Of a stretch of 55,360 bases of DNA, positions 1 to 55,360 are shown piece after piece. Each line of letters begins with the position of its first letter. Position 1 is the stretch's first letter. Position numbers and translations under genes: made by a program. The stretch comes from Polyangiaceae bacterium (GTDB taxonomy: Bacteria; Myxococcota_A; Polyangia; Polyangiales; Polyangiaceae). Location of the stretch: positions 1 to 55,360 of the forward strand of contig JAICQO010000039.1 of assembly GCA_025937835.1 (NCBI GenBank), given 5' to 3'. The notes under the pieces were generated by a model. The model worked only from the letters and a program-made list of their open reading frames with translations. It did no database searches and was not told the origin of the DNA.

Positions 1-993
1 ACGGCGGCTTTTCAGAGCATACAGCCGGAGAGCCTGGTGGGCGGCAATCTGGTGTTGGAACGGCACATGCCGCTCTACGGTCGCTCGCGGCGCCGCATCT
101 ACGTCACGAAGGTTCGCGGCGCGCACTTTCGTGAAGGCTTTCACGACTACGAGATCGTGACGGGCGGTCTTCAGGTACACCCCCGGCTGGTCGCCGGGGA
201 GCACCGCGGCGATTTCGTCGGTGAAGTCCACTCGAGCGGCCTGCCCAACCTAGACAAGATGCTGGCAGGTGGGCTGACAGCGGGCTCCACCACGCTGCTG
301 CTCGGGCCGGCCGGGGCGGGCAAGTCGACCGCCGCCATGCAGTTCGTGGTCCAGGCGCTGACGACGGGCAAGAAGAGCGCCGTCTACATCTTCGATGAGG
401 TGCTGCACACGCTGATCGAGCGCTCCGAGAAGCTCTGCCTCAAGAAGGACGGCGGCATTCGCGGATTTCTCGAGGAAGGGCGGCTGCACGTGCAGCAGGT
501 GGATCCTGCGGAGATGTCGCCCGGGGCGTTCGCGCACGAGGTGCGGCGCGCGGTCGAGGCCGGCGCGAAGGTGGTCGTGATCGACAGCCTGAACGGCTAC
601 CTCAACGCCATGCCGGAGGAGCGCTTTCTCACCACGCACCTCCACGAGTTGTTCGCTTACCTGAACCAGAATGGCGTCGTCACCATCATCGTCGTCGCGC
701 AGCACGGCATGATCACCTCGATCGGCACCGGAGGCGAAATCGACGTCAGTTACCTGGCCGACACGGTGTTGCTGTTCCGCTACTTCGAGGCCGCCGGCGA
801 AGTGCGTCAGGCCCTGAGCGTCTTCAAGAAGCGTACGGGGCCGCACGAGCGCAGCATCCGGCAGCTCTTCATCGAGGAGCACGGCATGACCGTGGGCGAG
901 CCGCTCCGCAATTTCCGCGGCGTGTTGACGGGCGTTCCGGAATACGAGGGCAGCGCCGCTCCCGCGCAGCCCGTCACTTTCCCCGAGCGGTGA
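1..993 (+). CDS. KaiC-like RecA-family ATPase, 5' truncated
   Basis: The frame is open from base 1, so the true start lies outside the window; a GTG at 37 is only the first possible start inside it. The first ~50 codons match the end of a KaiC-type domain (K-V-R-G-x-x-F-R-E-G-F-H-D-Y, then a V-T-G-G-L segment). A second RecA/KaiC domain follows, with Walker A GPAGAGKST near 305-331 and Walker B VVVIDSLNG near 574-600. This is the layout of two-domain KaiC-like ATPases, here used in signalling rather than proven circadian timing, since no kaiA or kaiB is present. The catalytic Glu pair of KaiC appears as Asp-Glu (F-D-E-V). The stop overlaps the start of the following histidine kinase (TGATG), so the two are probably cotranslated and functionally paired. 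Confidence 0.85.
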   Translation, partial: TAAFQSIQPESLVGGNLVLERHMPLYGRSRRRIYVTKVRGAHFREGFHDYEIVTGGLQVHPRLVAGEHRGDFVGEVHSSGLPNLDKMLAGGLTAGSTTLLLGPAGAGKSTAAMQFVVQALTTGKKSAVYIFDEVLHTLIERSEKLCLKKDGGIRGFLEEGRLHVQQVDPAEMSPGAFAHEVRRAVEAGAKVVVIDSLNGYLNAMPEERFLTTHLHELFAYLNQNGVVTIIVVAQHGMITSIGTGGEIDVSYLADTVLLFRYFEAAGEVRQALSVFKKRTGPHERSIRQLFIEEHGMTVGEPLRNFRGVLTGVPEYEGSAAPAQPVTFPER

Positions 994-2618
994 TGTCCAT
1001 TTCCACTCCGGACCAATGCGTGCTCGTGTTGATGCCCGGGGTGCGCGACGCCGAACGCGCAAGCCAGATGCTGAAGGAGGCGGGCATCGCCAGCAGGCCG
1101 TGCAGCCATCCGTCCGAGCTGTCTCGAGAGCTCTCCGGCGGCGCCGGTGCGCTGTTGCTCACCGAGGAAATCGTCCGCTCCGACGAGGCGGGCGAGATCG
1201 CGCGCGCGCTCCGCGCCCAGGAACCCTGGTCGCTGATTCCGCTCTTGCTTTTGGCGCGCGACGTCGGCCCTGCGAGCGTGAAGCGGACCGAGCTCGAGCA
1301 GTATCCCGGCGTCACGATGCTCGACAAGCCGGTGCGCGCCCGCGCGCTGATCGAAGCCGTGCAGTCCGCGCTCCGAGCCCGCGCCAATCAGCTCCAGGTT
1401 CGCGATCTGTTGCGGGAGCGCGAGCGGCAATCGGCCGAGCTCGCCGAGCAGGACGAGAAGTTGCGCGCGGCGCTGGTCACCCTCAGCAAACAGGCCGAGC
1501 AGCTCCGGCTGAGGGACAGCCTCAAAGATCGATTCCTCGCCACGCTCGCCCACGAACTCAGAAATCCGCTGGCTCCGATCACTTCGGGCCTTTCCGTGTT
1601 CGAGGCCTGCGCCGACTCGCGCTCGGAGCGCACGCTGGCCGTGATGCGCAGGCAGGTGAGCCACATGGTCCGGCTGATCGACGACTTGCTCGACGTCTCC
1701 CGAATAACGACCGGAAAGCTGGAGCTCAAGCCGGGCCGTTTCGAGCTCCGGAGCGCGATCGAGGCCGCCGTGGACAGCTCGATGCCGGCTTTCAACCGCG
1801 GCGACCACGCGCTCCAGGTCGACCTGCCCGAGGAAGCGCTCTACCTCGTCGGCGATCAGACCCGCGTGGCGCAGGTCCTGAGTAACCTGCTCAACAACGC
1901 CAGCAAGTACACGCCGCAGGGCGGACGTATCGAGCTTCGGGTACGCAAGGAGGGGGCAGAGCTCGTGATCACCGTGCGCGACGACGGCGTCGGCATCCCT
2001 CCGGATCGGCTCGAGGAGGTGTTCGAAATGTTCGCGCAGATCGAGCAACCGAGCGACCGTTCGCAGGGCGGGCTCGGCATCGGCCTCGCGCTCGTGCGCC
2101 GCCTGGTAGAGATGCACGGGGGCAGCGTCGTGGCCTCGAGCGAAGGCCGGGGTAAGGGCAGCACGTTCACGGTACGCCTGCCCGCCGAGGAGGCCGCGGC
2201 GGAGGTCGACCCGAGCTCCGAAAAGGCGCCGCTCAGCGTGATAACCGGAAGGCGTCGGGTGCTGGTGGTCGATGACAACGAGGACGCGCGAGAGTTGCTC
2301 GCGGTCATGCTCGAGCAGGCAGGCTACGAAACGTCGACTGCCGAGGACGGCCCGAGCGCTCTCGAGACCGCTGCCGCAAACAGCCCGAACATCGTGATCC
2401 TCGACATTGGCCTACCCGGCATGAGCGGGTACGAAGTAGCCGCCAGCCTGAGACGCATCCCGAACCTGGCGAAGACGGCCATCATCGCCCTGAGCGGCTG
2501 GGGCTCGCCCGAGGACAAGCGCCGCGCCCTCGATGCGGGCTTCGACGTGCATTTGACGAAGCCCGTCTTCGCAGAGGAGCTCGGGCGCGCGCTGCAGTCG
2601 CTGGATCACGTGAACTGA
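993..2618 (+). CDS. Hybrid sensor histidine kinase with C-terminal receiver
   Basis: 541 residues from ATG 993, which overlaps the stop of the KaiC-like gene; a GTG at 990 adds one residue. Order of domains: receiver-like segment (residues ~8-130) that keeps the L-D-K-P-V end but shows no phospho-acceptor Asp where one is expected; a charged coiled coil (~135-178); HisKA with phospho-acceptor His in AHELRNPLAP (~187); HATPase_c with N box LNNASKY (~302) and DDGVGI; and a complete receiver with Asp in LDIGLPGMSG (~471) and Lys in LTKPV (~523). There are no membrane segments, so it is cytosolic and probably takes its input from the KaiC-like partner or the pseudo-receiver. The phosphoryl group likely moves from His to the C-terminal receiver and then to an unlinked output protein. 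Confidence 0.9.
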   Translation: MSISTPDQCVLVLMPGVRDAERASQMLKEAGIASRPCSHPSELSRELSGGAGALLLTEEIVRSDEAGEIARALRAQEPWSLIPLLLLARDVGPASVKRTELEQYPGVTMLDKPVRARALIEAVQSALRARANQLQVRDLLRERERQSAELAEQDEKLRAALVTLSKQAEQLRLRDSLKDRFLATLAHELRNPLAPITSGLSVFEACADSRSERTLAVMRRQVSHMVRLIDDLLDVSRITTGKLELKPGRFELRSAIEAAVDSSMPAFNRGDHALQVDLPEEALYLVGDQTRVAQVLSNLLNNASKYTPQGGRIELRVRKEGAELVITVRDDGVGIPPDRLEEVFEMFAQIEQPSDRSQGGLGIGLALVRRLVEMHGGSVVASSEGRGKGSTFTVRLPAEEAAAEVDPSSEKAPLSVITGRRRVLVVDDNEDARELLAVMLEQAGYETSTAEDGPSALETAAANSPNIVILDIGLPGMSGYEVAASLRRIPNLAKTAIIALSGWGSPEDKRRALDAGFDVHLTKPVFAEELGRALQSLDHVN

Positions 2619-2634
2619 GCGCGCTCCGCGAGCG

Positions 2635-3279
2635 TCAGCGGACGTCGGAGTCCTCGGCGCTCGAACGTGTCGTGTTCGCGGCTCCAGGCCGCGGGATGAA
2701 GGTGATGTTCCCGCTGCTCTCCAGTACCGCCCACTCCACGTCTTGCAGCCGGGCGAGCCCCTGTTTTCGCATTTCGGAGAGCAGCTCGTCGGGCAAGATG
2801 CGCTCGACGTTGAACGCCTTTTCGATGATGCGACCGTGCGCGACGAGGATCGTCGGCTCTGCCTCGACGGCTCGTTCGAACCATCGAAAACGGTGGGCCA
2901 GGACCGAGCTCGCCACGACCAGCAAGAGCAGTGTGCTGAGGCCCGCGAGACCGTCGACCAGCGCCCCTTGCCCCTGGAGCGTGTTGGACAACACCTCTGG
3001 AATCAGCATCAAGGTCACGAGCTCGAAGGGGGAGAGCCTCCCGAGCTCGCGTTTGCCGAGGATTCGGAACGCCGCCATCAGCACCACGAACACGGTCAGC
3101 ACGTGGATCGCGCTGTTCGCGCCGTCCTTCGTTCCGAGCAGCCCCGTCGCCACCGCAATCGGCAGCGCGGCCGTCAGTACGAGAACCGTCGCGACGTGCT
3201 TGGGCGCGCCGACGCGGCGCTTGATTTTCGGCGCAGGAAAGACCTGTTCGGTGTCCATTTGTCCCGATGGAGAACGCAA
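2635..3279 (-). CDS. DUF421/YetF-family membrane protein
   Basis: 214 residues from the start at 3279; the Met eight codons in (3258) is an equally good start. Three hydrophobic segments occupy about residues 28-48, 58-76 and 103-125. They are followed by the cytoplasmic DUF421 domain, whose typical phrases are visible: R-I-L-G-K-R-E-L-G-R-L-S-P-F-E-L-V after TM2, and I-I-E-K-A-F-N-V-E-R-I and E-W-A-V-L-E-S-S-G in the soluble part. The family sits in the inner membrane of many bacteria and has no firmly assigned biochemical role. It lies 51 bp downstream of the response regulator on the same strand and converges on the hybrid kinase with a 16-bp gap. Confidence 0.85.
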   Translation of the reverse strand: MRSPSGQMDTEQVFPAPKIKRRVGAPKHVATVLVLTAALPIAVATGLLGTKDGANSAIHVLTVFVVLMAAFRILGKRELGRLSPFELVTLMLIPEVLSNTLQGQGALVDGLAGLSTLLLLVVASSVLAHRFRWFERAVEAEPTILVAHGRIIEKAFNVERILPDELLSEMRKQGLARLQDVEWAVLESSGNITFIPRPGAANTTRSSAEDSDVR

Positions 3280-3330
3280 TATGCGTGCTTCTGCGGTCGG
3301 AGCCAGCGCGCCCGGCGGGCGCTCTTGCTC

Positions 3331-3696
3331 CTACGCAGCGCGCTTCATGCTCTCGAGACGGCCGAGAAACGCGGCGCGCGTGAACGGCTTTTGAATGACG
3401 TCGACGTTCCCGAGCGCTGCGACGGCCGGTCCCCAGTCGGCGGCCGGCGCCGCGGTGATCAACAGCGCGGGAAGGCTCGGATCGGCCTTGCGGAGCTCCC
3501 GAATCACATCGATGCCGGTGACGTCGTGCGAGAGCAAGAAGTCGGTCACGAGCAGGGTCGGACGGAACAGCTTGCCGAGCGAGACAGCCGCCTTGGCAGT
3601 GTTCGCCGTGCGCACGTCACACCCTTGATCGACGATCATCCAATATAGGATCTCGAGCTCGTCGAGCTCGTCTTCAACCAGGAGCACGCGCTCCAT
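3331..3696 (-). CDS. Single-domain response regulator (CheY-like)
   Basis: 121 residues, one receiver domain and no output domain. The ATG at 3696 was chosen because a strong GGAGG lies just upstream and the protein then begins at the first beta strand (ERVLLVEDE). The acidic pocket is E8/D9-type, the phospho-acceptor is D52 in VTDFL, the conserved Thr is T81 in LLITA, and the Lys is K103 in IQKPF. It probably receives phosphate from one of the nearby kinases, such as the hybrid kinase encoded convergently, and acts by protein contact. The start overlaps the end of the upstream small gene by 23 bp, which suggests translational coupling. Confidence 0.88.
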   Translation of the reverse strand: MERVLLVEDELDELEILYWMIVDQGCDVRTANTAKAAVSLGKLFRPTLLVTDFLLSHDVTGIDVIRELRKADPSLPALLITAAPAADWGPAVAALGNVDVIQKPFTRAAFLGRLESMKRAA

Positions 3697-3994
3697 TGTT
3701 TTCCTCCTTGTGGTCTGCGGATTGGGTCCCCTGGTGCTTCGTCCAGAGCTCGAGCACCTGGGCGTCCTCGACAATGCCCGCTTCGACGGTGCCGCTCTCC
3801 GGCGGCACGCCGAGCTGCGGGCCGAAAATTTCGTACCTTCTCGGGGAGTTCTGCTGATCGAGCGGCTTACCCTCGAGCTGAACGGCTCCCATGACCTCTC
3901 CGGTCTGGTCGTTCAGGATTACCCAGGTCGCCGCGTCCGTGGTCGCGTTCCACGTTACTTTTAGAACCACCTTCGACTCCAGTGTCGGCAACAT
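3674..3994 (-). CDS. Small protein of unknown function upstream of the response regulator
   Basis: About 106 residues from ATG 3994; an in-frame start at 4018 adds eight. I do not recognise a family. The sequence reads as a small soluble beta-rich domain (V-V-L-K-V-T-W-N..., A-T-W-V-I-L-N-D, G-A-V-Q-L-E-G) with a charged tail. It overlaps the response regulator start by 23 bp on the same strand and starts about 190 bp from the divergent catalase start, so a shared divergent promoter region is likely. It is called a gene because of composition and operon position only. Confidence 0.5.
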   Translation of the reverse strand: MLPTLESKVVLKVTWNATTDAATWVILNDQTGEVMGAVQLEGKPLDQQNSPRRYEIFGPQLGVPPESGTVEAGIVEDAQVLELWTKHQGTQSADHKEENNGARAPG

Positions 3995-4185
3995 CCGACG
4001 TAAAGACGGGTTCTGCAACTGGCGGTTTCACCCTTCGAGTATTCGTCGCGCCGGGCGGCAAGCCTGCCCCGCGTAGCTCGGTACACGTGGCAAGAGCGCC
4101 TGTTCACTCAGCAGCCTCTCTTCGGTTTTCAGACGGATCTGCAGCCCCGCACCTGGCTCGAATGTTGCGTATGGCGCGGGCCAAT

Positions 4186-6618
4186 ATGGGTACCAAGAAG
4201 TCTGCTCCTTCGCCGCGCACCCGAAAGCCATCCCGAGCTGGAGGCGAAACCGCAACGAGCGCGCGATCGACCGTGAGTGGGCCGGCCAGAGCGCGGCGCG
4301 ACGACCGCTACCGCGACGCGCTGGTCCAGAAGCTCGAGGGAACGCAGACCCTCGCCGCGGCCATGCCGTTCAACGCCAACAAGGCCGCGGAGCATGGCAA
4401 CGCCGCGCTGAAGCCACCCCGGGGGGTGACCGCGAAACCTGCCTCGACCAGCGTGACGGGCAGCACGCTGAGCGAGACGATCCCGTCCGACAAGGCCGGC
4501 GCCGGCAAGCCGAACCTCGGCCTGAACCCCGGAAATTTACCTCTGGATCGCGTCCGCACCGACGCCAGCGACCGCGTGCTGACGACGAACCAGGGCGTGC
4601 CGGTCAGCGACAACCAGAACTCGCTGAAGGCTGGGCTGCGCGGGCCGGCGTTGCTCGAGGATTTCATCCTTCGAGAGAAGATCACCCACTTCGATCACGA
4701 GCGCATCCCGGAGCGCATCGTCCACGCCCGCGGTTCTGCCGCGCATGGATTCTTCGAGTGCTACGAGTCGCTGTCGAACGTCACGCGCGCCTCGCTGTTC
4801 GCCGAGGCGGGCAAGCGCACGCCGGTGTTCGTGCGGTTCTCGACCGTGATCGGCGAGCGCGGTTCCCCCGATACGCCGCGCGACGTGCGTGGCTTCGCGG
4901 TCAAGTTCTACACGGACGAGGGCAACTGGGATCTGGTCGGCAACAACATCCCCGTGTTCTTCATTCAAGACGGCATGAAGTTTCCGGACCTGGTGCACGC
5001 CGCCAAGCCGGAGCCCCATTTCGCGATGCCGCAAGCCTCCACGGCCCACGACACCTTCTGGGACTTCGTGTCGCTGATGCCCGAGTCGACTCACATGCTG
5101 ATGTGGGCGATGTCGGATCGGACGCTACCGCGGAGTTACCGCATGATGCAGGGCTTCGGGGTGCACACGTTCCGATTCGTGAACGCCCAGGGCAAATCCA
5201 CGTTCGTGAAGTTCCACTGGCGGCCGCTGCTCGGCACGCACTCGCTCGACTGGGACGAATCACTCAAGATTTGCGGCGCGGATCCGGATTTTCATCGCCG
5301 CGACCTGTGGGAAGCCATCGAGTCCGGGGCCTTTCCCGAGTACGAGCTCGGGGTGCAGCTGTTCTCGGAGCGCGACGCGGAGCGCTTCAGCTTCGACGTG
5401 TTGGATTCGACCAAGATCGTTCCCGAAGAGCTGGTACCGGTAAAGCCGATCGGGCGGATGGTCCTGAACCGCAACCCCGACAACTTCTTCGCAGAGACGG
5501 AGCAGGTCGCGTTCTGCGCCGCGCACATCGTGCCAGGGCTCGACTTTTCGAACGACCCGCTGCTTGCCGCGCGCATCCACTCCTACGTGGATACGCAGAT
5601 TTCGCGGCTCGGCGGGCCGAACTTTCACGAGATCCCGATCAACGCCCCGATCGCTCAGGTGCACAACAACCAGCGCGAGGGTATGCACCGGCAGGCGATC
5701 CACCGCGGTCGCGTCGCTTACGAGCCGAACTCGCTGGGCGGCGGGTGCCCGTTCCAGGCGGGCACGGCCGGCTTCACCTCGTTTCGTGAGCCGGTGGAGG
5801 ACGAGGCCGCCAAGGTGCGCGGCAAGCCCGAGCGCTTCGCCGACCACTACACGCAGGCCACGCTGTTCTATCGCAGTCAGACGCCGATCGAGCAGGCGCA
5901 CATCCTCCGCGGGTTTCGCTTCGAGCTGACCAAGGTTCAAGTCCCCGCCGTTCGCGAGCGGGTCGTGGCGATGCTGGCCAACGTCGACACCGAGCTGGCT
6001 CGGCAACTGGCCGCGGAGCTCGGCATGGACATGCCAAAACCACTGCCGAAGCTGCTTCGGACTCCCGTCAAGCCGGAGGTCGAGCGTTCCCCGGCGTTGT
6101 CGCTGTTCGCTCGCCCCGGCAACGGCAGCATCGCGACGCGCAAGATTGCGATTTTCGTCGCCGACGGCGTGGACGGCGAGGCGGCACGAACGCTCCACGC
6201 GGGCCTCCTTTCGCAGGGCGCCGTGCCCCGCTACGTGGGGCCGCGCCTCGGAGCGGTCGAGACGGAACAGGGCGACGAGCTCGAGGTGGAGGTGACGTTC
6301 GAAGCCATGCCGTCCGTGCTGTTCGACGCCATGGCCGCCCCCGGCGGCAAGGAAGCCACCGAGATCCTCGGCAACGTCGGCCACGCGCTCGAGTTCATCA
6401 AGGACCAGTACCGACACGCCAAGCCGATCCTGGCTCTCGGCGCCGGCGCCGATCTGGTCGAGGGCGCGGGCGCCGCGGCGTTCCTCGAGTCAGGCAAGCC
6501 CGATCCGGGCGTGCTCGTCGAGAAGCCGGGCAGCGCGCAGCAGGCCTTACCCCGCTTCATCGAGGCGATCGCGAAGCACCGCCACCACGATCGCGAAATG
6601 GACCCACCGCCCGTCTAG
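4186..6618 (+). CDS. katE: Large-subunit monofunctional catalase (HPII/KatE type)
   Basis: 810 residues from ATG 4186; the frame is open further upstream but that part is not catalase-like. It disproportionates hydrogen peroxide to water and oxygen using heme. Seen: a basic low-complexity N-terminus; distal His in [13 protein letters not shown] (~H180); the GNNIPVFF asparagine (~N253); the proximal heme Tyr in [12 protein letters not shown] (~Y467); and a C-terminal flavodoxin/DJ-1-like domain (from ~[13 protein letters not shown] at nt ~6139) that marks large-subunit catalases. The length is slightly above the ~750 residues usual for HPII because of the N-terminal extension. A ferritin-like gene follows 36 bp later, a pairing that limits both peroxide and free iron. 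An inverted repeat spans the stop codon. Confidence 0.95.
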
Positions 6619-6639
6619 GCAAAAGGCTCGCCCTAGACG
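6612..6639 (+). promoter_or_regulatory. Intercistronic hairpin over the katE stop codon
   Basis: Perfect 8-bp inverted repeat CGTCTAGG (6612-6619) / CCTAGACG (6632-6639) with a 12-base loop. It contains the katE stop codon and lies just upstream of the ferritin-like gene. No T-run follows, so it is more likely an mRNA-stability or partial-attenuation element than a full terminator. Function is inferred from structure only. Confidence 0.4.
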
Positions 6640-6654
6640 AACAACAGGTAAGAC

Positions 6655-7248
6655 ATGAACAACCATCGAATCGAAGAGCTCGTGCTGCAGTCGCTCGAGC
6701 ACGAAATGGGCGGAGTCAAGGTCTACGAGACCGCGGTGAAATGCGCGCGGAACCAGGACCTGCGCAAAGAGTGGAAGCAGTACCTCGAGCAGACGCGCAC
6801 GCACGTGGCCGCGCTAGAAGCGGTGTGCAAAGCCCTGCGGCTGGACCCGAAGCGCGAGACCAACGGGCGGAAAATCGTTCGCCACCTGGGCGCCTCGCTG
6901 GTCGAGGCCATGAAGCTCGCGCTCTCGGGGGACGACGCCGACGCGGCCGAAATCGTCGCCAGCGAATGCGTGGTCCTGGCGGAAACCAAGGACCACCTGG
7001 ACTGGACGCTGATCGGCAAGTGCGCGGAGCACCTGGAAGGCGCAGAAGCCGAGGCGCTGCGAGCGGCCTACGAGCAGATCGAAGACCAGGAAGACGAGCA
7101 CCTCTATCACACCAAGGGATGGTGCCGCGAGCTCTGGATCGCGGCGCTCGGCATGAACGCCGTGCTCCCGCCGATCGAGGAACGTCAGAAGGTGAGGACC
7201 GCGATGGGCGCCGCGCGCGCCGAGCTCGCCTCCGAAAAGGCGCGCTAA
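6655..7248 (+). CDS. Ferritin-like diiron protein
   Basis: 197 residues, almost entirely helical. Glu and His residues sit at ferritin-like spacings: L-E-H-E-M-G near residue 14, H-V-A-A-L-E near 51, A-E-T-K-D-H near 113 and D-Q-E-D-E-H near 144. This fits a four-helix bundle of the ferritin-like superfamily that could bind a diiron centre. It follows katE on the same strand, so a role in iron storage or peroxide protection during oxidative stress is likely. The stop codon overlaps that of the convergent FAD oxidoreductase gene by 4 bp. The exact subfamily was not resolved. Confidence 0.75.
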   Translation: MNNHRIEELVLQSLEHEMGGVKVYETAVKCARNQDLRKEWKQYLEQTRTHVAALEAVCKALRLDPKRETNGRKIVRHLGASLVEAMKLALSGDDADAAEIVASECVVLAETKDHLDWTLIGKCAEHLEGAEAEALRAAYEQIEDQEDEHLYHTKGWCRELWIAALGMNAVLPPIEERQKVRTAMGAARAELASEKAR

Positions 7249-8690
7249 CCACCGAAGACGTTGCGCAAAGCGCTGCGCGCTGCCCAGTAGCCGCACATGC
7301 CGTGCACGCCGCCACCCGGGGGGGTGGAGGACGAGCACAGAAACAGATCCGGCGCAGGGGTCGCGTACGGATCGGCGCGCACGAGCGGGCGAAAGAACAG
7401 CTGGGTCAGGCTGGCCATGCCGCCGTTGATGTCGCCGCCGATGTAGTTCGGGTTGTACTGCTCGAGGGCTCGCGCGCTCTTGACCGCCCGCGCCAGGATC
7501 CGTTTCTGAAAGCCTGGAGCGGCGCGCTCCACCTGCGCTTCGATGGCTTCCGTCGCGTCGACCGCGGAGCCGTGCGGCACGTGGCAGTACCCCCACGCCA
7601 GGTGTTTGCCAGCCGGCGCGCGCGTTTCGTCGAACAGGGAAGGCTGAGTCAGGATCACGAACGGGGCCTCGGCCAGGGAGTCCGCGTGCGCCAGCGCTTC
7701 GGCTCGCGCGACCTCCTCCAGGCTGCCCGAGAGGTGGACGGTCGCCGAGCGGGAGCAGGCCGGATCGGTCCAGGGAATGGGAGCGTCGAGCGCCCAGTCC
7801 ACCTTGAAGACGCCCGGGCCGTAGCGAAAGCGCTTCAGGGCCGTGCGGTAGCTGTCGGGCAGGCGCGCGCCCGCGATGTCGCACAACGCGCTCGGGCTCG
7901 TGTCGAACAAGTAGGCCCGGGCCGGCGGCAGTTGCTCGAGCGCTCGGACCTCGAAATCCACGACGATTTCCCCGCCGAGATCGACGAGTAGACCCGCGAG
8001 CGCGGCGCTGATCGAGCGCGAGCCGCCGCGTGCGATGGGCCATCCCACGGCGTGGCCGGCGGCTCCGAGCAGCAACGCGATCGAGCCGGTGGCCAGGCGA
8101 TCGAGCGGCAGCATGGCGTGAGCTGCAATGCCGGCCAGCACCGCCTGCGGCTCTTCACCGCGAAACCGCGAACGCGCCAGACCCTCGAACGAGCGCAGCG
8201 CGGGCAGACCGAAGCGGGCGAGCAACGCGGGATGCTCGGGAACGCGCAGCGGGCCGAGGATCGCCTCCAAGAGCGCGTCGAAGCTCGAAACGAAGGGCTG
8301 GAACAAACGTCGGTAGGCGTCGCCGTCCCGCCCGAAGGACGCAGCCGTCGCGTCCAGGGAGTGCTCGAGGGTCACCACGCGATCGGAGTCGAGGACATGC
8401 GCAACCGGGGTCGGAGGCTCGACCCAGGACAGCCCGTACCGCTCGAGCGACAAGCGCCGGAAAAACGGGGACGCCAGAGCCAGCGGGTGCACGGAGGAGC
8501 ACACGTCGTGGAAAAAGCCTGGAAGCGTCAGCTCCTCGGTGCGCGTGCCGCCGCCGATCGTGGAGTGCGCCTCGACCACCAGCACCGAGATACCGGTCTT
8601 CGCCAGCGCGACAGCCGCCGCCAAGCCGTTCGGCCCGCTTCCGACGACGACCGCGCCGTAGCTCGAACGACGGAACGGAGAGCGACTCAA
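7245..8690 (-). CDS. FAD-dependent oxidoreductase, phytoene-desaturase-like
   Basis: 481 residues. The N-terminal dinucleotide fold shows GSGPNGLAAAVALA (residues ~18-31), then an acidic residue ending strand two (VVEA) and G-G-G-T-R-T. The C-terminal motif T-P-P-G-G-G-V-H-G-M-C-G-Y closes the FAD site. This is the CrtI/PYROXD2-like branch of FAD amine-oxidase-fold enzymes. The substrate is unknown; no crtB, crtE or other carotenoid gene is in the window, so carotenoid desaturation is not supported here. It starts 9 bp after the SDR gene on the same strand, so the two probably share an mRNA and may act on the same metabolite. Confidence 0.85.
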   Translation of the reverse strand: MSRSPFRRSSYGAVVVGSGPNGLAAAVALAKTGISVLVVEAHSTIGGGTRTEELTLPGFFHDVCSSVHPLALASPFFRRLSLERYGLSWVEPPTPVAHVLDSDRVVTLEHSLDATAASFGRDGDAYRRLFQPFVSSFDALLEAILGPLRVPEHPALLARFGLPALRSFEGLARSRFRGEEPQAVLAGIAAHAMLPLDRLATGSIALLLGAAGHAVGWPIARGGSRSISAALAGLLVDLGGEIVVDFEVRALEQLPPARAYLFDTSPSALCDIAGARLPDSYRTALKRFRYGPGVFKVDWALDAPIPWTDPACSRSATVHLSGSLEEVARAEALAHADSLAEAPFVILTQPSLFDETRAPAGKHLAWGYCHVPHGSAVDATEAIEAQVERAAPGFQKRILARAVKSARALEQYNPNYIGGDINGGMASLTQLFFRPLVRADPYATPAPDLFLCSSSTPPGGGVHGMCGYWAARSALRNVFGG

Positions 8691-8699
8691 GCGCGGATC

Positions 8700-9707
8700 C
8701 TAGCGAGCGCCAGCCTGGGCGAGCTCATGCGGTTCCGGCGGGTGCGCGGCCACGGGCGAGGGACGGAGAACGCCGAGCAGGTTGCGGAGTAGGAAGCCGA
8801 CGACCACGGATACCGGCGCGCGCGGCGGGCGAGAGCCGCGGACGCGGGGGCGCTCGCCGGACGGCGCATACAGGTTGCCCGCCGTAGCCGCTTCGAGCTC
8901 GTAGCCGAAGTGCCACTCGCTCAGGGCATGGAACACCAGGCGCTCCACCGTGCGCGGGAAGAGCGCGTGCATCCCCAGGCCGAGCAGGGCGCTGCGTGGC
9001 ACGTGGCGCTCTCGTCGTGGGTTGTCTGCCAGATCCACGAGCGCCCTCGCCACGACGCCCGGGTCTTGCGCGGGAGCCATGGCGTGCGCGTCGTGCCCGA
9101 GGTGGTTCGCACCGCTCTCGAAATGCGGAGTGTTGAAGGCGTACGGGAGCAGCGTGCAAACGTGGATATCCCGGGCAGGCGCGACCTCGGCGCGCAGCGC
9201 CTCCGACAGCCCGCGCAACGCGAACTTGCTGATCACGTAGGAAGGCACGAACGGTTGCCCGATCTTGCTCAGGATCGAGCCCACGTTGATCAGGACGCCG
9301 CGCTGTTGCTTGCGAAAGACGGGCAGGGCGGCGCGGGCTCCGTGGATCGCGCCGAACAGGTTGACCTCGATCACGCGCCGGTGTTCTTCGAGCGGAGCTT
9401 GCTCGAGGGAGCCGAACAGCGTCACTCCCGCGTTGTTGACCCAGACGTCGATGCCGCCGAAGGTCTGAACCGCGGCCTCCGCCAAGCGCTGGACGTCCTC
9501 CTCGCGCGTGACGTCTCCGACGAGGGCGACCGTGCGGGCGCCAGCGCGCTCGCAAATCTCGGCAGTCTCTCGCAGCGCGTCCTCTCGGCGGGCGCCGAGC
9601 ACGAGGTTGTCGCCGCGGCTCGCGAAGCGCACGGCAGCCGCGCGCCCGAGACCCGACGACGCGCCAGTTATCACCACGGTCCGCGCGCGCTGAGCGTTGG
9701 TCACCAT
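8700..9707 (-). CDS. SDR-family oxidoreductase with C-terminal extension
   Basis: 335 residues. Classical short-chain dehydrogenase features: cofactor motif TGASSGLGRAA (~15-25), D-V after strand four, NNAGV (~91), catalytic Ser in NVGSIL, and YVISK as the Tyr-x-x-x-Lys pair (~158-162). The first ~250 residues form the Rossmann domain. The remaining ~85 are a proline/arginine-rich extension with a hydrophobic stretch (V-S-V-V-V-G-F-L-L), as in membrane-associated SDRs. The substrate is unknown. It lies 59 bp downstream of galK and 9 bp upstream of the FAD oxidoreductase on the same strand. Confidence 0.85.
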   Translation of the reverse strand: MVTNAQRARTVVITGASSGLGRAAAVRFASRGDNLVLGARREDALRETAEICERAGARTVALVGDVTREEDVQRLAEAAVQTFGGIDVWVNNAGVTLFGSLEQAPLEEHRRVIEVNLFGAIHGARAALPVFRKQQRGVLINVGSILSKIGQPFVPSYVISKFALRGLSEALRAEVAPARDIHVCTLLPYAFNTPHFESGANHLGHDAHAMAPAQDPGVVARALVDLADNPRRERHVPRSALLGLGMHALFPRTVERLVFHALSEWHFGYELEAATAGNLYAPSGERPRVRGSRPPRAPVSVVVGFLLRNLLGVLRPSPVAAHPPEPHELAQAGAR

Positions 9708-9766
9708 CGTTCCGTATCACCTGCAGAGAGCAATTGCTCCTTCAATCGACGGCTGCGCGATCTTCA

Positions 9767-10945
9767 TCAGTCTTCGAGAGCGTGCTCGCACACGCCGTTG
9801 CTCGGCTGACTCACCGTCAAAAACTTCGGTACGATCCCGAACTCTTTGCGTGAATGAAGCTCGAGCCGTTCGAGCAAAAATGGGATGGACGCTTCCTCGA
9901 CCAGCGCGATCGCAGAGCCGCCGAAGCCGCCGCCGGTCATGCGCGCTCCGAACACGCCCGGTACCGAGGCCGCGGTTTCGACCGCGACATCGAGCTCGCG
10001 ACACGAGACCTCGTAGTCGTCCCGGAGCGAGGCGTGAGAAGCCCTCATCAGTTCGCCGAAGGCGTTGAAATTCCCCGATTCCAGGGCAGAAACTGCCGAT
10101 ACGGTGCGCTCGATTTCGCGTACGACGTGGCGGCAGCGCCGGAACGTCTCCCGCTGCAGGAGCGGCTCACCTCGATTCAAGAGCTCTTCTGAGACATCGC
10201 GGAGCGAGCGAATGTTCGGATCGAGGCGCGAGAGCACCGTCACTCCCTTCTGACATTCGGCGCGCCGAGCGTTGTACTCCGAGGTCGCGAGCGCGTGCCG
10301 CACCGTGGTGTCGCAGATCACGATCCGCAGGCTCCCGAGCCGGAGCGGGATGGGGCGAGTCTCGAGTGAGCGGCAATCGATCGACAGCGCGTGATCGCGA
10401 GTGGCGAGCGCGACGATGAATTGGTCCATGATGCCGCACAAGGTGCCAACGTATTCGTGCTCCGCGGCTTGAGCAGCCAGCGCCAGCTTTCTTCGATCCG
10501 GCTCCGACGGATCGCGAAGCCGGACCAACGCGTAGCCGACGGCTACCTCGAGCGCAGCGGAGGAGGAGAGCCCCGCGCCCGGAGGGATGTCGCTCCGAAT
10601 CCACAGATCCGCCCCGGAAACCGGCATGTTTCGCTTGTCGAGGCTGCGCGCCGTGCCCTCGACGTAGTCGCCCCACAGGCCGCGCCGCGCGTGCGGTGGA
10701 GCGTCGAGATCGAAATCGATGAGCTCGTTCATCTCTTCCGAGTGAACGCGAAAGCGTCGATCGGAACGCGCGGCAGCCGCCACGTACGTGCGCGAATCGA
10801 TGGCCATGGGCAGCACGAACCCGTCGTTGTAGTCCGTGTGTTCGCCGATCAGATTGACGCGGCCCGGAGCGGAGAACAGGCGCGGCTCCGCGCCGAAGCG
10901 AGCTCGAAAGCGTGCCGTGAGCGCTCGAAGAGAGGTGTCCTGCAC
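9767..10945 (-). CDS. galK: Galactokinase
   Basis: 392 residues, normal length for the GHMP-kinase family member that phosphorylates galactose to galactose-1-phosphate. The galactokinase signature GRVNLIGEHTDYN lies at residues ~28-40. The ATP-binding motif PPGAGLSSSAALE is near 120-135 and the C-terminal GHMP motif TGGGFGGSAIAL near 340-352. It is divergent from glf with a 202-bp gap that presumably holds both promoters. Together with a UTP transferase and epimerase not seen here, it could supply UDP-galactose, the substrate of the mutase encoded next door. Confidence 0.95.
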   Translation of the reverse strand: MQDTSLRALTARFRARFGAEPRLFSAPGRVNLIGEHTDYNDGFVLPMAIDSRTYVAAAARSDRRFRVHSEEMNELIDFDLDAPPHARRGLWGDYVEGTARSLDKRNMPVSGADLWIRSDIPPGAGLSSSAALEVAVGYALVRLRDPSEPDRRKLALAAQAAEHEYVGTLCGIMDQFIVALATRDHALSIDCRSLETRPIPLRLGSLRIVICDTTVRHALATSEYNARRAECQKGVTVLSRLDPNIRSLRDVSEELLNRGEPLLQRETFRRCRHVVREIERTVSAVSALESGNFNAFGELMRASHASLRDDYEVSCRELDVAVETAASVPGVFGARMTGGGFGGSAIALVEEASIPFLLERLELHSRKEFGIVPKFLTVSQPSNGVCEHALED

Positions 10946-11147
10946 GCCGCTCAGCGTAGGACCGAGCGCGCCCCGTTCAAGTCAAAGCCTGTTCGACACA
11001 GGAACGCCTCGGCACGCGCCCGTTGGGGCGTTTCGGTCTGCAGCTGCCGGGGCCCGCGGGATTGCGCGCTGGCGGATCTCCCGCGCGAACCAGCGGCTCG
11101 TGTCGCTCGAAGCGGGCGGCACCGCTCTTGCACCGGCGCCGCAACTG

Positions 11148-12263
11148 ATGTTCGATTACCTGATTGTCGGTGCCGGATTTGCCGGCAGCGTTTTGGCGGA
11201 GCGGCTGTCGGGTGCGGGCAAGAGCGTGCTCCTCTGCGACAAGCGGCCGCATGTCGGGGGCAACGCGTTCGACTTCGAGGATGAGGCCGGGATCCTGATC
11301 CACAAGTACGGGCCCCACATTTTTCACACCAAGTCCCAGCGGATCTTCGGCTACCTGTCGCGGTTCACCGACTGGCGGCCCTACGAGCACCGCGTGCTCG
11401 CCCACGTGGATGGCAAGCTGCTCCCGTTCCCAATCAACGTGGACACCGTGAATCAGCTCTACGGCCTCAGCCTGACGCCGGAAGAGGTGGCAGAGTTCTT
11501 CGCCAAGCGAGCGGAACCGCTCGGCCAGTGCCGGACCTCCGAGCAGGCCGTGGTCAGCAAGATCGGCCGCGAGCTCTACGAGAAGTTCTTTCGCTATTAC
11601 ACGCGAAAGCAGTGGGGCCTCGACCCGTCCGAGCTGGACGCGTCGGTGGCTGCGCGCGTGCCGGCGCGGTGCGACCACGACGACCGGTATTTCACCGACG
11701 AATACCAGTTCATGCCAGTTCGCGGCTACACGGAGCTGTTCCGGAAAATGCTGTCGAGCCCGCGCATCTCACTCGCGCTCGACGCGGACTACCACGAGCT
11801 GCAGCGGACTGCGCGTTTTCGCCACTTGATCTACACGGGCCCAATCGACGCATTCTTCGACTATCGGTATGGACCGCTTCCTTATCGTTCTCTCCGCTTC
11901 AAGTTCGAGACTCACCCCGTGGAGCGCTTTCAACCCGCTGCGGTCATCAACTATCCGAACGAGCACGAGTACACTCGCGTGACGGAGTTCAAGTACCTCA
12001 CGGGCCAGAAGCACCCTTTCACGACGGTGGTCTACGAGTACCCCTGCGATCAGGGCGACCCGTATTACCCGGTGCCTCGGCCCGAGAACGCGGTGTTGTA
12101 CCGAAAATACCAGGCGCTGGCCGACGCGGACCCGAGCGTGAAGTTCGTGGGCCGGCTCGCGACCTATCGCTACTACAACATGGATCAGGTGGTTGGCCAG
12201 GCGCTCGCGCTCGCGGACGCGCTGTGTGACCAAGGACCGGACAGCGCCGTCAACGCCGCGTAG
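11148..12263 (+). CDS. glf: UDP-galactopyranose mutase
   Basis: 371 residues from ATG 11148, which places the FAD motif VGAGFAGSVLAERL at residues ~6-19; upstream in-frame starts would add unrelated sequence. The family interconverts UDP-galactopyranose and UDP-galactofuranose using reduced FAD. Recognisable blocks are G-G-N-A-F-D-F, Y-G-P-H-I-F-H-T (~56-63), T-R-K-Q-W-G-L-D, F-M-P-V-R-G-Y-T, Y-T-G-P-I-D, and the C-terminal G-R-L-A-T-Y-R-Y-Y-N-M-D. It is the first gene of a close-packed plus-strand run and the next gene starts 2 bases after its stop. It implies that a galactofuranose donor is made. Confidence 0.95.
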   Translation: MFDYLIVGAGFAGSVLAERLSGAGKSVLLCDKRPHVGGNAFDFEDEAGILIHKYGPHIFHTKSQRIFGYLSRFTDWRPYEHRVLAHVDGKLLPFPINVDTVNQLYGLSLTPEEVAEFFAKRAEPLGQCRTSEQAVVSKIGRELYEKFFRYYTRKQWGLDPSELDASVAARVPARCDHDDRYFTDEYQFMPVRGYTELFRKMLSSPRISLALDADYHELQRTARFRHLIYTGPIDAFFDYRYGPLPYRSLRFKFETHPVERFQPAAVINYPNEHEYTRVTEFKYLTGQKHPFTTVVYEYPCDQGDPYYPVPRPENAVLYRKYQALADADPSVKFVGRLATYRYYNMDQVVGQALALADALCDQGPDSAVNAA

Positions 12264-12265
12264 TC

Positions 12266-14080
12266 ATGACCTCCGCGCTTTCTTTGCGGGGCTACCCGCG
12301 GCCCATGTTGCGGCGTGCCGAGTGGACGGATCTGAGCGGCAAATGGGAGTTCGCCATCGATCGCGACGGCAGCTGGCACGAGCCGTCGCAAGTCAGCTTC
12401 GATCGCGAGATCGAGGTGCCGTTCGCCATCGAGTCCCAGCGCAGCGGCATCGGCGACGACACACCGATTTCCGGTTGCTGGTATCGGCTGCGCTGGCTGC
12501 CGCCGGCCCTGACGCCCGAGCAGCGCCTGCTCTTGCACTTCGGCGCGGTCGATTACGCCGCCGCCGTGTTCTGCAACGGGCAGCTCGTGACTCGTCACCA
12601 GGGCGGCTACACGCCGTTCTACGCCGACGTCACGGGACACGTGCGCGTCGGCCAGCATCTCGAAATCGTCGTGCACGCGTACGACGAGCCGCACGACTTG
12701 GCGAAGCCTCGCGGCAAGCAGGATTGGCAGCCGAAAGCGCACTCGATCTGGTACCCGCGCACGACCGGGATCTGGCAAACCGTGTGGGCGGAGCGAGCGC
12801 CCGCTAGCCGCATCGAAACTCTGCGGCTGTCTTCGAAGCTCGAGACCTGGGAGATCGCGCTGTCGGCGCGCGTCGTCGCCGAGGTGCCGCAGTTGCTGCG
12901 CCTCTCGGTGCGGTTGACGGCGGGCGGTCAGCTGTTGGCTTCCGACGTCTATTCGGTCGTCTCCGGCGAGGTCCACCGCCGCATCGCCCTGTCGGATCCC
13001 GGCATCGACGATTCCAGAAACGTGTTGCTCTGGAGTCCCGAATCTCCCACGCTGATTCAGGTCGAGCTCGAGTTGCTCGACGACGAGGGCAGGGTGCTCG
13101 ACCACGTGGAGAGCCACACCGCGCTCCGCAGCCTGTCCGCGAAGGGTCACCGCCTGCTCTTGAACGGCCGTCCCTATCCGCTGCGAATGGTGCTCGATCA
13201 GGGGTATTGGCCGGATTCCGGCGCGACCGCCCCGGACGACGACGCCGTTCGGCGAGACGTGGAGCTGATCAAGGCGATGGGCTTCAACGGCGCGCGAAAG
13301 CACCAGAAAATCGAGGACCCGCGCTATCTCTACTGGGCCGACGTGCTCGGGCTGCTCGTGTTCGAGGAGATGCCCAGCGCGTATCGGTTCACGCAGGACT
13401 CCATCGAACGGCTGGTGAAAGAATGGTTGGACGTGCTGCGGCGGGATTCATCGCACCCGTGCATCGTGGCCTGGGTACCGTTCAACGAATCCTGGGGCGT
13501 CCCCAACCTGCCCGAGAGCCGCGCGGAGCGGCACTACGTCCAAGCGCTGTATCACCTGACGAGGACAATCGATCCCGACCGGCTAGTGCTCGGCAACGAC
13601 GGCTGGGAGAGCGTGGCGACGGACATCATCGGCATTCACGACTATGACTCGGATCCGGGACGCCTGACGCGGCGCTACAGCGATCGTGAAGCGCTTCCGC
13701 GGCTCCTGACCGAAGAGCGACCCGGGGGGCGCGCGATCGTGGTCGGCGAGCAGCACTCGAACGAGCACCCGATCCTGCTCAGCGAGTTCGGAGGCATCGC
13801 GCTGTCGAAAGACGCGAGCGCTTGGGGCTATTCCCAGGTCCGTTCGCGACAGGATCTTCAGCGGCTCTACACGGAGCTGCTGCGTGCGGTCCACGGGCTG
13901 CGGATGCTGAGCGGGTTTTGCTACACGCAGTTCACCGATACCTACCAGGAGGCGAACGGCCTTCTGTACGCGGATCGCACGCCCAAGTTCCCGATCGAGC
14001 GCATCCGCGCGGCGACGCTCGGCCAGGACGTGCCGCCGGGTACCGAGCCGCCGCCCCCGGGCCAATTCGAAGTCCCATGA
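12266..14080 (+). CDS. Glycoside hydrolase family 2 protein
   Basis: 604 residues. Layout: N-terminal jelly-roll sugar-binding domain (~15-180), immunoglobulin-like domain (~185-285) and a TIM barrel. The acid/base Glu is E408 in VPFNESWG and the nucleophile Glu is E507 in LLSEFGG, both at GH2-consistent places. Family members include beta-galactosidases, beta-glucuronidases and beta-mannosidases; the substrate cannot be read from sequence. No signal peptide is seen, so it appears cytoplasmic, which is unusual for a scavenging enzyme and fits a role in processing a glycan made by the same cluster. It starts 2 bases after glf and overlaps the next gene by ATGA. Confidence 0.9.
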   Translation: MTSALSLRGYPRPMLRRAEWTDLSGKWEFAIDRDGSWHEPSQVSFDREIEVPFAIESQRSGIGDDTPISGCWYRLRWLPPALTPEQRLLLHFGAVDYAAAVFCNGQLVTRHQGGYTPFYADVTGHVRVGQHLEIVVHAYDEPHDLAKPRGKQDWQPKAHSIWYPRTTGIWQTVWAERAPASRIETLRLSSKLETWEIALSARVVAEVPQLLRLSVRLTAGGQLLASDVYSVVSGEVHRRIALSDPGIDDSRNVLLWSPESPTLIQVELELLDDEGRVLDHVESHTALRSLSAKGHRLLLNGRPYPLRMVLDQGYWPDSGATAPDDDAVRRDVELIKAMGFNGARKHQKIEDPRYLYWADVLGLLVFEEMPSAYRFTQDSIERLVKEWLDVLRRDSSHPCIVAWVPFNESWGVPNLPESRAERHYVQALYHLTRTIDPDRLVLGNDGWESVATDIIGIHDYDSDPGRLTRRYSDREALPRLLTEERPGGRAIVVGEQHSNEHPILLSEFGGIALSKDASAWGYSQVRSRQDLQRLYTELLRAVHGLRMLSGFCYTQFTDTYQEANGLLYADRTPKFPIERIRAATLGQDVPPGTEPPPPGQFEVP

Positions 14081-16200
14081 CGGAGCTGGAGCTGTGGGCG
14101 GGAGCCGAGTGCACCGTCAACCGCGTGCACGACGCGTACTTCGATCAGCTGCAGAAGACCCGCGCCTTCGCCCGGCTCGAAGACATCGACCGCCTCGCCG
14201 AGCTCGGGGTGCGCGCCCTGCGTTTCCCCGTGCTCTGGGAGCGCGTGGCGCCGAACGGCCTCGAGAGCGCCGACTTTTCCTGGACGGACGAGCGCCTCGG
14301 GCGGCTTCGCCAGGCCAAGATCCGCCCGATCGTCGCGCTCTTGCATCACGGCAGCGGGCCGCGCGACACGGATCTGTGCGCGCCGGACTTCGTCGAGCGC
14401 TTCGCCGAGTTCGCGCGGTTGGTGGCGCGCCGCTATCCCTGGGTCGAAGACTACACGCCGATCAACGAGCCGCTCACGACCGCGCGCTTCAGCGCCCTTT
14501 ACGGCCATTGGTATCCGCATCGTCGAGATACGGCCAGCTTTCTACGGGCGTTGCTGAACCAGGTCGAGGCGACGTCGGCCGCGATGCTGGCGATCCGCGA
14601 GGTGAACCCGGACGCGCGCTTGGTTCAGACCGAAGATGCGGGCTTCACCCGGTCGACACCGGAGCTTTCTCACCAGGCCCGGTATGAAAATCAACGCCGC
14701 TGGCTGAGCTTCGATCTGCTGTTCGGGCGAGTCGATGACGCCCACCCGCTGCGAGAGCACCTGGAACAGCACGGCATCGAGCTCGAGCGGCTGCTGGCGC
14801 TCGAAGCGCTGCCGTGTCCTCCGGACGTGGTCGGGCTGAACTACTACCTGACGAGTGACCGGTTCCTCGACCAGCGCCTGAATCACTATCCGCCATCCGT
14901 CTGGGGCAGTAACGGCCGAGACCGCTACGCGGACGTCGAGGCCGTGCGGGTGCTCGGCGAAGGGGCTCGCTCTCACGCTCAAGTGCTCACCGAAGCCTGG
15001 AAGCGCTACGGGGCGCCCGTGGCGCTGACGGAGGTCCACCTCGGCTGCGCCCGGGAGCAGCAACTTCGCTGGTTTCGCCGCGCCTGGCAGGACGCGGAGG
15101 CGGCGCGGCGTGCAGGCGCCGACGTGAAGGCGGTCACGCTCTGGTCGCTGTACGGGTCGTTCGATTGGTCGAACCTCGTGACGCGGGAGACCGGCCACTA
15201 CGAACCCGGCGCCTACGACGTGCGCGCCGAACACCCTCGAGAAACCGCGGTGCTGGGCCTTGCCTCGCAGCTCGCCCGCGGGCTACCGGATCAGCATCGG
15301 CTCGCTCGTGCGCCGGGCTGGTGGGAGATGCCGTCGCGCTGGCTTCACTTTCCGAACGGTGGCAGGCGCCCCGATCGCAGCCGTTACGAGCGTGACTCCT
15401 CGCCGCTGTTGGTGATCGGATCGGGTTCCCTGTCGCGCAGCGTGCTTCGGGTCTGCAACGAGCGCGGCATGCCGGTGCTCACGCACGGGACACGCCTCAC
15501 GTCCGATTCACTCTCGTGGGTGCTCCGCGAGCGGCCGTGGGCGATCGTGCTGGCCGTGTCGCGGTTGGGCTTCAGGCGGGCCAAGGCGCTCTTGTCTCCG
15601 CTGTCGGCGCTTCTGGAACGGCTGCCGGTGCTGGCCTTTTCGTCGGACCTGGTCTTCGACGGGAGCTCGGGCCCGTATGTCGAGTCCGATCCGGCGGCGC
15701 AGACGAAGCAAGGCCGCGGCTGGTTCGAGTGGGAAGCAGCGCTTTCTCACGCCGCACCCCACGCGCTGGTGGTTCGCACCGGACCGCTCCTGGATCCGGC
15801 GACGGACGACGACCCCTTGAGCCGTGCGCTGTCGCGCCTGGAGCAGGGGCTTTCCGTGAGGTTCCCGGACCAGGAGCGGATCACGCCTTCCTACGCGCCG
15901 CATCTGATCGAAACCGCCCTCGACCTCTTGGTGGATGGCCATCGGCAGCTCTGGCACCTGGCATCCCCGTCGGCGTGCTCTCCCTTGGAGCTGATCCACG
16001 CGATCGCGGAGCGTGCCACGGTAGGGACGCGAACCCTGGGGGCCGGCGCGGCGTCGATCGAGGGCCTCGCCCGGGGTGGCGGCGGCTCGCGAGCGCTTTC
16101 GAGCCTGAGAGGCATGCCCATGCCGGACTTGCACCGAGTCATCGCCGAATACGCGGCTTTATTCCTCGGGCGCCGCAGCGGCTTCGGGCGGACCGGATAG
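14077..16200 (+). CDS. GH1-like glycosidase fused to an RmlD-like reductase domain
   Basis: 707 residues from ATG 14077, which overlaps the previous stop (ATGA). Residues ~1-400 form a (beta/alpha)8 glycosidase of the GH1 type: acid/base Glu E131 in TPINEP, nucleophile Glu E319 in ALTEVHLG, and a W-S-L-Y-G-S-F-D-W block. Residues ~444-700 resemble dTDP-4-dehydrorhamnose reductase (RmlD): VIGSGSLSRSV as the nucleotide loop, FSSDLVFDG at 521-529 and a P-Y-x-E-S-D block. The Tyr-x-x-x-Lys catalytic pair expected ~20 residues later is absent; that stretch reads Q-G-R-G-W-F-E-W-E. The second half may therefore bind a sugar nucleotide without reducing it. No signal peptide is visible. Confidence 0.88.
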   Translation: MTELELWAGAECTVNRVHDAYFDQLQKTRAFARLEDIDRLAELGVRALRFPVLWERVAPNGLESADFSWTDERLGRLRQAKIRPIVALLHHGSGPRDTDLCAPDFVERFAEFARLVARRYPWVEDYTPINEPLTTARFSALYGHWYPHRRDTASFLRALLNQVEATSAAMLAIREVNPDARLVQTEDAGFTRSTPELSHQARYENQRRWLSFDLLFGRVDDAHPLREHLEQHGIELERLLALEALPCPPDVVGLNYYLTSDRFLDQRLNHYPPSVWGSNGRDRYADVEAVRVLGEGARSHAQVLTEAWKRYGAPVALTEVHLGCAREQQLRWFRRAWQDAEAARRAGADVKAVTLWSLYGSFDWSNLVTRETGHYEPGAYDVRAEHPRETAVLGLASQLARGLPDQHRLARAPGWWEMPSRWLHFPNGGRRPDRSRYERDSSPLLVIGSGSLSRSVLRVCNERGMPVLTHGTRLTSDSLSWVLRERPWAIVLAVSRLGFRRAKALLSPLSALLERLPVLAFSSDLVFDGSSGPYVESDPAAQTKQGRGWFEWEAALSHAAPHALVVRTGPLLDPATDDDPLSRALSRLEQGLSVRFPDQERITPSYAPHLIETALDLLVDGHRQLWHLASPSACSPLELIHAIAERATVGTRTLGAGAASIEGLARGGGGSRALSSLRGMPMPDLHRVIAEYAALFLGRRSGFGRTG

Positions 16201-16206
16201 AGGACC

Positions 16207-17331
16207 ATGAACGAGCCCAACGACCTGGTTTGCTTTTCCCATCTGCGCTGGAACTTCGTTTTTCAGCGCCCCAACCACTTGATGGAACGCTGCTCGCGCG
16301 AGCGCCGCGTGTTCTTCGTCGAGGAGCCGGTGTTCGACGCGGAGCAGCCCGGTATCAGCGTCGATCACATCGAAGACTTGTTCGTGGTCGTGCCGCGGCT
16401 CCCGCGCGATACGGTGGCGAAAGACGTGCCGTCGCTGCTCGCCGAGTGCTTCGCGCAGCTGTTCCGGCAGTTCGAGATCAAGGACGCGATCGCCTGGTAT
16501 TACACTCCGATGTCGCTGCTCGCGACGCGAGAGTTGCAGTTCTCGATGGTGGTCTACGACTGCATGGATCAGCTGTCCGCCTTCTACGGAGCCCCGCCGG
16601 AGCTCGTGACGCTCGAACGCGAGCTGCTCTCGATTGCGCGCCTGGTCTTCACGGGCGGGCAGAGCCTCTACGAAGAGAAGCGCTACCAGCACCCGAACGT
16701 GCACGCCTTCCCGAGCAGCGTGGACGCCGCCCACTTCGGCCGAGCCCGGCAGGCCTTGCCGGAACCTGCGGATCAGGGGCATATTCCTCACCCCCGCCTG
16801 GGCTTTTACGGCGTGATCGACGAGCGGATGGACCTCGATTTACTCGCGTACGTGGCGCGGGAGCGGCCGAGCTGGCAGCTCGTGCTGATCGGGCCGGTCG
16901 TCAAGATCGACCCCGAAGTTCTGCCGCAAGCTCCGAACCTACACTACCTCGGCATGAAGGAGTACCGTCAGCTCCCCGACTACCTGTCGGGCTGGGACGT
17001 GGCCATCATGCCGTTTGCCGAAAACGAAGCGACGCGCTTCATCAGTCCGACCAAGACGCTCGAGTACTTGGCCGGCGGACGCCCCGTCGTCTCGACGCCG
17101 ATCCGCGACGTCGTGAATCCGTACGCGGACGAAGGGCTGGTTCGCTGCGCGCGCCGCGACGGCTTCGTCGAGGCCGTCGAGGCCGCGCTCGCCGAAGGTT
17201 TCGCTCCGATCCGGGCGCGCGTGGACGAGCTTTTGGCCAGAACGTCCTGGGACCGCACTTGGTCCGAGATGTCCAATTTGCTGAACCAGCACCTGCCGGC
17301 ACGCCCCGAGCCGGTGAAGGCCGCGGGATAG
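16207..17331 (+). CDS. Glycosyltransferase, GT-B fold
   Basis: 374 residues, starting 6 bases after the fusion gene with GAGG upstream of the ATG. The N-terminal half begins with L-R-W-N-F-V-F-Q-R-P-N-H-L-M, typical of a cluster-associated GT-B group. The C-terminal half has L-G-F-Y-G-V-I-D-E, then the donor-site block P-T-K-T-L-E-Y-L-A-G-G-R-P-V-V-S-T (residues ~280-296), as in GT4-like enzymes. No membrane segment or signal peptide is seen. Donor and acceptor are unknown; the position after glf makes UDP-galactofuranose or another UDP-sugar a reasonable candidate, by inference. Confidence 0.88.
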   Translation: MNEPNDLVCFSHLRWNFVFQRPNHLMERCSRERRVFFVEEPVFDAEQPGISVDHIEDLFVVVPRLPRDTVAKDVPSLLAECFAQLFRQFEIKDAIAWYYTPMSLLATRELQFSMVVYDCMDQLSAFYGAPPELVTLERELLSIARLVFTGGQSLYEEKRYQHPNVHAFPSSVDAAHFGRARQALPEPADQGHIPHPRLGFYGVIDERMDLDLLAYVARERPSWQLVLIGPVVKIDPEVLPQAPNLHYLGMKEYRQLPDYLSGWDVAIMPFAENEATRFISPTKTLEYLAGGRPVVSTPIRDVVNPYADEGLVRCARRDGFVEAVEAALAEGFAPIRARVDELLARTSWDRTWSEMSNLLNQHLPARPEPVKAAG

Positions 17332-17348
17332 TTCGAGCGCAGAGCCTC

Positions 17349-18416
17349 ATGAGCGAGTCGGAGTTGGTTTCAGCGGACGTACTCCGGGCTCGCTCGCGGG
17401 ATCTCGAGGCGCTGTCGGTACCCGGGAACCTGTTCACGTTGCACGAGGGGACGATGCGGTGCTCGGCTTGCGCGCATCGTTGCGTGCTCGACGAGGGCTC
17501 CGGGGGAGCCTGCAAGATCCGCATCCGCCGCGGCGACGAGCTGCGCGTCCCGTTCGGCTACGTTGCCCGGCGTTACGTGCGGCCGGTCGAGACCAACACG
17601 CTGTATCACGTGCGCCCGGGTGCCTCGGCGCTCACCTTCGGGATGTACGGCTGCGATCTACGCTGCCCGTATTGCCACAACTTCAAGGTGTCCCAGGCCC
17701 TGCGCGATCCGGTCGCGGGCGGTCCGGTGCAGGTCGTGACCGCCGAAGCCCTGGTAGACGACGCCGTGCGAGCCGGGTGCGGGGTGGTGTGCGCCGCGTA
17801 CAACGAACCCATGCTCACGGCCGAGTGGGCGCACGCGGTGTTTTCCAGAGCCCGCGCTCGCGGTCTCGTCACGGCGCTGGTCACGGACGGTCACTCCACG
17901 CCGGAAGCCGTCGAATTCATGCGGCCCGTCACCGATGTGTTCCGCGTGGACCTGAAGGGCTTCACCGAAGCGCAGTACCGTAGCCTGGGCGGGCGCCTCC
18001 AACCCGTCATGGACTCGATTGCACTCGCCAAAGAACTCGGCTACTGGGTGGAGGTCGTGACGCTGGTGGTCCCCGGGTTCAACGACGACGCGCGCGGGCT
18101 GCGCTTTCTGTGCGACGCGATCCGCGCGGTGGATCCGGCCATTCCCTGGCACCTCAACGCCTTTCAGCCGCGCTACCGCATGGCCGATCGGCCCGCGATG
18201 GGCAGCGGCGCGCTGTTCCAGTACGCGAGCAGCGCCTACGCGCGCGGCCTGTCGTTCGTCTACGTGGGGAACGTCACCAGCGATACGTTCAGCACCACGC
18301 GCTGTCCCGCTTGCCACACCTCGGTCGTCGAGCGGCACGATTGGCAAGCAGTGAAGGTCAACGTCGTGGACGGCTGTTGCCCAGCCTGCGGCTTTCGCCT
18401 CCCGGGTCTTTGGTAG
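17349..18416 (+). CDS. Radical SAM enzyme, AmmeMemoRadiSam-type
   Basis: 355 residues from ATG 17349, 17 bases after the glycosyltransferase. An N-terminal Cys cluster C-S-A-C-A-H-R-C with G-G-A-C-K-I-R (~37-60) precedes the radical SAM CxxxCxxC in Y-G-C-D-L-R-C-P-Y-C-H-N (~100-111). A C-terminal pair of CxxC knuckles (C-P-A-C and C-P-A-C-G) ends in P-G-L-W. This matches the rSAM partner of the AmmeMemoRadiSam system, related to pyruvate-formate-lyase activases. Its usual AMMECR1 and MEMO partners are not in the window. The reaction is unknown; it should bind a 4Fe-4S cluster and S-adenosylmethionine and probably further metal. Confidence 0.88.
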   Translation: MSESELVSADVLRARSRDLEALSVPGNLFTLHEGTMRCSACAHRCVLDEGSGGACKIRIRRGDELRVPFGYVARRYVRPVETNTLYHVRPGASALTFGMYGCDLRCPYCHNFKVSQALRDPVAGGPVQVVTAEALVDDAVRAGCGVVCAAYNEPMLTAEWAHAVFSRARARGLVTALVTDGHSTPEAVEFMRPVTDVFRVDLKGFTEAQYRSLGGRLQPVMDSIALAKELGYWVEVVTLVVPGFNDDARGLRFLCDAIRAVDPAIPWHLNAFQPRYRMADRPAMGSGALFQYASSAYARGLSFVYVGNVTSDTFSTTRCPACHTSVVERHDWQAVKVNVVDGCCPACGFRLPGLW

Positions 18417-18423
18417 GAGGCGG

Positions 18424-19620
18424 ATGGTGCGGAAGGGCGGGACGGATCTGAACTCGTGGCGCGTTGCCTGCGCGGGCTTCTGCTTTTGCATCGCGCTCGC
18501 TGCGGCTCCGGCTCGAGCACAAGATGGGGAGGCTGAGGCTCCGCCGATCGAGTTCCACGGCTTCGCGAGCCAGGGCTTCATCCTGACCCTGAAGAACGAC
18601 TACCTCGCAGAAGACAGCACCGAGGGCAGCTTCGAATTCGCCGAGGTCGGCTTCAACTTCACGAAAGAGCTGACCGAGAGGCTGTCGACCGGCGGCCAGT
18701 TCTTCGCGCAAGACCTCGGGCCCACCGGCAACTTCAAGCCGCAGATCGACTGGTTTTACCTGGATTTTAGAGCGGAGGATTGGCTGGGCATCCGCGCCGG
18801 CCGCGTGAAGATCCCGTACGGGCTCTACAACGAGTTTCAGGACGTGGATTCGGCGCGCGTGCCGGTGTTGCTGCCGCAGTCCGTGTACCCGCTACAGGCG
18901 CGCGAGCTCTTCTTCTCCGTGACGGGCGGCGAGGTTTACGGCTTCCTGCGGATGGGGGGCTTCGGTGCGCTCGACTACCATCTCTACGGCGGCACCTTCT
19001 TCCTCGATGCAGACGAGCTGACACCGCCAGGCGCCGGCTTCGAGCTCGCCATGCACGTGCGCTACGTGGCCGGAGGGCGGCTGTTCTGGGAGACGCCGCT
19101 CGAGGGGCTACGCGTGGGCGGCAGCTACGAGCGGGTGCGCGTCGAAACCACGGCGCTGATACCCGGGCTCACGCCGCCCCTCGAGCTCGATAGTCGCTCG
19201 TGGCTGTACGTGCTGTCGGCCGAGTACCTGGCCGGCGACCTCCTGCTGGCGGCTGAGTACGGGCGCGGCAATGACCTACAAACCAGCAATTATCCCGAGG
19301 ACCAGCCGACCATCGACACGACCAACGAGCGCGCCTACGTGATGGTGTCGCAACGCGTGGCCAGCTGGTTCCAGCCGGGTGCCTACGCGTCGGTGTTCTT
19401 CCCGGACGTCGAAAATCGTGAGGGGCGCGCGCAGCGGCAGCTCGATGTCGCGCTCACCCTGCGCTTCGACGTCAACCCATTCTGGCTGATCAAGGCCGAG
19501 GGTCACTTCCTGTACGGAACCGCAGCGCTCAAGAAAGGCCTGAACGTCAACCCTCCGGATATCACCCAGGCGGCCGAGTATTGGGGCGCCTATTTCTTGA
19601 AAACCACGGCGCACTTCTAG
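18424..19620 (+). CDS. Porin-like outer-membrane beta-barrel protein
   Basis: 398 residues. A signal peptide is visible (hydrophobic core C-A-G-F-C-F-C-I-A-L-A-A-A, cleavage after A-R-A). The mature part begins I-E-F-H-G-F-A-S-Q-G-F and alternates short amphipathic strands with G-R-V-K-I-P-Y-G-L-Y-N-E, a phrase common in phosphate-selective or OprP/O-like porins. It ends with an aromatic residue (T-T-A-H-F), as barrels recognised by the BAM complex do. It starts 7 bases after the rSAM gene and ends 6 bases before a small PstS-like periplasmic protein, a pairing that suggests uptake or sensing of a small anion. Selectivity cannot be read. Confidence 0.8.
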   Translation: MVRKGGTDLNSWRVACAGFCFCIALAAAPARAQDGEAEAPPIEFHGFASQGFILTLKNDYLAEDSTEGSFEFAEVGFNFTKELTERLSTGGQFFAQDLGPTGNFKPQIDWFYLDFRAEDWLGIRAGRVKIPYGLYNEFQDVDSARVPVLLPQSVYPLQARELFFSVTGGEVYGFLRMGGFGALDYHLYGGTFFLDADELTPPGAGFELAMHVRYVAGGRLFWETPLEGLRVGGSYERVRVETTALIPGLTPPLELDSRSWLYVLSAEYLAGDLLLAAEYGRGNDLQTSNYPEDQPTIDTTNERAYVMVSQRVASWFQPGAYASVFFPDVENREGRAQRQLDVALTLRFDVNPFWLIKAEGHFLYGTAALKKGLNVNPPDITQAAEYWGAYFLKTTAHF

Positions 19621-19626
19621 GCAGCG

Positions 19627-20067
19627 ATGAAGCGGCTTTTCCTCGTGCTCCTGATTTTCGCGCTCTGCCTCAGCGCCGGCGCGTGGGTGTCCGCGGACGA
19701 GGCGCCGGGGTACCGGATCGTGGTGCATCCGAGCAACCCGGTCACCAGCGTGACGCGCACCTTCCTTCAGGACGCGTTCCTGAAGCGCATCAAGCGCTGG
19801 CCGAACGACGAGCTGTTGCGCCCCGTCGATCTGGAGCCGCGTTCAGACGTCCGGAAGAGCTTCAGTAAACGGGTGATCGGGCGCAGCGTGCCGGCCGTTC
19901 GCGCCTACTGGCAACAGCGGATCTTCTCCGGCCGCGACGTCCCGCCGCCCGAGCTCGCCAGCGATCAAGAGGTGATTTCCTACGTGCTGCGCTACGCGGG
20001 TGGGGTCGGCTACGTGTCCGCGGGGGCCGACCTCAGGGGGACGAAAGCGATCGTCGTGCGCGACTGA
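19627..20067 (+). CDS. Small periplasmic PstS-like (phosphate-binding-like) protein
   Basis: 146 residues with a signal peptide (L-F-L-V-L-L-I-F-A-L-C-L-S-A-G-A). The mature part reads like the C-terminal half of a PstS-type substrate-binding protein: V-V-H-P-S-N-P-V-T, L-Q-D-A-F-L-K-R, R-P-V-D-L-E, and G-G-V-G-Y-V-S near the end. It is only half the length of a full binding protein; stand-alone proteins of this size are often encoded next to porins. No ABC permease or ATPase lies nearby, so it is more likely a sensor or accessory than a transport component. It begins 6 bases after the porin. Confidence 0.75.
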   Translation: MKRLFLVLLIFALCLSAGAWVSADEAPGYRIVVHPSNPVTSVTRTFLQDAFLKRIKRWPNDELLRPVDLEPRSDVRKSFSKRVIGRSVPAVRAYWQQRIFSGRDVPPPELASDQEVISYVLRYAGGVGYVSAGADLRGTKAIVVRD

Positions 20068-20128
20068 GCTCGCGCTGAAAAGACATTCGAGCGCAAGGAA
20101 CGAAGCGCGCGTCGAGACCGCGTTTTCT

Positions 20129-20905
20129 ATGAGTACGGCCATGAACGTACTCGTAGACAAGGTCGCGATCATCACGGGCGCGAGCTCCGGCATCGGCCGG
20201 GCCAGCGCCTTACTCTTTGCGAAGGAAGGAGCCGCCGTCGTGCTCGGCGCGCGGCGGCGCGAGCCGCTCGAAGCCGTCGCGCGTGAGATCACCGACGCGG
20301 GCGGACGCGCGCTCGCGGTGAGCGGCGACGTGACCGATGAGCACTATGCCGAGCGCCTGGTACAGGCGTCGATCGAGCACTTCGGCGGGCTGGATCTGGC
20401 ACTCAACAACGCAGGCACGCTGGGGCCAATGGGCGAGACACCCGCCGTGTCGGCGGCAGACTGGGACGAGGCGCTGCGGGTCAACCTCTCGAGCGCCTTC
20501 TTTGCGGCGAAGTACCAGCTGCCCGCTATGCTCCGCCGCGGCGCAGGCTCGCTGATCTTCACCGGCACGTTCGTCGGTCACACCGCCGCCTTCTCCGGCA
20601 TGGCCAGCTACGCCGCGAGCAAGGCCGGCCTGATCGGCCTCACTCAGGCGCTGGCGGTGGAGTTCGGCGCCCGCGGGATCCGTGTCAACGCGCTCTTGCC
20701 GGGAGGCACCGACACCCCCATGGGAGCCGCGGTCGCCAACACGCCGGAGGCCCTCGCGTACGTGCGGGGTCTGCATGCGCTGAAGCGCATCGCCTCGCCG
20801 GACGAGATTGCGAGGTCCGCGCTGTACCTGGCTTCGGACGCCGCGAGCTTCACCACCGGCACCGCGCTGCTCGTGGACGGAGGGGTCTCGATCGCCCGGG
20901 CCTAG
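20129..20905 (+). CDS. SDR-family oxidoreductase
   Basis: 258 residues from ATG 20129; a second ATG at 20141 removes four residues. Classical SDR: TGASSGIGRAS near the N-terminus, D-V after strand four, NNAGTLG, and catalytic YAASK about 100 residues later, with G-I-R-V-N-A-L-L-P-G-G downstream. The C-terminal S-F-T-T-G-T-A-L-L-V-D-G-G is typical of FabG-like enzymes. The substrate is unknown. It follows the PstS-like gene by 61 bp on the same strand and may be read from the same mRNA or its own promoter. The end overlaps the convergent luxR-type gene by 4 bp. Confidence 0.88.
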   Translation: MSTAMNVLVDKVAIITGASSGIGRASALLFAKEGAAVVLGARRREPLEAVAREITDAGGRALAVSGDVTDEHYAERLVQASIEHFGGLDLALNNAGTLGPMGETPAVSAADWDEALRVNLSSAFFAAKYQLPAMLRRGAGSLIFTGTFVGHTAAFSGMASYAASKAGLIGLTQALAVEFGARGIRVNALLPGGTDTPMGAAVANTPEALAYVRGLHALKRIASPDEIARSALYLASDAASFTTGTALLVDGGVSIARA

Positions 20906-21567
20906 CGCGCGGCGCCCCGGCTATGGACCAATAGCCGGCTCAACAGCTCCGTCTGGCTGCGCACGTTCAGCTTCTTGAAGATCGACTTCAGGTGGTTTCG
21001 GACCGTGTTCGGCGAGATCCCGAGCTGTTGGGCCAGCTCGTAGATAGGCAGCCCCCCGGTCAACCCCTCGACCACCTCGACCTCGCGTTGAGTGAGCTGT
21101 CGAAACTGCTCGGCGCCGAGCGCCATGGCCGTGGCTGTGCCGCGGACCGCGCTTTTGGGAGCGGCTCTCGGCAGAAATGCGCTCTCGGACACGACCCGCA
21201 GCCCCGGGACGTTTTCCAACAGCTTGAGCGGGAGCACCGTTTCGATCAGCAGCGGCTCGGGAGAGTCTTCGTGTTGACCGCTTAAGCCGCGCGCGAGGCG
21301 GGGGAACGCGCAGACCGGCTCGGGCTCACCCGAAGCCGTGGCCAGCACCGTCAAGTATGCGGAGTCGTCGCCGAGCAGGCACGCTTTCAGTCGAGGTCGG
21401 AGCTCGTCCTGAGCGTCGGGGTGCACGATCTCCCACACCGAGCGCCCGAGCAGGCTGTTCGGCGTCTCGTAGCGGAGGAGCTTCGCGAAGAAAGCGTTGG
21501 CGAACACCAGTCGAGCGTCACGTTGCGCAACCACCCCGACGCCGAGGTGCTCGATCAGTTCGTACAT
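20902..21567 (-). CDS. PAS domain LuxR-family transcriptional regulator
   Basis: 221 residues. The N-terminal PAS-like domain (~1-110) shows A-N-A-F-F-A-K-L-L-R-Y and G-R-S-V-W-E-I-V-H-P-D. The C-terminal LuxR/GerE helix-turn-helix (~155-215) shows L-T-Q-R-E-V-E-V-V-E-G-L, I-Y-E-L-A-Q-Q-L-G-I-S-P-N-T-V-R-N-H-L and I-F-K-K-L-N-V-R-S-Q-T-E-L. It probably senses a small ligand or redox state through PAS and binds DNA as a dimer. Twin dyads GCAC-N4-GTGC lie 64-95 bp upstream of the start and are candidate autoregulatory operators. The gene is monocistronic as far as seen and converges on the SDR gene. Confidence 0.88.
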   Translation of the reverse strand: MYELIEHLGVGVVAQRDARLVFANAFFAKLLRYETPNSLLGRSVWEIVHPDAQDELRPRLKACLLGDDSAYLTVLATASGEPEPVCAFPRLARGLSGQHEDSPEPLLIETVLPLKLLENVPGLRVVSESAFLPRAAPKSAVRGTATAMALGAEQFRQLTQREVEVVEGLTGGLPIYELAQQLGISPNTVRNHLKSIFKKLNVRSQTELLSRLLVHSRGAAR

Positions 21568-21630
21568 GGGCAGCCTTCGAGTCTAGGTCGCGCGAGGCGT
21601 CGCACCAAGGCCCGGCGCGGCGCGCGGCTG

Positions 21631-21662
21631 GCACGAAAGTGCTGCCGTTTGCACGATTGTGC
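21631..21662. promoter_or_regulatory. Twin GCAC-N4-GTGC dyads upstream of the PAS-LuxR gene
   Basis: Two perfect dyads, GCACGAAAGTGC at 21631-21642 and GCACGATTGTGC at 21651-21662, start exactly 20 bp apart, about two helical turns. They lie upstream of the PAS-LuxR start (21567, minus strand) and downstream of the lipoprotein gene ending at 21757. Shared half-sites and same-face spacing fit cooperative binding of two dimers, plausibly the LuxR-type protein itself. The binding protein is inference. Confidence 0.5.
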
Positions 21663-21756
21663 TCAGGCGGCGCGGGGTAGACGGCTGCCCGAGAACCTGG
21701 CGCGGCGCGTTCGACGGATGCGCGACGCGCCGGCCAGCTCTCGCCGCTCTCCGCGG

Positions 21757-22743
21757 TTAGAACGACTCGTCGTAGTAGGAAGCGTACGAGAAGTCGATGC
21801 AGGCGCCGCCGCCGTCGGGGCTCGCGTGCGGGCAATGCATGTCGGGATCGATCGCTGTCAGCAGCGTATGCAGCTGCCGGCAAGTCACGCTGTTGCTGTT
21901 CGCGCGATCCCAGGTGCCGTACGGGATCGACTCTAGGAACGCCACGCAGTTCTGGAACGGCACGCCCGTCAGCGGAAACCCGGGCGAGAAATCGTCGGCG
22001 GAGTCGAAGTAGCTGGTGCAGGTGCCCTCGTTCACGACGGCGCCGGTGGTGGGCTCGACGTGCGCGACGGTCAGCGCCGTGCAGAGCTGGTTGATCGCTG
22101 CCGCGTGCACGGCCGGGTCGTTCGGCGGATCGGACGCCGCACCGAGGTTCAGGATGTTCAGATCCATCGAGATCACCCGGTTATAACGGTTGAAGGTGAA
22201 GAACCCGACCTGCGTGAGCGTCTGCGAGGTCGCGCTGTTCGGCACGTCGGGATCGCACACCTGATCGGGAGAGCGACAGAAGTGGATGTCGACCGCCACG
22301 GCGACCTTCTCGTCGCCCGCGATCACCGAGCGGAACTCGACCCGGTCTACGATCGAGCCCGGCGTCACCGCCAGCGCATAGAAATACTCGACGACCGCGC
22401 TGAAGTCGGGGAACTGCCCGACCGGTGTGACGCGGCCTTTGACCGAGCCTTCCTGGAAGATGTGGGCGACCGACTCCGCACCCGTGAGAATGGCGATCGG
22501 CGTCGGGTACACCAGGTTCTCGTAGATCTCGCGCACGCGGTCCTCGCGCAGCTTGAGCGCGCGCGCATCCTTGGTCGCGTAGGGCCTGCTCTCGGCCGAA
22601 GCAGGCGGCTTCGGCGGCGGGTGATGGTGGTGGTGGTTGCGCGTTGCCTCGACCTGCTGCCCTGCCGGCGAATCACTCGCCTCTGTGCCGCTGCAACTCG
22701 CGGAAAGTGCGCACACGAATAGTAGAACCCCGCGTCGTCCCAT
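21757..22743 (-). CDS. Lipoprotein with polyhistidine run, unknown function
   Basis: 328 residues from ATG 22743, chosen for the AAGGAGG just upstream and because it begins a lipoprotein signal peptide (V-L-L-F-V-C-A-L-S-A-S-C, lipobox Cys ~17). A short linker carries five consecutive His followed by prolines. The rest (~60-328) has an NTF2/SnoaL-like feel in its first half (V-A-V-A-V-D-I-H-F-C, V-G-F-F-T-F-N-R-Y-N-R-V) and several Cys in the second half, consistent with disulfides in the periplasm. I do not recognise a named family. It is the last gene of a four-gene minus operon, 28 bp after the TPR/PEGA protein. Confidence 0.75.
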   Translation of the reverse strand: MGRRGVLLFVCALSASCSGTEASDSPAGQQVEATRNHHHHHPPPKPPASAESRPYATKDARALKLREDRVREIYENLVYPTPIAILTGAESVAHIFQEGSVKGRVTPVGQFPDFSAVVEYFYALAVTPGSIVDRVEFRSVIAGDEKVAVAVDIHFCRSPDQVCDPDVPNSATSQTLTQVGFFTFNRYNRVISMDLNILNLGAASDPPNDPAVHAAAINQLCTALTVAHVEPTTGAVVNEGTCTSYFDSADDFSPGFPLTGVPFQNCVAFLESIPYGTWDRANSNSVTCRQLHTLLTAIDPDMHCPHASPDGGGACIDFSYASYYDESF

Positions 22744-22771
22744 CTGGAACCTCCTTGATTGTCTCGTCGGA

Positions 22772-23761
22772 TCAGAACTCGCCAGCCAGCGCGACACCGT
22801 TGCCGAGCGGAACCAGGCGAGTCCGGGTTTGGTTGGCTTTGGCCGTCTCGGCCCCACGCTCGCTCGAGCCCGAGATCGCGAAGTAAGTGCCAACGATCGC
22901 CGACAGCAGCGCCGCGCCCGCGAAGCCGTCCGTCAAGCCGGCATAGAGCTCGAGCCGCGAGCGCTCGTCGTCGATTTTCTGCCGATCGGCGGGATACCTC
23001 GAGAGCTCGCGATCGAGATCGTCGTCCTTCTTTTTGGTGAGGATGCCGAAGGTGACGGCGGTTCCGCCGAACACGCCCGCGGCGACGAAGCCGATCCAGG
23101 CTCCGGCCGGGACGCCACCCGAGGACTCGGTCGCGGCTGTCGAGCTCGTGGAGCTGACCGGCTTGACGCTCTGAATCGGCTCGAGCACGAGCTCGAGCAC
23201 GGGCTTGTCGCCGCCGGCGACGCTCAGCGTGCGGTCGATCGGTTGGTAGCCTTCACGGCGAGCAGCGATGCGGCGTACGCCCGCGCTCACCAGCACGGGC
23301 GCGGGGAGTGGCAGTGTGCCGATCGCGATGCCGTCGATGCTGACCTCGACGCCGGTCACGTTGCTCTTCACCGTCAGCTCGGCCACGCGATTCTTGAGTG
23401 CCTGGATCTCGCGCTCGACCTCGGCGCGTCGCTCGGCGTCGATCTCTACGCCCCCGTCCGCCAGGTAGCGTTGGAAGAAGCGCAGCGCCGAAGCGAAGTC
23501 GTGCCGTTCGAGCTCGACCTGCGCCAGGTTGTAGAGCACCCGATAGTTGGGCGCGATCTCGTAGGCGCGGGAGAACTCGGCGAACGCAGCCTCGAAGCTG
23601 CCTTCCCTGAACAGCTCGGCGCCCCGCTGGAAACGCTCCCGCGCCTGCTGCACGGGATCCGCCGCGGCGTCGGGCGGCGGAGCCTCGGTTTGTGCGAAGC
23701 CCCGCGGGCTCGCGAGCAGCACGAGGGACAGCACGAAGCAGGGAGCAAACCGGATCTTCAT
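22772..23761 (-). CDS. TPR/PEGA-type envelope protein of the kinase operon
   Basis: 329 residues from ATG 23761, which overlaps the kinase stop by 4 bp (ATGA). A signal peptide (F-V-L-S-L-V-L-L-A-S-P-R-G-F-A) is followed by tetratricopeptide-like helices (A-E-L-F-R-E-G-S-F-E-A-A, Y-N-L-A-Q-V-E-L). A PEGA-like beta domain follows (V-T-G-V-E-V-S-I-D-G-I-A-I-G-T, R-R-I-A-A-R-R-E-G-Y), then two hydrophobic segments in the last 120 residues. This combination is common beside Ser/Thr kinases in myxobacteria and suggests an envelope scaffold or sensor partner of the kinase. Confidence 0.85.
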   Translation of the reverse strand: MKIRFAPCFVLSLVLLASPRGFAQTEAPPPDAAADPVQQARERFQRGAELFREGSFEAAFAEFSRAYEIAPNYRVLYNLAQVELERHDFASALRFFQRYLADGGVEIDAERRAEVEREIQALKNRVAELTVKSNVTGVEVSIDGIAIGTLPLPAPVLVSAGVRRIAARREGYQPIDRTLSVAGGDKPVLELVLEPIQSVKPVSSTSSTAATESSGGVPAGAWIGFVAAGVFGGTAVTFGILTKKKDDDLDRELSRYPADRQKIDDERSRLELYAGLTDGFAGAALLSAIVGTYFAISGSSERGAETAKANQTRTRLVPLGNGVALAGEF

Positions 23762-25464
23762 TGGGCGTACGGGTCCTGCTCGTCGATGGTTCGGGACGGA
23801 CGCGGCGAGGCGCCCTGTTTGAGGTCGGAGCCGGGCGCAGGCTCCTCCCTGGCGGAGGCGGGCATGGGCGGCTTTGTCGCGGGCGGCTTTGTCGCGACCG
23901 ACGCAGAGCTCGGTAGGGTTGCGCGAGGCTCGACGACCTTGGCGCCCGGCGCGGCACCCGCGAGACGCCGCTCCTTCTTCGAGCGGCTCTCGCGGGTCAG
24001 CGCGAGCTGCAGCACGAGATCGCGATCGAAGCGGAGGCGATGCACCTCGGTCTCGTAGCCCTCCGCCTTCACGCGCAGCTCGTGGTCCGTCGACTCCTTG
24101 ACCAGCTCGACGCGGTACGGGTTTGGCACGGCGCGGCCGTCGAGCTCGAGCTCGGCGTCGGCGGGCGACACGGAGACGTCGAGGCGCACGCTGGCGGCCG
24201 CCTCGGGCGCGGGGGGGAGCGCAGCGCGAGCCGCAGAGGCGGGCGGTGCCGCAGCGCTGGTGGCTCCGGGATCGCTTTGACCGGAGAACGCGAAGGCGAC
24301 CACGGCGGCTGCGGCAAACACGCCGATCCCGGCGTACAACCCGGTGCGCTTCGGCTTCGCAAAGGCCAGGTTCGACACCGATTGCTCGGTGCCGTGGAGG
24401 CCGGACCCGATCGAGACGGCGCTCGGCGCCCCCGAGGTCGGGACCATCCCGGTCCGCACGCTGGCCGGCATTCGTCCGCTGGCCGAGGTTCGAGACTCGA
24501 TCTCGTGGCGTACCAGCGCGAGCTCCCGCGTGAAGTGGCGTTGCAACAAACCCCCGAGCGCTCGCGACGGTTCGATCAGGGAGCGGCTCGCGAGGTACGC
24601 CTCGAGCGCCTTCTGGAATTCGGCGGCGGTCTGGTATCGCTGCGCGGGGTCGAAGGCCAGCGCGCGGCGGCACACCTCTGCGAGCTCCGGGTGCACGTCG
24701 GGGACGATCGCTTCGATCGGCGGTTCCTTGTCGTCGACCCGGGCGCGGAGCGCGGCGAGCTGCGTGTCGGCCGGCGTGCGGCGGCGCATGGCGATCGCCT
24801 CCCACAGCATCACGCCCACTGCGTAAACGTCGCTGCGCGCGTCCGACGGCTGGGCGAGGCACTGCTCGGGAGCGGCGTAGCCGATCTTGCCCTTCACGAT
24901 CCCCTGGCGCGTGAAGGAGACCGCGCCGGCGGCCTTGGCGATGCCGAAATCCAGCAACTTCACGTCGCCCTGCGTCGTCACGAACACGTTGGACGGGCTC
25001 ACGTCCCGGTGCACGATCCCGAGCGGCGTCCCGTCGAAGTCTTGCAGGGTGTGGGCGTAGGAGAGGCCCGCCAGGACCTGCGTCATGATCCAGAGCTGCT
25101 CGTCGAGCGGAAACCGCTCGCGACCGACGCGGCGCACGAACTGCGCGAGGGTCTGGCCCTCGAGGTACTCCATGACGAGGCAGTAGTCGGGCGCCTCGGC
25201 CAGGACCTCGTACATGTGCACGACGTTGGAATGGTTGAAGCGCAGCGAGAGCCGAGCCTCGTCGACGAACATCGAGAGGAACTCGCGGTCCGCCGCGAAC
25301 TCCGGGCGCAGCTGCTTGATCACCACCAGCTTGGTCGCGTCGAAGGCGCCGCGCTGAAGAGCCAGGTAGACGCGGGCCATCCCGCCCGTGCCGAGCGGGC
25401 AGACGATCTCGTGCCGGCCGATTTGGGTCGGCTGTTGATTGGGAGCGAGGTCGCTAGCTTCCAT
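23758..25464 (-). CDS. Membrane Ser/Thr protein kinase with extracytoplasmic PEGA-like domain
   Basis: 568 residues. Hanks-type kinase domain (~16-290): Gly loop LGTGGMARVY, Lys K50 in VVIKQL, catalytic D154 in HRDVSPSNV, D172 in DFGIA and Y-A-A-P-E-Q. A juxtamembrane region rich in Ser/Thr/Gly follows, then one transmembrane segment (~375-395, G-L-Y-A-G-I-G-V-F-A-A-A-A-V-V). The external part has a PEGA-like unit (V-S-P-A-D-A-E-L-E-L-D-G-R) and a Pro/Ala/Lys-rich tail. Its start lies 11 bp inside the upstream lipoprotein gene and its end overlaps the TPR/PEGA gene, so the operon is translationally coupled. Kinase targets are unknown. Confidence 0.93.
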   Translation of the reverse strand: MEASDLAPNQQPTQIGRHEIVCPLGTGGMARVYLALQRGAFDATKLVVIKQLRPEFAADREFLSMFVDEARLSLRFNHSNVVHMYEVLAEAPDYCLVMEYLEGQTLAQFVRRVGRERFPLDEQLWIMTQVLAGLSYAHTLQDFDGTPLGIVHRDVSPSNVFVTTQGDVKLLDFGIAKAAGAVSFTRQGIVKGKIGYAAPEQCLAQPSDARSDVYAVGVMLWEAIAMRRRTPADTQLAALRARVDDKEPPIEAIVPDVHPELAEVCRRALAFDPAQRYQTAAEFQKALEAYLASRSLIEPSRALGGLLQRHFTRELALVRHEIESRTSASGRMPASVRTGMVPTSGAPSAVSIGSGLHGTEQSVSNLAFAKPKRTGLYAGIGVFAAAAVVAFAFSGQSDPGATSAAAPPASAARAALPPAPEAAASVRLDVSVSPADAELELDGRAVPNPYRVELVKESTDHELRVKAEGYETEVHRLRFDRDLVLQLALTRESRSKKERRLAGAAPGAKVVEPRATLPSSASVATKPPATKPPMPASAREEPAPGSDLKQGASPRPSRTIDEQDPYAQ

Positions 25465-26356
25465 CCGGCACGATGCTCCCGTAGGTGATCGAATCTTCGC
25501 GGGTGAGCAGGGTCACTTGCCCGACCTCGCGGCCCGATCCGGCGAGGGTCGCTTTGAACGTGATGCTTCCGGGGTTGGCATTCACGAGCCCGCCGTAGCC
25601 GGCGCTGTCCGTGGCCGTGGCGGCGCCCGACGGCAGGTTGTCTTTGGAATAGTAGGGAACCGAATCGGGATCCGCGCCCTCTGCCGTCAGGACCACTCCC
25701 GCCGCGGGCGCGCCCGTGCAGTCGCTCACGCCGACCAGCGTGATGGCGCGATTCGGTTGCTGTTTCGTACCGACCGTCGTCGCCAGAACCCCCATCACCA
25801 TCGCCGAGCCAATCGAGATGGACGCGGCGGGCCGATCCGTCGTGACGGGCGGATTGAAGAAATAGAGTCCGCGGATGATGTCCGCGCCCTCGAAGTTGGC
25901 GTAGCCGTCGAACCCGTCGTCGACGGTGAAGGTCAGCTGCCCGGTGGCGTCCGTGACGAGAGTCTCCGAGATCGGTTTTTCACAGGTCACGTCGATCTTC
26001 CGACACAGGTGCGCGGAAACACCCGGGATCGGCATCATCGTGATGATGTTTTGGACAACGAAGGAAACGCTGTGGCGCGCGCCCGTCGAGACTTGGGGTT
26101 GCGGCGCGTCGAGGCAGGCCCACTGGGGAGCGGGCTGGCAGATCGATTCGGAGCAAACGCTGTCCGGGTAGGCTGCGCAATCCGCGTCGGTCTCGCATTG
26201 GACGCGATCGCTCTCGATCGCGAGCGTGCAGGACGTCGTGAGCGTCCACCCGGCGATCATCCACCCCGCAATTCTTCCGCTGGCGTTTCGCACCAATTCT
26301 GTCCGGTCTCCGCGCGGGATCCTTCTCGGGGGGAGCGCGTTTGTCAACAACTCCAT
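25454..26356 (-). CDS. Cys-rich lipoprotein heading the kinase operon
   Basis: 300 residues from ATG 26356; a GTG at 26293 would give a tighter lipoprotein signal (I-A-G-W-M-I-A-G-W-T-L-T-T-S-C), so the start is uncertain. After the lipobox Cys comes a short Cys-rich segment of the kind common in myxobacterial surface proteins (C-E-T-D-A-D-C-A-A-Y...C-S-E-S-I-C). Two transthyretin/carboxypeptidase-regulatory-like beta segments follow (S-E-T-L-V-T-D-A-T-G-Q-L-T-F-T-V-D-D-G-F-D-G-Y and G-V-V-L-T-A-E-G). The function is unknown; being first in the operon, it may be the envelope sensor for the kinase. A possible operator lies upstream at 26441-26458. Confidence 0.72.
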   Translation of the reverse strand: MELLTNALPPRRIPRGDRTELVRNASGRIAGWMIAGWTLTTSCTLAIESDRVQCETDADCAAYPDSVCSESICQPAPQWACLDAPQPQVSTGARHSVSFVVQNIITMMPIPGVSAHLCRKIDVTCEKPISETLVTDATGQLTFTVDDGFDGYANFEGADIIRGLYFFNPPVTTDRPAASISIGSAMVMGVLATTVGTKQQPNRAITLVGVSDCTGAPAAGVVLTAEGADPDSVPYYSKDNLPSGAATATDSAGYGGLVNANPGSITFKATLAGSGREVGQVTLLTREDSITYGSIVPDGS

Positions 26357-26440
26357 GTGGCAACGTGACTCAGTATCGGGCGGGCTGGACCGAAGATCAG
26401 GTCGGTGGGGCTGCTCCGTCCGCGGCGCTTGTCCTCGGTT

Positions 26441-26458
26441 TTTCTCGTGAGCGAGAAA
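26441..26458. promoter_or_regulatory. Perfect dyad in the divergent promoter region
   Basis: TTTCTCG (26441-26447) and CGAGAAA (26452-26458) flank a TGAG loop, an 18-bp perfect dyad. It lies in the 237-bp gap between the lipoprotein start (26356, minus) and the histidine kinase start (26594, plus). It could be an operator serving one or both promoters; binding protein unknown. Confidence 0.35.
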
Positions 26459-26593
26459 CATCGTGAGTCGATTCAGTTCGGACGCCTGTTCAATCCGCAA
26501 TCGCGCCGCGACAAATCCACCAATTTTCGGAACCGAAACCACTCGCGCGCAACCCATACGTGGGACCAGCCGAACTCAAGCCAGGGGAGGAAG

Positions 26594-27388
26594 ATGGACG
26601 CGCCGATGTTGGAAACCGTCGAAACGAAGGAGCCGCTCGCGCTGCGGGAGGTTTCGAAGCTCGCAGGGCTAACGAACAGCGATACGGCTCGCCGCGAGTC
26701 GCAGGCTCGGTCGACAGCCGGACTCGCTCACGACATCAACAATATGCTGGCCATCGTCCGGACCTGCGCTGAATCCGTGGCGGACCTGCCGGTCGACGAT
26801 CGGCAGCGAGTGGCCTGGGACACGGTCGTCCAGGCCACGATCCGCGGCATGGGGCTGACGCGACGACTACTCGCCATAAGCCGGAACAGCATGGGTCTGC
26901 CCGGCACGGTCGAGCTGAACGACGTGTTGTGCTCGCTGAACGGCCTGCTGCGGTTGCTGGTCGGGAGCACGGTCAAGCTGACGGTTCGGACTGCTTCGGT
27001 TCCGCTGGAGATCCTGGCGGAGGCCGGGCTCGTGGACCAAGTGATCTTGAACCTCGCCCAAAATGGCTCGGACGCAATGCCCGAAGGCGGCGAGCTCACG
27101 CTCGGCTTGAGCGCCACCGCGGTGGGGGTCGACCACGCGCTCGCGGGCTGCTTGTCGCCCGGTCCTTACGCGGTCCTGTCGGTTCGAGACACCGGGATCG
27201 GGATGGATGCGGCGACTCGAGAGCGGATCTTCGAGCCGTTCTTCTCCACCAAGGCGCGCGGCGAGCGCACGGGCCTCGGCCTCGCCGTCGTCGAGGATGC
27301 GGTTCGTGAAATGCGGGGCGCGTTGCGCGTCGAGAGCGCTCCGCAGCGGGGCTCCGTCTTCAGCGTGTACCTGCCGCTGCGTCAGTGA
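26594..27388 (+). CDS. Cytosolic histidine kinase
   Basis: 264 residues from ATG 26594, preceded by AGGGGAGGA. There is no membrane segment and no recognised sensor domain. The phospho-acceptor block is L-A-H-D-I-N-N-M-L (H46), the 'HDINN' variant of HisKA. HATPase_c follows with [11 protein letters not shown] (N box), D-T-G-I-G-M (G1), F-E-P-F-F-S-T-K and G-L-G-L-A-V-V (G2). Being so short, it probably works in complex with another sensor. The end overlaps the convergent AraC-type gene by 7 bp. The cognate response regulator is not adjacent. Confidence 0.88.
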
Positions 27389-28317
27389 CGCTTCCGCTGC
27401 CGCCGGAGTGCGCCGGGCGTGACGCCGTAGGCTTTCGCGAACGCCCGTGTGAGGTGGCTTTGATTGACGTAGCCGAGGCGCCGCGTGATCTCGGCGATGG
27501 ACAGCTTGGAGTCCACGAGCAGCTCTCGGGCTGAAAGGAGTCGTCGTTCGGCGAGCCAGCGATAGGGCGGCCGACCCGTAGAAGCCTTGAAGGCACGGAT
27601 GAAATGGCTGCGCGACAGGCCGCATTCGCTCGCCAGCGCAGCGATCGACACGTCGCCGTCGATCCGAGACATCAATAAGTCCTTCACGCGGCGCTCGTGT
27701 TCGGGGGAGAGCGCGCCGCGGCGCGGCTCCGGGGGCCGCACGCCGCCGTACTGCTGAACCAGGTGAACCTGCAGGGCGATCGCGACGTGCTCGAGGAAGA
27801 CGCGATTCGCACGCTCGGGGTGCTCCAGCGCGGGGAGCAAGGCCGCTCCGAGGTTTTCGATCACGCGATCGTCCACGAGCCGGCCAGGAGCCAGGTTCAA
27901 GGATTCGACCTCTGGCAGCCCCTCCGACTCGGAGAGCAGCTGCAGCGAGGCCCGCGAGACGTACATCAACAGCGAATCGAAGGGTTCCCGCAGATTCGCG
28001 ACGTGATGCACGTTGAGATCGATCAGGTTCGTCGAGCCGCTCCGCAGCGGTTCGGCGGCGACCGGGCGACCCCCCACCCAGTAGTCGTACGCGGGGGAAT
28101 CGCGCAGATTCAAGCTGACGAGAAACGCGTCTTCGCGCGGCGTGCGCTCGGTCATCCCGTCCGCGCGCCGCGCGTGGCAATACAGCCGGGTGGCCGCGAA
28201 CTCCGCCTTTTGCAGGATCTGGACGCGCACGCTGGGCGCCTGTTCCAGCCGAACCACGCGCGCCAGGCGCTCTCCGTAAACCCCACGGGGCATTTGACCC
28301 GATCCTACAGCTTCCAC
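27382..28317 (-). CDS. AraC-family transcriptional regulator
   Basis: 311 residues from 28317; a Met eight codons in (28293) is an alternative start. The N-terminal ~200 residues form a ligand-binding or dimerisation region without a recognised cupin signature. The C-terminal ~100 residues carry two AraC helix-turn-helix units: I-A-A-L-A-S-E-C-G-L-S-R-S-H-F-I-R-A-F-K and I-A-E-I-T-R-R-L-G-Y-V-N-Q-S-H-L-T-R-A-F, ending in G-V-T-P-G-A-L-R-R. The region contains A-F-L-V-S-L-N-L-R-D, as in AraC proteins of the xenobiotic/fatty-acid type. The effector is unknown. It is divergent from a small membrane protein gene with a 70-bp gap. Confidence 0.9.
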   Translation of the reverse strand: MEAVGSGQMPRGVYGERLARVVRLEQAPSVRVQILQKAEFAATRLYCHARRADGMTERTPREDAFLVSLNLRDSPAYDYWVGGRPVAAEPLRSGSTNLIDLNVHHVANLREPFDSLLMYVSRASLQLLSESEGLPEVESLNLAPGRLVDDRVIENLGAALLPALEHPERANRVFLEHVAIALQVHLVQQYGGVRPPEPRRGALSPEHERRVKDLLMSRIDGDVSIAALASECGLSRSHFIRAFKASTGRPPYRWLAERRLLSARELLVDSKLSIAEITRRLGYVNQSHLTRAFAKAYGVTPGALRRQRKRH

Positions 28318-28387
28318 CCAAAAGCGGGGAAGGGACGCTCGAGTCCCCGGCTGCTATCCTTCGGAGGCCGTCACAGCCGGGGAACCA

Positions 28388-28750
28388 ATGGCGAAACAGG
28401 AGGCCAGGTATCAGAGCGCGCATTCGGAGATGCCCGAGCATCCGAACGGCTCCAGCGCGACCTCGCTCCCCCCGCGCCCGAGCGCGATCGTGCGGAGCGA
28501 GGTGCGCCGCGAAATCTTGGATGAAGGCGTGCTCGCAGACCCCTCGCTCCCGCCACCGCCGGCAGCTCCGCGCGTGAGTCACTGGTTGCGGATCGGTGAG
28601 TCGCAGGGGCAGCCGAACGAGCCCGTCTCCAATCTCAACTCGCTGACCGAGCTCCCGCGACCGGGCTCGAAGCTCGCGTGGGCCGTCGCGTCGCTGATCG
28701 TCGGGTTCGGCGGCGGGCTACTAGTCGCCTGGTTGGTCGGGTTCGTGTAG
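28388..28750 (+). CDS. Small C-tail-anchored membrane protein, unknown
   Basis: 120 residues. The N-terminal ~90 are polar, Pro/Ser-rich and probably disordered. The last ~25 form one strongly hydrophobic segment (A-V-A-S-L-I-V-G-F-G-G-G-L-L-V-A-W-L-V-G-F), consistent with tail anchoring in the inner membrane. No family is recognised. The ribosome-binding site is weak (GGGGAA). The gene stands alone between the AraC regulator and the Kazal lipoprotein. Confidence 0.6.
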   Translation: MAKQEARYQSAHSEMPEHPNGSSATSLPPRPSAIVRSEVRREILDEGVLADPSLPPPPAAPRVSHWLRIGESQGQPNEPVSNLNSLTELPRPGSKLAWAVASLIVGFGGGLLVAWLVGFV

Positions 28751-28827
28751 GGACGGAAACTCGGCTGCGCGTGTTCGTGACGGCTCCCTCCAGGGGAATT
28801 GCGCCTCCACGTGATAGCGTCGCCCCG

Positions 28828-29481
28828 ATGACACGCCCTTCGTCGCTCGCCGCCTGCCTGGGCGCTTGGTTCCTGGCGGGCTGTTCCACGAATGCTCCGC
28901 CAGCGGCCACGCCCCCGGAGCCGCCGCTCGCCGCACCCCCCGCGGCACCCGCCGAGCCCGCTCCGTCCAAAGCAGGCCCCGCCGGCGCGATCTGCGGCGG
29001 CATCGCGGGCTTCGGTTGCGCCGCGGGGCTGTACTGCGCGTTCCCCCCGGAAGCCCATTGCGGCGCGGCCGACCAAACCGGGCTGTGCACGGCGACGCCC
29101 GAGATGTGCACCGAGCAGTACAGCCCGGTGTGCGGCTGCAACGACAAGACCTATCCGAACGACTGCGCTGCGGCGCGTGACGGCGTCTCCGTTGCCAGCA
29201 ACGGCGAGTGCGCGCCCACGACGCCGCCCGCACAGGCGCCGCTCGCGGAGGGCGCCACCTGCGGTACGCGCGGTGTCCCCGGCGAGTGCGATGCCGGTCT
29301 GTACTGCAAATACAAGACGCAATGCGGCGCCACCGATAGCGGCGGCACCTGCACGAAGCGGCCGGAGATCTGCACCAAGATCTACAAGCCAGTCTGCGGT
29401 TGCGACGGCAAGACGCACCCGAGTGACTGCGTCGCCGCGAGCCAGGGCACGGCCGTGATGCACGACGGGCCGTGCCAGTGA
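28828..29481 (+). CDS. Lipoprotein with two Kazal-type domains
   Basis: 217 residues from ATG 28828. A lipoprotein signal (A-C-L-G-A-W-F-L-A-G-C) is followed by a Pro/Ala linker (~20-48). Two similar Cys-rich units (~55-128 and ~140-217) each end with the Kazal core C-x-x-x-Y-x-P-V-C-G-C-(N/D)-x-K-T: Y-S-P-V-C-G-C-N-D-K-T-Y and Y-K-P-V-C-G-C-D-G-K-T-H. Kazal domains inhibit serine proteases by a reactive loop. On a surface-anchored lipoprotein of a predatory soil bacterium, protection against self or prey proteases is plausible but unproven. The two units look like an internal duplication. Confidence 0.85.
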   Translation: MTRPSSLAACLGAWFLAGCSTNAPPAATPPEPPLAAPPAAPAEPAPSKAGPAGAICGGIAGFGCAAGLYCAFPPEAHCGAADQTGLCTATPEMCTEQYSPVCGCNDKTYPNDCAAARDGVSVASNGECAPTTPPAQAPLAEGATCGTRGVPGECDAGLYCKYKTQCGATDSGGTCTKRPEICTKIYKPVCGCDGKTHPSDCVAASQGTAVMHDGPCQ

Positions 29482-29508
29482 CGGCCTAGGGATCTGGAGC
29501 ACAAACCA

Positions 29509-29542
29509 ACACCGCCCAGCGATCTGCATCGCCGGGCGGTGT
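29509..29542 (-). terminator. Strong hairpin between convergent genes
   Basis: The outer stem is ACACCGCCC (29509-29517) with GGGCGGTGT (29534-29542). The inner stem is GCGAT (29519-29523) with ATCGC (29528-29532) around a CTGC loop, with one mismatch between them. It sits between the ends of the Kazal gene (29481, plus) and the TGG-repeat lipoprotein gene (29580, minus). Read on the minus strand it is followed by TTGGTTTGT, which fits intrinsic termination; it may act in both directions. Confidence 0.7.
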
Positions 29543-29579
29543 CTCGTTGCACGCGCCGAGCGCGTGCCGTGCCGTCAGG

Positions 29580-30383
29580 TCACTGGCAGACCATGGCCTC
29601 GGCCGCGCCGCACTCGTCCGTGCAGGCGGGTGCCGCGGGCAGCGTGCTCGGCAGCGTGCACGACAGCCAGATCTCGTGATCGTCCGCGTTGCACGACTTC
29701 TTCTTCACCACGGTGCCGGCCTTCAGGGCGGTGAAATCCGCGGCCGTGACCTTGATGAAGTGGTCGTGATCCGCGGTGCCCTTGGCGCTGTAGGTCTTGT
29801 CCACACCCGCGGTGATGTCCGCGAGCGGCACGGTCAGCGTGTGGTTGTGATTCATCGAGATCAGCGCCGTCACGTCCTTCGTGCAGGCGTTGGTCATGTT
29901 GCCCATGCCGCCTTCGTTGCCGCACGGGGTCATGGGGACGCACCCGGTTCCGCCGGTTCCGCCGGTTCCGCCAGTTCCACCGGTTCCGCCAGTGCCGCCG
30001 GTTCCGCCAGTGCCGCCGGTTCCACCAGTGCCGCCGGTTCCGCCCGTTCCGCCGGTTCCGCCGGTTCCGCCAGTTCCACCAGTGCCGCCGGTTCCACCAG
30101 TGCCGCCGGTTCCGCCGGTTCCACCGGTTCCGCCGGTTCCACCAGTGCCGCCGGTTCCGCCGGTCGCCCCAGGGTTGCCACCCGTCGGAGTGCCTACAGT
30201 ACTACCGCCTGTCGTCACTGCACCGCCGGTAGTGGACGGAGCACCGCCCGTGGCGCTGCTCGTCCCGCCCGTCGTCGACGTGGGGGGAGGCGGCATCGAA
30301 TCGTCAGAACAGCCTCCGAGCATCGCGATGCTCGTGCTGGCGAAGTAGATGACCAAGTCTTTGCGGCTGCAACCGAACGCCAT
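29580..30383 (-). CDS. Lipoprotein with long TGG-repeat stalk and His-containing C-domain
   Basis: 267 residues. The signal region has S-T-S-I-A-M-L-G-G-C as the lipobox. A low-complexity stalk of Thr-Gly-Gly repeats fills about residues 40-145. The C-terminal ~120 residues form a compact domain with His pairs and Cys (H-N-H-T-L-T-V-P, D-H-D-H-F-I-K-V-T, D-D-H-E-I-W-L-S-C), which suggests metal binding in a periplasmic beta-sandwich. Its likely architecture is an anchored, stalk-displayed domain on the outer membrane. It is monocistronic, with an AT-rich upstream patch (30466-30484) and a terminator at 29509-29542. Confidence 0.8.
   Translation of the reverse strand: MAFGCSRKDLVIYFASTSIAMLGGCSDDSMPPPPTSTTGGTSSATGGAPSTTGGAVTTGGSTVGTPTGGNPGATGGTGGTGGTGGTGGTGGTGGTGGTGGTGGTGGTGGTGGTGGTGGTGGTGGTGGTGGTGGTGGTGGTGGTGGTGCVPMTPCGNEGGMGNMTNACTKDVTALISMNHNHTLTVPLADITAGVDKTYSAKGTADHDHFIKVTAADFTALKAGTVVKKKSCNADDHEIWLSCTLPSTLPAAPACTDECGAAEAMVCQ
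29944..30162. repeat. 9-bp tandem repeat tract encoding (Thr-Gly-Gly)n
   Basis: About 24 near-perfect 9-base units (plus-strand form CCGGTTCCG and variants with CCAGTGCCG) encode the TGG stalk of the minus-strand lipoprotein. Units are not identical: GTTCC and GTGCC types alternate in places, giving an 18-bp higher-order pattern. Such tracts can change copy number by slippage without frameshift, because 9 is a multiple of 3. Confidence 0.9.
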
Positions 30384-30465
30384 GAGTGCACTCCAACAAG
30401 GGGTTAGTAACGAGCGCTTTCCCTAGCACGGGAGCTAGCGGGAGGCGCGAGAGTTTTAAGTGAAT

Positions 30466-30484
30466 GAAACTTTCCGAAATTTTC
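30466..30484. promoter_or_regulatory. Tandem GAAA(C/T)TTTC motif in an AT-rich patch
   Basis: GAAACTTTC (30466-30474) and GAAATTTTC (30476-30484) repeat at 10-bp spacing, each nearly self-complementary, inside an unusually AT-rich patch. It lies about 80-100 bp upstream of the TGG-repeat lipoprotein start (30383, minus) and touches the stop of the GT2 fusion gene. It may be an operator or UP-like element; function is inferred. Confidence 0.3.
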
Positions 30485-32714
30485 AGGCCCCGCCGAGGCG
30501 CTTCAGGGTGAAAGTCAGGTTCTCGCGGATCCGGCGCAGGTCCTCGGGCGGGATCGAAAGCCTGCCGCCCTGGACTCGTCTGAGGATCGTCTCTCCGGCC
30601 TCTTTCGCCGCGGCGTAGTCGCCGATGCGGTACGCGGCGACGCTGAGCTCGTCGAGCATCCGCCAATCGTAGATCTGCTGGTTGATGAACAGCTGATCGT
30701 CGGGGCGCTCGAGCTCGACGCCGGTCCGCGCGAAAGCGTACGCCTTCCCGTACTGCCCCTTCCTGCGGAAGTAGCGCGCCAGATCGTGAAGCGGTTCGAC
30801 GCGCGTCGGACGCAGCTCGTAGGCCTCGAGGTACTCGCGCACCACGAGCTCTTCAGACTCTTCGAGGCGCTGCGCGGCGCGCGCCGCTTCGAGCTGCGCC
30901 ACGAACTTCTCTTCCGCCCAGCCCTGCATCCGCGCGCGCTTCTTGTACTCGACGTAGGCCTTGTCGTGATGGCCGGCGTCTCGATAGGACTGGCCGAGAT
31001 AGAACTGGCTGCGCGAGTTGCCGGGGTTCTTTTGCAGGTCCTCCTCGAGCAGCTTGGCGTCGCGCAGGTACTTCTGTTCCTGGGTGAGCCCGCGGGACTT
31101 CGCGCCTTCCCCATGGTGGTAAACGATCCAGACGTCGTGGCGCAGCTTGCGAGCTTTGGAGCCGCTGACCGTGACCAGATAGTTGTGCACCACGCCTTCC
31201 CAGCGGAAGCGCGAGGCCTGAACGTTGACCAGGTGCGGCACCGCGTAACGCGTGCCCGCGTGGTGCTTCTCGATGTCGTAGCTCACGCCCGGCTCGAGCT
31301 TCTCGTAGAACTTGGGGTCGCTCACGCCGAGCTCCTCGTCGGCGTCGATGAACAGCAGCCAATCGCACTTCTTGGCTGCCACCGCGAGCTCCAGCGCTTG
31401 CTGGCGGTTGACGCCGAAGTTCACCCACGGGCGCTCGTGCACTTCGCCCTCGATCCCGTAGCCGCTCATCTCGCGTCGGATCAGCGCGATCGTATCGTCG
31501 GTCGAACCCGTATCGACGATCACGTAATAGTCGATGTAGTCCTTGACCGAACGGAACAGGCGCGGGAGCACCGCCGTCTCGTTCTTCACGATCATGCACA
31601 GGCAGATGTTCCTGCGACCCTCGGGCCTCGGGGCGGCAGCCGGTTGCTCTTCGACCGCGACCGCGACCGGCGCGGCTTCGGCCGGCGCGGCGACCTCCGC
31701 CGGTGCCTCGAGCTTGTCCGGCAGCCGTAACTTTTCGGACAAGATCCGCACCGCGAGCTCGCGAAAGTGGAGGTTCGGGTGGGCCGGGCCCGGCGTGTTG
31801 TTCACGTCGATCACCACGAACTGTCCCTTCGCCGGCTGGATCACGTCGAGCTCGGCGTAGTCGAACTGGAACGCAGCGTGGAAGGTCTCGAGCGTCGCGT
31901 ACCTCGCGTCCCAGGCCTCGGGATCGTGCGTGTAGGCGCAGTCGAGCGTCCGCCCTTTCCAGGTCTGTCCCCCTGCCGTCAGCCGCTCGAGATCGCGGCT
32001 CAGCCGGCGCTCGTCGCGCGCGTAGAACGAGAGCGCCGTGGCCCGCTTGATGTAGAACTCGTCCGAGTAGCGACAGTTGACGGTCAGATCGCCGAACCAG
32101 ACCACCCAGCGCTCGAGCTGGTAGAGCTCCGACTCGTCGATGCCGAAATACCGGAGCAGCTTGTGGGTCACGAAGCGCTCCTGGCCCTGCTGGTGCTGGG
32201 CGCGGAAGGCCGCGAGCTCGGCAGCGGTGTGGAGCTGAAAGACGGTCTCGGGCTTGTTGTAGTTGTCGTCTTTCTTGATCACGCACGGCGCCGTGTCCGT
32301 CTCGAGCTCGAAGCGCGAGGCGCGGGCCACGTCGGTCTTGGTGATGCTCTTGACCGGGTTCAAGAGCAGGCCGCCGGCGCGTACGAAGTCTGCGCGCAGC
32401 GCCGCCAGAAAATCGTCGCCCAGCACGCCGCCGTGATCGAGGACCAGGTGGCACATCACCGAGTCGTACTTCTGGTCTATCGCGATCCCCTGGAGCACGG
32501 CCGCGTCGTAGAGCGGGATGTCGCCGGGGAGCGCCAGACAATTGCTCACGAGCGGCGATGGCTGGCCGGCGCGCTTGGCCGTGTCCTCCAGGTGCCCGAG
32601 CAAGTTGCCGAACGCGTACTTACGAAATGCCCGGGGATCGACGGTGCGCATCCGGTCCCCCGCACCCGGGAGGTTGTGGACGACGAGCATTCTATGTGGC
32701 TGATTCGTGGTCAT
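30483..32714 (-). CDS. ATP-grasp-like / glycosyltransferase family 2 / TPR fusion
   Basis: 743 residues from ATG 32714, chosen because it overlaps the upstream transporter stop (ATGA); the frame is open further upstream inside that gene. Residues ~1-330 resemble an ATP-grasp fold: C-V-I-K-K-D-D-N-Y as a nucleotide-binding Lys region and V-V-I-D-V-N-N-T-P-G-P as the metal-binding block. A Pro/Ala linker (~345-375) leads to a GT2 (GT-A) domain: C-M-I-V-K-N-E, D-T-G-S-T-D-D-T, and the metal-binding D-A-D-E-E near ~470. The C-terminal ~230 residues are TPR-like helices (Y-L-G-Q-S-Y-R-D-A-G). The product may be a ligated, glycosylated peptide or sugar, but no substrate is evident. No signal peptide is seen. 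Confidence 0.8.
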   Translation of the reverse strand: MTTNQPHRMLVVHNLPGAGDRMRTVDPRAFRKYAFGNLLGHLEDTAKRAGQPSPLVSNCLALPGDIPLYDAAVLQGIAIDQKYDSVMCHLVLDHGGVLGDDFLAALRADFVRAGGLLLNPVKSITKTDVARASRFELETDTAPCVIKKDDNYNKPETVFQLHTAAELAAFRAQHQQGQERFVTHKLLRYFGIDESELYQLERWVVWFGDLTVNCRYSDEFYIKRATALSFYARDERRLSRDLERLTAGGQTWKGRTLDCAYTHDPEAWDARYATLETFHAAFQFDYAELDVIQPAKGQFVVIDVNNTPGPAHPNLHFRELAVRILSEKLRLPDKLEAPAEVAAPAEAAPVAVAVEEQPAAAPRPEGRRNICLCMIVKNETAVLPRLFRSVKDYIDYYVIVDTGSTDDTIALIRREMSGYGIEGEVHERPWVNFGVNRQQALELAVAAKKCDWLLFIDADEELGVSDPKFYEKLEPGVSYDIEKHHAGTRYAVPHLVNVQASRFRWEGVVHNYLVTVSGSKARKLRHDVWIVYHHGEGAKSRGLTQEQKYLRDAKLLEEDLQKNPGNSRSQFYLGQSYRDAGHHDKAYVEYKKRARMQGWAEEKFVAQLEAARAAQRLEESEELVVREYLEAYELRPTRVEPLHDLARYFRRKGQYGKAYAFARTGVELERPDDQLFINQQIYDWRMLDELSVAAYRIGDYAAAKEAGETILRRVQGGRLSIPPEDLRRIRENLTFTLKRLGGA

Positions 32715-33715
32715 TCCGGGTCTCGACGGGCTCGGAGCGTAGCCCAGGAGGCGGCGTAGCGGCGCGCCAAGAATGCGCAAGCCATCAGCTGCAATTGGTG
32801 GAACAGCATCAAGGGCAACACCATCGAGCTTGCCCGGTCCGGAGGGAACAGCACGGCCGCCATCGGCAGCCCGCTCGCCAGGCTCTTCTTCGAGCCGCAA
32901 AAGACGGCGGCGATCTCGTCCTCTCTCGAGAAGCCGAGCAAGCGCGAGAGCCGCGCGCTGAACCACAACACGAACCCGAGCAGCAGCGAGTCGACCAGCA
33001 ACAGCCAGCCGAGCGACGCGAGTGAGACCGTGCTCCAAACGCCCGCCGTCACGCCCTGGCTGAAGGCCGAGTACACCACGAGCAGGATCGAGCCGCGATC
33101 CACCAGGCCGAGCGCGCGACGGCGGCGCTCGACGAAGCCTGCGAGCCACGGCCGCGAGAGCTGCCCGGCGATGAACGGCAGCAGCAGTTGCAGCGCCAAT
33201 TTTTGGAGCGTGCCGAGCCACGACCCCGACGCTTCGAGCCCGTTACCCATGTCGAGAGTCAGCGCGACCAAGAGCGGTGTGAGGAACACGCCGAGCAAGT
33301 TCGACAAGGAGGCGCTGGTGAGGGCCGCCGCGACGTTGCCGCCTGCAACCGAGGTGAAGGCGATCGACGACTGAACCGTGGAGGGCACGGCGCACAAGAA
33401 CGACAGCCCGAGCGAAAGGTCCGCCCCGAGCAGCTCCGGCAACGCCCAGCGCAGCCCGAGCCCGAGACAGGGGAAGAGCACGTAGGTGCAGCCGAGGATC
33501 GTCAGATGTAGGCGGACGTTGCGCGCGCCTTCGAGCGCCTGCCGCGGCGAGAGCCGTGCGCCGTACAGGAAGAACAGCAGCGCGATCGCGGCGTTGGTGA
33601 CCCATTCGAGCCAGCGCGCTGCCTCGCCCTGCGCTGGAAATCGCGAGGCCACGAGCACGCAGCCGACCAGCGCGAACAGGTAAAAGTCGAGGTCGAGTCG
33701 GAGGAGGCGCTTCAT
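32711..33715 (-). CDS. Bile acid:sodium symporter-family (SBF-like) transporter
   Basis: 334 residues from the Met at 33715 (M-K-R-L-L-R-L-D); a start at 33742 would add nine. About ten hydrophobic segments are spaced along the protein. Family phrases include L-D-F-Y-L-F-A-L-V, A-L-L-F-F-L-Y-G-A-R-L-S, and the crossover-type C-A-V-P-S-T-V-Q-S-S-I-A-F-T (~110-123), with G-S-K-K-S-L-A-S-G-L-P near the end. This is the YfeH/SBF-like branch of sodium-dependent transporters; the substrate is unknown. Its stop overlaps the start of the GT2 fusion gene, so a common mRNA is likely. It is divergent from the large secreted-protein gene. Confidence 0.88.
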   Translation of the reverse strand: MKRLLRLDLDFYLFALVGCVLVASRFPAQGEAARWLEWVTNAAIALLFFLYGARLSPRQALEGARNVRLHLTILGCTYVLFPCLGLGLRWALPELLGADLSLGLSFLCAVPSTVQSSIAFTSVAGGNVAAALTSASLSNLLGVFLTPLLVALTLDMGNGLEASGSWLGTLQKLALQLLLPFIAGQLSRPWLAGFVERRRRALGLVDRGSILLVVYSAFSQGVTAGVWSTVSLASLGWLLLVDSLLLGFVLWFSARLSRLLGFSREDEIAAVFCGSKKSLASGLPMAAVLFPPDRASSMVLPLMLFHQLQLMACAFLARRYAASWATLRARRDPE

Positions 33716-33822
33716 CGATGGTCGGGCGACCTGAGCCGCCATTCACGCTGAGTTCCTTACACGGCAACGAGCGGGTGCGTTTGCGCAATTTTGGTTGCAG
33801 CCCCGACAGCCCCGCAGGAATA

Positions 33823-36744
33823 TTGAAAGACTTGGCGAAGTTTTCCGTCCTTCGGTTGGAAGCGCTCGTTCTGACGCTGCTCGCGCTGTTCGTCGCCGGC
33901 TGCACCGATAAGGAAGGGCGGCGCGGAAGTTGGAGCGGTGCGGGAGATCTCCCGGTCAACGTCCCCAACGCCGATCCTTGCGCGGCGCCGAACACCGGCT
34001 GCTCGTGCGAGCAAGTCGGCGAAAAAGTTCCCTGCGGTCGCGTCGAGGTTCGGTCAGGGGACTACGTGTCGTGCTCGATGGGCAAGCGCGAGTGTCAGTA
34101 CGACGGCGTCTGGGGCGAGTGCGTCGGGGAACACGTCACGACTCAGTACAACCCTCAATCATCGAAGCGCACACAAGCCATCACCGGCCCCACGCCGTGC
34201 GTCGATAATGAGTGCGATCCTTACTGCAACGTCACGACCGACGACGGCCAGGCGCCGACCGATCTGCCGGACGGGGTCTGCGCAGCGCCGAACGGCGGCA
34301 TCGTGGTGTGCGGCGTTCAGTGCGGTTATTCCGGACCGCACGCCGCTGGCTACGGTTCGCTGCCGGCGATGTGGAAGAAGCAACCGGCGAGCTGCACCGC
34401 CGCAGCCGACGCTTGCGGGTACGACGCCGATTGCTCCTCGGGCGTGTGCGCCGATTGGACGTTCCCTTGCTACGACCCGAGCCCTCCGGGCTGCGGGCTG
34501 GCGAAGAAGATCGACCTCGAGCTCGGCCCCCCGTGCGCGGCGGCCGGCAATGTCTATCACTTTCAGGTGTGTAACCGCGGTGCTCATCGAGCCGACAGCG
34601 GCACGATCAAGATCGGCGTCTACGACAGCAGCACGAAGCTCGGAACGGCCGTGACGGGCATGAACCCGGGCGCGCCCACGAGCGGCGTCGTGCGCTTCAC
34701 GCTCGGGACTACCGCGGGCAGCTACATCGACCCCGGCAAGTGCCTCGACATCAACCCCTCCAACAGCACGGCGACCCCGAATCCGCTGGTCGGGCTCACG
34801 GGTACGCGCGCGATCGCCGTCAACTACGACGCCTCGCTCCCCGAGTGCAACTACGCCAACAACTGGCACGTCTACCATTCGAGCCTGGCTTGCACCGGCT
34901 GCACGGGCCTCGAGTGCAACCAGATCTGCCCCTCGGCGAACCTGACGGGGACCATTTACGATCCGGCCGGCACCAACGTGCTGCCCGGCGTGGTCGTCTA
35001 CGTACCGAACGGCACGGTCTCGGCGCTGACGGACGGCGTGCAATGCGACACCTGCGCGAGCCTCTACAGCGGCAGGCCCATCGCCTCGGCGGTGACGGAC
35101 GCCGACGGCAAATTCACGCTCGCGAACGTGCCGGTCGGCGTGAGCTTCCCGCTCGTGATCCAGACCGGGCGTTGGCGGCGGCAGGTGACGGTCAACGCGA
35201 TCAGCGGGACGTGCGGCAGCGGGACGCCGCACGCCACTTTGCCCGGCGGTGAGACCTCGCGTCTGCCGAGCAAGAAGTCGGAGGGCGACATCCCCAAGAT
35301 GGCGATCTCGATGAGTGCGGGCGATCACCTCGAGTGCCTGCTGCGCAAGATCGGCATCGAGGACAGCGAGTTCACCGCTCCGACCGGGACTGGCCGCGTG
35401 CACCTCTACGCTTACAACGGGCTGACCTTTGCCGGCACCAAGTGCACGGCGCCCACTGGCGGGACGTGCGCCAACGATCTCTGGTCCTCGCCCACGCAGC
35501 TCGACAAGTACGCGGCCGTGATCGCGCCGTGCGACAAGAACCCGTTCGGTGGCGACCCGAGCGCCTACAACCCGTACGTCTGCAATCCGGTTTCAGCGAG
35601 CTGCCCCGGAGCGGGCTACGGCGCCGGCCCCTTCAACCTCCCGGGCGGAAGGAACCAATACGGGTTCACCTCGGCAGCCAACGCCGTGAACGGCACGAAC
35701 CCGCCGAATACGGCGTACCCGCCGTTTCCGACCACGCCGGACCTCGACAACCCCAACGGGCCCAAGCCCCCGAGCGTGACCGAGCAGAACAACATCAGGA
35801 ACTACGTCAACAAGGGCGGGCGGTTGTTCTCGACCCACTGGATGGCGTACTTCATGACCGCCAACACGTATCCGAGCGCCGTGAACTACGTCTTCGGCTC
35901 GCACGTGGATCTCGATCGGCAGCCGCCGAATTTCCCGTACACCATCGATCAGAGCAGCGACATCGGACAGAGCCTCGCCGATTGGCTCGGTTCGTCTACG
36001 GTGACCTTCACCAACTGGCGCCACCTGGCTCAGTCCGTGAACTCGCCGGCGGTGCGGCTCGCTTACGGCAACTCGACGCAGTCGCCGATCAATCACCCGG
36101 CGAACAGCTCGAGCGGTGCGGGCGGTCCGATGGTGAGCGCCTATCAGTTCGACGCGCCGTGGGGCGTTGCATCCGAAAACCAGTGCGGCCGCGTCGTGGT
36201 AGCGGAGAGCCACGTGTCGAAGCTGTCCGGGGGCTCGGCGACCACCAACCAGCAGACCGCGTTCCCGGGGACCTGCGATACGAGCGCCATGACGGGTGAG
36301 GAGAAATCCTTCGAGTTCTTGCTGTTCAGCGCCACGCAGTGCGTCGGTCTCGTCACGCCGCCTGCTCCGGCGACGCCGCTCGCGCCGGCCACCTACACCA
36401 TCGACTACCAGGCGAACTGCCCGACGGGCACCAAGCCCGAGTGGCAATTCTTTTCGTGGAAGGCCACCGTGCCCACGAACACCTCGATCGTCTTCGAAGC
36501 CGCGACCGCGACCAGCAAGTCCGGTCTCGGCACGGCAGTTCAAGTCGGCGTGGGCACGGCCACGAGCAACACCTCGATCTGGAAGAGCGATCCGAACACC
36601 GTCGAGTACCACCTGCGCAACGCTTCCCCGGCGCAGGCCTCGCGGGACTGGCTGCGGATTTCCGTGACCCTCAACCCGACCGGCACCACCACGCCGACGC
36701 TCACGCAGTGGCAGCAGACGTTCGACTGCAAGCCGGCCGAATGA
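33823..36744 (+). CDS. Large secreted/lipid-anchored protein with carboxypeptidase-regulatory-like domain
   Basis: About 973 residues if started at TTG 33823, which has GCAGGAA upstream and leads directly into the lipoprotein signal L-T-L-L-A-L-F-V-A-G-C. The longer frame from 33718 runs up to the divergent transporter start and is less likely. After a Cys-rich N-terminal region (many C-x2-10-C pairs to ~residue 200) comes a CARDB/adhesion-like beta region. A carboxypeptidase-regulatory-like domain follows (G-T-I-Y-D-P-A-G-T, A-V-T-D-A-D-G-K-F-T-L-A-N-V-P-V-G), then a long Asn/Pro/Thr-rich part and a C-terminal beta-sandwich. This protein type recurs in myxobacterial genomes; its role is unknown. 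No transmembrane helix beyond the signal is seen. Confidence 0.8.
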   Translation: MKDLAKFSVLRLEALVLTLLALFVAGCTDKEGRRGSWSGAGDLPVNVPNADPCAAPNTGCSCEQVGEKVPCGRVEVRSGDYVSCSMGKRECQYDGVWGECVGEHVTTQYNPQSSKRTQAITGPTPCVDNECDPYCNVTTDDGQAPTDLPDGVCAAPNGGIVVCGVQCGYSGPHAAGYGSLPAMWKKQPASCTAAADACGYDADCSSGVCADWTFPCYDPSPPGCGLAKKIDLELGPPCAAAGNVYHFQVCNRGAHRADSGTIKIGVYDSSTKLGTAVTGMNPGAPTSGVVRFTLGTTAGSYIDPGKCLDINPSNSTATPNPLVGLTGTRAIAVNYDASLPECNYANNWHVYHSSLACTGCTGLECNQICPSANLTGTIYDPAGTNVLPGVVVYVPNGTVSALTDGVQCDTCASLYSGRPIASAVTDADGKFTLANVPVGVSFPLVIQTGRWRRQVTVNAISGTCGSGTPHATLPGGETSRLPSKKSEGDIPKMAISMSAGDHLECLLRKIGIEDSEFTAPTGTGRVHLYAYNGLTFAGTKCTAPTGGTCANDLWSSPTQLDKYAAVIAPCDKNPFGGDPSAYNPYVCNPVSASCPGAGYGAGPFNLPGGRNQYGFTSAANAVNGTNPPNTAYPPFPTTPDLDNPNGPKPPSVTEQNNIRNYVNKGGRLFSTHWMAYFMTANTYPSAVNYVFGSHVDLDRQPPNFPYTIDQSSDIGQSLADWLGSSTVTFTNWRHLAQSVNSPAVRLAYGNSTQSPINHPANSSSGAGGPMVSAYQFDAPWGVASENQCGRVVVAESHVSKLSGGSATTNQQTAFPGTCDTSAMTGEEKSFEFLLFSATQCVGLVTPPAPATPLAPATYTIDYQANCPTGTKPEWQFFSWKATVPTNTSIVFEAATATSKSGLGTAVQVGVGTATSNTSIWKSDPNTVEYHLRNASPAQASRDWLRISVTLNPTGTTTPTLTQWQQTFDCKPAE

Positions 36745-36745
36745 T

Positions 36746-38161
36746 TCAGGGCAGGTAAGCGACGAAGGCGCGCGCCCCGGGGCTCGCCGGACCCGCTCCC
36801 GCGTAGTTCGCCGTTCCGACGAGCACGCTGCCGTCCGAGGAAATGCCGGTGACGCGGCTGAACGTCCAGTCGTCCAGGTTCGCGCCCGACAGCAGCTCGC
36901 GCAGGCCCTCGAAATCTCCAGCTTGGTTCCAGAGCACCGGTTCGCGTTCGACGTTGCCCGCGATCCGTGCGCCGTCCGCGCTGACGGCGCGTGCGCTGCT
37001 CGGTGTGTCGCCGGCCAATAGCTCGAAGCCGTCTTCGATCCAGCGCACCGCCTGGCTCTCGTCCTCGAACCAGAGCGTTCCGACCAGCACCGAGCCGTCT
37101 TCGTTGATCCCGACCGCCTCCGAGTCCGTCGCGTCATCGGGTACGGGCAGAAACTCGGCCTCGCCGTCGGCGCTCCAGCGCACCGCGCGCGAGTGACCCG
37201 CGTCGCGTACGAGGCCCGCCATCCAGCTGCCGTCCGCGTTCACCGCGAGCGCGTAGCAGTCCGTTTCGCCGTCCGGACCTTCGAGCAGGGTGAGCCCGCC
37301 TTCGCTCTCCCAACGGAACCCCTGGGCTTGGTCGAAACCGACGATGACCGAGCCGTCGGCGTTCGTGGCCCAGGCCATGCCCGTCTCGCTCAGCACCTCG
37401 GGTTCGCCCTCGCCGAAGCGCAGCGCGCGGCCCTGTCCGTCGAAGCCGACGAACACGGAACCGTCGGCGTTGACGGCGTTCGGCACGCTGCCGTCGGGCG
37501 CTTCCTCGACGATGCGCACGCCGCCGCCGAGCTCCCAGACCACCGGCACGCTTTCGAGCTCTTGATTGTCCTGGTTGGTCCGGCTGCACACGCCGACCAC
37601 GGTGCTGCCGTCGCCGCTCACGCCGAGCGCGTCGCACGAGCTCCAGCCCTCCGGGTGAAGGAGGCTGCGAAACTCGACGGCTTCGCAGGCATCCGGTCGA
37701 ACATCCGGGCAGGCGCAGGTGATGCCCGAGGCGTGCTCGACGCAGGCGTCGCCGTCCCAGCAAGCATCCAGGCAGGAGCCGTCGGTGGAGATCGGCCGGC
37801 AGGGCAGCGAGAGCTCGCAGATCCATCCCGGTTCGACTCCGCATTCGGGCGTGCAGCCGTCGCCCGCGCCCTGGTTGCCGTCGTCACATTTTTCGCCGAG
37901 GTCGAGCGTGCCGTCGCCGCACACGCCGGCCTCGCCGCTGTCTCCGGCCTGGCACTCGGTGCAGCCTCCGGTCCCGCCCGACCCCGCGCGTCCGCCCGGC
38001 GCGGCACCGCCGCTGTTCATTCCGGCCGCCGCGCTTCTGCCGCCGGTCTCGTACTGCGAGCCGTCGGGGCGCCCGTCGTCGTCGCCGCACGCGCTTACGG
38101 CCAAGAACGCCGCCGCCCCGCAACCGAAAATCCCCACCGGGTATCGAAGAGAAGTTCGCAT
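36746..38161 (-). CDS. Surface lipoprotein with DUF4215 Cys-rich repeat and HAF-type repeats
   Basis: 471 residues from ATG 38161. The lipoprotein signal is A-A-A-F-L-A-V-S-A-C. A short Gly/Ser linker (S-G-G, A-G-S-G-G-T-G-G) precedes a myxococcus-type Cys repeat (C-G-D-G-T-L-D-L-G-E-K-C-D-D-G-N then D-G-C-T-P-E-C) and further Cys pairs to ~residue 165. The rest consists of ~7 repeats of the HAF type around (A/V)-x-N-(A/E)-D-G-S-x-x-x-G, probably a beta-propeller. Its role is unknown; surface adhesion or carbohydrate binding is a guess. It converges on the preceding large gene with only 1 bp between the stop codons. Confidence 0.82.
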   Translation of the reverse strand: MRTSLRYPVGIFGCGAAAFLAVSACGDDDGRPDGSQYETGGRSAAAGMNSGGAAPGGRAGSGGTGGCTECQAGDSGEAGVCGDGTLDLGEKCDDGNQGAGDGCTPECGVEPGWICELSLPCRPISTDGSCLDACWDGDACVEHASGITCACPDVRPDACEAVEFRSLLHPEGWSSCDALGVSGDGSTVVGVCSRTNQDNQELESVPVVWELGGGVRIVEEAPDGSVPNAVNADGSVFVGFDGQGRALRFGEGEPEVLSETGMAWATNADGSVIVGFDQAQGFRWESEGGLTLLEGPDGETDCYALAVNADGSWMAGLVRDAGHSRAVRWSADGEAEFLPVPDDATDSEAVGINEDGSVLVGTLWFEDESQAVRWIEDGFELLAGDTPSSARAVSADGARIAGNVEREPVLWNQAGDFEGLRELLSGANLDDWTFSRVTGISSDGSVLVGTANYAGAGPASPGARAFVAYLP

Positions 38162-38252
38162 GGTTCGAGCTCGGAACCACGATGCTACTACAGAGACCGC
38201 GGCCGCGGCATTCGCTGTCGGTGCGCGAGGGCGCGTGCTACGCAGGGTGACC

Positions 38253-38492
38253 ATGGCAGCGCAGGTCGGCTTTTACGAGTGGCTCACCAAGCAAAAGGGA
38301 CAGCGAAACGCCGTGGGCGGGCTCGCCCGCGCCGCGCTTCGGGACGCGGAATTCCCGAAGGAAGTGGCCACTCTGGAGCAGGTCCTCGACCACTACCGCA
38401 AGTCCGGCACGGCTTCGGCCGAGTCGCTCGCGGTCGCCCGTGCCGCCTTTCGGGCCTACGAGCGAAGCGTGAGACCGGCACCGCGGATCTGA
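38253..38492 (+). CDS. YozE/SAM-like small protein
   Basis: 79 residues from ATG 38253. Pattern of the YozE_SAM_like family: F-Y-E-W-L-T-K-Q-K at the N-terminus, V-G-G-L-A-R-A-A-L-R-D then F-P-K-E, a Y-R-K-S helix, and A-F-R-A-Y-E near the end. The fold is a small all-helical domain resembling a sterile alpha motif, with unknown function. It starts 92 bp from the divergent HAF-repeat gene and is followed 9 bp later by an MFS transporter gene on the same strand. Confidence 0.75.
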   Translation: MAAQVGFYEWLTKQKGQRNAVGGLARAALRDAEFPKEVATLEQVLDHYRKSGTASAESLAVARAAFRAYERSVRPAPRI

Positions 38493-38501
38493 CGGCGGCC
38501 G

Positions 38502-39740
38502 ATGCTCGACCGGCTGCGACAGCGGATCCCCGACCCCAACGTCTTCCGCATTTACTGGGCGACGCTTGCGCTCGGCATCGCCTACGGGATCGCGATTTCC
38601 GTGCTCGGGGTTTACCTCGACGAGCGCGGCTTCGCGAAGCGCGACATCGGCCGGCTCGCGGCGGTGTTCGCGTTCGGGATCGTCGCGATGTCGCTGCCGA
38701 TGGGGGCGCTGATCCGGCGCTTCTCGGCCAAGGCGACGCTCGCCGCGGCGTTCATCGGCTATTCGTTCACGGTCAGCGCGTTCCCGCTACTCGATGATTT
38801 TTCGACCATCGCGGCGGTTCGCTTCTTCGACGGCGCTTGCTCGGTCGGCGTTTGGGTCAGCTCGGAGACGATTCTGCTCCAGCGCGCTCGGCGCGAGCAC
38901 AAGGCGTTCGTGACGAGCCTGTATGCGATCGCCGTCGCGTGTGGGTACATCGTGGGCCCGTTGCTGGCGAGCGCCTGGACCACGAGTTTGCCGCTGGCAC
39001 ACGCCTTCTGGCTGTCTGGACTGATCGCGTTCGGCGCGGGCCTCTACGCGGCGCTGCGGATCGAGCGGGACCTGCCTCCCGAGCGAGAGCCGGAGCTGCC
39101 CGGCGCGACCGAGCCCGGCGTGAAGGCCTCCACGCCGGCGTTGCTCTGGCGCATCAAGAACTCGTGCTTCGCGACCTTCGCCTATGGCTATTTCCAGGCC
39201 AGCGTCGTGCTGTTCTTGCCGCTCTACTTGATGGAATCGAAGGGCATCACCAAGCAACAGAGCATTCCGATCCCGGCCTTCTTCGCCGCGGGGATGCTGC
39301 TGTTCTCGAGCTACGCGGGCAGGCTCGGCGATCGGATCGGGCACCTGGCGGTGATGCGCCTGCTCGGACTGATCGGCCTGTCCACGATCCTCGGGTTCGT
39401 GTTCCTCGATGCCTACGTCTGGATGTGCGCGGCGGTGTTCGTCGCGGGAGCGAGCCTCGCCAGCATTTCGCCGCTGAGCCTGGCGTTGCTCGGGGTGAGC
39501 AGCCACGAGCACCACCGCACGACGGCCCTCTACAACGCGTTCTACGCGACCGGCATGTTGCTCGGCCCGGTCGCCTCGAGCGAGTTGTTCGAGAGCGCGG
39601 GCGGCGGCGCCGCGATGCTCTACCACCTCGCCGGGCTATGGGCCGTGTTCGTCGCGTTCACGATCGTGTTTTTCCGCGACGATCCGGCCGTTTTGCGCGC
39701 GCGCGTCGAGCGCGGTCCGGCTATCGCTCCGGAACGGTAG
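38502..39740 (+). CDS. Major facilitator superfamily transporter
   Basis: 412 residues with about twelve hydrophobic segments in two groups of six, separated by a charged loop around residues 195-220. An MFS-like loop G-R-L-A-A-V-F-A and G-A-L-I-R-R-F-S-A-K appear in the first half, and S-Y-A-G-R-L-G-D-R-I-G-H in the second, the positions of the conserved MFS loop 2-3 and 8-9 motifs. The substrate is unknown; drug or metabolite efflux are options. It starts 9 bp after the YozE-like gene. Its last 20 bases overlap the end of the convergent gene. Confidence 0.88.
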   Translation: MLDRLRQRIPDPNVFRIYWATLALGIAYGIAISVLGVYLDERGFAKRDIGRLAAVFAFGIVAMSLPMGALIRRFSAKATLAAAFIGYSFTVSAFPLLDDFSTIAAVRFFDGACSVGVWVSSETILLQRARREHKAFVTSLYAIAVACGYIVGPLLASAWTTSLPLAHAFWLSGLIAFGAGLYAALRIERDLPPEREPELPGATEPGVKASTPALLWRIKNSCFATFAYGYFQASVVLFLPLYLMESKGITKQQSIPIPAFFAAGMLLFSSYAGRLGDRIGHLAVMRLLGLIGLSTILGFVFLDAYVWMCAAVFVAGASLASISPLSLALLGVSSHEHHRTTALYNAFYATGMLLGPVASSELFESAGGGAAMLYHLAGLWAVFVAFTIVFFRDDPAVLRARVERGPAIAPER

Positions 39741-40212
39741 GCAGCTCGGTCAGCTTCGGCGCCACCTTCTGGAGCAGTCTCAGGAACGCGGCCGGCCTGG
39801 TGTAGACCTCGAACACGCGCTGCCCGATCAGCATGCTGACGATGGACACGGCCATTTCCATCAGCTTCGATTGAACCAGAACGTGCGATGCCAGCATGCG
39901 GGCGCGGTTCCGCTTCGCCCATTCCGCGAGCTTCTCGCGCGAGGGCGCCGGCACGCGCGGGGAGTTTCGCAAATCAGCGAACAGCGTCAGCGTCCCGGCG
40001 CGGCGCATTTCGCTTTCGAGCTCCTCCAGCACGGCCGTCTCGACGCTCTGGTCTTTCGCATCGAGGACCTCACCGTCCGCGCTCGCCAGCACCACGCCTG
40101 CTTTCAGCACGGCGACCCGAACCCGCAGGTTGGGACCGCGCAGCAGTACCGAGCCGTCCGCCTGGACGCGGCGTATGTCGACCGGCTCGTGCTTCGAAGT
40201 GGGCTCGCGCAA
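39721..40212 (-). CDS. Hypothetical cytosolic protein, STAS-like features
   Basis: 163 residues. It shows alternating strands and helices (V-L-A-S-A-D-G-E-V, V-E-T-A-V-L-E-E-L, G-T-L-T-L-F-A-D-L-R-N, H-V-L-V-Q-S-K-L-M-E-M-A-V) in the order expected of STAS/SpoIIAA-like domains. I cannot assign a family with confidence. No signal or membrane segment is seen. It converges on the MFS gene with a 20-bp overlap and is followed by the next gene on the same strand only at a distance of 63 bp upstream. Confidence 0.65.
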   Translation of the reverse strand: MREPTSKHEPVDIRRVQADGSVLLRGPNLRVRVAVLKAGVVLASADGEVLDAKDQSVETAVLEELESEMRRAGTLTLFADLRNSPRVPAPSREKLAEWAKRNRARMLASHVLVQSKLMEMAVSIVSMLIGQRVFEVYTRPAAFLRLLQKVAPKLTELPTVPER

Positions 40213-40275
40213 GCTCTCCCAGCCTACCAGCCCCCGCGGCCCCGCGCGGGCCCCTGAACATCGGTGCCCGCTGGG

Positions 40276-40749
40276 CTATTCGCACCAGGTGCCGCCATTG
40301 ACCTCGCATCCGGGCTCGGCGGCCACCCAAAACCCCTCGTTTGCCGAGTCGGCGTAGTAGTAGCTCGAGGTCAAACCGCCGATGCACGCGCCTGCGAGCT
40401 CGTCGCTCTCCGGGCAGCCGCCGGCTTCCGGAGCCGCACAGAACAGCATCGCGAGCCCCGCCTGGTAGTACTCGCTGCAGGTCGCCGTGCCTTCTCGGTC
40501 CGCGTTCTCGGCGTAGCAGTGCTCGACCGCATCTGCAGGAGGCTTGCAGTCTCCCGCGGGCGCCGTAGCGGCCTTTCCGCCCGTGCTCGCGTTCCTGCCA
40601 CCGGTGGCACCGCCCGTGCCCGGTTCGCCGCCGCTGTCGCCCGGGCCTTCACTCGACTCCCCGCCGTCGTCGTCGCCGCAGGCGCCCAGGGACAGGCTCG
40701 ACACCAGGACCACACTCACGAAAGCTAACGGTTTTAGATCGCGGATCAT
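40276..40749 (-). CDS. Small lipoprotein, unknown
   Basis: 157 residues. Lipoprotein signal V-V-L-V-S-S-L-S-L-G-A-C, then an acidic and Gly/Ser-rich linker (D-D-D-G-G, P-G-T-G-G-A-T-G-G). A compact C-terminal domain of ~90 residues holds six or more Cys, probably disulfide-bonded outside the cytoplasm. No family is recognised. It is divergent from the secreted esterase gene with a 242-bp gap in which I see no gene and no clear promoter. Confidence 0.7.
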   Translation of the reverse strand: MIRDLKPLAFVSVVLVSSLSLGACGDDDGGESSEGPGDSGGEPGTGGATGGRNASTGGKAATAPAGDCKPPADAVEHCYAENADREGTATCSEYYQAGLAMLFCAAPEAGGCPESDELAGACIGGLTSSYYYADSANEGFWVAAEPGCEVNGGTWCE

Positions 40750-40991
40750 GATCCACCACCATCGCTAATGGCGCCCCGGCTCGTCAAGCGAAGCCGCATG
40801 ACTGCGACGTCACGCGGGGCCCGAACATTCGGCCGGTATGGCCCGAGGCGGAACGGGCGAGTCTCGAAGGTTTCGACGGATTTCTCGGGATCGCGACACT
40901 GCTCGCCATTCGCCCCCCACCTCATTCGCTCGAACCCCCCGCGCGCCCCTCGTGCCGGGCTGTCCGGGCGCCTCATTCGCACGGAAGATCG

Positions 40992-42314
40992 ATGCATCAG
41001 TGGTTGCAGACGCTGGTTTACGGATTGTCCCTCGGCCTCATCGCCTGCGGAAGCTCGCCTTCCGACACTCCCAGCACCGGTAGCGGTGGCGGCGGCACTG
41101 CCGGCGGAGCGAGCGGCGGGACCACGGGCGGCTCGGCCACCACCGGCGGTTCGGCCACAGGGGGCTCACGCGGCGGCACCCCGAGCGGAGGGACGACGAC
41201 CGGCGGGGCCGCGACGGGCGGAACAGCCACCGCGACTGGCGGCACAGCGCCTTCTACAGGGGGCGCTGCGACTTCGACGGGAGGGGCTGCCACTGGCGGC
41301 GTTGCCTCGGGCGGTGCGGCAGTTGGCGGCAGCTTCGGTGGCGGTGGGGCTTCGGCTGGCGGAAGCGGCGGAGGCATCGGGGGCACCGCAGGCAAGAGCG
41401 CGCCGGTTCCGAGCAAGGGCTGCGGAGTCATGGACGGATATAAGGCGCTGACGACCGGCGGCATGTCGATCGACAAGGGCCTGCCGACGTCGACCCGACT
41501 CAAGATCAAGAGCGGCGGCTCCGACCGCGAATACATCATCGACGTTCCGGCGGACTACGATCCCACGCACCCGTACCGCCTGATCTTCTCCTGGCATCAG
41601 GCGTACGGCTCCGACACCGGCAACGCCATCGGCCAGTATCCGGCCAACCCCGGCTCCAACTTCGACGCCAAAAACTACGCCTATTTCGGCCTGCACCGCG
41701 AAGCGATGGCGGCCAAAGAACCCGCAATTTTCGTAGCACCGGGGGGCATCGGCAACTTCCCCTGGGACTTCAAGCGCGACAGCGTGCTCTTCGATGAGTT
41801 GCTCGCGCTCGTGCAGGCGAACCTATGCATCGACGAGAGCCGCGTCTTCACGACCGGCTTCAGCTATGGCGCGATGATGAGCTACGCGCTCTCCGTCACG
41901 CGCCAGTCCAAGCTCCGCGCCGCAGTGACCATGGCCGCGGCCAACTACAACTTGCCGAACCAGCCAGCAGTGACGCACGCACCCATCGCGTACTTCGGGA
42001 TCACCGGCATGAGCGACGGCACCTGCCCGTGGGTGAACAACGAGGCGGGCAAGACGGGCGGCAAGTACTGCGTCCTCACGCACGCCGAGGACAACGGCTG
42101 CGACGCCTCGGTGACCATCGAGACGGCCAAGGGCGGTAGCAAGAACCACGTTTGCTACGACTTTCAGAACTGCAAGGCGGGGTATCCGGTCAAAGTCTGC
42201 ACCTTCGACGGCAATCACACGCCGTCTGCCGTGGCCGACGGAATGTCCGGCGGCGACGACGGCCTGAAGGCCTTCGTTCCCCCGCTCGCCTGGAAGTTCA
42301 TCGCGCAGTTCTGA
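40992..42314 (+). CDS. Lipoprotein esterase, CE1/PHB-depolymerase-like, on a Gly-rich stalk
   Basis: 440 residues. Lipoprotein signal L-S-L-G-L-I-A-C, then ~105 residues of degenerate (T/S/A)-G-G repeats, then an alpha/beta hydrolase domain (~145-440). The domain begins with C-G-V and has the nucleophile Ser in G-F-S-Y-G-A-M, an Asp-containing G-M-S-D-G-T-C, and His in D-G-N-H-T-P near the C-terminus. This fits the CE1 group that includes feruloyl/acetyl-xylan esterases and poly(3-hydroxybutyrate) depolymerases. Paired Cys suggest extracytoplasmic folding. Likely role: hydrolysing plant-wall esters or polyester outside the cell while tethered to it. Confidence 0.85.
   Translation: MHQWLQTLVYGLSLGLIACGSSPSDTPSTGSGGGGTAGGASGGTTGGSATTGGSATGGSRGGTPSGGTTTGGAATGGTATATGGTAPSTGGAATSTGGAATGGVASGGAAVGGSFGGGGASAGGSGGGIGGTAGKSAPVPSKGCGVMDGYKALTTGGMSIDKGLPTSTRLKIKSGGSDREYIIDVPADYDPTHPYRLIFSWHQAYGSDTGNAIGQYPANPGSNFDAKNYAYFGLHREAMAAKEPAIFVAPGGIGNFPWDFKRDSVLFDELLALVQANLCIDESRVFTTGFSYGAMMSYALSVTRQSKLRAAVTMAAANYNLPNQPAVTHAPIAYFGITGMSDGTCPWVNNEAGKTGGKYCVLTHAEDNGCDASVTIETAKGGSKNHVCYDFQNCKAGYPVKVCTFDGNHTPSAVADGMSGGDDGLKAFVPPLAWKFIAQF
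41072..41396. repeat. Degenerate (T/S/A)GG coding repeat
   Basis: Irregular 9-base units encode Gly-Gly-(Thr/Ser/Ala) in the stalk of the secreted esterase. It is much less uniform than the tract at 29944-30162, so it appears older or under less slippage. Confidence 0.75.
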
Positions 42315-42327
42315 GGTGACTGCGCGT

Positions 42328-42385
42328 TTCGCATTGCGAAGCCCGGCCGGGCTCGACGCAACCGAGCGAACGCGCAACGCTTGCG
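42328..42385. promoter_or_regulatory. Cluster of three dyads upstream of the PEP synthase gene
   Basis: TTCGC-ATT-GCGAA (42328-42340), AGCCCGGCCGGGCT (42340-42353) and CGCAA-CGC-TTGCG (42373-42385) lie in the 180-bp gap between the esterase and ppsA. The first or second could help end esterase transcription; the third may be an operator for ppsA (start 42495). No canonical FNR box is seen. Confidence 0.35.
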
Positions 42386-42494
42386 GGAGCGGGCCGTACG
42401 CGCAGTGATTGCGTGTCGAGCGCGAGCCGGCGCTCGTTCGAAACCGCAGATCCGCTGCTCCGATGTTGGTACACGTCGTGCACTGTGCGGGCGC

Positions 42495-44963
42495 ATGCAC
42501 TATGTCGTCCCGCTTCGCTCGCTCGATCTCGAGTCGGTTCCAGAGGTCGGAGGCAAGAACGCTTCTCTCGGCGAGCTGTTGCGCGAGCTCGAGCCGCGTG
42601 GGATCTCGGTGCCCGACGGCTTTGCGGTCACCGCCTCGGCGTTCCGACTGCATCTCGAACGGTCGAAGCTCGCGTCCCAGATCTACCCGCTGCTGGATGA
42701 CCTGGATATCAACGACGTGGTCGAGCTGGCCCGCCGGGGCGCGCTCGTTCGCGACAAGATCCGGTCAGTGCCATTGCCTCGCGAGCTCAGCGAAGAAATC
42801 ACCGCTGGTTACGCCGAATTGTGCTCGAAGTACGGTGACTCGGCGGTGGACGTCGCGGTTCGCTCCAGCGCGACGGCCGAAGACTTGCCGAGCGCCTCGT
42901 TTGCGGGTCAACAAGAGACCTACCTGAACGTCCGCGGTCCCGCGCGCTTGCTCGAGGCCGTGCGCGATTGCATGGCCTCGCTCTTCACGGATCGAGCCAT
43001 CGTCTATCGCGCCGAGCGCGGCTTCGATCACCGACTCGTCGCGCTCTCGGTGGGTGTTCAGAAGATGGTGCGCAGCGACCTCGGCGCCGCCGGTGTGATC
43101 TTCACGCTCGACACCGAGTCTGGCTTCCGGGACGCGGTGATCGTCACGGGCAGCTTCGGTCTCGGCGAGACGGTCGTTCAAGGGCGGGTCAACCCCGACG
43201 AGTTCTGGGTCCACAAGCCCACGCTCGCGCTCGGCTTCGAGCCGATCGTGCGCCGCCAGATCGGCGACAAGGCCGTCGAGCTCGTCTACACGGAGGACGA
43301 AGCTTCCGTCGTGGAACGTCCGATCCCCGCGGAGCGCCGGCAGAAGGCCACGCTCGCGGACCAGGAGGTCTTGAAGCTTGCCGAGTGGGCGGTCGCGATC
43401 GAGCGCCACTACTCGGAGAAGGCCGGTCGGGCTACCCCGATGGATCTCGAGTGGGCAAAGGATGGACGCGACGGCCGTCTGTTCATCGTTCAAGCTCGGC
43501 CGGAGACGGTCCATTCTCGCAAGGAAAGCCCCAAGCTCGAGCTGTGCGAGCTTCGCGGTCAGGGCCAGATCCTGGTTCGTGGAAAGAGCGTGGGCGCCAA
43601 GGTCGGAGCGGGGCCGGTCCGGGTGATTCGGTCGAGCGCCGAGCTGTCGCGTTTTCAGACGGGTGAGGTGCTGGTGGCTCCGATGACCGATCCCGATTGG
43701 GAGCCGGTGCTGCGGAGAGCCGCCGCTGTGATCACCGAGCAGGGCGGCCGAACCTGCCACGCGGCGATCGTCTCGCGGGAGCTCGGGCTCCCCTGCGTGG
43801 TCGGCGCAGCGGACGCGACCCGACTGCTCAAAGACGGACAGCTGGTCACGGTGTCCTGCGCCGAGGGCGACGAGGGCCGCGTCTACGCCGGAAAACTCGA
43901 CTTTCAGAGACGGGAAATCGCGCTGGATTCGCTGCCGCGGCCGCGTGTGCCCGTGATGCTCAATGTCGGAAGCCCAGCCGCGGCCTTTCGTTTGGGTCAG
44001 CTGCCGAGCTCGGGGGTGGGTCTGCTGCGGACGGAGTTCGTCGTCTCGAGCTGGATCGGTGCCCATCCGATGGCGCTGCTCCACCCGGACCGCGTCGAAG
44101 ATCCCGAGGAGCGTGCACGGCTCGGCGCCCTGGTCGGTCCAGGGCAACCGTCCGGTGAATACTTCGTCGAACGATTGGCTTCGGGGGTGGCTCAGGTGGC
44201 CGCTGCCTTCTATCCCCGCGACGTGATCGTGCGCTTCTCCGACTTCAAGACGAACGAGTACGCGCATCTGATCGGCGGGAAAGCGTTCGAGCCGCGCGAG
44301 GACAATCCCATGATCGGCTTTCGCGGTGCGTCTCGCTATTATCACGAGCGTTACCGGGAAGGGTTCGCGCTCGAATGCGAAGCGATCCGGCGGGTGCGAA
44401 ACCAAATGGGGCTCTTCAACGTCAAGGTCATGGTCCCCTTCTGCCGCACGCTGGAAGAGGGGCGGCTCGTGCTTGCCGAGATGGCGAAGAACCGGCTCGT
44501 TCGGGGTGAGAACGGGCTCGAAGTCTACGTGATGTGCGAGATCCCGAACAACGTGATCCTGGCCGAAGAGTTCGCGCAACTCTTCGACGGATTCTCGATC
44601 GGCTCGAACGACTTGACGCAGCTCACCCTGGGCATCGATCGCGACTCCGAGACGCTTTCGCCGCTCTTCGACGAGCGCGATCCCGGGGTGCTGCGCTCGA
44701 TCACGGCGGTGATCGAACGAGCCCACCGTCACGGCCGCAAAGTGGGGTTGTGTGGGCAGGGCCCGAGCGACGATCCGCAGTTCGCGCGCTTCCTGGCGGA
44801 CCAGGGGATTGATTCGATCTCGGTGACCAGCGACGCTTTGCCTGCCGTCCTCGAGGCTCTCGCGCTGCCTTCGAACACGGCGGCTGATCGTGGCCCCCAT
44901 CCATTTGCCGAGGATGAGCGGTTACGAGGCCCCGCAGAAGCTCTCCGCTGCACCGCGGGCTAG
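42495..44963 (+). CDS. ppsA: Phosphoenolpyruvate synthase
   Basis: 822 residues from ATG 42495; the upstream frame is not conserved. It converts pyruvate, ATP and water to PEP, AMP and phosphate in gluconeogenesis. Three parts are visible: N-terminal ATP-grasp-type nucleotide-binding domain (G-G-K-N-A-S-L-G-E-L at ~18-27, V-R-S-S-A-T-A-E-D-L-P-S-A-S-F-A-G); phosphohistidine swivel domain with catalytic His H422 in G-G-R-T-C-H-A-A-I-V-S-R-E-L-G; and C-terminal PEP/pyruvate TIM barrel (G-L-L-R-T-E-F, G-S-N-D-L-T-Q, G-L-C-G-Q). Length and motif order are standard. It heads the stress-like gene group, 48 bp before the P-type ATPase. Confidence 0.95.
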   Translation: MHYVVPLRSLDLESVPEVGGKNASLGELLRELEPRGISVPDGFAVTASAFRLHLERSKLASQIYPLLDDLDINDVVELARRGALVRDKIRSVPLPRELSEEITAGYAELCSKYGDSAVDVAVRSSATAEDLPSASFAGQQETYLNVRGPARLLEAVRDCMASLFTDRAIVYRAERGFDHRLVALSVGVQKMVRSDLGAAGVIFTLDTESGFRDAVIVTGSFGLGETVVQGRVNPDEFWVHKPTLALGFEPIVRRQIGDKAVELVYTEDEASVVERPIPAERRQKATLADQEVLKLAEWAVAIERHYSEKAGRATPMDLEWAKDGRDGRLFIVQARPETVHSRKESPKLELCELRGQGQILVRGKSVGAKVGAGPVRVIRSSAELSRFQTGEVLVAPMTDPDWEPVLRRAAAVITEQGGRTCHAAIVSRELGLPCVVGAADATRLLKDGQLVTVSCAEGDEGRVYAGKLDFQRREIALDSLPRPRVPVMLNVGSPAAAFRLGQLPSSGVGLLRTEFVVSSWIGAHPMALLHPDRVEDPEERARLGALVGPGQPSGEYFVERLASGVAQVAAAFYPRDVIVRFSDFKTNEYAHLIGGKAFEPREDNPMIGFRGASRYYHERYREGFALECEAIRRVRNQMGLFNVKVMVPFCRTLEEGRLVLAEMAKNRLVRGENGLEVYVMCEIPNNVILAEEFAQLFDGFSIGSNDLTQLTLGIDRDSETLSPLFDERDPGVLRSITAVIERAHRHGRKVGLCGQGPSDDPQFARFLADQGIDSISVTSDALPAVLEALALPSNTAADRGPHPFAEDERLRGPAEALRCTAG

Positions 44964-45011
44964 CTCGGTCCGCTTTCGCGCCCTTCGGTGGCCAAGCCGA
45001 CGAGCTGAAGC

Positions 45012-47567
45012 ATGCCGGTACGGAGCCGAGATTTTGCAACCGAGCGCTACTGGGCCGTGGCAACAGGCGAATTGCTCGCCAGCTTGGGCTCGACGGCGGG
45101 CGGGTTGTCGTCTCGAGAGGCCAGCGTTCGGCTAGAACAGCACGGACGGAACGAGCTGGTTCGAGAGGAAGCACATTCGCGACTTGGCTCTCTCTACGAC
45201 CAGGTGAAGAGTCCACTGCTTCTGCTGCTCCTGTTTGCAGTCGTAGTCTCCTGGCTCTCGCACGAACGCACCGATGCGGCGATCGTGCTGGTTATCGTGG
45301 TGGCGACCGTGTGGTTCGGTTACTCACGGGACCGAAGCACGGAAGCCGCACTATTGGCGCTGCGGAACCGCGTTCGCGAGCGCGCCTGCGTGTTGCGTGA
45401 CGGCGAGCGGCGCGAAGTTGGAAGCGAGGAGGTGGTTCCGGGAGACGTCATCCTGCTCTCGGCCGGTAGCTTGGTTCCGGCCGACGCCGTCGTCTTGGAT
45501 TCCACGGACTGCCACGTGAGCCAAGCGTTGCTCACCGGCGAGAGCTATCCCGTGGAGAAGCGAGCTGTCACGAGCGCTACAGACGTGCCCCTGGTCGGGC
45601 GCAAGAACGTGCTGTTCCGCGGCACCAACGTCCGCAGCGGGACAGCCCGCGGCTTGGTGGTCCGGACCGGCAAACAAACCGAGTTCGGCGCCATTGCTCA
45701 TCGGTTGTCGCGGCGCCGGCCGGAGACGGAGTTCGACAGGGGGCTTCGACGCTTCGGCTACCTGCTGACCAGCGCGATGCTGGTCCTGGTCGTGGTGGTG
45801 TTTGGCTCGCACGTGTTGCTCGGTAGGCCCCCGATCCAGACGCTGCTGTTCTCGATCGCTCTGGCGGTGGGGTTGAGTCCCGAGCTCCTACCCGCGATTC
45901 TGAGCGTCAACCTCGCGCGCGGCGCGCAGACTCTCGCAGCCCACGGGGTCTTGGTGAGCCGGCTGAACGCCATCGAAAATTTGGGCAGCATGGATGTCCT
46001 TTGCACGGACAAGACGGGTACCCTGACCGAGGGCAAGGTCGATGTCGAGGGCGCCTACGATCCCGGCGGAGCCTCCGACGACGACGTCCTCCAGCTCGCC
46101 GCGTTGAACGCGAAGTTCTCGACGGGATTCGCAAACCCCCTGGATGAGGCGCTGCTTCGGGCACCGGCGGCCGGCGCTTCGAACGTGACCAAGCGAGGCG
46201 AGCTTCCGTTCGACTTCACGCGCAAGCGCGTCAGCGTCGTCCTCGAGGACGCGAAGGGCGGGTTCCTGTTGACCAAGGGCTCCTTCCGCACCGTCCTCGC
46301 GATCTCTAGCTTGCTGCCCGACGGAACGCGGCTGGATGCCGAACGTCGCGCCGAGCTCCAGCGGCGGGCGCTGGAGTGGGGGAGGCGCGGGGTTCGGGTG
46401 CTGGGCGTCGCGTCGCGTCGGCTGCGCGCTGGCGATTTGCCGGAGCTTTCGGCCGAGAGTGAGCTGGTTTTCCAGGGCTTCGTGACGTTTCTCGACCGCC
46501 CCAAGGCCGGTGTTGCGAACGCCATCGCCACGCTCGCGGCGCGCGGCGTGCAGGTCAAGATCATCACGGGTGACAGCCGGCCGGTGGCCGAGTACATCGC
46601 CCAGCTGATAGCGCTCCCCGGCAGGCGCGTACTGACGGGATCCGAGCTCGACAGCTTGAGCGAAGAGGCACTCTGGCGTCGTGCGGAGGACACGGAGCTG
46701 TTCGTCGAAGTGGACCCGAACCACAAGGAGCGGATCATCCGTGCCTTGAAGAAGGCGGGCCACGTCGTCGGTTTCCTCGGCGACGGCGTCAATGACGCCC
46801 CCGCGATGCACGTGGCGGACGTGAGCCTATCGGTGGATCAGGCGGTCGACGTGGCTCGGGCCACTGCAGACCTGGTCCTGCTCGAACCAGGCCTCGACGT
46901 GATCCGCCGGGGCGTCGAAGAGGGCCGGAAGACCTTCGCCAACACCCTGAAGTACGTGCTCACCACCACGAGCGCGAACCTCGGCAACATGGCGAGCATG
47001 GCGCTCGCCTCGCTGTTCCTACCGTTCTTGCCGCTCCTGCCGGGCCAGATACTGCTGAACAACTTCCTCTCGGACATTCCCGCGCTGGGTCTGGCGGACG
47101 ACAGGGTGGACGCCGAGCTCGTCAACGTCCCGCGCCGTTGGGACATCCGGTTCGTTGGGCGCTTCATGCTGGAGTTCGGAGCGCTCAGCTCGCTGTTCGA
47201 CTGCATCACGTTCGCCGTGTTGCTGCTTGTGTTCAAAGCGTCGATCGACACCTTCAGAACGGGATGGTTCGTCGAGTCCTTGCTCACGGAGCTCGTGATC
47301 GCGATCATCATCCGCACCAGGCGCCCATTCTTTCGTAGTCGGCCCGGTCGTCTGCTGTCGGTGGCGACATTGGTGCTGATTCCCCTGACGCTCGCGCTGC
47401 CGTTCCTTCCGCACGCGAGGCTGCTCGGGTTCGTGCCACTCCAAGCACCGATCTTGGCAGGGCTAGTGGCAATCACCCTGGTGTATGTCGTGACGGCAGA
47501 GCTCACCAAAGCGTGGTTCTATCGCCAAACCGGGCGCAGTTCGCGAGCGCAAACATTGCGCGGTTAG
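45012..47567 (+). CDS. mgtA: MgtA-type P-type ATPase
   Basis: 851 residues. P-type features in order: actuator T-G-E-S; TM4 motif S-P-E-L-L-P; phosphorylation site Asp in C-T-D-K-T-G-T-L-T; K-G-S-F nucleotide region; and G-D-G-V-N-D-A-P-A. About ten membrane segments, with the C-terminal six typical of type III magnesium-importing ATPases; L-G-D-I-P/L-S-D-I-P and N-N-F-L-S-D are the expected TM6-7 phrases. In E. coli MgtA the TM4 motif is a Pro-Glu-Met-Leu-Pro form, so Mg2+ import is likely, with other cations possible. It lies between ppsA and the hemerythrin gene on the same strand. Confidence 0.88.
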   Translation: MPVRSRDFATERYWAVATGELLASLGSTAGGLSSREASVRLEQHGRNELVREEAHSRLGSLYDQVKSPLLLLLLFAVVVSWLSHERTDAAIVLVIVVATVWFGYSRDRSTEAALLALRNRVRERACVLRDGERREVGSEEVVPGDVILLSAGSLVPADAVVLDSTDCHVSQALLTGESYPVEKRAVTSATDVPLVGRKNVLFRGTNVRSGTARGLVVRTGKQTEFGAIAHRLSRRRPETEFDRGLRRFGYLLTSAMLVLVVVVFGSHVLLGRPPIQTLLFSIALAVGLSPELLPAILSVNLARGAQTLAAHGVLVSRLNAIENLGSMDVLCTDKTGTLTEGKVDVEGAYDPGGASDDDVLQLAALNAKFSTGFANPLDEALLRAPAAGASNVTKRGELPFDFTRKRVSVVLEDAKGGFLLTKGSFRTVLAISSLLPDGTRLDAERRAELQRRALEWGRRGVRVLGVASRRLRAGDLPELSAESELVFQGFVTFLDRPKAGVANAIATLAARGVQVKIITGDSRPVAEYIAQLIALPGRRVLTGSELDSLSEEALWRRAEDTELFVEVDPNHKERIIRALKKAGHVVGFLGDGVNDAPAMHVADVSLSVDQAVDVARATADLVLLEPGLDVIRRGVEEGRKTFANTLKYVLTTTSANLGNMASMALASLFLPFLPLLPGQILLNNFLSDIPALGLADDRVDAELVNVPRRWDIRFVGRFMLEFGALSSLFDCITFAVLLLVFKASIDTFRTGWFVESLLTELVIAIIIRTRRPFFRSRPGRLLSVATLVLIPLTLALPFLPHARLLGFVPLQAPILAGLVAITLVYVVTAELTKAWFYRQTGRSSRAQTLRG

Positions 47568-47683
47568 CCGGCACGGCGCATGCGCTGCGACGGTCGTGGT
47601 CCGATAGGGCCCCGAACCTGCACACGAGCGCCTACGAACCGGGAAGACGAAGCCGGCCTGTGATTTGCTAGCGGGGTCCGTGT

Positions 47684-48166
47684 ATGAGCACCCGCGCCGC
47701 CACGCCGAGTCTCTTCGGTCGATTCACCGCCATCCAACAACAACATTCTCAGCTGTCGAGGTTGAGCTCCGAGCTGCATGCCATGTGCGCGGCTCTCGAA
47801 GCCGAGCCGCCCTTGCCGCTGCCGGTCGAGCTCTCGCCGAGACGGCTGATTGCGGAGTGGAGCCGGGAGCTATCGAGTCATTTCGAGACCGAGGAAGGCC
47901 TCAGCTACTTCGGGACGCTCGCCGCCGAGCGACCCGACCTGAGCTTTCGCATCGGCGATCTCCGGGCCGATCACACCGCCATGCTGGAAGCCATCGAGGC
48001 GCTGTCCGGGCTCGCAGGCGACGAACGCCGTCACCGGGAGCTCGGGCTCCGGACCCGGGAGCTCTTGCGGCGCTTTCAGGTTCACGAAGCCGCCGAGAGT
48101 GCTTTGCTTCAGGAGTTCTTCAAAGGCGTTGGGGACGACTTTCTCGCCGGCCGTTCTGGACGCTAG
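47684..48166 (+). CDS. Hemerythrin-like (HHE) domain protein
   Basis: 160 residues, helical. The diiron ligand set is visible as H-F-E-T-E-E (~66-71), D-H-T-A-M (~106) and H-E-A-A-E (~143), with an early Q-Q-x-H at ~20. HHE proteins bind O2, NO or iron and are common in low-oxygen and NO stress regulons. It starts 116 bp after the ATPase. Its stop lies 4 bp before the next start, so it and the NTPase gene are coupled. Confidence 0.85.
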   Translation: MSTRAATPSLFGRFTAIQQQHSQLSRLSSELHAMCAALEAEPPLPLPVELSPRRLIAEWSRELSSHFETEEGLSYFGTLAAERPDLSFRIGDLRADHTAMLEAIEALSGLAGDERRHRELGLRTRELLRRFQVHEAAESALLQEFFKGVGDDFLAGRSGR

Positions 48167-48170
48167 CCAG

Positions 48171-48824
48171 ATGGTCACATCGGTCCATCGCACCAGCGTT
48201 CTTCCGATGCAGCGGCGTTGTCGTATTGCGCTCACGGGGGGACCGGGGGGAGGGAAGACGACCGCCGCCGAGTTGTTTCGGCGCGAGCTCGGCGAAGTCG
48301 TCGTCGTCGTGCCCGAATCCGCGACGATCCTGTTCGCCGGAGGTTTCCCTCGCGCGGGGGAGCGCGACGCCGAGCGCTCCATTCAACGCGCAATCTTTCA
48401 TGTTCAGCGGAGTCTCGAGGACGTGCAATCGGCCAGGTATCCGGAGCGAGTCCTGCTCTGCGACCGGGGCACGGTCGACGGAGCTGCATACTGGCCGAAC
48501 GGCGATCGGGATTTCTTCGAGGCGATGGGCACGAGCTTCGAGACGGAGCTGCAACGGTACGACGCGGTCGTCTTCTTCGAGACCGCGGCCGTCGCCGGGG
48601 CGTCGATCGAGGGCGGCAACCCGTATCGAAAGGAATCGCTGGCGGAGGCGATCGCGCTCGACCAGCGGCTCAGGAACCTGTGGTCCCATCACCCGCGCTT
48701 CACGCTCGTCCCGCACTGTCCGTCCTTCATCCACAAGATCACGCTGGGCCTGACGGCGCTGCAACGCATCGTCGAGCAAGCGCAGCTCACCCCGGTGCCC
48801 TTCCATCCAGCGGTGAATCCGTGA
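48171..48824 (+). CDS. P-loop NTPase (AAA_28-like)
   Basis: 217 residues from ATG 48171, 4 bases after the hemerythrin stop; a Met at 48207 is an alternative start. Walker A is A-L-T-G-G-P-G-G-G-K-T-T (~20-31), and Walker B-like L-L-C-D-R-G follows near residue 99. The fold looks like small nucleoside/shikimate-kinase-like or NadR-like NTPases of the AAA_28 group. The substrate is unknown. Its stop overlaps the start of the SRPBCC gene (GTGA). Confidence 0.82.
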   Translation: MVTSVHRTSVLPMQRRCRIALTGGPGGGKTTAAELFRRELGEVVVVVPESATILFAGGFPRAGERDAERSIQRAIFHVQRSLEDVQSARYPERVLLCDRGTVDGAAYWPNGDRDFFEAMGTSFETELQRYDAVVFFETAAVAGASIEGGNPYRKESLAEAIALDQRLRNLWSHHPRFTLVPHCPSFIHKITLGLTALQRIVEQAQLTPVPFHPAVNP

Positions 48825-50608
48825 CCTCGCCGTCCCTACTCGAGCAATTGATTGATGCTCCGCGGCTCGTGGAACAGGACAGAGTCGAGCTAGCGGCGCC
48901 GCCAGAGCAAGTCTGGCAGCTGCTGCGCCACGGCGACCTCGCCCGCTCCTCGCTGATCCGGGCGCTCTTTGCATTACGCACGCTGCCAGATCGCATGCGC
49001 GGCAAAAGTTCCGGGTGCGGGTCGATCCGGATCGATGATCTGGTATCGACCCGCGAGCGCCCGGGCTTTCGGGTGCTGCTCGAGTCACCGGGTCGAGAGC
49101 TCGCCGTCGGCGCCATCGGTCGCGTCTGGGAGCTCGAGATCCCGTTCGTTCACGTGAGCTCGCCGGAGGAGTTCCTCCGCTTCGACACGCAGGGTTTCGT
49201 CAAGGTGGCCTGGTCCGTGCGCGTGTCGGCCCGCGGGCAACTCTGCTCGGAGATCGAGCTCGAGGTGCGCGTGGACGCCACCAGCGAAGAGGCGTGGCGA
49301 AAGTTCGAGCGCTACTGGGCGCTGATCGGCCCGGCTTCGCACTTCATCCGGCGGACGCTGCTCGCCTCTCTGGCTCGGGAGCTCGGCACCCCGGAGTCGC
49401 GCCAGAACGAGGGCTCGCTGCCCGGGGACGAGCTAGTGCCCGATGCCGCCGTCCAGGTTACGGACTCCATCGTCATCCGCTCACCGGCGGAACGGATCTG
49501 GCCGTGGCTATTGCAGATGGGCTGCGGGCGAGCCGGGTTTTACTCGATCGACGCGCTGGACAACGGGGGTTCTCGGAGTGCTCGCGAGCTCCATCCCGAG
49601 TGGCAGAAGCTGAGCGTCGGGCAGGTGCTGGCGGCAACGCCCGGATCCGAGGACGGATTCGAAGTGCTGCGCGTCGATGCCCCGCGAGCCTTGGTGCTGG
49701 GCGGGCTTTACGATCCAGCGCGGCAACGCCAACTCCCGTTCGGCTCCAGCCGGCCCAAGCAATTTTGGCAAACTAGCTGGGCCTTCGTCCTCGATCCGCT
49801 GGACGAACGAACCACGCGCCTGTTGGTACGGGCCCGCGCGGCCTTCGATGAAACGGAGCGCCTGCACGCGACCTGGATCCGCCCCGTGCATCACCTCATG
49901 CAGACCGCTCAGCTCGAGCACCTGCGTCGTCGCGCCGAGGGTACGCTGGCACGGGACGATCTCTGGGACGTGCTCGACGGGCTCGGCGGTGCCGCCCGTA
50001 TCCTGGCCGCTCTGGTTGCGCCGTTCGGGCGCAGGCAGCGCTCGCACTGGGGCTTGGATGAAACGACGGCAGCCCGTGCGTTGCCGGGAGACGAGGCGGT
50101 GGCACACCCGCGTTGGAGTTGGACGCACGGTATAGAGATCGAAGCGCCGGCTTCCGGTGTGTGGCCCTGGGTGGCGCAGATCGGCGCAGAGCGCGCGGGC
50201 TTTTATAGCTACCAGTGGCTCGAGAACCTGGCCGGGTGCGAGATCCGAAACGCGGAAATCGTCCATCGGGAATGGGAAGTGAAGGTCGGCGACCCCCTGA
50301 TCTTGCACGGCGATCCTTCGGCCCCGCGTCTGACGGTGACGGAGGTCGAACGGGGCCGACACTTCGTCGCGTGCTCGAGCTTCGGCGACGGCGCACGAGC
50401 GACCGGCAAGCCCTGGGCGGAAGCGAGTTGGCTGTTCTTGGTCGAACCGCTCGCCGACCGGCGTTGCCGCGTGATCAGTCGCTTCCGCTGCGCGTGCTCG
50501 GAAGACCTGGCGACCCGGCTTTCGTTTGGTCCGACCGTCGTGGAGCCCGTCGGGTTCGCTATGGATCGGCGCATGTTGCTCGGCATCAAAGAGCGCGCCG
50601 AGCGCTGA
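48821..50608 (+). CDS. Protein with three tandem SRPBCC (START-like) domains
   Basis: 595 residues from GTG 48821, overlapping the preceding stop by 4 bp. Domain 1 is ~18-190 ([12 protein letters not shown]), domain 2 ~205-375 and domain 3 ~415-590. Domains 2 and 3 are a clear duplication: each begins L-P-G-D-E and contains W-P-W-(L/V)-x-Q-(M/I)-G and R-A-G-F-Y-S at the same spacing. SRPBCC domains bind hydrophobic ligands such as lipids or polyketides, and can act as cyclases. Having three in one chain is unusual. No membrane segment or signal is seen. The ligand is unknown. Confidence 0.82.
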
Positions 50609-50740
50609 CCAGAGGTCACGGTGATGGACGCAAGTCTTGCGCTTCTCGGCGTGTTCGCGCGTGAAGCGCGCAGCGAGGCCGGGATTTTGCGACGATTCTC
50701 CGGCTTCTTCGGCGGCCTGCTCTTTGCTTCGTGGACGTGC

Positions 50741-51151
50741 ATGAGCAAGCCCATCCCGCAGATCTCGAAATACATGACCACGACACCGGTCACCGTGGAA
50801 CGGAGCGTGACGCTCGCCGAGGCATCGAAGCTGATGCGGGAACAGCGCATCCGTCACCTCCCCATCACCGAGGGCGGCGAGCTGGTCGGGGTCATCACCG
50901 AACGCGATATCAAGTTCGCCGAGTCGTTCAGCATGGTCGATGCCGCGCAGGTGACCGTGTACGGGGCGATGGCGGAAGAGCTCTACGTGGTCAGCCCCGA
51001 GACGCCGCTGGACGAGGTAGCCGCCACGATGGCCGAAAACAAGTACGGCTCCGCGTTGGTGGTCCAGAACCAGAAGGTCGTCGGCGTGTTCACGACCGTC
51101 GATGCTTGTCGTGCTCTGGCAGAGCTGCTGGAGACGCGATTGCGAAAGTAG
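50741..51151 (+). CDS. CBS-domain pair protein
   Basis: 136 residues from ATG 50741, which matches the usual M-S-K-P-I-P-x-I start of this family; an upstream in-frame ATG at 50624 would add a poorly conserved 39 residues and is less likely. Two CBS domains are visible: V-E-R-S-V-T-L-A-E-A-S-K-L-M with R-H-L-P-I-T-E-G-G-E-L-V-G-V-I-T-E-R-D, and V-S-P-E-T-P-L-D-E-V-A with G-S-A-L-V-V-Q-N-Q-K-V-V-G-V-F-T-T-V-D-A. The pair binds adenine nucleotides and probably reports energy state. It belongs to the stress-like group and precedes an OmpA-like gene by 44 bp. Confidence 0.85.
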   Translation: MSKPIPQISKYMTTTPVTVERSVTLAEASKLMREQRIRHLPITEGGELVGVITERDIKFAESFSMVDAAQVTVYGAMAEELYVVSPETPLDEVAATMAENKYGSALVVQNQKVVGVFTTVDACRALAELLETRLRK

Positions 51152-51195
51152 ACCGCCCAAGCCGCCACCACCGTCGTCGACAGAAGGAGGAAAGA

Positions 51196-52113
51196 ATGCG
51201 TTTTCGATCGGCGATCCAGCACCAGCCCCCTAGTTGCGCGACGTTTGTCTTCGTGGCGATGCTGGCCGTGGGCTGCGTATCGCAAGGCAAGTACGACGCC
51301 GCGCTGGCCGGTGCAGCGAGACAGCGCTCCGAGCACGCGGCCGAGAGCGCGCGCGTCCAGCAACGGCTGGCTGCTACGCAAGCCGAGCTGGAACGCTGGA
51401 AGCAGCAACTGGCGGAGACCGAAGCGCGCTGCAAGCAGACGGAGGACCAAGGCGCGGCCTGCGCCGCGAGCTTGGATGAAGCGACGGCAATGAACGCCGG
51501 CCTGCGCGGCGAGCTCGAGCGGTTGGGGAAGGACGTGAATCAGCTGCTCGCGGCCCGCGGCACGCTCGCGGGTGCCCTGGAACAGGCGCGTGCGCGCCTC
51601 GAGGAGCTACGCCGGGCCGAAGCGGCCTCCAAAGAGCGCGCCGCACTGTTCCGCGAAGTTGCGCTCAAGTTGAAGCGCATGATCGACGCCGGCGAGCTCC
51701 AGGTACTGCTGCGCAGCGGTCGCATGGTGCTCGTGCTGCCGAACGACGTGCTCTTCGACTCCGGCAAGGCCGAGGTCAAGGCGCGCGGCAAGCAATCGCT
51801 TGCCGCGGTGGCGACCGTCCTCGCGAGCCTCGAGGGGCGCAAATTTCAGGTGGCTGGCCACACCGACGACCAGCCGATCCGCTTTTCCGGTTTCGCGTCG
51901 AACTGGGAGCTGTCCACGGAGCGCGGCCTCCGGGTCGTGGAGTTCCTGCTCAAGAGCGGCATGAAGGCCGAGACGCTGTCAGCCGCCGGCTACGGTGAGT
52001 TCGACCCCGTCGTGCCCAACGACTCGGCCGATAATCGCACGAAGAACCGCCGGATCGAGATCACGCTGGAGCCCCGCATCGACGAGCTCGTGGCCGTCCC
52101 CGAAGTGCCATGA
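51196..52113 (+). CDS. OmpA-family lipoprotein with coiled coil
   Basis: 305 residues from ATG 51196, with AAGGAGGAAAG upstream. The lipoprotein signal is F-V-F-V-A-M-L-A-V-G-C. Residues ~35-165 are Ala/Glu/Arg-rich heptads predicted as a coiled coil. The C-terminal OmpA/MotB-type domain (~185-295) shows L-F-D-S-G-K-A-E-V, V-A-G-H-T-D-D-Q-P-I and L-S-A-A-G-Y-G-E-F-D-P-V, with N-R-R-I-E-I-T-L at the end. It should hold peptidoglycan while anchored in the outer membrane. Its stop overlaps the next gene by ATGA. Confidence 0.88.
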   Translation: MRFRSAIQHQPPSCATFVFVAMLAVGCVSQGKYDAALAGAARQRSEHAAESARVQQRLAATQAELERWKQQLAETEARCKQTEDQGAACAASLDEATAMNAGLRGELERLGKDVNQLLAARGTLAGALEQARARLEELRRAEAASKERAALFREVALKLKRMIDAGELQVLLRSGRMVLVLPNDVLFDSGKAEVKARGKQSLAAVATVLASLEGRKFQVAGHTDDQPIRFSGFASNWELSTERGLRVVEFLLKSGMKAETLSAAGYGEFDPVVPNDSADNRTKNRRIEITLEPRIDELVAVPEVP

Positions 52114-53519
52114 GCATTCGACTCGAGTTCGTCGGCGGAGCCGGAACGGTCACCGGGTCGCGGCACCTGGTGCACACGCCCCAGGCCACCATTCTGCTCG
52201 ATTGTGGGCTCTATCAAGGGCGAAGGCTCGACTCGCGTCGCCAGAACCAGGAGCTCGGGTTCGGCGAAAGCCGGATCGACGCCGTCGTGTTGTCTCACGC
52301 CCACATCGATCACTCCGGCGCGCTGCCAGTCTTATCCAAGCGCGGCTACGGCGGCTCGGTGTTCGCGACTCCGGCGACGCGCGATCTGTGCGCCGTGATG
52401 CTGCAAGACTCGGCACAGATCCAGGCCGCGGACGCGCGCTACCTGAATCGAGCGATCGAGCGCGGAGAGCTGGAGAGCGAGCCGGTCGAAACTCTCTACG
52501 ATGCGAGCGACGTCTCGCGCCTGCTCTCGCAGTTCCTGACGCTTCCGTACCGCCGAAAGCAAACCATCGCACCCGGCGTCGCGCTCACCTTCCTCGACGC
52601 CGGCCACGTCCTAGGCAGTGCAATCGTCGTGCTGGACATCGACGACTACGGCCAGCCGCGGCGCCTGGTATTCACGGGCGACCTCGGACGGCGTCACATG
52701 CCGATCCTGCGCGACCCGGAGGTGCCGAGCGGCGCCCACGTCTTGCTGAGCGAGAGCACGTACGGCGACCGCACGCATCCGCCTTTCGAGGCGATGGACC
52801 AGGAGCTCGCGGAAGTGATCGAGCGCACGCGCCGGCGCGGAGGCAAGGTGGTGATCCCGTCCTTCGCCCTCGAGCGCGCCCAGGAGATCGTCTTTTCGCT
52901 GAAGAAGCTGAAAGAGCGAGGGTTACTCTCCGACCTCCCCGTTTACATCGACTCGCCGCTGACCGTGCGGATCACCGACGTGTTCCGGATGCATCCGGAC
53001 TGCTACGACAAGGAAACGCGCGCGCTGCTTCAAGACGGCGGCTCGCCCTTCGAGTTCGAGGGCCTGCGATACGCGTCGTCGCTGGAAGAGTCGATGGCCA
53101 TCGATCGAGCAGACGGTCCGTCGGTGATCGTCGCGGCGAGCGGCATGTGCGAGGCCGGCCGGGTGCTGCACCACCTGAAGGCAACCATCGGAGATCCGCG
53201 CAACACGGTGCTGATCGTCGGCTTCCAGGCGGAGCATACCCTGGGACGGCGGCTGGTCGAACGGCGCGAGCGCGTGCGCATCTTCGGTGTCGAGCACGCC
53301 CGAAGGGCACAGGTCGCGGTGCTCAACGGCTTCAGCGCGCATGCCGATCAAGCGGATCTCGTGGCTTTTGCCGAGGCGGTACGAGAGCGCGGCCCGCTGC
53401 GCACCGTCGTGCTGGTGCATGGAGAATCAGCCGCTCAGCGCGCCCTCGAGCGCATCCTGACGTCGCGCCATTTCCCCGACGTTCGCACGCCCGTCCGCGG
53501 CGACGTGTTCGAAGTCTGA
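52110..53519 (+). CDS. Beta-CASP metallo-beta-lactamase-fold ribonuclease
   Basis: 469 residues, starting at an ATGA overlap with the OmpA-like gene. Metal site H-A-H-I-D-H (H63, H65, D67, H68), further His in D-A-G-H-V-L-G-S, and a distal S-G-M-C-E-A-G-R-V and V-G-F-Q-A-E-H-T-L-G, which define the beta-CASP plus RMMBL arrangement of RNA-processing exonucleases (CPSF73-like, bacterial 'YsdB/RNA specificity' group). Likely role: RNA cleavage or turnover in stress. It has the usual length. It sits among CBS, OmpA and hemerythrin genes, as similar enzymes do in low-oxygen islands of other proteobacteria. Confidence 0.92.
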   Translation: MSIRLEFVGGAGTVTGSRHLVHTPQATILLDCGLYQGRRLDSRRQNQELGFGESRIDAVVLSHAHIDHSGALPVLSKRGYGGSVFATPATRDLCAVMLQDSAQIQAADARYLNRAIERGELESEPVETLYDASDVSRLLSQFLTLPYRRKQTIAPGVALTFLDAGHVLGSAIVVLDIDDYGQPRRLVFTGDLGRRHMPILRDPEVPSGAHVLLSESTYGDRTHPPFEAMDQELAEVIERTRRRGGKVVIPSFALERAQEIVFSLKKLKERGLLSDLPVYIDSPLTVRITDVFRMHPDCYDKETRALLQDGGSPFEFEGLRYASSLEESMAIDRADGPSVIVAASGMCEAGRVLHHLKATIGDPRNTVLIVGFQAEHTLGRRLVERRERVRIFGVEHARRAQVAVLNGFSAHADQADLVAFAEAVRERGPLRTVVLVHGESAAQRALERILTSRHFPDVRTPVRGDVFEV

Positions 53520-53541
53520 AGTCGTTACAAGGAGGCTCCGC

Positions 53542-53745
53542 ATGAAACCGTTTCGAGACAAGAAGAGCGTGTGGTGGATGGTGGGGGTGGCGGCGGCGCT
53601 GATCGCGCTATTCGTCGCGTTCGTTGCCGTCCCTTCCATGACTCCGAGCCCCAACGGCGGCGTCGAGGTCGACGTTCCGAAAATGGAGAACGTTCCGCCA
53701 CCCGCCGCCGAACGAATGAAGCTGGAAACCCAAAAAGAAGAGTAG
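53542..53745 (+). CDS. Small single-span membrane protein
   Basis: 67 residues. ACAAGGAGG just upstream of the ATG supports the start. One transmembrane segment (W-W-M-V-G-V-A-A-A-L-I-A-L-F-V-A-F-V) is followed by a short polar tail with T-P-S-P-N-G-G and K-L-E-T-Q-K-E-E. No family is recognised. It follows the ribonuclease gene by 22 bp and probably shares its mRNA. The last gene of the group, followed by a hairpin. Confidence 0.75.
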   Translation: MKPFRDKKSVWWMVGVAAALIALFVAFVAVPSMTPSPNGGVEVDVPKMENVPPPAAERMKLETQKEE

Positions 53746-53759
53746 CGGCCGGCATGCCC

Positions 53760-53785
53760 GGAAGGCGCAAGGTCAGCGCCCTTCC
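53760..53785 (+). terminator. Candidate terminator hairpin after the small membrane protein
   Basis: GGAAGGCGC (53760-53768) pairs with GCGCCCTTCC (53776-53785) with one bulged C and an AAGGTCA loop. It lies just after the small membrane protein stop. No T-run follows, so termination strength is uncertain. Confidence 0.4.
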
Positions 53786-53917
53786 GCCACGTCCCATCAC
53801 CTGCGTGCACTAGAGCGAGCAGCGGGTTGTTGGGTTGCCACGCCGATACTGTATGCTGCACTCGGCCATGGGCATTGGTCGGCTGGGGCATCGGGCCCTT
53901 AGGAAAGGGAGCGTTGC

Positions 53918-55360
53918 GTGACTGGGACGAACGATTCGAGACGCGGCTCAGGGGAGAACGAGCGAAAACCGCTCGTTCGCGGCAGCTTACTCGCGGCGTT
54001 GGCCCTCGGAGTCGTGATCGCCACGGGGGTCGGGGCGTTTGCGTTGCGCGATTGGGTCGTTGAACGGATCCAGCGCCGCAATGACGAAGCGGCCCGAGGT
54101 CGAAGCGAGCGCGTCACGTCTGCGGCCATCGTCGCGCTGCCACCGCTGGCGGTGAAGGTGCCGCTGATCGAGCGACCGGGAAAAGACGAGCACGGCTACC
54201 CGCGCTCCTACGTGGATCGTGCGGGCCTGCGGACGCTGCTGAAGCGAGAGAAGTATCAGGAGCTGACGCGGTATCTCGAGCAGTTTCAGGCGGATTTCGA
54301 GGCCGACTTTCACGCGGAGTACTTCCTCAACGACGCTGCCGAGGCCTTCGAGACCGCAGAGAAGGAGCTCGAGCCCAGGTTCGATGCCTGGGTCTCGGCC
54401 ACCCCGACTTCGTTCGCTCCTTACCTCGCGCGGGGGTCGTACCGGTTCGCGGTCGGCGTTGCCGGACGCGGCTTCGCGTACGCCCGGAAGACGAACAGCG
54501 AGAACTTCGCGGCCATGAACGCGGCGTTCGGGCCCGCATTTGCCGATCTGGAGCAGGCGCTCTCCAAGAACCCGCGCGTGGTCCCCGCGCTGCGGGATCA
54601 GATCCGGATCGCGTTCATCGGCGGGGAGTATCAGTCCCGGTTTCATACGATTGCGAAGCGCGCGTTCGCGGTCTGCCCCGGATGTTATCCCGTTCGCTAC
54701 AGCTACTTGGTCGGCCTCCAGCCGCGTTGGGGCGGGAGCTACGACGAAATGGAGAGCGCGGCTCGGTCTGCGCCGCGCTCAGTGAATCCACGGTTCGCCA
54801 CGCTCCGGGGCTACGTCGACTGCGATCGCGCTCAGCTCGCCTACGAAGGGAACGACCTCGCCGGTGCTCTTCGCCACGTCGAACGCGCGGTGGCCTTGGG
54901 AGAGGAACCCGAATTCCTTCGCGTTCGCGGCCGGTACCTCGCGCCTTCGCGCCAGATCAAACTGGCGCTCGAGTCACTGACGAAGGCGCTCGACCGCCGC
55001 CCGCAGGATCCGGCGCTCTTGCTGGAGCGCGCGCAAGTGTACGCGTACGAGTCGAAAGACTATCCAGCGGCGTATCCCGACTTGATGCTCGCGCTACAGC
55101 TCAAACCTGCCGATCCGGACGCTCACGAAGTCCTGCCCGTCGTTGCTCAGGGGCTTACCAAGCTCGGTTGGCAGGCGCATCAGGAGCGGCGAAACCAAGA
55201 GGCGATTGTCCTACTCGATCAAGCCACGGAGCTTCTGCCCAGCCGCGACCTGGAAGCACGCCGTTTCGAGGTGCTCACCAGCGGCTTCAACGGTTCCGAC
55301 GAGGCGGTCACCAAGCTCGAGAGCGAGGCCAACGCGCGCCCCGACGATTTCTATGCGCAG
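53918..55360 (+). CDS. Membrane-anchored TPR/DUF4034-like protein, 3' truncated
   Basis: 481 residues are seen from GTG 53918 and the frame is still open at the window end. AAGGGAG lies just upstream. One hydrophobic segment (L-L-A-A-L-A-L-G-V-V-I-A-T-G-V-G-A, ~24-40) suggests a signal anchor. The region ~95-260 resembles DUF4034 (Y-Q-E-L-T-R-Y-L-E-Q-F-Q, A-R-G-S-Y-R-F-A, D-L-E-Q-A-L-S-K-N-P), followed by TPR-type helices with regular A-L and P-x-x-P-A spacing. Function unknown. The gene probably has its own promoter, since a 172-bp gap precedes it. Confidence 0.78.
   Translation, partial: MTGTNDSRRGSGENERKPLVRGSLLAALALGVVIATGVGAFALRDWVVERIQRRNDEAARGRSERVTSAAIVALPPLAVKVPLIERPGKDEHGYPRSYVDRAGLRTLLKREKYQELTRYLEQFQADFEADFHAEYFLNDAAEAFETAEKELEPRFDAWVSATPTSFAPYLARGSYRFAVGVAGRGFAYARKTNSENFAAMNAAFGPAFADLEQALSKNPRVVPALRDQIRIAFIGGEYQSRFHTIAKRAFAVCPGCYPVRYSYLVGLQPRWGGSYDEMESAARSAPRSVNPRFATLRGYVDCDRAQLAYEGNDLAGALRHVERAVALGEEPEFLRVRGRYLAPSRQIKLALESLTKALDRRPQDPALLLERAQVYAYESKDYPAAYPDLMLALQLKPADPDAHEVLPVVAQGLTKLGWQAHQERRNQEAIVLLDQATELLPSRDLEARRFEVLTSGFNGSDEAVTKLESEANARPDDFYAQ

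Follow-up and report, generated by a model that had tools for sequence, protein, structure and literature searches.

A stretch of 55,360 nucleotides from a Polyangiaceae genome (hereafter the window) carries two closely spaced copies of the inverted repeat GCAC-N4-GTGC just before a gene encoding a PAS-LuxR regulator. The question raised by this locus is whether the pair serves as an operator or arose by chance and, if it is an operator, which protein binds it. Our results suggest that the pair may be a regulatory element, a reading that draws on little besides its plausible regulatory place, with an operator and a product of chance being about equally likely and chance at least as likely.

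Two dyads upstream of a PAS-LuxR gene

The first-pass annotation had described twin GCAC-N4-GTGC dyads spaced by 20 bp, and this description was confirmed letter by letter. Dyad 1, GCACGAAAGTGC, is located at positions 21631-21642 (centre 21636.5) and dyad 2, GCACGATTGTGC, at positions 21651-21662 (centre 21656.5), neither being assigned to a strand. The two dyads have the letters GCACGA..GTGC in common, and their start-to-start distance of 20 bp corresponds to approximately two helical turns. Both are contained in a 20-nt direct repeat whose two copies (21624-21663, likewise without strand) are identical at 15 of 20 positions. The pair sits in a gap of 189 bp (21568-21756), outside any coding-like reading frame, and 64-95 bp upstream of the ATG of the regulator gene. 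The gap presents a GC content of 74%, and the centres of the dyads are A/T-rich.

The regulator gene (20902-21567, minus strand) encodes a protein of 221 aa with a PAS domain and a LuxR-type (GerE) HTH. Matches to PF08448 (residues 12-85), PF13188 (residues 4-55) and PF00196 (residues 157-209) were all above cut-off, and the protein presents the N-terminal PAS and C-terminal GerE HTH that characterize proteins of the PimM kind. Its structure model, built from a single sequence, was poor (mean pLDDT of 44.6), with values above 70 in the HTH only. The upstream neighbour is a co-directional reading frame of 334 aa (21757-22761, minus strand) with no Pfam or NCBIfam match, and a short-chain dehydrogenase gene converges with the PAS-LuxR gene.

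Frequency of the dyads and the case for chance

The single dyad is common. GCAC-N4-GTGC was found 236 times in the genome of 6.92 Mb, relative to 141 times for the pattern read backwards, and five times in the window, where shuffled sequences contained 1.86 copies on average and 5 of 100 shuffles reached five. The W-centred 12-mer GCACGAWWGTGC was identified three times genome-wide (control: one), and the twin pair constitutes two of these three occurrences. The first-pass annotation had proposed a genome search for the 12-mer and had considered that many random occurrences would speak against a function. The outcome was divided: the single dyad does have many occurrences (236), and the W-centred 12-mer, with three copies, does not.

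Twins with any N4 centres at a distance of 20 bp occur only once in the genome. Based on the 236 single dyads, 0.39 pairs are expected genome-wide at distances of 12-60 bp and 0.008 at exactly 20 bp, although both the spacing and the word behind this last value were picked post hoc. Among 183 genomes from the order, we found five pairs of the same type in four genomes (own genome included) against four pairs in three genomes for the reversed control, which indicates that there is no general excess of 20-bp pairs in the order. Of the three other genomes, one carries its pairs as a tandem array with a period of 20 bp (L040/L043), another within a short run of tandem repeats (L041) and the last inside a coding-like frame (L039). 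The L040/L043 array lies near a contig end and is composed of three tandem 20-bp units with GCACTTGCGTGC.

Twin dyads were also counted as a class, defined by half-sites of 4 bp, spacers of 0-12 and a location within 60 bp of each other. The window contains 49 such twins relative to a mean of 36 under a Markov model, and 2 of 20 simulations reached 49; for twins with a spacer of 4, four were found against 2.75 expected, a further 20-bp-spaced twin at 35683 being one of the four. The 20-bp period itself is shared by two further twins, one with GCCG half-sites at 35683-35714 (4-4-4) and one with CGCG half-sites at 21701-21729, in the same gap as the pair, and these two cases show that such pairs arise with ease in this DNA. 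Simulations of the gap were based on 3000 sequences of 189 bp, with a twin being scored when its spacer was 4 and 10 or more of its 12 positions agreed. Such a twin appeared in 79 of the 3000 sequences under a local order-1 model and in one under an order-2 model of the window; when helical spacing was also imposed, these numbers fell to 9 and 0, respectively. The twin dyads are somewhat unusual but not overwhelmingly so when the latitude in choosing such a feature is taken into account, and they constitute weak to moderate evidence of design.

We searched for a second target of the dyad elsewhere in the genome. There are 231 dyads outside the window, 82 of which were examined, including each of the 42 whose centre is W-W. 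These 82 revealed no second target: a total of 77 were located in coding-like frames, as were all three of the other dyads inside the window (3/3), and one of the remaining five was located in a frame matching a subunit of NADH dehydrogenase. In the window, the extended motif TNGCACGAWWGTGCT was found 10 times with up to three mismatches relative to 11.2 times in shuffles and is not in excess. GCAC-N4-GTGC does not look like the word of a regulon.

Searches with the PAS-LuxR protein yielded no close ortholog. A search of a collection of genome contigs gave five partial relatives. Among the matches listed for 59 genomes (own included), all relatives besides the gene itself were partial and most of them shared the HTH only. 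Across 377 genomes of the phylum (own included), with at most nine candidates scored in each, near-full-length alignments were found only in L062 and L065 (31-32% identity). The neighbouring genes were searched in eight genomes of the genus (own included), where the 334-aa frame had only short and weak matches and the best match of the dehydrogenase presented 43% identity. For the upstream scan, 53 loci were taken and seven of them were dropped for want of a tblastn match. The 46 relatives left are distant, most of them having the HTH alone or the PAS part alone in common with the protein, and several present a TVRNHLK-like recognition helix. The scan covered the 300 bp preceding the first possible start and the 60 bp following it, several loci offering less than 300 bp of upstream sequence; an exact dyad was present upstream of none of the 46 relatives and a dyad with one mismatch upstream of nine. 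For 11 of the scanned relatives, the upstream DNA was also searched for palindromes of 16 bp, and two of the 11 had one each. Phylogenetic footprinting failed because orthologs were wanting.

Together, these counts bear on the reading in which the pair has no function and represents either two unrelated dyads with arms of 4 bp or the decayed remnant of a tandem duplication of 20 bp, within a gap of high GC content. We regard this as close to an even bet. It is supported by the number of twins in the window and the two other twins with a 20-bp period, by the simulated gaps, up to 79 of 3000 of which held a twin as good when spacing is set aside, by the near-identical order-wide counts of pairs and reversed control, and by the short tandem repeats or coding-like frame in which pairs elsewhere are embedded. 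The absence of the exact dyad from all 46 relatives and of a visible regulon among the 82 dyads points in the same direction. The expectation of only 0.008 exact pairs in the genome argues against chance, as do the non-coding location of the dyads, their place upstream of a putative promoter and their A/T-rich centres.

A putative promoter and a candidate two-site operator

A putative promoter, TTGGTG-N17-TAGACT (21608-21580, minus strand), is located 12 nt before the ATG of the PAS-LuxR gene. Its candidate -35 box, TTGGTG (21603-21608, minus strand), was recognized by eye in the sequence and is separated by a spacer of 17 nt from TAGACT (21580-21585, minus strand), which would be the -10 box of a short-leader promoter. 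A scan for the sigma-70 consensus found no site in 21500-21800, and the assignment of the -10 box is instead based on a genome-wide signal. The word CTAGACT, whose copy at this gene lies at 21580-21586 (minus strand), is rare in the genome, with 49 occurrences relative to 945 for the reversed word. Of these 49 places, the first 30 listed were examined, the PAS-LuxR gene included. A coding-like ATG follows CTAGACT by 4-18 nt at 9 of the 29 other places, relative to 1814 of 56276 random positions (3.2%) in the same loci. When 72 sequences of this genome were pooled, many of them fetched by CTAGACT itself, the corresponding numbers were 11 of 33 for CTAGACT (this gene included) and 277 of 7484 for permuted 7-mers (Fisher, 2e-8). 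These results suggest that CTAGACT is likely a -10 element of genes whose leaders are short or absent in this lineage. Three observations count against this reading: when TANNNT was profiled ahead of 230 start codons, in sequence that was not fetched by CTAGACT, only a weak hint emerged at 7-13 nt; TTG-N20-TAGACT is not enriched genome-wide (two occurrences relative to five for the reversed control); and GAAGG at 21578-21574, which may be a ribosome-binding site, would precede the presumed start of the transcript. The tendency of CTAGACT to precede start codons genome-wide is a more useful by-product of this analysis and can help to locate promoters in this GC-rich lineage.

Assuming a transcription start at 21573, the dyads are centred at approximately -63.5 and -83.5. 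Activators that contact RNA polymerase from the upstream side are known to bind at such positions, and a blocking repressor is expected nearer to the start. The place of the dyads is therefore activator-like rather than repressor-like. We propose that the pair is a candidate two-site upstream operator that acts locally on the PAS-LuxR gene's own promoter, a reading to which we assign a probability of roughly 0.4. A dimeric regulator would occupy both dyads, recognizing GCAC half-sites around an A/T-rich centre, with the two sites facing almost the same side of the helix and possibly cooperating, at about 63.5 and 83.5 bp before a start site located just ahead of the ATG. The most likely outcome would be the activation of transcription through upstream contacts, since the -35 and -10 boxes would be left free. 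The likeliest single binder would be the adjacent PAS-LuxR protein, which would then activate its own gene, and another regulator is about as likely. Within this model, the sequence, its location and the genome-wide behaviour of CTAGACT are observed, and the promoter and start site of the gene, binding, cooperation and activation are inferred.

This two-site operator is favoured by the presence of a single, non-coding pair in the genome while 77 of the 82 other dyads are coding-like, by A/T-rich centres within a gap of 74% GC, by a place just upstream of a putative promoter whose -10-like word has genome-wide support, and by the 16-bp WW-centred shape that it shares, letters aside, with the operator of PAS-LuxR regulators. 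It is weakened by the frequency of twin dyads as a class and the order-wide count of five against four, by arms of only 4 bp, by the failure to find a close ortholog, by the missing exact dyad in the 46 relatives and the lack of a second target among the 82 dyads examined, and by TNGCACGAWWGTGCT and TTG-N20-TAGACT, neither of which exceeds its control.

The operator of the PAS-LuxR regulators PimM and PteF of Streptomyces is reported to be CTVGGGAWWTCCCBAG (PMC9774167, PMC6448028). PimM and PteF resemble the protein studied here in combining a PAS domain with a C-terminal LuxR-type HTH. Their reported operator is also a short WW-centred dyad located upstream of or at the promoter, and the dyads described here can be written as 16 bp; however, its half-site is GGGA rather than GCAC, and it lies in the -35 region whereas the present dyads lie upstream of the putative -35 box. 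Allowing up to three mismatches, CTVGGGAWWTCCCBAG had no match between 13837 and 30411, and its seven matches in the window were scattered (3.2 expected by chance; 4 of 100 shuffles reached seven). The first-pass annotation had taken the location of the dyads as a sign of autoregulation. Their location upstream of the LuxR-type gene and of the putative -35 box agrees with a regulatory place, but the tie to the adjacent protein found no support, given that none of the 46 relatives has the exact dyad, that 77 of 82 dyads fall in coding-like frames and that the PAS-LuxR operator is unmatched here. Autoregulation by the PAS-LuxR protein is possible. An extension that we consider unlikely is that the protein is a stand-alone regulator from a new PAS-LuxR subgroup, with no close kin among the 376 further genomes sampled in the phylum, and that it would activate itself through two cooperating, WW-centred GCAC sites unlike the PimM operator.

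The HTH also resembles those in the solved structures of VpsT (3kln), DesR (4ldz), NarL (1je8) and the light-activated EL222 (8a5r), by sequence only and over residues 117-213 approximately at most. These matches stop short of the PAS part of the 221-aa protein. The heptamer geometry of NarL corresponds to the 7-2-7 form. Literature searches returned nothing for the spellings of the N4 dyad consensus that were tried, nor for the NarL heptamer geometry. If real, the two-site operator would add one more autoregulated LuxR-type gene, an ordinary case, with an operator word that has no literature match under the spellings tried.

Improbable alternatives: a direct-repeat binder, RNA hairpins and sigma-54

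It is also conceivable, but very improbable, that another regulator binds the direct repeat ACWWTCGTGC, whose minus-strand copies are 20 bp apart and which might represent the operator of a DeoR-family protein. A looser search of 108 genomes of the family yielded six near-matches outside the genome itself, each with three mismatches, relative to one for the reversed control. Three of the six (L195, L196 and L197) come from two other genera, where they coincide with the beginning of a DeoR-family gene that has a divergent MFS neighbour. They resemble the present locus in that TCGTGC units stand approximately 20 bp apart where a regulator gene begins. They differ in that their DeoR-family regulator has no relative in this genome at E <= 1e-8. 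The query of this search was the regulator of L196, and the search covered its relatives at or better than this threshold; none was found in this genome or in its seven genus mates, whereas the regulator was found in five of five genomes searched of the two other genera. In addition, the match of L195 may fall inside a reading frame. The DeoR reading was mostly dropped because a regulator of the L196 type was not found in the genome at E <= 1e-8. L195, L196 and L197 themselves present several TCGTGC or GCACGAAAGTTC-like units, which may be bound as an operator by their own DeoR-family regulator.

A slimmer chance still is given to a pair of RNA hairpins that would end or attenuate transcription from an upstream co-directional gene. 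Each dyad could form a hairpin of 4 bp, and on the plus strand a 66-nt stretch (21615-21680) folds better than 200 of 200 shuffles (z of -2.74). However, both neighbours are read from the minus strand, where z reached no more than -1.35 over 66 nt and -1.55 over 149 nt, the nearest plus-strand gene upstream of the dyads ends at 20905, and the dyads lie under no coding-like frame of the plus strand. Terminators and known RNA families were both dropped, since 21500-21800 contains no terminator-like site (stem followed by a T run) and the window has no Rfam match. Finally, a sigma-54 promoter on the plus strand was dropped as the least likely reading: TGGCACG...GTGCT resembles the -24/-12 consensus, but its GG and GC are one base closer together than in that consensus, and the plus-strand frame that spans and follows it does not look coding.

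Exact copies of the 12-mers are present in three papers. In two of these, both on Streptomyces (PMC9262613, PMC4743123), the second dyad, on one strand or the other, is contained in primers, in one case for the ermE* promoter, and this is probably a coincidence.
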